Part shown: positions 1 through 32,070 of the stretch, piece after piece
Numbering within the stretch: position 1 is the stretch's first letter
Layout: each line of letters starts with the position of its first letter
IMG/VR virus record: IMGVR_UViG_3300035388_000080
Location: 1 to 32,070 of that record
Origin: a virus
Strand: one strand, 5' to 3'
Length of the DNA: 32,070 nucleotides
Position numbers and translations under genes: made by a program
Notes under the pieces: generated by a model
The model's input: the letters and a program-made list of their open reading frames with translations, nothing else
Told to the model about the DNA's origin: nothing
The model's database searches: none

Positions 1-891
1 ATGTCTGAATTGTATCTATCCGAAGTTGAATCTCAAATCAATCAGTATTTTTCCCATCAGAGAACGCGCGCACTGTCCAAAGAAACCCAGAAGACCTATA
101 GGATTATCATAAACGTCCATCTGTTGCCATTCTGCAAAGAACAAAACATCACCCGGCTGGATCAAGGCTTTGATGATCACATGGAGGATTATATAGATTA
201 TCTCCGATCTAAAAAGCACACAGGCCAGACTATTCAGGGTTATATTACTGTGACCAAGCTGCTTTTTAGGTTCCATGGAGCGCCATTGTCCTTTAGCTAC
301 CGGATACCTCGGGCTGACAAGCAACAATTCGATTTAAAACATGAAAAAAGATGGTTTTCAGACAGGGAGGTGGCAATGTGTCGAACCTATCAATTCCACT
401 CCAATCATACCAGGAATCATATTCTCATCCGCCTTTTGACAGAAACCGGGGCCCGGGAAAATGAAATCGCACACATAACCGTAGGAGATGTGAATATTTG
501 GGGAAAGGAAGTTCTCATAACCCATTCTAAGACAATCCCCCGGACCGTTTTTATCTCGCAAGAGACTGCAATCCTCCTGGAGAACTATTTTCAAAGCAAG
601 TATCCAGACCAGCGAAGGGATATAGATGTTAAAATCTTTCCCGGGAAAAATCAAATTTATAAAATTATCTGCAAAATGCTACTGGATCTTGATTTAAAAA
701 TAAAAAAAGACGGCAGAGGGCCGCACACCTTCAGGCACTTTGTTGCAACGTTCCTTTATTTTGAAAAAAATATGCCATTGACGGATGTGGCTTTCATCAT
801 GGGGGATAAAACACCGACTATTGAAAACAACTATTTACATCCAACAACGGCAATGCTTGGTAGCCGTATGAGAAAGGCGTCTGGCTGGTAA
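1..891 (+). CDS. Tyrosine recombinase / integrase (XerC/D-like)
   Basis: A site-specific DNA recombinase of the phage integrase family, 296 aa. The N-terminal part (about 1-110) looks like a SAM-like core-binding domain. The catalytic domain shows Arg152 (TGAREN), a candidate Lys177, His242 and Arg245 in HTFRH, and the nucleophile Tyr278 in NNYLHP. The usual second His/Trp appears to be Asp269 (MGDK), a known kind of variation. It is the only recognisable plus-strand enzyme in the window and converges on the phage late operon, with a hairpin terminator between them. The first base of the window is its ATG, so its promoter and ribosome site cannot be judged. Whether it is a host gene, part of a neighbouring element or a phage-encoded recombinase sitting where Mu carries Gin is unresolved. 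The family call is secure; the role is not. Confidence 0.9.
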   Translation: MSELYLSEVESQINQYFSHQRTRALSKETQKTYRIIINVHLLPFCKEQNITRLDQGFDDHMEDYIDYLRSKKHTGQTIQGYITVTKLLFRFHGAPLSFSYRIPRADKQQFDLKHEKRWFSDREVAMCRTYQFHSNHTRNHILIRLLTETGARENEIAHITVGDVNIWGKEVLITHSKTIPRTVFISQETAILLENYFQSKYPDQRRDIDVKIFPGKNQIYKIICKMLLDLDLKIKKDGRGPHTFRHFVATFLYFEKNMPLTDVAFIMGDKTPTIENNYLHPTTAMLGSRMRKASGW

Positions 892-896
892 TAACT

Positions 897-931
897 AAAA
901 AGGGAGCAACACCGTCAAAATGTTGCTCCCT
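897..931 (-). terminator. Rho-independent terminator of the late operon
   Basis: A perfect 11-bp inverted repeat (901-911 with 921-931, 9-nt loop) lies between the recombinase stop and the end of the phage operon. Read on the minus strand it is followed by five T, as expected for an intrinsic terminator ending the long late transcript. On the plus strand the T-run is poor, so it would act less well for the recombinase. Confidence 0.8.
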
Positions 932-963
932 TCTCAAAAAGCGAATAGATTAATTTAGTTTTT

Positions 964-1353
964 TCATTCAAGCTGCAAATGATTTTTCAATATTTTAATC
1001 GAAAGGCGGATGGCTGAGATCTGCCTTTCATACTTTCCATCCAACACCAAGGTATCTATAATACCCAGGATTTCATCCCCACAACCAATGATAATAGATA
1101 AAGGCTCCTTATTCCCGTCACCCATCTCCTGGAGCTTTAATGCCGCCATCAGATAGTTCTGTTCGATCACAACCAACTTGTCCAAGGTTTCGGTTGAAAT
1201 CCCGGGTTGAATGGCTGGATCCGTCACAACCGTTTTAATGTCCAGATAAAGGGCATTGGTTGTTTTTAAAATTTCTTTCGAGTCCGTACATCCCAGAAAA
1301 ATTCCTGCGATTAAAAAAGCAAATAAAATGGTTAAATTGAAACGTAACTTCAT
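964..1353 (-). CDS. Predicted lipoprotein, last gene of the phage operon
   Basis: A 129-aa protein with a lipoprotein signal: Lys/Arg near the N-terminus, a hydrophobic core (about residues 6-20) and a lipobox ending Leu-Gly-Cys22. Thr follows the Cys, so outer-membrane sorting would be expected in a typical Gram-negative cell. The remainder is helical with no family I recognise. Its ATG overlaps the stop of the upstream DUF1353 gene (ATGA), so it is translationally coupled to the phage operon and is the last gene before the terminator. Candidate roles are a lysogenic-conversion or superinfection-exclusion lipoprotein, or an outer-membrane lysis factor (o-spanin). It is longer and less proline-rich than Rz1-type spanins. 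Function is not established. Confidence 0.75.
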   Translation of the reverse strand: MKLRFNLTILFAFLIAGIFLGCTDSKEILKTTNALYLDIKTVVTDPAIQPGISTETLDKLVVIEQNYLMAALKLQEMGDGNKEPLSIIIGCGDEILGIIDTLVLDGKYERQISAIRLSIKILKNHLQLE

Positions 1354-1811
1354 GCCAAACCTCCTTTTTCTTTTATGGTTAACACCCGTTGATGGGCATA
1401 TTGGAAATCATAACAAGTTTTTTCATTGAGCTTTTCAACGCTGTGAATTTTTCGAAAAGAGCTTTCCCCACCCAACCGAATCCCGTCATAAACTAATTTG
1501 GCCCGGATTTCGTTAGAGCCTCTGAATATGCCGATTGCACGATGAACATTATCTGCATATTTTCTTGGCACTACGATTGGACAGTCGAGGCTATAAAAAT
1601 AGTCGTGGGGAGGCCCAGCTTCACCATATACACCGCCAACAGGAGAACATAATGCCCACATTACCCGAGGGCTGCTGTTGCCGTCATAAACGAATCCTGC
1701 GGGGATCTCAAACGGTATGCCATCAACCGAAAACCCGAATGGAGCTAACACCAACCATAACCGATTGCCAAGCCGTTCCGTCATCAATGGACTTAATATT
1801 TCAATTTTCAT
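1350..1811 (-). CDS. DUF1353 family phage protein
   Basis: A 153-aa protein resembling DUF1353, a family common near the tail or lysis ends of phage genomes with no firmly known biochemical role. Diagnostic segments are an IPAGFVYDGNSSPR-like stretch (about residues 36-49) and a GPPHDYFYS motif (about 66-74) with a conserved His-Asp-Tyr, followed by a helical part carrying conserved-looking Asp/Arg residues. The ribosome site is a weak GAGGA about 10 bases before ATG. The gene sits between the fibre-tail adaptor-like protein and the lipoprotein, overlapping the latter by 4 bases. The His-Asp pair suggests metal binding or hydrolysis, but this is speculation. Confidence 0.75.
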   Translation of the reverse strand: MKIEILSPLMTERLGNRLWLVLAPFGFSVDGIPFEIPAGFVYDGNSSPRVMWALCSPVGGVYGEAGPPHDYFYSLDCPIVVPRKYADNVHRAIGIFRGSNEIRAKLVYDGIRLGGESSFRKIHSVEKLNEKTCYDFQYAHQRVLTIKEKGGLA

Positions 1812-1842
1812 ATCAAATATTCCTCATTATGGTTTTTTCGGC

Positions 1843-2154
1843 CTAATCCCGAACCCTAAAAAGCAAATCCTCTTCCAGTTTCTTGGTCTCAGAGATATAT
1901 GCCCTGAAATTGATTTTGTACTTCTTGCCGTTTTCCCCGCCTTTAACCGTAACGAAGATTTTATTTGATTCAATTATGCTAAAATCAGCCCCTAAAACGG
2001 AGTTGGAAACATCTTCTCCTGTGGCCATATCAACAGCCATAACAGAACTCTGTGCCTTATCAATAACCTCACCGGCATCCATGTTATCCGAGAACCTCAT
2101 GGTTATGGGCAAGACCTCCCAGGGTTGTTTGTCTGGACGTATAGCTTCTGTCAT
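1843..2154 (-). CDS. Fibre-tail adaptor-like phage protein
   Basis: A 103-aa beta-rich protein. The pattern (PWEVLPITMRF near the start, TGEDVSNSVL in the middle, VKGGENGKKYKI, and a charged tail ending LFRVRD) matches small proteins annotated in phages as fibre-tail adaptor proteins, thought to join receptor-binding fibres to the baseplate. A strong AAAGGGGG ribosome site precedes the ATG. It lies in the distal module with the other surface-like proteins, which fits a part in fibre attachment. The name rests on pattern recall and not on an alignment. Confidence 0.6.
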   Translation of the reverse strand: MTEAIRPDKQPWEVLPITMRFSDNMDAGEVIDKAQSSVMAVDMATGEDVSNSVLGADFSIIESNKIFVTVKGGENGKKYKINFRAYISETKKLEEDLLFRVRD

Positions 2155-2166
2155 AACCGCCCCCTT

Positions 2167-2670
2167 TTAGGCGAATACCACTTTCAGACTCGCCTGGTCA
2201 TTGGATGTGTTCACAGCCGCGGCACCGACAATTCTTTTCAACGTAACCCTACAGGCCTGCCCCACTGGAATATCAGGAAGGACCAATTTTGCCGCATCGC
2301 CATGCTCACCAAATGTGATAACAGGAGAAGCCGGAGGAGTGCTTTCATTGGCAATGGTTTCAAGATCCGCTGCGGCTGCATGAGGATTGTTGGTGTCATC
2401 CTCCCCCACTTCCAGGGATGTGTCAGCGCTTGAGGTTTGCGGATCAATAAATATTTCCACACTGGTTGCCGCTTCATCGCCTGAATTGAAGATATCAAGC
2501 ATTCGATATTCTGTATCACCTGGTGTTGCTTCATCGGGGGATACATTATCAAAAAGGTTATTCAACGCTGTGGCTGATAATTGATTCGCGCTCATGACTC
2601 CGCCCAAGGATGCGTCAGGGTCAGAATTTGCGGATCCGCCTGTAAGTCTGAACTGTAATTCTGCTGCCAT
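2167..2670 (-). CDS. Predicted phage structural protein, unknown family
   Basis: A 167-aa acidic protein (AAELQFRLTGG at the start, VTLKRIVGAAAV near the end) that looks beta-rich, with no Cys-rich or catalytic motif. AAGGAG precedes the ATG. It follows the LamG/repeat protein and precedes the fibre-tail adaptor-like gene with only 12 bases between stop and next start. The context suggests an accessory virion or fibre protein. I do not recognise the family. Confidence 0.7.
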   Translation of the reverse strand: MAAELQFRLTGGSANSDPDASLGGVMSANQLSATALNNLFDNVSPDEATPGDTEYRMLDIFNSGDEAATSVEIFIDPQTSSADTSLEVGEDDTNNPHAAAADLETIANESTPPASPVITFGEHGDAAKLVLPDIPVGQACRVTLKRIVGAAAVNTSNDQASLKVVFA

Positions 2671-2672
2671 AA

Positions 2673-4232
2673 TTATTTCTCCTTCTGATAAAAAATAAAG
2701 GTTCGTTTTGCTGAGTTAAAAATAAAATTTCGTTTTGCTGCGGTGAATTCAATAACCGCCTTAACCGCCGGGGGAAGGACAGATGAATCAATACTCCAGG
2801 AGGTATCCTGCTCAAGTTCGGCAAAGATTTTATAAGCCAAATCCTGATCAGTGACCTTGAGAATATCCCAGGCCATGGCTTGAGCCTTTGCATTGATAAT
2901 CTTCCAGGCAGTCTCCTGATCCGTCGCTGTCTGGATCCGCCAACCGGTAACCTGGTCTTTTGCTTTAAGGATTTTCCATGCAAGAGCCTGGCTGATCTCA
3001 CCGCTGGAAAGGATTTGCCAAGCAATGCTTTGCTCCAGGTCATTGAAAATTTTCCATGCTGATTGCTGATCTGTTGAGGTCAAGAGCTTCCATGCGGCCT
3101 GTTGTTCTTTTTCTGATAAAATCTTCCAGGAAATATTCTGGGATAAAATACCTTGGAGAAGGATTTTCCAGGAAACATCCTGGGACAACCGGTTGATGAT
3201 TGCCCAAGAAGAATCCTGTTCAAGTCGATTAATGATTTTATAGGATGTGGCTTTTTGTTCAGAATTTAAAATTTTCCAAGCAGCGGTCATGGTAGTATCG
3301 GCCATGACCTTCCATGAGGCATATCCGGAACTGGATTTCAGAATTTTCCAGGCAGCGCCCCGATTCAATTCTTTGAAAATTTTCCAAGAGGTAGATTGCT
3401 CTTTGAGATCAAACAATTTCCACGAAGTATCCACGGATTTTTCAGCCAGAACTTTCCAGGCGACAGGGAGGATAATAGGCAATAAACCACTTTCTATAGG
3501 CGGGAATATTGTTTTTTGTTGGACTGGCGCAAGCAAGCCCCACAAATTATCTGAAAATGATTTTACTTGGCTTGCTGATAACTCTTCGTTCCATGCCGAA
3601 ATTTGATAAATAATGTCATCTTCGGCACAATACGTTGCGCTATTTATACCGATATGATTAAAATCAAATGAAGAAACCCCTGTGCTCTTTGATTCTTTAT
3701 AAATTCCGTCTTGATACGCTTTTATTGTGGATTCTGAGGACCCATCACAAACCACAATTATTGTCGTTTCTCTTGAAAAATCCGTTATCGTTGCAAAATC
3801 TAACGCCCCGGACAATCTTAGCCTAAATTTTGACCCAGGATATCGTCCGATGTATCCATAGTCTGTACTATTGTCATTTCCTGCTAAAATCGCTTTTGTG
3901 GTGCTTGTTGACCTTGTTTTGAACGTAATAGCAATTGCCCAGGGGGTATTATCAGCCGCACTAAAGGCAACAGGCAAAAACCCCCATGCTTGCAATGCTG
4001 AGTTTGAGACATGCAGACCATTTTCTTTCCACTCCAGTGCCTCAAAAAATTCCCCGGATTCGCCGAGATTTTCCAGGTCATGGAACAGTCCAGCATTTTC
4101 CCACAACGGGCAGAACATTGAGGGGATTGGCACACCTATGTTTTTTAGGTTTTGATGGAACGCAGACTTAGCCCCAGAAAAAGGCCCCCACTGTTTGGGT
4201 TTTTGCTTATATTTTTGCCGTAGAAATGGCAT
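2673..4232 (-). CDS. LamG-like protein with 12-residue W-K-I-L repeat array
   Basis: A 519-aa protein, probably a virion surface or adhesion component. Residues about 60-235 resemble a LamG/concanavalin-A-like jelly roll (W-A-I-A-I-T-F-K, Y-G-Y-I-G-R, I-Y-Q-I-S-A-W-N-E-E-L-S and V-K-S-F-S-D-N-L-W-G are typical strands). Residues about 257-488 hold some 19 tandem repeats of 12 residues, consensus x-A/S-W-K-I-L-x-x-x-x-Q-x, two of them 14 long. The C-terminus carries two short A-K-R-x-F-I-F repeats. The ribosome site is modest (GAGG). It lies downstream of the tail fibre among uncharacterised genes. The repeat regularity suggests a beta-solenoid or stacked-hairpin stalk displaying the LamG domain for host or sugar binding. 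The domain pattern is visible; the function is inferred. Confidence 0.8.
   Translation of the reverse strand: MPFLRQKYKQKPKQWGPFSGAKSAFHQNLKNIGVPIPSMFCPLWENAGLFHDLENLGESGEFFEALEWKENGLHVSNSALQAWGFLPVAFSAADNTPWAIAITFKTRSTSTTKAILAGNDNSTDYGYIGRYPGSKFRLRLSGALDFATITDFSRETTIIVVCDGSSESTIKAYQDGIYKESKSTGVSSFDFNHIGINSATYCAEDDIIYQISAWNEELSASQVKSFSDNLWGLLAPVQQKTIFPPIESGLLPIILPVAWKVLAEKSVDTSWKLFDLKEQSTSWKIFKELNRGAAWKILKSSSGYASWKVMADTTMTAAWKILNSEQKATSYKIINRLEQDSSWAIINRLSQDVSWKILLQGILSQNISWKILSEKEQQAAWKLLTSTDQQSAWKIFNDLEQSIAWQILSSGEISQALAWKILKAKDQVTGWRIQTATDQETAWKIINAKAQAMAWDILKVTDQDLAYKIFAELEQDTSWSIDSSVLPPAVKAVIEFTAAKRNFIFNSAKRTFIFYQKEK
2769..3464 (-). repeat. Array of about nineteen 36-bp (12-aa) coding repeats
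   Basis: On the minus strand the unit encodes variants of A-W-K-I-L followed by a polar, Gln-containing linker. Seventeen units are 12 codons and two are 14. The plus strand correspondingly shows recurring attttccaggc-like words. The units have diverged in DNA while keeping the Trp-Lys-Ile core, so the array is kept by protein selection rather than being a fresh tandem expansion. Confidence 0.85.
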
Positions 4233-4235
4233 TGG

Positions 4236-4640
4236 TTACTGAGCCTCTATATTCATCGGGACAATATTTAGCGTAGCTGTAAATCCCACGTCCTTCGCTG
4301 CTATTGCAACTTTGCTGACAGGGGCGGGGCTGTAAATATCTCCCAATTCATATTCCCCTGTTTCGGCAGATGGGATCTTCACAGATAGGGAGCCACTATC
4401 AAATTTTGCCGGTGTTCCTGATCTGGCCCCTGCATAATAAAGCCTACAGACAGCATCCCCACCCGCATGAGTGGTAACATTCACAAAACATTTATAATGA
4501 TGACAGCCCTTACCATTACCAGTGATTGAATTATCAATTGTGACTGTTCCTGTTGTGACCAGGGCTGCATCGGCAATTAGGGCAATAGAAGCTTGAGCCT
4601 CGACTGATGTGTCGTAAACTGTTGGGAGTCGGGTTGTCAT
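4236..4640 (-). CDS. Hypothetical phage protein, beta-rich
   Basis: A 134-aa Thr/Ala/Gly-rich protein with alternating hydrophobic strands (ALVTTGTVTIDN, FVNVTTHAGG, FTATLNIVPM), a composition common in virion surface domains. Its ATG follows the stop of the upstream gene directly, and that gene's last codons supply the GAGGA ribosome site. It lies between two unrecognised genes and the LamG-repeat protein, 3 bases from the latter's start. No catalytic residues are evident. A small structural or capping protein of the fibre module is plausible. Confidence 0.7.
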   Translation of the reverse strand: MTTRLPTVYDTSVEAQASIALIADAALVTTGTVTIDNSITGNGKGCHHYKCFVNVTTHAGGDAVCRLYYAGARSGTPAKFDSGSLSVKIPSAETGEYELGDIYSPAPVSKVAIAAKDVGFTATLNIVPMNIEAQ

Positions 4641-5060
4641 TTAAAAATCCTCCACTGTCAATTTTCGTTCAAAAAGTTCTTCTGCCCTGGATTTTTTAAC
4701 CTGGCCCAATCTGACCAAATTGTCATGCTCTGCCTGAGTTATAATCTCACCAGCAAGTAGATTAGATAGCATCCCCAAAACAAAAGATGAGGACAGGTCA
4801 AAGCGGGTGGCTTTGTCCAGCCTAAGAGCAAGGACCACATATTCAGGCATCACCAACAATGCTATTAATTTGCCAAGCGATTCATCGCTGATATGGTAGG
4901 TATAAACCTCATTGACTGTGTATAGGGCCTCGTTTGGATTTGTGACCCAAGACTCAACCAAAGCTGATCCAGGCTCATTCAATTTCGCCATAACAGCCTT
5001 GGCCCCGGCATTGGTTAGCACCGGATATTTGTCTATTTCTGTTTGTAATCCATCAAGCAT
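4641..5060 (-). CDS. Hypothetical phage protein, helical
   Basis: A 139-aa, mostly helical protein with no family I recognise. A hydrophobic stretch (IALLVMPEYVVLALRL, about residues 65-80) is too charged at its edges to call a membrane segment. The C-terminus is charged (SRAEELFERKL). A strong AAAAGGAG ribosome site lies upstream of the ATG. It sits between the Cys-rich protein and the beta-rich protein, and its stop abuts the next start, so the two are probably co-translated. A fibre chaperone or small virion protein is possible. Confidence 0.7.
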   Translation of the reverse strand: MLDGLQTEIDKYPVLTNAGAKAVMAKLNEPGSALVESWVTNPNEALYTVNEVYTYHISDESLGKLIALLVMPEYVVLALRLDKATRFDLSSSFVLGMLSNLLAGEIITQAEHDNLVRLGQVKKSRAEELFERKLTVEDF

Positions 5061-5102
5061 TATTTTCTCCTTTTAAAAAGGTGGTATTTCTCTCAATAAA
5101 CC

Positions 5103-5486
5103 TTAGTCTGTGATTTCCAAAGATTGTTGTGTTTTTAGCAAGGCCCGGTCCTCTTTTTCCCGCTGGAGGATAGAAACAAGCTCCATGACTGCCCGGTCCA
5201 TTTTTGGTACAACTTGACCGGCAACTTCTTCACACATGCAATTCCTAAAGGACTCTGTCGCCATCTGGTTCCCTTCGAGCATTTTCAAAGCCTCAAACTG
5301 CCAATGCTCTGACAGACAATCAATGCAATCTTTGATGATTTTTGGCGGCTTGCTTGGCTCTCCCGGAACGGTATATTCTTTCCAAGCCGGGCAGCCATCT
5401 TGGCCATCCCAATGTTTTTCAGGGCAGCCGGATTTTTGAAAATCTTTCAGGCCCCGGATACATGGACGTTTGTTTCTCTTAGGCAT
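5103..5486 (-). CDS. Cys-rich hypothetical protein
   Basis: The start is set at ATG 5486 (MPKRNK), 127 aa, because GAAGAGG lies just upstream; an in-frame ATG at 5501 lacks a comparable site. Seven Cys (9, 21, 32, 54, 57, 83, 85), with CIDC and CMC pairs, suggest metal binding. The C-terminus (about 90-127) is a charged helix. The start overlaps the stop of the upstream gene (5479-5985) by several bases, which suggests coupling. The family is not recognised. A Cys-rich cytoplasmic accessory protein would be unusual among virion genes. Confidence 0.7.
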   Translation of the reverse strand: MPKRNKRPCIRGLKDFQKSGCPEKHWDGQDGCPAWKEYTVPGEPSKPPKIIKDCIDCLSEHWQFEALKMLEGNQMATESFRNCMCEEVAGQVVPKMDRAVMELVSILQREKEDRALLKTQQSLEITD

Positions 5487-5985
5487 CGGCCACCTCTTCA
5501 AACCCTGGTAATGATTTTAAATATTCATAGGCGCAAGCAGTCACATTACTGTCCTGATAGAGTTTCTGGTCAGAAAAATATTTTGTATATTCGTTTTCTG
5601 TTTCGGCAGTTGCTTCGACTTCGGCAGTCATGGTATCAATCTCGGCCTGGTGGTCTTCTATATCCTGGGCATATGCTGCCTTTGCCGCGTCATATGCCGC
5701 AATTTCTTCTGGCGTGCTTTCATCTGTCCACATCGGAACCAATGCTTCCCTATCTGTACATAAAGCCGGATAAACCGGCGCATCTGGTAAAACGATATTT
5801 TTTTCTTTGTATCTTCCCGTTTCCTCTTTATAATTAATTTTAAAGGACACGGGTGACAGCAATAATGCCCCGTCTTTTTCCTCATAGACTTTAATTTCAA
5901 AATATATCGTTTCAGCTTCCTTTTGTATTGTAATTTGATTTATCCGTGTATAGCTATTCGATTTTACAAAGTTTTTTAAGGCCAT
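5479..5985 (-). CDS. Hypothetical protein directly downstream of the tail fibre
   Basis: A 168-aa protein with a beta-rich N-terminal half (about 1-85, alternating hydrophobic strands) and an acidic Ala/Glu-rich helical segment (about 95-140) that could form a coiled coil. AAAAAGGATAAATAAAA precedes the ATG. The position immediately after the tail fibre gene is where tail fibre assembly chaperones (Mu gpU or Tfa type) usually sit, so that is the leading guess. The sequence does not show a Tfa signature that I can point to. Confidence 0.7.
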   Translation of the reverse strand: MALKNFVKSNSYTRINQITIQKEAETIYFEIKVYEEKDGALLLSPVSFKINYKEETGRYKEKNIVLPDAPVYPALCTDREALVPMWTDESTPEEIAAYDAAKAAYAQDIEDHQAEIDTMTAEVEATAETENEYTKYFSDQKLYQDSNVTACAYEYLKSLPGFEEVADA

Positions 5986-6000
5986 TTTTATTTATCCTTT

Positions 6001-7845
6001 TTAATTTTTGATTGCTGCAATCACAATTTGATATCTGGGCGTGTAAGTATCCTGAGTGACGGTATGACTTGTCGGCCCGCCAGAACCCGTATTGCCAGTT
6101 CCTCCATACCCGGTGTTCTCTGACCCACCTATTGCGGTATAAAAGGATTGATTTAACCTATTTCCGCTTGCTACATGTGACGTATATGCCAATATCGCCG
6201 TCCATCCGATTGATGCGGTTGTGATATCTATGGCTGAACCCCCAGAATTATATGATTTGGCATCTGCCGTGCCACCATAGTTATACCATAAATGATTATG
6301 GCTTGACCCCGTATGTCTATGATTCGGCCCGGTATGAGTATGGGCTGCATGGCTCCCAACTCCAATATTAGTGACCCATGATGATGGGCTATCTGACCCA
6401 CCTGACCCATAGGTATTGCCAATAATCAGGCTTGCATTCGATGCCCAATTGCTTTTTTTTGTCCATCCCACCGGGGCGCTGGCCTGGTTGAATAGCATTG
6501 ACGTACCCGCCGGAAAAGCTTCATGGTTGGATAGGCTATGGTCATAAGCCGCTTTTCCTCGGTCCCCCCGATACGCAGTGACGGACGTTTCCCCAAGATT
6601 TGCTTTTCCGTTCCAGGTGGTCTTTTCGGCATCGGAAACGAACCTGTCGGATGATGTCTCCGCAATGATAGAAGGCGGATGGGTGCTTGGGTGACTGTAG
6701 TAATTGGCGTTAGATGGGGCATGGGCGGCGTTTTTATGATCTTCCCACGCTTTGGTTTGCGTGTGGGTAACGTGAACCTTTGCCGTGCCTGTTACCGCCG
6801 GATTTGCAACCGTGGCCTTATGGGCGGTCAAGCTATCATTTACCGTGTCCACCGCCCTTGAACTCGCCACTGTGGTGGAACTGGCAAGGGTGGTGGAATC
6901 GGATATAGCATTGGGTATAGCATTCAAGCCAACCTGGGTTTTCGTTACCGAATGGGGATTGTCTCCACGGCCGACGTGATACAATAAGGCATTATATGCA
7001 TACCTGACAGCCTCTGACGTTGCCAAAGTGGCGGAGCTTGCCAAATTAACCGCGTCGGATATGGCATTGGGTATGGCACTCAAGCCAACTTGGATTTTCG
7101 TTACCGTATGGGGATTGTCTGTTCGGTTGATATGGGCTATCACGGCATCATAAGCAGTTTTAACTGCTCTGGACGTTGCGAGGGTAACTGAGCTTGCCAA
7201 GGAAACCAAGTCAGATATTGCGTTGGGCAAATTACCCAGGCCTACCTGGGCCTTGGTGGTGCCGTGGGGGTTGGCGGGGGAATCTTTATGGTCTTGCCAG
7301 ACCTTAGCTTGTGCATTGGAGAGGTGCTTCTCCTTGACCGTGTTGGTATCTGCCGGATTTAGCTGTTTAAGTTCATGCTCCTGCATGTCTGCAAGGCTGA
7401 GGGTGGCCACGTTCGGATCCAAGGTGATGGTGATATCTTCGGTGTTGCCTGTCAGGGCAATAATATCAAAGATCTGTTGAAAAGCTTGGTCTTCAGGGGG
7501 TATCCAATCCGCTGGATCAGCCGACATATAAGAATACAGGATTTCACCAAGATCAGGATCATTGGCCATCAGGCCCACTTCTTTGGCATAAAAACCTGTG
7601 ATAAGACCTGCATTTGATAGAATGGTACGAATCTTTGTGCGGCCAGTACCTAAGAATTCAAAAGAATTGATATCAAAAGCCTTTACTTCATTGACCAGGC
7701 TGTTCAAGGTTTTAAGATCTGTTCCCCCGGCAACCACACCATCGCCGATGACAAGCTGCGTTAATTCAAGGGTCACACCAGCATCGGTTTTTGCTTTGAG
7801 GTCATTCCCTTTGTTCGTTATCACACCGTTTGTAAAACTTGCCAT
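6001..7845 (-). CDS. Tail fibre protein with collar-type C-terminal domain
   Basis: A 614-aa receptor-binding fibre. Residues about 1-150 match the P2 gpH/DUF3751-like N-terminal domain that joins the fibre to the baseplate (MASFTNGVITNKGNDLKAK, LVIGDG, GFYAKEVGLMA). Residues 192 to about 345 contain three 52-residue repeats beginning Asn-Pro-His. A collar-like domain begins near residue 443 (FPAGTSMLFN followed by APVGWTK), followed by a Gly/Ser/His-rich region (PNHRHTGSSHNH) and the usual end TPRYQIVIAAIKN. The ribosome site is GAGAGGG. It lies directly after the tail I-like gene, as in P2 and Mu. Host specificity probably resides in the C-terminal third. Confidence 0.93.
   Translation of the reverse strand: MASFTNGVITNKGNDLKAKTDAGVTLELTQLVIGDGVVAGGTDLKTLNSLVNEVKAFDINSFEFLGTGRTKIRTILSNAGLITGFYAKEVGLMANDPDLGEILYSYMSADPADWIPPEDQAFQQIFDIIALTGNTEDITITLDPNVATLSLADMQEHELKQLNPADTNTVKEKHLSNAQAKVWQDHKDSPANPHGTTKAQVGLGNLPNAISDLVSLASSVTLATSRAVKTAYDAVIAHINRTDNPHTVTKIQVGLSAIPNAISDAVNLASSATLATSEAVRYAYNALLYHVGRGDNPHSVTKTQVGLNAIPNAISDSTTLASSTTVASSRAVDTVNDSLTAHKATVANPAVTGTAKVHVTHTQTKAWEDHKNAAHAPSNANYYSHPSTHPPSIIAETSSDRFVSDAEKTTWNGKANLGETSVTAYRGDRGKAAYDHSLSNHEAFPAGTSMLFNQASAPVGWTKKSNWASNASLIIGNTYGSGGSDSPSSWVTNIGVGSHAAHTHTGPNHRHTGSSHNHLWYNYGGTADAKSYNSGGSAIDITTASIGWTAILAYTSHVASGNRLNQSFYTAIGGSENTGYGGTGNTGSGGPTSHTVTQDTYTPRYQIVIAAIKN
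6805..7272 (-). repeat. Three 156-bp (52-aa) direct repeats in the tail fibre
   Basis: Units start at residues 192, 244 and 296, each with an Asn-Pro-His, a Thr-Lys-x-Gln-Val-Gly-Leu and a Pro-Asn-Ala-Ile-Ser-Asp motif. The second and third copies also match closely in DNA: the segments near 6907-6963 and 7063-7119 differ at only about five of 57 bases. This implies recent duplication or gene conversion. Confidence 0.85.
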
Positions 7846-7853
7846 AATCCCTC

Positions 7854-8420
7854 TCAGTTACACTCCACCTGCTGGTGGGTCGCTGTTAATATTACCATGC
7901 CGGTATAGGCGGTCTGAATCGCCTCAAATTCAATAACAATGGTTTCCAGTTTTGCGCTGGCTGCCTTATATTCGTTGGCAATTTCCCTTATAAGAGCATA
8001 ATCCTCGGTTTCCATCCAAAAGTTCGGGCGGATGTACAGTCTGAATTCAGCCCACCGAGCCGAATCCTCAGATCTTAAATTCAAAATAATGGCTTCAAAC
8101 CCGTAATAGAGGAAAATTTCCACCATGCCTTTGCTCTTACCAGATTTGTCATGCCATAACTTGGCCAGGGCCACCCGGTTTCTATACTGATCATAGGTCT
8201 CTCTGTAATGACGCCCGGGGATCCCCCTGGACCGTGCATGGTTTGGTAAATGATCATCAATGCATTTTTCAGGGACAAACTGGTCACGGAGCCACAAAAT
8301 AGCGGTCCGGGCCTGGTCCAGGGCAAAGGAGGCACCTTTCACCATTGCGGACAAAGATCCTTCCCTCCAGATAGGTGCCCAGCGCAGTGTCTTTCTAAAA
8401 TATTCCCAGAAAAGGCCCAT
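7854..8420 (-). CDS. Tail protein I-like (Mu gp48-like) baseplate protein
   Basis: A 188-aa protein placed by gene order (after baseplate J, before the tail fibre) and by its Trp-rich helical N-terminus (FWEYFRKTLRWAPIWREGS) as the gpI/gp48-type wedge component that connects the baseplate to the fibres. The ATG lies one base after the J stop and has no strong ribosome site of its own, so coupling to J is likely. The C-terminal part (about 120-188) is strand-rich. The family assignment is mainly contextual. Confidence 0.75.
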   Translation of the reverse strand: MGLFWEYFRKTLRWAPIWREGSLSAMVKGASFALDQARTAILWLRDQFVPEKCIDDHLPNHARSRGIPGRHYRETYDQYRNRVALAKLWHDKSGKSKGMVEIFLYYGFEAIILNLRSEDSARWAEFRLYIRPNFWMETEDYALIREIANEYKAASAKLETIVIEFEAIQTAYTGMVILTATHQQVECN

Positions 8421-8421
8421 A

Positions 8422-9579
8422 TCAGCTCTCCGACGCCTCTGCAGCGGTTATCGTCATTGATTGGAGTGTAAGCAGACCATCATCTGCCACCGTGATCCCG
8501 GCTGCAGGCAGGGTCCAGGGTGTGGATTTTACCCCCGGAACCAGCATGGCCGCTGCCGTTAATCGATCACGGGTCAAGTCTTCACCGATAATGAATGGTA
8601 TGATTCCGGTCTCTTCCTTGTTGGGATCAAACAGGGCTGTCAATTTCTGCTCTGCAGTTACAATGATATCCGCCAAGATAACCCCTGGCACACATTCAAG
8701 CTGAACTTCAATGGTGACATTCGATGGCACAACCCCCCGGACCTGGACATCATCATTTTGGTGCCTGGCATCCTCAATTACGGCAGTCACATCGTCTATA
8801 ACCTGCTGGGTTGGCACACCAGCTGTCCCCCGGATGATAATATCCACAGTACCCTGGCCCCTGGGATGCTGATCAAGCACCTTAACTTCAGAGACTCCGG
8901 ACACACCCAAAGTCCAGCCCTGGTACGCATATTTGGCGTATCCTGACCCTTCTTTCCATTTGAGCAGGTACCGCAAATATAAAGCCTCATCGGTCTCATC
9001 ATCCGTGCCTTCGCTGTCAAGCCAGTCTGTCCGGTTCTCAACACCGTCAACACCGTCAATGAAGGTGACAATTTCAGACACCTGGCCTGCGGTGACATTG
9101 TAACCGGCACCCGTGTTTTCTGCCCGGACTTTAACTTCGATCTCTCCAGCACCATCCGCTATCACAACCTCTTCCATGGTCACAAACCGGTAGACGTTGC
9201 CGGTACCGTCCGGCAGCGTTTTTACGATACGTCCTGCAGGGATCGGAAGGTTGCCTGCTGTATCATCTCTTAAGAGGAACATCGTCCCGGATGTTTTAGT
9301 GGCAAGTTTTTTATCAATACCCACTTGTTTGCAGTGCAGCTCAAGCCACAAGCCTTTAGCGGATTCAGGAAACGCCATGGCCAAGATCGTAATCAGGAAA
9401 GAATACAGCTGAAAAAGCCCCCAACACCAGATCTCTATCACGCCCCTGACAATCCCCTTGTTCAGGTTCAGGGATGCGGGGAGCCAGCCTTTGATTTTGT
9501 AATCGTCCTGGACCTGGGTGATATATCCGAAAACCTCTGTCCGGATCTCTTCCAAGGTTTTGCTAATAGGGATTGACAT
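8422..9579 (-). CDS. Baseplate assembly protein J-like
   Basis: A 385-aa baseplate wedge protein of the P2 gpJ/Mu gp47 family. Family features include KTLEEIRTEVFGYI at the N-terminus, the early helix FPESAKGLWLELHCKQVGI (about residues 70-88), an RTDWLDSEGTDDETDEALYLRYL-like segment near the middle, and VKVLDQHPRGQGTVDIII further on. Length is normal for the family. The start overlaps the end of the gp25/W gene by 17 bases. J, W and I together form the wedges around the tail tip. Confidence 0.93.
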   Translation of the reverse strand: MSIPISKTLEEIRTEVFGYITQVQDDYKIKGWLPASLNLNKGIVRGVIEIWCWGLFQLYSFLITILAMAFPESAKGLWLELHCKQVGIDKKLATKTSGTMFLLRDDTAGNLPIPAGRIVKTLPDGTGNVYRFVTMEEVVIADGAGEIEVKVRAENTGAGYNVTAGQVSEIVTFIDGVDGVENRTDWLDSEGTDDETDEALYLRYLLKWKEGSGYAKYAYQGWTLGVSGVSEVKVLDQHPRGQGTVDIIIRGTAGVPTQQVIDDVTAVIEDARHQNDDVQVRGVVPSNVTIEVQLECVPGVILADIIVTAEQKLTALFDPNKEETGIIPFIIGEDLTRDRLTAAAMLVPGVKSTPWTLPAAGITVADDGLLTLQSMTITAAEASES

Positions 9580-9991
9580 CTTTGATCACCATTTCATTTT
9601 TGTTGGAATTCATTTCGACCACCAGGTTGAATAAATGGTCAGCATCAATAAACTGCCAAGACACGCTCACCTGGATGCCCCTTTCGTCCCAAGAAACCAC
9701 CTCTCCGGATACCGTTCCATATGCTACCCTCTGATCCATCCGGACCCGCCTGGCCACTTCATTAACAAGGCCGATACGGTTGGCCCCGGTGTTCTCTTCA
9801 TGGATCCAGTCATAAAGTTTTGATCCATGCTCTTTGTCATAAAAAAGTGTTCCAAGGTACTGAAAGAGCCTCAACTTGATATCCTGGCACCCGGTCTCAG
9901 CACCCTGGGTCAAGACGGCCTCTCCATTGGCTGCAATCACTGCCTGCATGGCTTCATCAATCTTGATGTCCTGGCCGTATATATCTGTCAT
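9563..9991 (-). CDS. Baseplate wedge protein W / gp25-like
   Basis: A 142-aa protein of the GPW/gp25 family, which forms part of the baseplate wedge and nucleates the sheath. Characteristic parts are the early ANGEAVLTQGAETGCQDIKLR segment, followed by GTLFYDKEHGS (about residues 47-57) and the RVAYGTVSGEV strand. TTAAAGGAG precedes the ATG. It sits between the spike V gene and the J gene, the standard order in Mu and P2. Mu gp46 is the direct positional equivalent. Confidence 0.9.
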   Translation of the reverse strand: MTDIYGQDIKIDEAMQAVIAANGEAVLTQGAETGCQDIKLRLFQYLGTLFYDKEHGSKLYDWIHEENTGANRIGLVNEVARRVRMDQRVAYGTVSGEVVSWDERGIQVSVSWQFIDADHLFNLVVEMNSNKNEMVIKDVNPY

Positions 9992-10000
9992 TTTGCTCCT

Positions 10001-10720
10001 TTAATGACCCGGATGGTGGTCTGTGTTACCGCCGTCATCAATTATGGTTCCGGTGGCATGGACGTTACCCTGGACATCCAGGTTGCCTATCAGCGTAAGA
10101 TTGCCGGTCTGGGTTTTGTTACATTTTTCAGATGAGGTACCCGTTCCACCACCAGCCCCTGTTGAGGCCAAGTTACCCACCATATTGATCTGAGGAGCTT
10201 GGATGGTCACGGCACTCCCGGCGGTGATGGCTGCATTGCCCGCCACGTTTATTGTCCAGTCCCCTCCAATATTTTCGGATCCGTTGGCAGGCGTAACATG
10301 GATAATATTGTTTTCAGCATCAATCTTGATATAGGTCCCAGGCTGTCTCTGGATAATCAGACCACCGATCTCGACTTTCGGCGCTTGCATGCCGGTCCAT
10401 CTAAAATTGCTTATTCTTGGATAATCAGGATCCCCGTCATAGTAAGACAGGTCACAAAAGGTTCCCTTTTCTGGCGGACAGACAATTCCCCGGGAAGGTC
10501 CGGCCCACATGATAGGGATTTCCACCTTGGGTACCACCGGTTCGTTGGGATCCGGGCTATCGTCGTTGAGCAGGGGCTGTACATCGGCCCAGTATTTGCC
10601 GTCACTGGCATAAGCTTTCACCACCTGAGCTTTCCTGGTTATACGGTAATAGGCTCTAAAATCAGGCATCACCAGTTCAATCACCCGTTTGAGCAGGGCT
10701 TTCAAATCAATATCTTTCAT
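10001..10720 (-). CDS. Baseplate spike protein V-like
   Basis: A central membrane-piercing spike of the gpV/Mu gp45 type. The start is placed at ATG 10720 (MKDIDLKALL), 239 aa, overlapping the stop of the hub gene; the longer frame to 10798 lies inside the hub gene. Residues about 30-150 form an OB-fold-like region (WADVQPLL, PVVPKVEIPIMWAG). The C-terminal half is a repetitive beta-helix (INVAGNAAITAGSAVTIQAP, GNLTLIGNLDVQGNVHATG). The tail end DDGGNTDHHPGH matches the His-rich apex that binds iron in known spikes. Gene order supports the call. Confidence 0.9.
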   Translation of the reverse strand: MKDIDLKALLKRVIELVMPDFRAYYRITRKAQVVKAYASDGKYWADVQPLLNDDSPDPNEPVVPKVEIPIMWAGPSRGIVCPPEKGTFCDLSYYDGDPDYPRISNFRWTGMQAPKVEIGGLIIQRQPGTYIKIDAENNIIHVTPANGSENIGGDWTINVAGNAAITAGSAVTIQAPQINMVGNLASTGAGGGTGTSSEKCNKTQTGNLTLIGNLDVQGNVHATGTIIDDGGNTDHHPGH

Positions 10721-11510
10721 ACGCTTCACCGTAGCTGATAAATGTTCTGGCCTGGCTGTCCTTGAGAACATGCTCCACTTTGACCGCTCTGAAATCATCC
10801 TTCAAACCCCGTTTGATATCAATGAGCCGGAACTTCATGGTATGCATCATATGGGGCAGCATGAACGTCTCTACCCCGGACAGCTCTCCGCATCCCTGAC
10901 CCGGTGAATGCCGGATCAGATTGGCATTGCTGTCAACAACTGGCATATCAGCGGTTTCATCGCCCGGACACCAATTGATCTTTCCGTCTTTACCCATCCA
11001 TAAGGCCCAGGGCCGCATATCAATGTTATAGGCTTTTTTCAGGGTATGTTCGCACTGCCGGACCACTTGCCAGGCTGGGATATTCGAAGCAATAAATCTG
11101 GGTAAGGTGATCCCGACTGAATCAATGCGGCCGGGTGTCAAGCCTGTCTGGGCAATGGTGTACTTTACAATAGCTTCCGGAGTTTCCCGGACAAAGGCCT
11201 GACGTATCATAGTTTCGGCCAGAGCCCGTTCCCGGCCCACAGCATTGACAACCAGCTGGTCTTTGTTACGGCCTACTGTAGTATTGGCAAACGTTCCTTC
11301 CCAAAGAGCAGGAGTCTGACCCCGGTACCCCAGGACGATGGACACGGCAGCACGGTCTTTCAAGGCCTTTGAAATATTGCCCGTGGGATCCGGTACCGTA
11401 ATGGTTATCCGGGTTAAAGGTTTGTTACGTTCCGATACAATCCTAAGTTCCGGCACCCGGTGCAACTCGATCTTTCCGATTCGGATATATGCGTTAAAAC
11501 CTGCTATCAT
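10707..11510 (-). CDS. Baseplate hub protein, gpD / Mu gp44-like
   Basis: A 267-aa protein in the position of the P2 gpD/Mu gp44 hub (T4 gp27 type) that links the tail tube to the spike. Visible hub-like features are a strand-rich N-terminus (IRIGKIELHR, ITITVPDPTG), VSIVLGYRG, and the stretch LAETMIRQAF to VVRQCEHTLKKAY typical of the hub family. AAGGATGG precedes the ATG, and the start overlaps the upstream gene by 4 bases. The downstream V gene starts inside its last codons. Confidence 0.85.
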   Translation of the reverse strand: MIAGFNAYIRIGKIELHRVPELRIVSERNKPLTRITITVPDPTGNISKALKDRAAVSIVLGYRGQTPALWEGTFANTTVGRNKDQLVVNAVGRERALAETMIRQAFVRETPEAIVKYTIAQTGLTPGRIDSVGITLPRFIASNIPAWQVVRQCEHTLKKAYNIDMRPWALWMGKDGKINWCPGDETADMPVVDSNANLIRHSPGQGCGELSGVETFMLPHMMHTMKFRLIDIKRGLKDDFRAVKVEHVLKDSQARTFISYGEAYERY

Positions 11511-12070
11511 GCAGTGCCATCCTTAAACCCAGCTGCAAATGGGCTGTCTGGATCCTGTGTGACCGTAGCATCCACAACCTGGCTGCTGTCACTGTCATCT
11601 GCCCCAGGTGCAGTAGTAGTGTCCGCTGCCGATGTTCTTATTTCGGGTGGGATAGTCGGAGGATTGTGCTCGCAAAAATCAAGAGTCGTAAGGATCGTAT
11701 CATCCTGGTTTCCTTCTCTTGATCTCAGGCCGTTGAAAACAACCTGGTCAATACCCCGGGCTGATGTGTGGGAATTGACCAGGTCATATACTTTGGGATT
11801 GGCACTGCTGTCCAGTCCTTTGAAAATCCGGTTCATATCGGCCAGCTTCTCATAGCATGTGCCGTTTTCATCAGACATGAGCAGCAATTTAATGGTAATA
11901 AGGGAATCTTCCCATCCAAGAGGCGTTTTTTTGGTCCCAGAGAGGTTATCTACTTCGGCCTGATCGAAACGGACCGCTCCGTTAATTCTCATGGACGCAA
12001 GCTCCCCCGGCACCAAGTTACCGCCGAGTGATACCTGGCCGTCCTCTATGTTCAGATAACCATCAGACAT
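11507..12070 (-). CDS. Tail/baseplate protein between tape measure and hub
   Basis: The start is taken as ATG 12070 (MSDGYLNIEDG), 187 aa, 6 bases after GGAGG; an adjacent ATG at 12073 is possible and the longer frame to 12112 lies in the tape measure gene. The fold looks strand-rich (VSLGGNLVPG, SLITIKLLLMS, TILTTLDFCEH). The C-terminal 45 residues are Asp/Ser/Thr-rich and probably disordered. In Mu this slot holds gp43 (DNA-circularisation/tail protein), but this protein is much shorter, resembling a LysM-less tube-baseplate connector. The role is inferred from position. Confidence 0.75.
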   Translation of the reverse strand: MSDGYLNIEDGQVSLGGNLVPGELASMRINGAVRFDQAEVDNLSGTKKTPLGWEDSLITIKLLLMSDENGTCYEKLADMNRIFKGLDSSANPKVYDLVNSHTSARGIDQVVFNGLRSREGNQDDTILTTLDFCEHNPPTIPPEIRTSAADTTTAPGADDSDSSQVVDATVTQDPDSPFAAGFKDGTA

Positions 12071-14648
12071 CATGCCCCTCCGCCAGGTTTTGCAGTTCCG
12101 CAACAAAAGCACTTAAATCGTTAACGTTGGGCAGCGTCAGACCATTAATGTGAAAATGATTTTCTGTTTTATTCGGCTGCCTGGACGGGTGAAAAGTGCT
12201 CTTATCTGCAGATTTTTGTTTAAGCTTTTCAGGATCAAATGACAGTGATTTTTCAGGATTGGTAATGAATTTTTTAGTTGTTGCGGGCTTGGTGATATTC
12301 GTAATTGCAGGGGGAATAACAGGTTTCGTATTCTGCAACATAACCTGGGCCGGGGGCTGTAACGGCACCGGCTGGGCCTTAAAATCTCCACCCACACTTG
12401 TAATAGCAGCCACGCCCGCCATCACCCCGGACACTGTTTTTATAAGGCCCGGCCCGGCTGACTGTATCCCGGTACCAATGGTATCCATCATCCTGGCACC
12501 GGATAGAGTCAATGTTGATAGCGGACCTTCTTTGGCATCGGAAAAGGGCAAAAGATTCCGAAGCTTTGCAAGACTGGATTTAGCGGTTTCAACCGGGTTC
12601 ATGGCCATGGACTTAATGCCGTCTGAAAATGCGCCCCACAAAGCCTTGCCTACGGCCAAGAATTCAGGAATGATACCCTTGATACAGGAAATCATTGTTT
12701 TCACCCCGGTCTTAACAGCATCCCAGTGAAATGCAATGGCAAGGGGGGGAAATACGATTGACAAAACAAGTTTGAAAAGCATTTTCATGGCATTTCCAAC
12801 ACCACCGACTCTGTCAATGAAAGCACCCAAGGATCGGAATGGCATCATAAAGGCATCCAACAGAATTTTACCGGTTCTGACAGCCACACCGGCAACATAT
12901 CCCAGACCGTACATAAACATATCAAGTGTCTTGCTGAGGATGCCGAACTCTTTTTCAAGAATAATCAGCCCAGCGACCAAACCGACAACAGCAAGCACGA
13001 TCCAGGTGATCGGATTGGCAAGCAAGGCGGTGGTGAAAGACCACACCGATGTCGTTGCACCGACTATGGATGTTATAAGGCCGGTTCCCATGCTTATGGC
13101 CAATGCTTTTATTCCACCTGCAGAGGCTACAGCAGCCGTAAATTGCGCATAAAGTGAGGTAATATGACCCCAGGTTGCCACGGCCACCTTTTTCAATGCC
13201 CTGAATGGTGCGGTGGCTAAGGTCTTAGCATATGCTAACAGTCCACCCTCGACATATAAAGTCGTAAGGAATGCCTGGCGTTGCCACAGGATCCATGTTT
13301 TTGTGGATGCGACTGCTGATAAAAGACCTGTTTTCATCATAAGTGCGGCCTTCCCGATTAGGGAAAAGCCTACCGTTATGTTTGGAAACAACAATCCCAC
13401 GGCACCCATGACAGCGGCCAGTATGCCCAAAACAAACACCACTGAAGCTACTCCTCCGACAAGGAAAACCGCCGCCTGGACAAGGGTCTCATGATGCCCG
13501 GCAAAGACAATCATCCTATTGATGATATTTCCTATCCAGGAGAACAAAGGAATTAATATGGGATTGAGTTTCTTGCCTATGACTACCACAAGGTTATGGA
13601 ATCTTTGAGCAAGCAGTTGAATCCCGGCCCCGATATCCTTGTTCATGGTAGCTGCCATCTGTTCGGTGAATGAGGTCCCTTGGTCCATGGCACCAGACAG
13701 ACCGGTGATATTTGTCTTGAGATCCCCCACCTTGCCGTATAAAAGATCAATGACCGCCACGGCTTCTTGGGTGCCAAAGGCTTTCTGGATCTCCATTTTT
13801 TCCATGGCGTCCAGGGTGGAACCGTATTTTTTCTGCAGGGTCTGAAGGATCACCGGCATACCCAGTAGCTGGTTATTGGCATCCAGAAACTGCAGGTTTA
13901 GTTTTTCACCTGCCCCGGCAGCTGACTGCATCATGGCTTTGTATTTTGTGCCGGCTTCGCTGCCGGACATGGTTGCCTGGAGCATACCCAGGATAGAGAG
14001 CTGCTCAGCTAAAGGAACTTTGGCCGTGGTGGCCGTGGCACCCAGCGAGGATATGGCCTGGGCCATGCCGGATCCCGTTGTCTTAAAATTCTTGACACTG
14101 GCTGAAATACCGGCTGAGAACACTTCTCCAAACTGCATATCGCTGAGGTTTTCATACATGCCTTTGTATATGCCATAGCCCGTGGCAAACAGGCTGGTCA
14201 TCTCAGACGTGGTGGATTTGGTGGCCTTGCCGGTCAAGGCGGCAAGCTTGGTGAACTCCGCCACCCCCTCATCGGACAGGGAAGCGATACCGGATTTGAT
14301 ATCATATGCCGCCGCAATAAATTCAGCGGTGGTTGTACCCGCCCATTTTCCGGAAAACTCAGTACCGGCATTTTCAAGGGCCTGTAGGTTTTCGATGCCA
14401 ACAGATGACAATTCCCCCAGGGCTTTTTGTGTTGGGACCGTAGCCATGGCAGCCCCGGCCATTATATTGATCAGGGCGGCCCCCACAGTAGTCATGATTA
14501 GACCATAGGATTTGAACTTATCAAATACCGGACCCAGGGACATTGCTTTTCCCCGTAGACCGATCATGCTATGTCCAATCTTGGTGCTGGGTCCAGAGAC
14601 TCTATCAATCACCGACAGCAGGAGACCAAGCTTAAAAATGCTTTCCAT
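12063..14648 (-). CDS. Tail tape measure protein
   Basis: An 861-aa tape measure protein that sets tail length and is carried through the tube. The N-terminal two-fifths match the TP901/PhageMin_Tail core (MATVPTQKALGELSSVGI, FSGKWAGTTTAEFIAAAYDI, LTGKATKSTTSEM, LSILGMLQATMSGSEAGTKY, AFGTQEAVAVIDLL). The middle holds several hydrophobic segments (about 380-440 and 540-565), as expected for a protein that inserts into the host membrane. The C-terminal 150 residues are Pro/Lys/Thr-rich. AAAGGA lies 9 bases before the ATG. The gene follows the tail chaperone after the 206-bp gap discussed separately. Confidence 0.95.
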   Translation of the reverse strand: MESIFKLGLLLSVIDRVSGPSTKIGHSMIGLRGKAMSLGPVFDKFKSYGLIMTTVGAALINIMAGAAMATVPTQKALGELSSVGIENLQALENAGTEFSGKWAGTTTAEFIAAAYDIKSGIASLSDEGVAEFTKLAALTGKATKSTTSEMTSLFATGYGIYKGMYENLSDMQFGEVFSAGISASVKNFKTTGSGMAQAISSLGATATTAKVPLAEQLSILGMLQATMSGSEAGTKYKAMMQSAAGAGEKLNLQFLDANNQLLGMPVILQTLQKKYGSTLDAMEKMEIQKAFGTQEAVAVIDLLYGKVGDLKTNITGLSGAMDQGTSFTEQMAATMNKDIGAGIQLLAQRFHNLVVVIGKKLNPILIPLFSWIGNIINRMIVFAGHHETLVQAAVFLVGGVASVVFVLGILAAVMGAVGLLFPNITVGFSLIGKAALMMKTGLLSAVASTKTWILWQRQAFLTTLYVEGGLLAYAKTLATAPFRALKKVAVATWGHITSLYAQFTAAVASAGGIKALAISMGTGLITSIVGATTSVWSFTTALLANPITWIVLAVVGLVAGLIILEKEFGILSKTLDMFMYGLGYVAGVAVRTGKILLDAFMMPFRSLGAFIDRVGGVGNAMKMLFKLVLSIVFPPLAIAFHWDAVKTGVKTMISCIKGIIPEFLAVGKALWGAFSDGIKSMAMNPVETAKSSLAKLRNLLPFSDAKEGPLSTLTLSGARMMDTIGTGIQSAGPGLIKTVSGVMAGVAAITSVGGDFKAQPVPLQPPAQVMLQNTKPVIPPAITNITKPATTKKFITNPEKSLSFDPEKLKQKSADKSTFHPSRQPNKTENHFHINGLTLPNVNDLSAFVAELQNLAEGHDV

Positions 14649-14677
14649 TTGACATTATCCTTTGCGTGCAATATTTT
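14649..14677 (+). promoter_or_regulatory. Candidate sigma-70 promoter for the plus-strand membrane ORF
   Basis: A perfect TTGACA (14649-14654), a 17-base spacer and TATTTT (14672-14677, four of six bases of the consensus). A start about 7 bases on would fall at or next to the ATG at 14684, giving a leaderless mRNA. The -35 overlaps the 5' edge of the tape measure ribosome-site region on the other strand, so chance cannot be excluded. Confidence 0.4.
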
Positions 14678-14683
14678 AATTTT

Positions 14684-14851
14684 ATGGATATTTTTTTAGG
14701 CATACTCATCGCAATTACCTTTCTTGGACTGGTTGCCTTTGGCAGTCTGATCGTTTATGCATTGATTGCTGCTGTGTTCACAGGACCGAAGAAAATTGAA
14801 AAAGGCATCCTTGCCGCCATTCTCGGCATCTTCCTTTTTGGCTTCAACTGA
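14684..14851 (+). CDS. Small two-helix membrane protein on the opposite strand (possible moron)
   Basis: A 55-aa ORF from ATG 14684 (GTG 14666 is an alternative, giving 61 aa). Residues about 3-30 and 43-54 are strongly hydrophobic, separated by a short charged loop (GPKKIEK), so two membrane segments are likely. It fills the only sizeable gap in the late operon, ending 3 bases before the convergent stop of the frameshifted tail chaperone. No ribosome site is seen, but a TTGACA-17-TATTTT promoter would start the transcript at the ATG. Opposite orientation with its own promoter is the pattern of a moron expressed in the lysogen. Small two-helix proteins of phages often block superinfection (T4 Imm is an example), but no homology is claimed. 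Confidence 0.5.
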   Translation: MDIFLGILIAITFLGLVAFGSLIVYALIAAVFTGPKKIEKGILAAILGIFLFGFN

Positions 14852-14854
14852 CAC

Positions 14855-15402
14855 CTATCTGGTACCTCCCAGGGCTTTTGCAATGGCACCGGCCATGACA
14901 TCCATTTGTCTCTCTTCCAGCCATAAGGCGTTTGCATATTGTTGAATGAATTGGTCCATGTCCTGTTCCAGCTCTTCTTTTAACTGCTGTTGAATGACCA
15001 AGGCGGCCTGCTGAACCCAGTTTTCACTGAGTCCAGCACGGGCGGTCCTTAGAGCTTTTTTACCGTATAATCCTCATTCAGACCGATCTCTGTCTGGAGA
15101 GCATTGTTCAAGGCAACCACCCGGCCCGGTTTATCCTTGAGCTCTGATTTAAGTTCTGCAGCAGATGGGTCAATGGCCATATCAAAAACAAGGTTTTTTA
15201 CAGCCACGGCCAGCTTGCCTTTTGACGAGGTGCCAAGAAACCGGTTCATATCCATCTGCTTGGGTTTCTTGAAATAGTATTCTTCATCATTTTCACCGGT
15301 TAACAGCAAAACCGTGGATCCCTTTTCTATTGCGTCCTTTACAGCATCAGGAACATCAGGTTTTGTATCTGTTTTTTTGTCTTTGACGGATTTTGGATCC
15401 AT
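14855..15402 (-). CDS. Tail assembly chaperone, long form by -1 frameshift (GT-type)
   Basis: Reading the chaperone gene to the A AAA AAG heptamer at 15061-15055 and then slipping back one base gives an open frame of 66 more codons (ALRTARAGLSENW to AKALGGTR), with TAG at 14857-14855. The fusion would be 182 aa against 117 for the unshifted product. The extension is Gln/Glu-rich and helical, like the T domains of tail chaperones that contact the tape measure protein. It has no start codon or ribosome site that would explain it as a separate gene, and it sits directly before the tape measure gene. The conserved use of such frameshifts in tailed phages, Mu included, supports the call. Confidence 0.85.
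15049..15402 (-). CDS. Tail assembly chaperone, short form (G-type)
   Basis: The 117-aa unshifted product. It lies between the tube gene and the tape measure gene, the conserved site of the lambda G-like chaperone. The sequence starts with a Lys/Asp-rich disordered segment, followed by a strand pair (STVLLLTGENDEEYYFKKP) and helices (SKGKLAVAVKNLVFDMAID). AAAGAGGAAATT precedes the ATG. The last codons, GTA AAA AAG CTC TAA, contain the slippery site, so most ribosomes would stop here and a fraction would make the long form. Confidence 0.8.
   Translation of the reverse strand: MDPKSVKDKKTDTKPDVPDAVKDAIEKGSTVLLLTGENDEEYYFKKPKQMDMNRFLGTSSKGKLAVAVKNLVFDMAIDPSAAELKSELKDKPGRVVALNNALQTEIGLNEDYTVKKL
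15055..15061 (-). promoter_or_regulatory. Slippery heptamer A AAA AAG for programmed -1 frameshift
   Basis: The heptamer is in the correct register (GTA AAA AAG), one sense codon before the zero-frame stop. A GAGGA sequence begins about 14 bases upstream, 9 bases clear of the heptamer. This resembles the dnaX arrangement, in which a Shine-Dalgarno-like element stimulates slippage on the same heptamer. I could not verify a downstream stem-loop. Confidence 0.85.
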
Positions 15403-15451
15403 AATTTCCTCTTTATTTGTTAGTATCTAAGATTAAAGCATTAACAAGGTC

Positions 15452-15880
15452 TTAATAGGCGTCTTCATCCCCCCATTTGATGGGGCTCAGGATTTTAAAA
15501 TCAATCTTTCTGGCGCCTACTTTGTCATCACCTTGCTTGCCGCTGGTGTCTGTTTTGGTAAATTTCACATCAGGCAGAGTATCATTTACGGCAGGCATAT
15601 CATCGTTGGCATACCCCACCACAATCCGGCACGGCTTGGCTTTGTAGAGACTTCCACCAAGACCTTTTTTAAGGGCTTCAAATTCCTTCAGGTCTAATTC
15701 CATGGATCCGGAGGCTTTATAATTTTTCCGACCGTATCCCCGGGGAGTGCTGCCTTTGCCATAATGTTCTTCCACATCGGCTTCATCGCTGTAACTGATA
15801 TCCGTGATATCCATGGCAACGCCATGGGGAAGCCTTATCTCGACGGATTCCCAGTCATAATCATTTCCATTAATTGGCAT
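15452..15880 (-). CDS. Tail tube protein
   Basis: A 142-aa protein directly after the sheath gene, the fixed place of the tube protein in contractile-tailed phages. Tube-like elements include WESVEIRLPHGVAMDITDISYS at the N-terminus, the charged arm YGKGSTPRGYGRKNYKASGSMEL (about residues 40-62) and RKIDFKILSPIKWG at the end. AAAGGAG precedes the ATG. It would stack in hexameric rings inside the sheath. The call rests on position plus fold-like pattern and not on a specific motif. Confidence 0.85.
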   Translation of the reverse strand: MPINGNDYDWESVEIRLPHGVAMDITDISYSDEADVEEHYGKGSTPRGYGRKNYKASGSMELDLKEFEALKKGLGGSLYKAKPCRIVVGYANDDMPAVNDTLPDVKFTKTDTSGKQGDDKVGARKIDFKILSPIKWGDEDAY

Positions 15881-15890
15881 GGTTTCTCCT

Positions 15891-17585
15891 TTATGCTGCT
15901 AATTCAAGTCTCGGGTCAAAAGCTGATCCGGCATAGGCATAGCTGGCATACAGTTTGATTTCCCGGATAATTGGAATACCCACAAGTTTAATCAGGACAG
16001 CCACACCGTTGTTGACAACATCCTGGCCGACCGGGATTTCTACCACATACCCTGCAAGCTCCTGGGGAACAGCTGCAACCATGGTATTCAAAGCGTTTTC
16101 AATATTGGCCTTCAAATACGCAATCCCGGTTGCATTTCCTTCCAGGGCAAGATCCCCGGCTTCATCATACATGGATTTCAAAGCAGCGATTCTGGCTTTC
16201 CTGACAGCCTTGAAGACGGTCCTCAAGACCTCCTCATATTGAAAATCACTGGTAACGTCAGCCAGGGTTTTTGAGTCTCCCCAATAAGCCGCATTCAGTC
16301 CGGCATAATGCTTGGCCGTAACATAGCCGTTGGTTTCAAGCATTACCTGCATGGCTTCGGTATAATCATCCTGAAGGCTTCCCTGGGAAATTCCACCGTC
16401 CAAAACCCTTCCTGCAGCCCGCTGGACAGGAATACTGAGTACCCGGCCCGACAGGAGTCCGCCCCAGTTCCTTTTCACCCGCTTCCCGGTTGAATCGGAG
16501 ACCTCCCCGAATGCACTGCAAACCGTGACAAAATTGTGGGAATAGCCCAGCCGGTCATTGACAATGGCCGCAACCCAGTCGTTAAGGTCTTCATCCGCAT
16601 AGGGCAGCCGGGTCTCTGCCCGGAAATAAGTGGGCCGGTGTTTGTTCCATAGATCATCCGCCTTGGCTCCCATAGCTGCCCAGTCAACAGAATCCGACGG
16701 TCCCACCACATGGACAAACTCAATATCGTACAGGCTCAAGGGCTGTTCAAGAGCAGTCATAACAGCAGATATGGACGGCACCGGTGGCATCAGTTCGCAT
16801 TCATACATATCACCCGCCACCAGATCAGGGCTTTCGGGCACGGTAATAGATACCCCTGTACTCCCTGCGACAACGACACCATCAACGGGGACTGTGGCAA
16901 TAGCTCCCCAGGAGTCCCCGCCGTCAACACTCATTTGATATGTGGCATCATTGAGGCCACCTGCAGATGCAATGCCCAGAACGATTTGAGCAGCAGCTTT
17001 CACCGTGCCGGCAATGGTAATGTCCGGGCCGGTACCGGTTTTTTTAACAGGGCCGATGGCATTCCTTACGGCAAACGCATACGTGTCCCCGGCTATATGG
17101 GTGCCAACCTCAAGGGTCAGGGTGGCACCTGTTGTGCCGATACTGATCTGACCGTCCACAGGGACAATAGCCGGGGAACCAAACGTGGATCCACCATCTT
17201 CAGATACCTTGGCCTCAGCAGTTCCTAAAACCCCGCCGGTCTCAATTTCAACCACCACATCCGCATTTTCAACCGGTGTTCCCGTAACAGCTCCCCCGGG
17301 GCCGGTACCCGTATGCTGTGCAGGAGAAATATATCCTCCATCCAAACCAGCCACCGGCACGGCAATCACAATAGGATTCTGACCGCCGGTTGCAAAAATA
17401 TCTCTTAACCTGTCCACCAGGGGACCAACACCCAGCAGCGTTTCAAGGTCCGAATCCTTGCCAAGCAAATAACCTTTGCCAGCTTCACCGACACTGCAGA
17501 CCCCAACAATAAGAGCGGATCCCTCCACTCCTCCGGGAGCAAGGCCACTGGTTCCGTTTACCAAATACTCTAATACGTCTCCCAT
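15891..17585 (-). CDS. Tail sheath protein (DUF2586-like) with duplicated internal domain
   Basis: A 564-aa contractile sheath protein. The N-terminal 80 residues (GSALIVGVCSVGEAGKGYLL, FATGGQNPIVIAVPV) and the C-terminal 250 residues (VTSDFQYEEVLRTVFKAVRKAR, AGYVVEIPVGQDVVNNGVAV, IPIIREIKLYASYAYAGS) are typical of Mu-type and DUF2586 sheath proteins, with the terminal strand-forming arm. Between them, residues about 92-175 and 183-266 are two related copies of an 85-residue beta-rich domain, each with a Thr-Gly-Thr-Gly-Pro start and a Ser-x-Asp-Gly-Gly-x-Ser motif. These should project from the sheath surface. The ATG is preceded by AAAGG about 8 bases upstream. Confidence 0.92.
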   Translation of the reverse strand: MGDVLEYLVNGTSGLAPGGVEGSALIVGVCSVGEAGKGYLLGKDSDLETLLGVGPLVDRLRDIFATGGQNPIVIAVPVAGLDGGYISPAQHTGTGPGGAVTGTPVENADVVVEIETGGVLGTAEAKVSEDGGSTFGSPAIVPVDGQISIGTTGATLTLEVGTHIAGDTYAFAVRNAIGPVKKTGTGPDITIAGTVKAAAQIVLGIASAGGLNDATYQMSVDGGDSWGAIATVPVDGVVVAGSTGVSITVPESPDLVAGDMYECELMPPVPSISAVMTALEQPLSLYDIEFVHVVGPSDSVDWAAMGAKADDLWNKHRPTYFRAETRLPYADEDLNDWVAAIVNDRLGYSHNFVTVCSAFGEVSDSTGKRVKRNWGGLLSGRVLSIPVQRAAGRVLDGGISQGSLQDDYTEAMQVMLETNGYVTAKHYAGLNAAYWGDSKTLADVTSDFQYEEVLRTVFKAVRKARIAALKSMYDEAGDLALEGNATGIAYLKANIENALNTMVAAVPQELAGYVVEIPVGQDVVNNGVAVLIKLVGIPIIREIKLYASYAYAGSAFDPRLELAA

Positions 17586-17588
17586 GGT

Positions 17589-17846
17589 TTATGCCTTTAT
17601 CCTTCCACCGCCCTGGGGACGGTTCCTGAATTTCGTTAATGCCTGCTGAAACTGTTTTTCAGACACTTGTTTTCCCTGAGCCCAGCCCGCTGCCTTCATT
17701 AAACCGGCTGTTTCCCAGGAAAGAAGACCATTTGTTTCTGCCAGGGTCTCAACCGGGGATAACGCTTCTTTCTTTGTCCCAGTCGATTCCGGCCTTTTAG
17801 GGGCCGTTAACTTGTTCATCGCCTTTTCAGGCTTGTCCTTGGCCAT
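17589..17846 (-). CDS. Small hypothetical protein upstream of the sheath
   Basis: An 85-aa basic protein. The N-terminal 35 residues are Lys/Pro/Thr-rich and probably disordered; the rest is helical (SWETAGLMKAAGWAQGKQV, FQQALTKFRNR). A strong TAGGAGG ribosome site precedes the ATG. Its stop lies 3 bases before the sheath ATG. Mu and relatives also carry a small gene of unknown function just before the sheath. A sheath chaperone or a connector segment is possible; I recognise no domain. Confidence 0.75.
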   Translation of the reverse strand: MAKDKPEKAMNKLTAPKRPESTGTKKEALSPVETLAETNGLLSWETAGLMKAAGWAQGKQVSEKQFQQALTKFRNRPQGGGRIKA

Positions 17847-17854
17847 AAAACCTC

Positions 17855-18442
17855 CTATTTTAACTCTGGTTGAATATCCACATCCCCGATAATGGGGATT
17901 TTTTTCTGTACATAGATCCCGCCGGTAAACTCTACCCTCACGATTGCCTTGACCGGTAATCGTTTTAGAGATTGTCTTGCCTCTTCAGCATCCCAGGGTC
18001 TCAAAGAATCCTGGAGATCGATCTTGACGGCATTATTGAATTCATCAGCAATTACTTTATGCTCTGCAATCCTCTGCTCAAGCTGGTCAACAAGACCTTT
18101 GAATGCCTCAAAGTCCCACAGACCCGGGATATCTGCCTGACCCCATTGATCCCCGAAAGAGGCCGCATAAAGCAAAATTCGAAACATGATTTTCCGTTCA
18201 AACCGCCTTCGGGTCCGGGTGTAGTATTCGCATGCTGCATCCCTGACGTTGGAGACCAGCCTCCCGTCTTTTTTCTTCTTGTCATGGAGCACAAGACAGC
18301 AGGCTGCAAACTGGTGATCTTTGAGAAAATCCCTGGGTTTCGGTCCGAAAAAGATGTTGCCGGTCTCAAACGCAAAGGCCTTTTCATACCCGTGCAGCTC
18401 CCGGATCTGGTCATTCAAAAATTGTTTGCAGACTTCAATCAT
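17855..18442 (-). CDS. Head-tail/tail terminator region protein
   Basis: A 195-aa protein between the gpG-like morphogenesis gene and the sheath region, the usual place of a tail terminator (Mu gp37 region). It contains a Tyr/Arg-rich helix (DAACEYYTRTRRRFERKIMF, about 68-87) and a strand-rich C-terminus ending IPIIGDVDIQPELK, which resembles tail-terminator folds. Its ATG overlaps the upstream stop by 4 bases. No motif fixes the role, so it stands on position. Confidence 0.7.
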   Translation of the reverse strand: MIEVCKQFLNDQIRELHGYEKAFAFETGNIFFGPKPRDFLKDHQFAACCLVLHDKKKKDGRLVSNVRDAACEYYTRTRRRFERKIMFRILLYAASFGDQWGQADIPGLWDFEAFKGLVDQLEQRIAEHKVIADEFNNAVKIDLQDSLRPWDAEEARQSLKRLPVKAIVRVEFTGGIYVQKKIPIIGDVDIQPELK

Positions 18443-18915
18443 TTTTTAAATACCTTGATGACCACGCCCTGAAGTTCAGCCGCCACATCATCCTTGATTT
18501 CGTCAAATGTGGGCTCCCACAACTTCCTGGCCGGAATTATTGTACCATCGTTGTCAGGCTGCTCATGGATGATGGCCACGTCGGTCACATCCTCTCCGTC
18601 CTTGTTCTTCACTCCCCGTTGGACTCCCACGGCCCCTGTAAAATCATCAATCTGGGCTGTGGTGATATTGCTGTACATCTGGTTGGACGCTCTCAGGGTG
18701 TCGGGGCTCAAACCTTTTTTTTCTTTTTGGTCGGCATACTTAGGATCCAGCTCATCCCAACCCAGGTCCTGATCGTCCACATGGGCAAGTACCCTCCGTT
18801 CAACATCAATCATTTTCCTTCGGATAGTCTTTGACATACCCTTTTTGATGTTGTTTGCAGCACCGTCAAGAACGGCCAAGGCCTTTTTCCAATCCCCTGT
18901 GAGAGTCGCACCCAT
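18439..18915 (-). CDS. Phage virion morphogenesis protein (Mu gpG / P2 gpS-like)
   Basis: A 158-aa tail-completion/head-tail joining protein. The helical N-terminus (IKKGMSKTIRRKMIDVERRVL) and the conserved segment HEQPDNDGTIIPARKLWEP (about 117-135, with the I-P-A-R signature) are typical of the virion morphogenesis family, followed by the usual terminal helix. The ATG overlaps the upstream stop by one base. It is flanked by head-tail connectors, as in Mu between capsid and tail genes. Confidence 0.88.
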   Translation of the reverse strand: MGATLTGDWKKALAVLDGAANNIKKGMSKTIRRKMIDVERRVLAHVDDQDLGWDELDPKYADQKEKKGLSPDTLRASNQMYSNITTAQIDDFTGAVGVQRGVKNKDGEDVTDVAIIHEQPDNDGTIIPARKLWEPTFDEIKDDVAAELQGVVIKVFKK

Positions 18916-19289
18916 TATCTGACAATCTCCATGACGACCATGAGTTTCTTATCCCGAAACACGGATGGTTCACCCAGTTTTATGATGGCAAATTGCTCTC
19001 CATCCATCCAAACCGGTGTGTCATACCCGATAAGCAGGATGTCATTTTCATCAACAAGCCCCTTCTCGTCCAAATACTGGCGATTTAAAGCCAGTTTAAA
19101 GGCTTCGTCTATAGATTCACCCTCTTCTCTGGCTAAAAGCTCATTTTTGATGGATATACGGCCGCAAAATAACTCAATTAATTCATCGCCATCGCCAAAG
19201 ACGACAGGATACTTTTGAAAGGTGTCTGTGACATCCCGGATGGCAGCGATGAATTCAGCCTGGGCAGCATCATCAAAAAGATCAGTCAT
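18915..19289 (-). CDS. Head-tail joining protein
   Basis: A 124-aa protein with a helical N-terminus and a beta-rich C-terminal half (LLIGYDTPVWMDGEQFAII, KKLMVVMEIVR), a layout shared with small stopper or joining proteins. It lies between a helical connector-like protein and the gpG-like gene, starting 8 bases inside the former and overlapping the latter by one base. The position after the capsid gene indicates work at the portal-tail interface. The specific family is not recognised. Confidence 0.7.
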   Translation of the reverse strand: MTDLFDDAAQAEFIAAIRDVTDTFQKYPVVFGDGDELIELFCGRISIKNELLAREEGESIDEAFKLALNRQYLDEKGLVDENDILLIGYDTPVWMDGEQFAIIKLGEPSVFRDKKLMVVMEIVR

Positions 19290-19662
19290 CGGTCACCACC
19301 ATCATGGGGATCCCCGTGTCAACACTTGTACCGACACCGGCCTTTTTTTCCAGGATATCGGCATCCAGCTTGGAACCCATCTCCTTGAGAAACTTAAGTT
19401 TATCCACCCACTCTGCCTTACCGGCACCATCCCCTTCGGCTGAAGCCATGGCTTTTTTATACTTGCTCATGGAAGGCAGGATCAAAGCTTTGGCTGTCAT
19501 GTCGGCAATAAGAGATTTTTGCAGGATTGTCATGTCATCTTCAGCAACCCCTTCAAAGCCAGCAAGTGCCCCGGATTCCTCAATGAAAGAATCCAGGGAA
19601 CCTGCAAACAGTTCCGCCTCATCCGGGAGGCGGTTTGCAACCATTTGATTAATTGTAGCCAT
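19282..19662 (-). CDS. Head-tail connector-like helical protein
   Basis: A 126-aa protein, almost all helical (INQMVANRLPDEAEL, MTILQKSLIADMTAKAL), with a short extended C-terminus rich in Gly, Thr and Val. Small helical proteins right after the major capsid gene are usually head-tail adaptors docking on the portal. Its start overlaps the capsid stop by one base (TGATG-like), so expression is coupled to the capsid. No specific motif is visible. Confidence 0.7.
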   Translation of the reverse strand: MATINQMVANRLPDEAELFAGSLDSFIEESGALAGFEGVAEDDMTILQKSLIADMTAKALILPSMSKYKKAMASAEGDGAGKAEWVDKLKFLKEMGSKLDADILEKKAGVGTSVDTGIPMMVVTDD

Positions 19663-20657
19663 CAGGTAGCCTGAAAAACCCTGCAGGCATCCGTGAATAT
19701 TTTGGAAAAACCAATCACCTGGCTGGCAACTGTCTTTTCAAACTGCTTGTCAATGACCTTGTCGGTTTCGATCAACTCGGCCCCGGCTTCTTTAACCATT
19801 TCCAGAGCGGCAGATTTGTCGATCTGAAAGATCTGACCATCACCCAGGGTGGTGTCTGTCCAGTTGAACTTTTTCATGGAGTTACCAAAAGGCGTAACCC
19901 AGGCACCAGTCTTAGCCGTATCAAAAAGCCGGGTGTCCTTGAACTCATCAATCAGGCAAAGGGTCTGGATAGAGGCTTTTTTGGAAAACCAGACTGAAGC
20001 TTCCCAGTCATCCATGGCCAGGTCGAATTCAAGCAGGTGGGCATAATCAAGGACCGCGGTGGTCTTTGCTGCCGGGTTGGCATTGCCGTCTCCGTTTAAG
20101 AGCGTATACACGGCATAGGCCACCATCTTTTTTGCCAGGCGCTTTCCAATGAGCTGCATGTGGATGGACAGCAACGGCAGCTTCATCCTTCTCAGAACTT
20201 CATAGGTCGCCTCCAGGCCGATACCTATCTTGCCCAGGGTGATGGCCTGTTTGCCCACAGCCATTTTAACCGTGGGGAATGCGCCGCCTTCAGCAATCCT
20301 TTTGAAATCAAGCTTTTTGTTGTCAAATACGGCTTTGACGGTTTCATACACGCCACTGTCAATGGTCACGGTGGTGGCAATAATATCTTCCAAGGTGACG
20401 TCTTTTTTGCCAAGACCCACCATGCCGATCCGCAAATTCCGGTTAATGAATTCCGGGAACAGCACCTTGTCGTCACTGGTCCTGTAGAACTTTTCAACCG
20501 TGTCTTGTCTCAGGTTGATGTCCTGTTCTGACAGGGCAAACTCAAAGGCGTCAAGACCCTCAATATCGGAAGGCCGTTCTGTCTCCAGATACTCGGACAT
20601 GGTTAACCCCTTACCCCCGGCTTCCCCATATATTTCTTTTGTAATTCCTACTGCCAT
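19662..20657 (-). CDS. Major capsid protein
   Basis: A 331-aa protein in the capsid slot after protease/scaffold and decoration genes. The N-terminal arm is helical and charged; the middle contains an extended-loop-like segment (VKMAVGKQAITLGKIGIGLEATYEVL, about 132-157) and the long spine-like helix LLSIHMQLIGKRLAKKMVAYAVY. The C-terminal part has a GDGQIFQIDKSAALEM segment. These features fit an HK97-fold capsid protein of Mu gpT type. AAGGAG precedes the ATG. It would be the most abundant head protein; the T-number cannot be judged. Confidence 0.88.
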   Translation of the reverse strand: MAVGITKEIYGEAGGKGLTMSEYLETERPSDIEGLDAFEFALSEQDINLRQDTVEKFYRTSDDKVLFPEFINRNLRIGMVGLGKKDVTLEDIIATTVTIDSGVYETVKAVFDNKKLDFKRIAEGGAFPTVKMAVGKQAITLGKIGIGLEATYEVLRRMKLPLLSIHMQLIGKRLAKKMVAYAVYTLLNGDGNANPAAKTTAVLDYAHLLEFDLAMDDWEASVWFSKKASIQTLCLIDEFKDTRLFDTAKTGAWVTPFGNSMKKFNWTDTTLGDGQIFQIDKSAALEMVKEAGAELIETDKVIDKQFEKTVASQVIGFSKIFTDACRVFQAT

Positions 20658-20693
20658 TTTCTTTATTCTCCTTAGTTTGCAGTTATGCCCTTG

Positions 20694-21065
20694 TTAACCC
20701 AGGTCCAGGAACAGCAGATTGTCCGTGGAGTTCACTTCAACGATATGAAACATCCTGCCGGTTCCAGCCACAGTCGGGGCCTTAACCCCGCCCAAGCCAT
20801 CAGCAACAAGCTCCTTGTATCCTGGCGTGATGGTCCCGGTATAAGACACTTCTTTCATACCGTGTCTTTCAAGGCCCAGGATCCCGGCTGCTTCATCAAC
20901 CTTGCCAATAACACCATAAAAGGCATCCTCTGCATCACAGACATCAATGGTCTGGCCAGCAGACAGTTTGCCCACCTGGTTCTCATTGGCCACGGCAACG
21001 CCCGAAGCACTCAAAAATGTTATTGTGCCGGTATTACCGATCCCTTCAAAACTTACGTCAAACAT
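20694..21065 (-). CDS. Putative head decoration protein
   Basis: A 123-aa, all-beta, Gly/Val-rich protein placed between the protease/scaffold and the major capsid, where decoration (head-stabilising) proteins usually lie. Motifs such as IDVCDAEDAFYGVIGKVDEA and VSYTGTITPGYKEL suggest a small barrel. A strong AAAGGGAGAG ribosome site suggests high expression, fitting a protein needed in hundreds of copies. The family is not certain. Confidence 0.75.
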   Translation of the reverse strand: MFDVSFEGIGNTGTITFLSASGVAVANENQVGKLSAGQTIDVCDAEDAFYGVIGKVDEAAGILGLERHGMKEVSYTGTITPGYKELVADGLGGVKAPTVAGTGRMFHIVEVNSTDNLLFLDLG

Positions 21066-21102
21066 AATTCTCTCCCTTTCCCCGGTTTAAAGCCCGGAAC
21101 TG

Positions 21103-22158
21103 TTAAGGCATTTTATATTTGCTGATATCCACGGATTTCTTGTCCCCATCACCACTGGCCTGGGAAGATCTCCGGGACAATCTCTCACCGCATTTTGGGC
21201 AGGCCAGGGGAACAGAATCCTCGACCGCCGCCTGGTATTCATCCACAAAGGACTCGGCGGTATCAAGGTCTGCTTTTTCAACCACGTTGGTGATAAAGCT
21301 TTCCTTGGCAGCCTCACCCTTGGCAGCTTTATAAAGCGTGACCGCCTTTTCTCGGGTTTTTGTCAAATGGGCTTTACCGATCTTTGCATCATCTTCAAGT
21401 CCGGCAATTTTTGCTTCAAGTCCGGTAATGCTTTCCAGGATGGCCTTTTCAATGTCCTCCGGAGACGGCTCACCGCTGAGGTCAAACCGGGTTAAAAATT
21501 GTGCTGAATGCTTCATTTCATCCTCTCCATGGTTAAAAGTTTCATGGGCCTCTTCCGTACCGGCCTCAAACGATTTTGCGTAACTGTCCTCACCTTCCCA
21601 GACAATGGACATCTCACCCACGTTACTGATTTTGGTGACGACAAAACGCACGATTTCACCCTCCACCTCTTCACCCAGGTGGTCATAGAACCACTTAAGA
21701 TCAGGGTGGGATTTTTTATATTCGAACCAGATGGTGGCACTGGCAGATCTCAAGGCCCCTGTTTCCACACCCCTCACAAGGTTCGGATCTGCAACCCTGT
21801 CCAGGACAAACTGGGCATTGACGCCGTTGGGCTCGTTCTTGCCGTCCCATACAGCTTTTTGCGTATATCCCTTCCATTGGGTGACATCCATCCGGTGGTT
21901 GGCAAAGATGGTAACCCCCTCAAAAAACGGGACGGCTGCCTTAAGGACACCGGGTGAGGAAAAGTCAAAGAACCGGGACTGAGTGGTGGTGGCGGAAAGG
22001 CAGCGGAACAGCTTTACAAACAATTCATCACTCTGGTTTTCCGATTCCTCCACTTCAAAACTGAATGGTTTTCCACCGGCTTGAAGGGGCATGTTTTCCG
22101 GGACAAGGTCAAATTGTGCCTTTGCAAGTCCCTCTTTGATAATTGTGTAACCTGGCAT
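21103..22158 (-). CDS. Prohead protease-scaffold protein
   Basis: A 351-aa protein combining a capsid maturation protease and a scaffold. His88 in FANHRMD and Ser138 or Ser140 in ALRSASATIWF lie about 50 residues apart, matching the His/Ser spacing of HK97-type (herpesvirus-like) prohead proteases. Residues about 225-320 form a helical, charged scaffold-like region, including DIEKAILESITGLEAKIAGLE. Unusually, the end carries CPKC (Cys320 and Cys323) before a basic tail. AGGAG precedes the ATG. Mu has an equivalent gpI protease with an overlapping scaffold form. The third catalytic residue is not identified. Confidence 0.82.
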   Translation of the reverse strand: MPGYTIIKEGLAKAQFDLVPENMPLQAGGKPFSFEVEESENQSDELFVKLFRCLSATTTQSRFFDFSSPGVLKAAVPFFEGVTIFANHRMDVTQWKGYTQKAVWDGKNEPNGVNAQFVLDRVADPNLVRGVETGALRSASATIWFEYKKSHPDLKWFYDHLGEEVEGEIVRFVVTKISNVGEMSIVWEGEDSYAKSFEAGTEEAHETFNHGEDEMKHSAQFLTRFDLSGEPSPEDIEKAILESITGLEAKIAGLEDDAKIGKAHLTKTREKAVTLYKAAKGEAAKESFITNVVEKADLDTAESFVDEYQAAVEDSVPLACPKCGERLSRRSSQASGDGDKKSVDISKYKMP

Positions 22159-22173
22159 AATTAACTCCTGTTA

Positions 22174-24411
22174 TTAATCTTCAGCTGCTTTTCTGTGACG
22201 GCATTCAGGGTGATAGGGCGGGCTCTCAAAGCCTGCATCCTGCAATTGTTTGTCTGTCAGTTCTTCCAACTCTTCCGGGGAATATTCATTCGTGATGAAT
22301 GAAGGCAGGTCGGATACATCTTCAAATCCCTTTTCAACCACTTTAGATAGTCGTTTAGCTGCTATTTCGACATCAAAGACCCGTCCCACCATATTTGCGC
22401 AAAACGAGCAGATAGGAGCTGTTTTCGGCCCCACAATGCGGAATCTTTTGAACCCCGCCTCATGCAGCTTCATAGTCTGGCCAAAGTTCTGGATCCTGGA
22501 CATGGTGGTGTTCACCAGCTGGTTGATTTTTTTCCAGGTGGTTACCTTGACCATATCCTTGAATTCGCCCTGGAACGCCTTCATGGTCTTATCATCCCGG
22601 ATGTTCAGGCCCTTGGTGATGTACTCATTCTCCAGCCAGTTGATAAACTTTGTTCCCACCACCTTGTTTTTGGTCAGGTAGTTGCCTGATCCGAAGAAGA
22701 ATCGGTCAATGGCGGTCAGGTACCGGATAGCATTGGTGTCAGCCAGGTTGATATCAATACCGAACCTGGACCGGTTTTGTTTTTTGGGCATATCGCTATT
22801 GTCTTCAACCCGGTAGAACTGCCAGGCGTATTTGACATACTTGTCTGACACCTTGTTGGAGTTCGACTTTTTAAGATGCTTTAACAGCTCTTTATCAAAG
22901 GCTTTAAAAACCCCTTCAGCAAAGGCGGTTTCGTTGGCATAGCTTTTCCCGGCCGCTTTCAAAGCAGCTTTGATGGCATTGTCTTCACAAGGATCAAGGA
23001 CACTCCTGATGGCCTCTGCATAGTTTTGAACCCGTTTGTCGCTATCCTTGGCAAAGGCATGGGTATTGATTGCTGGCAGCGTTGGCCGTACAAATTCATA
23101 CCGTGATTTTTCCCGGTTGAACTTAAAGCTCAAGCCCGGATCCCGCTCGGGTGGACGCTGGCCCGTGGCCTCTTCATAACCAAGCTCCCTGGCCGCTTCA
23201 TCTTCACTGATAAACCCGGCATCTCGTTTGGCAACGACATTTTCAATCCGCTGACCCTCGGCCTCGGCACTTTCCTTTTCCTGGAAACCGCTATTCCCAT
23301 TGAACTTGACTGATACGCTTGCATTAATCCCGGACAATGAAAGGTCCAGGTTATAGCCCTTTTCAAGAAATCGTTTGGTAGTTCGGCGGCTGTTTAAAAG
23401 CCTTTTTGTCAGGCGTTCAAAATCAACACTGGCATAGGTTTCTGTGGTGGAATAGCTCCGACCCATCATGGACGGCGGGATATCCAGGGCAGACAGGATC
23501 TGTTCTTCATTCAGGTTGAAAATTGCTTTTGCACCGGCAGCTGCCGTGGAGCCCACATTGTTGTGCTTTGCTTCCTGATCATCATAATGGACGGCCACTC
23601 CTTTGGAAAAATTGGCTGTATAGCTCTTGGCATAAGCTTTTAACCGGGCCTGGAGTCTGGTTTTATGGGCAGCATCGCTTTCCCCTGGTTTCTTGTCAGG
23701 GATTTTCATGGAGACATCCAGGAATCCCAAAAGGCCCATTTTGCGGACGATATGGGCGATCCCGCCAATAGAATCAAGCTGGACCTCAATGTTCTTGAGT
23801 GCAGCATAGAACCCGGGGATCCCGTAAGGATCATCGTCCATGGTCTGGATCGGGTTGTAGCTGTAGGTCAGGGGATTCAGCTTTACATAGGCTTGATCAA
23901 AGGAACCGCCGGTGTACTGGTAAGGCTGGAAAACGCCATCATCACGCTTAAACCGGATGGACCTGACCGGCACCACAACAGCGTCCTTGATACCGTCTTT
24001 GATATTGTCAGCCACCACCCACTCTGCAGACAAGGCACCCATCAGCGAGATCTGCCGTAAGAAATGGTTGACCAGGCCGTCCACGCCACCGCCGGTCTTG
24101 TAAATTGTACTGGCCAGGCCATTGACCCGGTCAAGAACCGCCTCCGGACTTTTACCGTCAACTTCAATCTCATGACCGGTATTGCCAAGGTTGACAATGA
24201 TGGACAGGGCCTGGGATATATCAGGATTCCAGATGGATAAAAGTTCAAGGATGCCCAGATACTCCAGGGGGAACTTTGGAGTCTTGATACCGTAAAAACC
24301 TGCAAGGCGGCCCATGCCGGTGGCAAAATCCTCTTCAGGTACCGAAACCCGACCCGACTCAACATCCACGGTCTTTGGTGCCGGTCTTTTAAATCTATCC
24401 CAGAAACTCAT
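22174..24411 (-). CDS. Portal protein fused to MuF-type minor head domain
   Basis: A 745-aa protein. The N-terminal half (about 1-430) is a DUF935/Mu gp29-type portal (IVNLGNTGHEIEVDG, MGALSAEWVVADNI, PYQYTGG, ILSALDIPPSMMGRSYSTTETYASVDFERL is the typical late segment). The C-terminal part (about 600-745) is a MuF/SPP1 gp7-type minor head domain with Cys668 and Cys671 and the closing PPYHPECRHR motif. In Mu these are separate genes (gp29 and gpF/gp30). The ATG overlaps the terminase stop by one base (TGATG), so translation is coupled. No internal ribosome site was noticed at the junction. Confidence 0.9.
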   Translation of the reverse strand: MSFWDRFKRPAPKTVDVESGRVSVPEEDFATGMGRLAGFYGIKTPKFPLEYLGILELLSIWNPDISQALSIIVNLGNTGHEIEVDGKSPEAVLDRVNGLASTIYKTGGGVDGLVNHFLRQISLMGALSAEWVVADNIKDGIKDAVVVPVRSIRFKRDDGVFQPYQYTGGSFDQAYVKLNPLTYSYNPIQTMDDDPYGIPGFYAALKNIEVQLDSIGGIAHIVRKMGLLGFLDVSMKIPDKKPGESDAAHKTRLQARLKAYAKSYTANFSKGVAVHYDDQEAKHNNVGSTAAAGAKAIFNLNEEQILSALDIPPSMMGRSYSTTETYASVDFERLTKRLLNSRRTTKRFLEKGYNLDLSLSGINASVSVKFNGNSGFQEKESAEAEGQRIENVVAKRDAGFISEDEAARELGYEEATGQRPPERDPGLSFKFNREKSRYEFVRPTLPAINTHAFAKDSDKRVQNYAEAIRSVLDPCEDNAIKAALKAAGKSYANETAFAEGVFKAFDKELLKHLKKSNSNKVSDKYVKYAWQFYRVEDNSDMPKKQNRSRFGIDINLADTNAIRYLTAIDRFFFGSGNYLTKNKVVGTKFINWLENEYITKGLNIRDDKTMKAFQGEFKDMVKVTTWKKINQLVNTTMSRIQNFGQTMKLHEAGFKRFRIVGPKTAPICSFCANMVGRVFDVEIAAKRLSKVVEKGFEDVSDLPSFITNEYSPEELEELTDKQLQDAGFESPPYHPECRHRKAAED

Positions 24412-26066
24412 CAGCAGGCCTCCGCAAATTCGGGCAGTATATCCACAACCGTTGGTGCAACGTTGCTGCTGGCCGCCTGGGTGGCAAGTGCCTTTGCCCA
24501 GAAATGATCCGCATGGCCGGTCTGATCCGTCTTTTCTGCATCAAACCGGAAATGTTTGGTGGTGGTGGCGTATTTTTTTACGCTGTGAAGCGAATTACGA
24601 ATGGTGCTTTGTGCCGGGATCAGGCTGCCCCTGTCTTCAAAATTGTGTTTTAACCCGGTGGCCAGGGCTTCCTTATTTCCAGGGGTAAAAGGAATTTGCT
24701 CTACCTTGTCCCCGAAAAGATCATGAGCGTTTTCTGCCAATTGGGCACCGATGCCGCTTTCATCAATCCCGGCCCGGCGGAAACCGGACACACTTAAAAC
24801 CGTCTGCAACACTTGTTCCTGGACAAAGAAGGGTTGGGCTCTCAATTCAATGACCGCCACCGTTTGAAGGACATCCTTGATCTTTTGATCGACCCAGATC
24901 ACGGACAAATCCTTTTTCCGGCCGATATCCATGCCCACATAAACATCCCCCAGGAATTCAATTCCGTCAAAGATAGACAGGGGCAGCTCGGGCCGGGTTT
25001 TGGTCTCCTTGTAGAGGCCGTAGTTAACCAGGGCCTTCTTGATCAGTGAATCTACCCAGTCCGGTTCAGGGTTCAGCCTGGCATCCTCAACCGAAGAAAT
25101 CATCTCATGGGTTAAGAAAGCCGATACTTCATCAGATGGTATGCAACCGAATTCCTCATCCCAGGCATCATCATCGTTCAGGGCCAGTTTTAAATCTTCC
25201 GGCTCAATGGGCTGACCCTCTTCATCCTTCAGGTTAAGCCCCATTTCAACGGCATCGTAAATGCTGTAAAGATGCTTGCTCCAGCCGCCCCTTTCTCCGA
25301 CCCATTCATAATCCTTGCCGGTGAAGCTTTGCAGGGTTGGGGCGGAAAAGAACATCTCATAAAATTTATTACTCTTACCCTTGAAGGTGGAAATCATCCG
25401 GATCTTGTATCCCCGGGTGACCGTCGGGAACATGGCTGACCAGATTTCCCGGCTGGCCCGGTGGAGTGCAAACTCATCCAGGATAATGTTGGCACTCCAG
25501 CCCCTGGCCGTGTCCGGATTGGCTGGAAGTCCCACAAGCCGGGAACCGTTGGGCAGATTGATTTCAAGTTGCTTGTAGATGGTTTTGCCGTCTTCAGACA
25601 GGTATTCTGACTCTTCAGTGGCAATGGATGCCAAGGCCACATCAATGGCCTTCATGTGCATTTTAGCTTTATTGATCAGCTCCTTGGACTGGCGTTCCCC
25701 TGCAGATAAAAGCACCCAGGTAGTATTTGGGTGTTCGACACAATCCAGAACAGCTTCCAGGGCTGTAGAAAATGACTTGCCGCCCTGACGGGTGATGACA
25801 CCGATTTTAAACCGGCTCTGATCCTCAACCCATTGTTTTTGGTAATCTGTGAGCGGAACAAGAGGTCCCCTGTCCTTGACAATGGCAGCCTCATCGCCAG
25901 CCTGATCCGTCTGCTGGGGGACGGCACGTTTTCTCCTGTCAGCCGGGGAAACATCTGCAAAGGCGGTATCGGCCAGAAGAAAAAAAGCTCCTGCAACGAG
26001 GACAACCAGGAGGCATTTAAAGCTACTTGGAAATGCCGTAAATATCTTTGATGGTCTGTTTTGCAT
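24411..26066 (-). CDS. Terminase large subunit (Mu gp28-like)
   Basis: A 551-aa DNA packaging motor and nuclease. The ATPase shows a variant Walker A (TRQGGKSF, residues 92-99) and a Walker B with Asp197-Glu198 (NIILDEFA). Nuclease candidates are Asp380 (VGMDIGRKKDLS), Asp435 (IDESGIG) and Asp520 near HADHFWAKALA. The family body begins near residue 72 (LTDYQKQWVEDQSRFKIG). The first 38 residues look like a cleavable signal peptide ending Ala-Phe-Ala, which makes no sense for a cytoplasmic motor. AAGGA lies 10 bases before this ATG, so the start is plausible, but the N-terminus should be treated with doubt. It overlaps the small subunit gene by 44 bases. Confidence 0.92.
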   Translation of the reverse strand: MQNRPSKIFTAFPSSFKCLLVVLVAGAFFLLADTAFADVSPADRRKRAVPQQTDQAGDEAAIVKDRGPLVPLTDYQKQWVEDQSRFKIGVITRQGGKSFSTALEAVLDCVEHPNTTWVLLSAGERQSKELINKAKMHMKAIDVALASIATEESEYLSEDGKTIYKQLEINLPNGSRLVGLPANPDTARGWSANIILDEFALHRASREIWSAMFPTVTRGYKIRMISTFKGKSNKFYEMFFSAPTLQSFTGKDYEWVGERGGWSKHLYSIYDAVEMGLNLKDEEGQPIEPEDLKLALNDDDAWDEEFGCIPSDEVSAFLTHEMISSVEDARLNPEPDWVDSLIKKALVNYGLYKETKTRPELPLSIFDGIEFLGDVYVGMDIGRKKDLSVIWVDQKIKDVLQTVAVIELRAQPFFVQEQVLQTVLSVSGFRRAGIDESGIGAQLAENAHDLFGDKVEQIPFTPGNKEALATGLKHNFEDRGSLIPAQSTIRNSLHSVKKYATTTKHFRFDAEKTDQTGHADHFWAKALATQAASSNVAPTVVDILPEFAEAC

Positions 26067-26598
26067 GTTCGTCCAATTCCTTGGCTTGTTGAGGTTTGTC
26101 GGTCTTCTTGGTGTATTGCTTTTTCAGGTTTCCCCAGGTTCGAATCCCGGCTTCGATCTGTTTGAGATCCATGGTTTCCGGAGAGGAAATCATACCTGCT
26201 GCTTTAAACTCAATGGCTTTCCACAATTCATCAACCATCTCTTCCGGATCTGAAAAACTCATGTCCGGAACCGTTACCGGCATTTGCACAGGCTTGACTT
26301 TTCCCATGGCCACAGCAAGTTTTTCCATGGCAGCGACTGCATACACATCCTGTGCGGCTTTTGTGGACAGGGCATTTTTGAGCAGTTCAGCCCGAAGTAA
26401 AATCGTGGATTCTTCGATGGAGGCCTGAGCCTCCCGGTATTCTTTTCGTCTGGCAACCCACCCTTCATCCACGCCCCATTTTTTGAGCTGGGAAACAGAA
26501 ACACCGGCAACATCGGCAACCTGTTCGTAGGTCATGCCGTCGATAACATAATGCCCACGGGCATTAATCCGGGTTTCATATGGATAGGCTTCGGCCAT
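26023..26598 (-). CDS. Terminase small subunit
   Basis: A 191-aa protein directly before the large terminase. The N-terminal part contains a helix-turn-helix-like segment (MTYEQVADVAGVSVSQLKKWGVDEGWV, about 22-48), matching DNA-recognising small terminases of Mu-like phages (DUF1804/DUF3486-type). The middle is helical and the C-terminus (KKQYTKKTDKPQQAKEL) is basic. Its ATG overlaps the upstream stop by one base (TAATG). It should recognise the phage end for headful packaging. Confidence 0.85.
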   Translation of the reverse strand: MAEAYPYETRINARGHYVIDGMTYEQVADVAGVSVSQLKKWGVDEGWVARRKEYREAQASIEESTILLRAELLKNALSTKAAQDVYAVAAMEKLAVAMGKVKPVQMPVTVPDMSFSDPEEMVDELWKAIEFKAAGMISSPETMDLKQIEAGIRTWGNLKKQYTKKTDKPQQAKELDEHAKQTIKDIYGISK

Positions 26599-26846
26599 TA
26601 CGCAAGTCCCAGGGACTCGTTAATAGCAATAATTTCTGCCGTTATCTTCCGATACTGAATCAACTTTTCCGAAAGCTCAAACACCTGCCCACAGGCCAGT
26701 TCCTGATTGATTTCAGAAATAGATACATGGGGATTAAGTCCTGTCCGGATGCTGTCCCTCAATCCTGATATTGATAGTTCCAGTTTTTTCGCCTGCTGGA
26801 GTTTCTCCTGCTTCTGCCCCTGCCATACCAATCGTTCGCTGCTCAT
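26598..26846 (-). CDS. Small coiled-coil protein between holin and terminase
   Basis: An 82-aa, Gln/Glu/Leu-rich protein, nearly all helical (QGQKQEKLQQAKKLELSISGL, ELSEKLIQYRKITAEIIAIN). The start is ATG 26846 (MSSERL), which overlaps the holin stop by 4 bases (ATGA); a GTG at 26852 is less likely. The stop overlaps the small terminase ATG by one base. Mu-like phages carry small genes of unknown role here. It has no membrane segment, so a role in lysis is not evident. Confidence 0.75.
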   Translation of the reverse strand: MSSERLVWQGQKQEKLQQAKKLELSISGLRDSIRTGLNPHVSISEINQELACGQVFELSEKLIQYRKITAEIIAINESLGLA

Positions 26847-27193
26847 TTGCACACCTCTTTTTCTATTCGTTCAACAAGGGTTGTCATGGTCTGGGTGTTA
26901 AGGGTGACGATATCCTTAAGGTCATCTGCAAGGTCTGCATAGCGTTTCACCAGAGAGGCATTTGTCATATACATTTCTCTGAGGATCTGCATATCCTTGC
27001 TGTATTGTCTTAGGATTTCGTCGGTTTTTTGTTTGTCTACATACCAGATGCCAATAATGATACCTGTCGGTGCAAGACCAAACAGCATCATCAAAAAAAG
27101 AATCATAATAATTCCCGTTGGCCCGATCGCCATGATAATCGCATGCACAATTGTAAAAACCTCAGGGTTTGCCATCGCCGTTACCGGTTCCAT
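26843..27193 (-). CDS. Holin-like membrane protein
   Basis: The start is ATG 27193 (MEPVTAM), 116 aa, with AAAAAGGAG just upstream and a one-base overlap with the endolysin stop. Two closely spaced hydrophobic segments (about 12-37 and 38-51, rich in Ile, Met, Leu and Gly) are followed by a charged, helical domain (52-116). Location beside the endolysin makes a holin or holin-like lysis protein likely. The long helical tail is unusual for a small holin and could anchor it to a partner. Confidence 0.75.
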   Translation of the reverse strand: MEPVTAMANPEVFTIVHAIIMAIGPTGIIMILFLMMLFGLAPTGIIIGIWYVDKQKTDEILRQYSKDMQILREMYMTNASLVKRYADLADDLKDIVTLNTQTMTTLVERIEKEVCK

Positions 27194-27612
27194 CAGATCT
27201 CCTTTTTCGTGCTTAATAGTTCCCAATGCCCCAAATCATTAAACCACTGGTCGTTGACATCATGATCACCATCCCAGTCCCCGCCCCACCGAACCTTAAT
27301 CCCGAGTTCAGAAGCTTTCCCCAGAACAAACCCGGAAAACACATAGAACTGATTCGGCTCATTCCATGGGATCCCTTTTTTCTTGATCCATGGGGCGACA
27401 TCAGCCGCTTCAGACGGCATGACATTGTGCTTGCCTTCCGGCCATTTCACTTTTGACTTGCCCTGCTGATAAAGCTGATTCTGACGTCGTCTATTTCGGT
27501 GGCCTTCGATGACTGCACAGTCATATTCTTTGACGACAGCCCGGAAAAGTTCCTGGAGTAAGGGATGGCAGGTGTCTAATTGGAGATTGGATTTGTTCGA
27601 AAACTTTGGCAT
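27193..27612 (-). CDS. Endolysin, M15 peptidase (L-alanyl-D-glutamate peptidase-like)
   Basis: A zinc peptidase that would cut peptidoglycan stem peptides at lysis, 139 aa from ATG 27612 (AAAGGAGAG lies 9 bases upstream; an ATG at 27636 would add eight residues that come from the ribosome site). VanY/T5-endolysin-type ligands are visible: His62 in GKHN, Asp71 in the EAADVAPW segment, and His129 in DLGHWEL, with Asp126 a likely catalytic acid neighbour. There is no signal peptide, which fits holin-dependent release. It is the first gene after the predicted Mor-activated promoter. Confidence 0.88.
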   Translation of the reverse strand: MPKFSNKSNLQLDTCHPLLQELFRAVVKEYDCAVIEGHRNRRRQNQLYQQGKSKVKWPEGKHNVMPSEAADVAPWIKKKGIPWNEPNQFYVFSGFVLGKASELGIKVRWGGDWDGDHDVNDQWFNDLGHWELLSTKKEI

Positions 27613-27650
27613 TACATTGAACTCTCCTTTGCTCATTAATGGAATTCTCT

Positions 27651-27693
27651 TTTAAACAAGCGCAGGCTACCACCCTGTCCCGTTGCAGGTACA
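27651..27693 (-). promoter_or_regulatory. Candidate Mor-dependent middle/late promoter
   Basis: Between the early terminator and the endolysin, the minus strand has an imperfect inverted repeat TGTACC-N6-GGGACA (27693-27676, one mismatch, centre near 27684.5) and a TTTAAA (27656-27651) as candidate -10 with no good -35. A start about 7-10 bases on would place the dyad centre about 41-44 bases upstream. In Mu, Mor binds a dyad centred near -43.5 at Pm, which also lacks a proper -35. The assignment is an inference from geometry. Confidence 0.4.
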
Positions 27694-27711
27694 ATGATAC
27701 AGTTCAAAAAA

Positions 27712-27746
27712 AAATGACCCTCCCGATATTACTGGGAGGGTCATTT
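27712..27746 (-). terminator. Intrinsic terminator of the early operon
   Basis: A perfect 13-bp inverted repeat (27712-27724 with 27734-27746, 9-nt loop) lies 21 bases after the mor stop. On the minus strand the stem runs straight into a stretch of T, giving a strong Rho-independent terminator. It separates early genes from lysis and structural genes, as expected if Mor-driven transcription begins just beyond it. Confidence 0.92.
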
Positions 27747-27767
27747 AAAAAGGAAAGGTCAGGTGGA

Positions 27768-28076
27768 TTAAAACAAGGTCAACTGCTTTTCAACTATGCT
27801 GCTGGTTTTTTTTTGCTCTTCGATAATTTTGCGGATATGCCGTGTGGTAAGATCGTATTTTGCGGCAAGGGCCTTATGATTGAACCCGGTAAACTCTTTA
27901 TTGATACGTCGGTTCCGGGCTAAGCGGATAATGGATTCAACTTTTGGGACATACAAAGAATCACCGCCCAGGGCGGCAACAATTTTCTTAGCCGTTTCCA
28001 GGCCTGCCACCTCAACCAGCAGCGCCATGGAATCGTCATCAAAGTCTTTTGGTGTTATTTCATCCCATAAATCCAT
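27768..28076 (-). CDS. mor: Mor-family transcription activator
   Basis: A 102-aa protein of the Mor/C family that activates the phage middle or late promoters. The N-terminal half (about 15-45, MALLVEVAGLETAKKIVAALGG, then LYVPKVESI) is the dimerisation part with the typical Val-Pro strand; residues about 62-90 form a helix-turn-helix (FNHKALAAKYDLTTRHIRKII). It is somewhat shorter than Mu Mor (129 aa). It is the last gene of the early operon, followed at once by the terminator and its probable target promoter. Its ATG lies 2 bases after the stop of the 46-aa gene. Confidence 0.9.
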   Translation of the reverse strand: MDLWDEITPKDFDDDSMALLVEVAGLETAKKIVAALGGDSLYVPKVESIIRLARNRRINKEFTGFNHKALAAKYDLTTRHIRKIIEEQKKTSSIVEKQLTLF

Positions 28077-28078
28077 AT

Positions 28079-28219
28079 TTAGTCCCCGGAAATATCTCCT
28101 TCCCTCAATAATTTTTCAAGTCTTTTTTCGGCATCCTGTTTCGTGTAACCAGCCTCCTCACACCGGCGTACAAATGCGGCCCAATTCTCTTCTAAAAAAA
28201 AGACCATTACATGTTCCAT
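28079..28219 (-). CDS. 46-residue hypothetical early protein
   Basis: A short gene (start ATG 28219, stop TAA 28081-28079) with an excellent ACAGGAGGTC ribosome site. The product begins MEHVMVFFLEENWAAF, is helical and amphipathic, and contains CEEAGYTKQDAEKRLEKLL. It sits 2 bases before mor and is probably translated with it. I recognise no family. It could be a small helical regulator or adaptor acting on Mor or on a host protein. The strong ribosome site and tight spacing make it a credible gene. Confidence 0.75.
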   Translation of the reverse strand: MEHVMVFFLEENWAAFVRRCEEAGYTKQDAEKRLEKLLREGDISGD

Positions 28220-28240
28220 CGGACCTCCTGTGTTAATATA

Positions 28241-28423
28241 TTATTTGCCGGTGCAGGCATCAAAAATTTTATTTGCTATTCCGTATGGATCTTCCGTCCC
28301 TTCTTTAAGTACTGGCTCAAAATTTACTTTCACCTCGCAGCTACCTTTTGGCTCATCTGGTAGGGCAATTGTGATTTCCATCTCCTGGCCTGTTTCATCG
28401 CATTCATATTTTATCTTGATCAT
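28241..28423 (-). CDS. 60-residue hypothetical early protein
   Basis: A 60-aa strand-rich protein (MIKIKYECDETGQEMEITIAL, CEVKVNFEPVL) with three Cys and no recognised motif. ATAGGAGC precedes the ATG. It stands after a 90-bp stretch that contains direct and inverted repeats (see regulatory entry) and is followed by the 46-aa gene. Probably a small early protein acting on host metabolism or gene expression; this is a guess from location. Confidence 0.65.
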   Translation of the reverse strand: MIKIKYECDETGQEMEITIALPDEPKGSCEVKVNFEPVLKEGTEDPYGIANKIFDACTGK

Positions 28424-28443
28424 TCTTCAAGCTCCTATCTGGT

Positions 28444-28512
28444 TTCTATATTAGAGGCTGTAACCGCCGCCAATGTTGATTCTATATTACAAACCTTTCC
28501 GGTTTGCAATAT
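28444..28512. promoter_or_regulatory. Repeat-rich intergenic element in the early operon
   Basis: Two exact 10-bp direct repeats TTCTATATTA (28444-28453 and 28480-28489) and a 12-bp hairpin with a 5-nt loop (28484-28495 with 28501-28512, one position wobble on the minus-strand RNA) lie between the ASCH-like gene and the 60-aa gene. No T-run follows, so it does not read as a simple terminator. An operator, an internal promoter (TAATAT boxes on the minus strand) or an mRNA-processing hairpin are options. Confidence 0.45.
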
Positions 28513-28515
28513 CAA

Positions 28516-29079
28516 TTACGCTTCATCTACCCACACATTGACATAGGCATCTACAGTGATATTTTTGTTACAATCCTCGCATAAATGTTTTGATTTCCCC
28601 TCACCCACCTTGCCGACCATGTCATACCCATCAACAGTGACAGATACGGGCATTTCATTAATCTCAAATTCATGCTTACAATGAGGACAACAAATTGTAA
28701 CAGGCTCTGCAAATGTGTTTATATGGCTCACAATATTCTCCTTAAATCTTTTAAATTCGATTCTGTTGACCTCTTCAGTCGGTGGACACTCATTCGCCCG
28801 GCAAAACATATCAACAAAGCCACCGGGTGTTAAATTCGGGAAACCCTCCTTTACACACTCCTCCTGGGTAATGGTAAGCAGAACTTCCGATCGGGTAGAA
28901 ATGATCTGAATCGGATATAAAAGAACCTGCTTTTCACCTTTCTTCAGGCCCTGGCATTTCTCCATTGCATTGACGATGTCACCCGGCTTTAAAAACCACC
29001 AACCACAGCGCCGGGTGACACCCTTAGTTTCATCTCTCATCTGCTGTTGCGTGAGCCAGAAACTCATACCTCTTGGCAT
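28516..29079 (-). CDS. ASCH-like domain protein with zinc ribbon
   Basis: A 187-aa early protein. The N-terminal two-thirds resemble an ASCH/PUA-like fold (MSFWLTQQQMRDETKGVTRRCGWWFLKPGD, then VLLYPIQIIST, EGFPNLTPGGFVDMFCRAN), a family tied to RNA or modified-base binding. The C-terminal part has CCPHC at about 130 and CEDC at about 169, four Cys in pairs suggesting a zinc ribbon. AAGGAG precedes the ATG. It follows gemA and precedes the small genes and mor. A role in early control of host or phage RNA is possible but unproven. Confidence 0.72.
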   Translation of the reverse strand: MPRGMSFWLTQQQMRDETKGVTRRCGWWFLKPGDIVNAMEKCQGLKKGEKQVLLYPIQIISTRSEVLLTITQEECVKEGFPNLTPGGFVDMFCRANECPPTEEVNRIEFKRFKENIVSHINTFAEPVTICCPHCKHEFEINEMPVSVTVDGYDMVGKVGEGKSKHLCEDCNKNITVDAYVNVWVDEA

Positions 29080-29088
29080 AACTTCTCC

Positions 29089-29700
29089 TTAACCTACCAT
29101 GCAGGCTTTAGTCTTACGCCAATCTTCCAGATCCCGAACCTTGGCATATGCCGGAAGGGGATGCCCATTTGTCATAGCCGGAAAATGCTGGACGATATAA
29201 TAACAGACCTCAATATCCTCATAGGGTTCTTGCCACCAATCCGGGCCATGTTTCTTTTTCATTTGGTTCTCAAACATGCCCTTAAGGCCTTCAATGACCA
29301 CAAAGGCGTTATGGGATGTCTTCACCTGATCAATCTTGAACCGTTTTTTCATCCACTTTTGCAGGCCATTCTCAACCCGCCAGCTGATCAGGCCAGCCAC
29401 GGCATCTATTTTTGAAAGCTCTGCCGGGGATGCAAGAGCAACAAGCTTTCCAGATTTTTTGCCGGTGAATGATTTTCTTTTCATGTACTTTCTTTTTGTT
29501 GAGCGAATGACGAAACCCTTGCTGACAAAGTCATCAATTACATCTTCGGCCTGGGCATAACTCAGATCTGTGGTGCTCTCTTCCTTGAAACGATCCATGA
29601 GCATTGCCTTTTTATCATCCTTGTTCATGGCGAAATGAACACAGGCCATGCCAATGATTTGCCTTTGTTTTATGCTTGATTCACGATTTCTTTTATTCAT
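29089..29700 (-). CDS. gemA: GemA / Mu gp16-like regulator
   Basis: Start at ATG 29700 (MNKRNRES), 203 aa, right after AAAGGAG; the frame to 29733 runs into the preceding gene. The N-terminal part (KQRQIIGMACVHFAMNKDDKKAML, about 9-32; LSYAQAEDVIDDFVSKGFV) and the C-terminal part (ISWRVENGLQKWMKKRFKID, FVVIEGLKGMFENQ) match the DUF1018/GemA family of Mu-like phages. Mu GemA affects host gene expression and DNA supercoiling during early development. It follows the DUF3164 gene as in Mu relatives. Confidence 0.88.
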   Translation of the reverse strand: MNKRNRESSIKQRQIIGMACVHFAMNKDDKKAMLMDRFKEESTTDLSYAQAEDVIDDFVSKGFVIRSTKRKYMKRKSFTGKKSGKLVALASPAELSKIDAVAGLISWRVENGLQKWMKKRFKIDQVKTSHNAFVVIEGLKGMFENQMKKKHGPDWWQEPYEDIEVCYYIVQHFPAMTNGHPLPAYAKVRDLEDWRKTKACMVG

Positions 29701-29713
29701 CTTGAATTCTCCT

Positions 29714-30328
29714 TTAAAGTGCTGCAAAATCAAGGGTGATATTCTGCCATGCCCCGTCCTGGTCGGCTCTTTTATAAATCCTGATATAAGACTTAGATCC
29801 GGCCACCTGAAGGCTGTCTGTGATTGCCTTCATGGCTTTTTGCCAGAGTTCATCATCAATTTTGAGCCGACGTAACCCCAAAATCCGTTTTGTATTGATT
29901 TTGCCTTCCTGGTTAACAGAAAAGGCATCATTGATGATGGTTTTGATTTCCGATCGACTTTCCTTTGTCCAGGCATTCAGACATTCGTCAATCATGCTTT
30001 TGGCTACCTGAAGCCGTTCGTCAAAGGATAGGTATTCTGATATCTGTACCTGAATCTTGTATCTCGCGTTGTAGCTAAGTAATGTGAGATTACCTTTCGC
30101 TCCACCAAGTTTTGTGTCGTATTCCATGGCAGAAAGTTCAACAAAGGCACTGGTCTCATTAATAATCTTCTCTTTAAACTTTTTTAATGTTTCCTGAAGG
30201 GCCTGACCCTCCCCGATAGTTTCCAGAACAAGTGAATTCCGGGTCTTGTCAATCTCCTCGACATTGTCCAGATGAACCAACCGTCCTTGGCCATCCTCAA
30301 GGTAATCTTCTCTATTAAAATCGCTCAT
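29714..30328 (-). CDS. DUF3164 family early protein
   Basis: A 204-aa protein clearly of the DUF3164 family common in Mu-like early regions (GQGRLVHLDNVEEID near the start, AFVELSAMEYDTKLGGAKGN in the middle, ILGLRRLKIDDELWQKAMKA near 145-165, VAGSKSYIRIYKRADQDGAW at the end). Its biochemical role is not established; conservation beside gemA suggests help in early replication-transposition or regulation. AGAGGAGATACAAACAA precedes the ATG. Confidence 0.9.
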   Translation of the reverse strand: MSDFNREDYLEDGQGRLVHLDNVEEIDKTRNSLVLETIGEGQALQETLKKFKEKIINETSAFVELSAMEYDTKLGGAKGNLTLLSYNARYKIQVQISEYLSFDERLQVAKSMIDECLNAWTKESRSEIKTIINDAFSVNQEGKINTKRILGLRRLKIDDELWQKAMKAITDSLQVAGSKSYIRIYKRADQDGAWQNITLDFAAL

Positions 30329-30349
30329 TTGTTTGTATCTCCTCTTTGT

Positions 30350-30766
30350 TCAGTATTCGGCTAATTCTGCTTCCACCAGTTCTTTTCCCGCACATCCACC
30401 GCATGTTTTTTCTTGGCACCCGTCACAGGGCTGTTTATACTTGTACCGGACTTCGATCGATCCATCTATTTCGCAAAGCTTTATTCCCATATCGCTTTCA
30501 AAATTAGCGCTTCCAATTTCCCCATATCCGAAAATAACAATATGCAGGTAATCCTTCCAAAATATTCCATCAGAATCCACTTCAAGGTAAGCCCCACCAT
30601 CACCCTTTTTGAGCTGATCGTATTCATCAGGAAGAACTGCTGACTTAGTACAGAAAGATAAAGCAACCATACCATCATCAGATCGCTTAACAGCCCCTTG
30701 AAGACTGCGTTGAATATTGGCTTTATCCAGACGTTTCAACGTATAGCTACGAATTTTATTTGCCAT
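30350..30766 (-). CDS. Hypothetical early protein with Cys cluster at the C-terminus
   Basis: Start at ATG 30766 (MANKIRSYTL), 138 aa, after AAAAGGAGAATTCA; the longer frame to 30838 overlaps the upstream gene. The body is strand-rich (MVALSFCTKSAV, YLHIVIFGYGEIG). The C-terminus has Cys114, Cys117, Cys122 and Cys125 (CDGC and CGGC), a compact metal-binding pattern. It starts within the last codons of the zinc-ribbon gene. The family is not recognised. Confidence 0.72.
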   Translation of the reverse strand: MANKIRSYTLKRLDKANIQRSLQGAVKRSDDGMVALSFCTKSAVLPDEYDQLKKGDGGAYLEVDSDGIFWKDYLHIVIFGYGEIGSANFESDMGIKLCEIDGSIEVRYKYKQPCDGCQEKTCGGCAGKELVEAELAEY

Positions 30767-31025
30767 TGAATTCTCCTTTTCCCTGGATAGATGATTGGTT
30801 GATTTCAACCTTTCCCATTTCCAACTTTGATATCCCATATTTTGTAGGATTCCAGTTTGCAGCAGGGATGGTGTTTTTGTTTGTACAACTGGGACATGGC
30901 CGTCCTGTCCTGGATGCTTCCCACAAATGACCGCACTGAGGACAGCGAAGCACTATCAGAAACGACGGCCTTTTCCTTACGTTCGGACTGAATAACCCTG
31001 TTACAAACCGATTCATTTTTCCCAT
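30756..31025 (-). CDS. Small zinc-ribbon protein
   Basis: An 89-aa protein with CPQC (about 28-31) and CPSC (about 44-47), a classic two-pair zinc ribbon, followed by a short polar tail. AAAGGAGACAGC precedes the ATG. It sits directly after the MuB-like gene. Such ribbons often bind DNA or RNA. A transposition accessory or a small regulator is possible; no specific family is recognised. Confidence 0.72.
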   Translation of the reverse strand: MGKMNRFVTGLFSPNVRKRPSFLIVLRCPQCGHLWEASRTGRPCPSCTNKNTIPAANWNPTKYGISKLEMGKVEINQSSIQGKGEFNGK

Positions 31026-31038
31026 AAAGCTGTCTCCT

Positions 31039-32049
31039 TTAACAATTCAGAATTAAATCCGCTGTGACCTTGCCTTCACCCATCCTGGCTGCTGTATTCA
31101 TTGCCCTGGCAACCAGGTTATTCACTGAAAGCGGAAAGCTGCGGTTGATTTTTTTCCGGCCCTGGGCTCTTTCAAGGCGGGTGTTTATGGCGTCAAAGAC
31201 ATCATCATCCAGAATTTCTTCAACCTTTTTACCGGTCACCCGAAATTTATGTTCCAGGTATGGTTTGACATCCTTGCCAAGGCCTTCAATCTCAGCCGTG
31301 GCGATCCTTCGGATAACTTCTCGGATATCGGCGTTTCCGACCTCATCCAATTTTTTGAGCAACTCGGGCTGACCAATGAGGATAATACCGATAAGCTTTT
31401 CATACCCATTTTCCAGTTCAAATATCTGCTTGAGGGCCTTAAAAGCCCGTTTATCAATATTATGAGCCTCCTCGATCATCAGCACCTGACGCATACCGTT
31501 ATCGGCCCGGGCTTTTAACAGGCGAACCGCTTGACGGGTTTTTTGCTCCAGTGACTGCCTTGGCAATTCGTCGGAGATGTCCATAACAATTGCATCAATC
31601 AAGGAGGATGGAGAGATTCTTGATTTGTCGATGATCAGCGGATATACCACCTTGAGCCCGTCGTTTGTGAGCTGCTCGGCCACCGCCTTTCTCATCACCG
31701 ACTTGCCGGATCCAACACCGCCAACAACCGCCACAAACCCGCCGAACTTGGCAGCATCAAGCATCATTTCCTTCAAAAACCTGTGTTCAGCAGACAGGAA
31801 AATATCCCTGGGCTTGTTGACATCATTGATGAACGGGTTTTTAAACATCTTAAAATGCTTCAGTGTGGGGGATAAAATCATTTCAATATCCTTTCTTGGG
31901 TTTATTGTTAACGGATCTCCCAGGAGCAATACCTTGATCGGGATATCCTTTTTTTTGTGGGCATATCTTGTGCCGTCATATTCATGCCAAATTTCTTCCA
32001 GGCTACGTTTGTTTGTGCGCAACCAGTTCAACGGGTATGGGTTTGACAT
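31039..32049 (-). CDS. AAA+ transposition ATPase, MuB/ExeA/TniB-like
   Basis: A DNA-binding ATPase that would choose targets for, and stimulate, a MuA-type transposase. The start is taken as ATG 32049 (MSNPYPLNW), 336 aa; a GTG at 32067 is possible and the frame stays open to the window edge, so the true start may lie further right. Counting from ATG 32049, the Walker A GGVGSGKS lies at about 110-117, Walker B VLMIEEAHN near 179-187 and a sensor-like segment IGIILIGQPEL near 210. The FKMFKNPFIND and LSAEHRFLKEMMLDA segments before Walker A are typical of ExeA/TniB-type ATPases. The first 60 residues differ from MuB's helix-turn-helix domain as far as I can tell. It heads the visible early operon. 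Confidence 0.88.
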   Translation of the reverse strand: MSNPYPLNWLRTNKRSLEEIWHEYDGTRYAHKKKDIPIKVLLLGDPLTINPRKDIEMILSPTLKHFKMFKNPFINDVNKPRDIFLSAEHRFLKEMMLDAAKFGGFVAVVGGVGSGKSVMRKAVAEQLTNDGLKVVYPLIIDKSRISPSSLIDAIVMDISDELPRQSLEQKTRQAVRLLKARADNGMRQVLMIEEAHNIDKRAFKALKQIFELENGYEKLIGIILIGQPELLKKLDEVGNADIREVIRRIATAEIEGLGKDVKPYLEHKFRVTGKKVEEILDDDVFDAINTRLERAQGRKKINRSFPLSVNNLVARAMNTAARMGEGKVTADLILNC

Positions 32050-32070
32050 CACCCATGTTTCAATCACACT

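Follow-up and report, generated by a model that had tools for sequence, protein, structure and literature searches.

A 2023 structure study of the Ralstonia podophage GP4 reportedly described its fibre I as a row of five gp80 dimers, which an elongated rope protein connects, with a fibre-tail adaptor as the anchor; the Pfam family PF23148 (Gp77) is named for the fibre-tail adaptor of this phage. Among donor-strand fibres are the chaperone-usher pili (FimA, FimG, PapA), in which the strand is carried by each subunit. For the Alishewanella phage LSH1, the proteins gp34, gp35 and gp36, which always occur together and are called virion proteins, have been described as an adhesin whose C-terminal part could not be predicted well, a fibril protein and an Ig protein, gp35 being matched by HHpred to the GP4 chain 8JOU_g (PMC13243795, 2026). 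The authors of that work wondered about a repetitive motif in the C-terminal part of gp34, where no repeat array was recognised; they could not model the complex, and they cited the adhesin of the phage Slicko01 as a relative (PMC13243795).

The DNA analysed here, hereafter the window, is a virus record that spans 32,070 bases. Its early region is Mu-like (AAA ATPase, DUF3164, GemA), and it has genes for terminase, capsid, DUF2586, tape measure and Baseplate_J, and the phage is a Mu-like myophage. It encodes a protein with a long and regular repeat array (the array protein), adjacent to a gene of the family phrog_13135. The resemblance to the fibre I of GP4 lies in a 103-aa gene of the gp77 family and, in the model proposed here, in a fibre built like a chain that carries an adhesin and is anchored at the collar, whereas GP4 is a podophage and the phage of the window a Mu-like myophage. 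Compared by its published description, LSH1 gp34–36 resembles the window in that genes for an adhesin, a fibril protein and an Ig protein lie together; on the other hand, a repeat array is recognised in the window protein, and none was recognised in the LSH1 adhesin. As discussed below, the array is real and belongs to a tail fibre module, of which it is a conserved and widespread part. That the repeat has no characterised role, as stated in the first-pass annotation, is right for the repeat itself, while a module of like make-up has one recent mention (PMC13243795); the type of module was already known and the role of strand-carrying spine that we propose for the repeat is new as far as checked.

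The repeat array and its setting in the window

The array gene is located downstream of the Tail_P2_I and collar fibre genes, and is followed by the phrog_13135 gene and then by the gp77-type gene (Table 1); its position downstream of the tail fibre had been correctly noted from the sequence. Inside the collar fibre gene, DNA repeats of 18 bp and 156 bp were observed (window 6860–7200). A tyrosine-recombinase-like integrase is encoded on the opposite strand (window 1–891, +), at one edge of the Mu-like phage, and is perhaps host flank. When nine further records of phages with arrays were searched for the DUF2586 sheath, no match was obtained, and the controls were silent too.

Table 1. Coordinates of the array protein, of its parts and of the neighbouring tail genes in the window.
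Feature	Position	Strand	Description
GP4 gp77-family adaptor, 103 aa	1843..2154	(-)	PF23148 Gp77 E 1.3e-7, 32.5 bits, cut-off 27
phrog_13135 protein, 167 aa	2167..2670	(-)	PHROG E 7.1e-13 (residues 14-160); Ig-like beta sandwich by prediction; candidate fibre bead
Array protein ORF, 519 aa	2673-4232	(-)
C-terminal tail of array protein	2676..2765	(-)	residues 490-519; two copies A-K-R-x-F-I-F; presumed tail anchor
Array	2766-3461	(-)	residues 258-489; 19 units A/S-W-K-I-L-x(5)-D-T/S; units 9 and 13 have 14 residues
N-terminal part of array protein	3462..4232	(-)	residues 1-257; putative adhesin, presumed to be exchangeable; resembles LamG only on visual inspection
Collar-type tail fibre	6001..7845	(-)	separate receptor-binding protein upstream of the module; PF12571 E 5e-6; phrog_7037 tail fiber E 1e-39
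Tail_P2_I baseplate protein	7854..8420	(-)	PF09684 E 3e-4; same type as the array fusion in L178

The spacings of the units over residues 258–489 (12 eight times, 14, 12 three times, 14, and 12 five times) confirmed the 19 units, 17 of 12 and two of 14 residues, that had been described from the sequence alone. The array had been placed at 2769–3464, where the location was right but one codon off. Similarly, the Trp reported as invariant is found in 17 of the 19 units, but Tyr replaces it in units 7 and 18. In its fuller form the consensus of the unit reads A/S-W-K-I-L/F-x(4)-Q-D-T/S; when the 17 units of 12 residues are considered, Lys occupies position 3 in 13 of them and Ile position 4 in 13, the others having Val or Leu, and Gln is at position 10 in 11. 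The [WYF]-x-[IVLM] pairs at a distance of 12 residues were 16 in the array region; when the region was shuffled 1000 times, the average was 0.16 and no shuffle gave more than 3.

At the DNA level, no tandem repeat was detected over the array by Tandem Repeats Finder in the window, and the sharing of codons by identical residues in different units (0.405) was close to that expected from the codon usage of the gene (0.411). Since synonymous codons are as mixed as by chance and no DNA repeat is found, the array is old and held at the protein level. In the C-terminal tail, instead, a 27-bp DNA tandem repeat (window 2685–2740, 2.1 copies, 86% match) encodes the doubled A-K-R-x-F-I-F motif, and the duplication behind it is more recent than the array units.

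Some matches to Pfam families were also obtained for the array and rejected. MgtE_N (PF03448) scored 27.2 bits, exceeding the cut-off of 25.9, over the array only and with no single stretch passing, and was considered a repeat artefact, as were the matches to Peroxin-22 and YejG. The same MgtE_N family scored 43.9 bits with the array of another phage locus (L128:4454-5494), and annotation pipelines may mislabel array proteins as magnesium transporters by this match over the Pfam cut-off.

As for residues 1–257, the LamG-like domain that had been proposed to precede the array was confirmed neither by sequence nor by AlphaFold, while array proteins of related phages do carry LamG_3. In fact, Laminin_G_3 (PF13385) gave no match to this part even at E 10 in the search of the window, and none at E 1 with the domain alone; no Pfam family matched residues 1–257, and a profile comparison with LamG-bearing array proteins gave E 0.08. 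A weak similarity was observed with the array protein of L170 only (E 2e-7). Most other array proteins have N-terminal domains with no relation to the one in the window, and some of these domains are LamG_3 or DUF2341; the N-terminal domain varies freely across the copies of the module.

Pairing of the array with phrog_13135 across phages

No relatives of the whole array protein were identified by a close-relative scan and tblastn in viral contigs and cultured phages. The repeat was followed as a pattern: a loose W-x-I DNA pattern retrieved mostly low-complexity frames, whereas a stricter one, requiring W-x-I units 12 apart, retrieved true arrays. By this DNA pattern alone, true arrays were found in L049, L058, L122/L135, L125, L128, L131, L132 and in a Deltaproteobacteria genome (L155), and each of them adjoins a phrog_13135 relative. 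About 30 phage proteins were found to carry this repeat. The closest to the window is L125, which has an array protein of similar size, the same R-x-F-I-F tail and the same two downstream genes; the R-x-F-I-F doublet is kept in most of the 12-residue arrays, and the gene order array protein, phrog_13135, gp77-type protein is common to the window, L125, L176, L181 and L184. Beside the arrays of these five, PF23148 Gp77 scores over its cut-off. Moreover, a profile built with the gp77-type protein of the window and 7 relatives matched the GP4 chain PDB 8jou_D with E 7.5e-5. On the contrary, phrog_13135 showed no sequence match to the GP4 chains (HMMER, with profiles of 10 and 37 sequences), nor did array profiles match PDB chains.

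To evaluate the association independently of the repeat, 57 viral loci were fetched with the phrog_13135 profile only, without using the repeat, and one strict array rule was applied. An array gene was directly beside phrog_13135 in 33 of the 57 loci, compared to 7 of the 2073 other ORFs of the same loci (Fisher p 2e-50), and several of these 7 array-positive ORFs are one gene away from phrog_13135. Among L170–L191 and L203, all the loci with at least 44% full-length identity have an array gene, either upstream or downstream; the apparent exceptions either have it on the other side of phrog_13135 (L174, L178 and L191) or carry a variant motif (L182 and L183). With many of the array partners in other loci, the phrog_13135 protein of the window shares about 50% identity. 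One mobile module, present in very different phages, is thus made up of the array gene, its phrog_13135 neighbour and, in many cases, a gene for a gp77-type adaptor.

The period of the repeat is also related to the partner. In a phrog_13135 tree of 37 rows for which both parts were available, one branch (support 99/94) separates the 12-residue from the 14-residue periods, a value as low as this being obtained in 0 of 500 shuffles. This match between the period and the clade of the partner is what a direct contact would give, and the common descent of neighbouring genes may in part explain it. The almost constant pairing, together with the fact that the clade of the partner predicts the unit length, points to an array folded by its partner.

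The motif varies among the closer relatives, reading S-H-I-L in L182 and mixing F, Y and W in L183, and more so in distant variants with a spacing of 14–15 residues, such as Y-N-I in L204, W-H-I-R in L217 and W-x-V-R, behind a LamG domain, in L223. In the N4-like Alteromonas phage PT15-A5, Y-x-V motifs 14 apart are found in the gene before phrog_13135. In the 1844-aa adhesin of the Alishewanella phage Slicko01 (L169:11569-17100), motifs of the S-F-D-I type (F/Y-x-I/V) 12 apart were observed in the C-terminal half, with 7 pairs against at most 4 in shuffles. Proteins of 106–129 aa with about six or seven 14-residue W-x-I units adjoin phrog_13135 in L195:4374-4694, L209:5219-5608 and relatives; these short proteins are minimal arrays without adhesin. 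At the other extreme, a chain of 1201 aa (L178:5484-9089) contains about 50 W-x-I units followed by a Tail_P2_I domain (PF09684 E 5.5e-10), and the array protein of L174 (L174:5577-7862) has DUF2341 at its N-terminus and, at its C-terminus, an Ig-like domain that resembles, by eye, a separate upstream adaptor-like gene (L174:4570-4923).

The number of units ranges from about 6 to about 50, yet eight arrays (window, L155, L170, L171, L181, L185, L186 and L188) have exactly 19 units, and other arrays of their same clade have from 18 to 46. The total length of the array is 230–234 residues in seven of these eight; it should be considered that L188 is a near copy of L181. The likeness of the units in the 19-unit arrays is 0.32–0.46 within an array and 0.33 between arrays, thus on the whole higher within, and no unit-by-unit orthology was detectable among them. 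A constrained fibre length in this group, with the number of units acting as a ruler, is suggested.

The phrog_13135 gene of KVP40-like and N4-like phages is flanked by structural genes. In some 50 Vibrio phages, as in L164:5905-6453 (KVP40 gene KVP40.0353), a relative was observed between the gp15 and terminase genes, and no annotated array gene is present in the 12 kb surrounding phrog_13135 of the KVP40-like phages. No phrog_13135 was found in plasmids, and among 60 genomes around the Deltaproteobacteria host of L155 it was found in that host only.

Structure models and the possible role of the array

The AlphaFold model of the array protein of the window had a pLDDT of 34, with about 35 and spurious helices in the array (monomer). 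The structure prediction that had been proposed as a check on the repeat gave, therefore, no stacked fold for the array at a pLDDT of about 35, in a monomer model. In L171, phrog_13135 could be modelled in an in-frame fusion with its array, the stop being read as Ser: phrog_13135 was predicted to form an Ig-like sandwich, most of which had pLDDT >90, and the array units had pLDDT 32–55, with no docking onto it. The fold of the L171 phrog_13135 matched the N-terminal domain of GH123 enzymes (Z 7.9) and pilins, e.g. FimA and FimG (Z 6.6–7.3); values below 8, both for GH123 and for the pilins (Z 6–7), are no proof of kinship of these modelled folds. GP4 8JOU was not among the listed fold matches of the L171 fusion (Foldseek, VIA), which is uninformative either way. 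Matches of the model m90185756fecc in BFVD included proteins of the Bacillus phages SP-15, G and PBS1 and of the Brevibacillus phage SecTim467, some of them long and one named LamG-like; these large Bacillus phage proteins could be single-chain versions of the module, as far as fold matches can tell.

There is good support for a stalk that presents a binding domain as part of a tail appendage: unrelated N-terminal domains are found on the same array, the C-terminal tail is kept, a gp77-type adaptor is encoded next door and fusions occur in L178 and L174. This part of the earlier idea stands, but a beta structure that stacks on itself is not supported, given the pLDDT of about 35 in the monomer model and the pairing with phrog_13135. 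The free end is probably the adhesin and the other is probably fixed to the tail, since it is the C-terminal end that is conserved (R-x-F-I-F) or fused to tail proteins (L178, L174).

We consider it rather probable that the array is the strand-like spine, or rope, of a beaded receptor-binding tail fibre, with its units docking on phrog_13135. The predicted Ig-like sandwich of phrog_13135 aligns to the pilins, and the units look like the donor strands of chaperone-usher pili; the difference is that the donor strands of the window would be in tandem on a separate chain and those of pilins are on each subunit. We infer strand docking, stoichiometry and length control as follows. Each unit (T/S-A-W-K-I-L) would be a short beta strand docking on the open edge of the phrog_13135 sandwich, a docking that the AlphaFold model of the L171 fusion did not show; strand donation would occur as in pili, with all the donor strands strung on one separate chain, and the x-x-D-Q stretches would link neighbouring units. 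Many copies of phrog_13135, perhaps as dimers, would bead the chain into a semi-rigid fibre, in which the N-terminal domain would be the receptor-binding tip, the C-terminal R-x-F-I-F tail would hold the gp77-type adaptor and thereby the tail, and the length of the fibre may be set by how many units there are.

Other explanations have to be weighed against this one. The very regular period and the alternating W-x-I pattern, typical of strands, would also suit an array that folds by itself into a stacked beta structure, either a solenoid or a trimeric beta spiral, forming a rigid stalk, with phrog_13135 only capping it, belonging to the collar or making a second appendage; the shafts of phages and adenoviruses are commonly built as trimeric beta spirals. 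We regard such self-stacking as rather unlikely, since no stacked fold was predicted (pLDDT about 35 in the window and <55 in the relative, in monomer models) and the pairing and co-variation with phrog_13135 would be left unexplained. The tight pairing could instead reflect an assembly chaperone, phrog_13135 being needed only during the folding of the fibre and absent from the virion; a small gene directly beside a fibre gene is, in fact, typical of fibre chaperones. This is unlikely, considering that gp35, the middle protein of the similar LSH1 module, was reported in the virion and had an HHpred match to the GP4 fibril chain (PMC13243795), and that phrog_13135 has structural genes on both sides in the KVP40-like and N4-like phages.

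The low AlphaFold confidence would be expected of a flexible, unstructured tether, or entropic spring, carrying the adhesin with no bead protein. However, W/Y, I/V and the spacing are kept across very divergent phages while the codons are randomised, hydrophobic units are ill-suited to a free tether and the period tracks the clade of the partner, making a tether very doubtful. Finally, an array protein that is intracellular, made in the lysogen or at lysis and not part of the virion, is highly improbable in view of the tail-gene neighbourhood and of the fusion of the array to a tail protein in L178.

If the array is indeed a strand-like spine beaded by phrog_13135, this would explain a widespread and unrecognised repeat in phage receptor-binding proteins, perhaps including the C-terminal part of LSH1 gp34. 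For annotation, A-W-K-I-L every 12 or 14 residues beside phrog_13135 would be a signature to replace false names such as MgtE. More tentatively, a class of tail fibres is possible in which one chain with up to about 50 tandem W-x-I donor strands is beaded, strand by strand, by a separate Ig-like protein; the unit count would be the length ruler, the period would match the bead, and tip, spine, bead and anchor would be exchangeable among tailed phage types. The proposed spine would give these phages a modular fibre, the reach of which would be set by the number of units.
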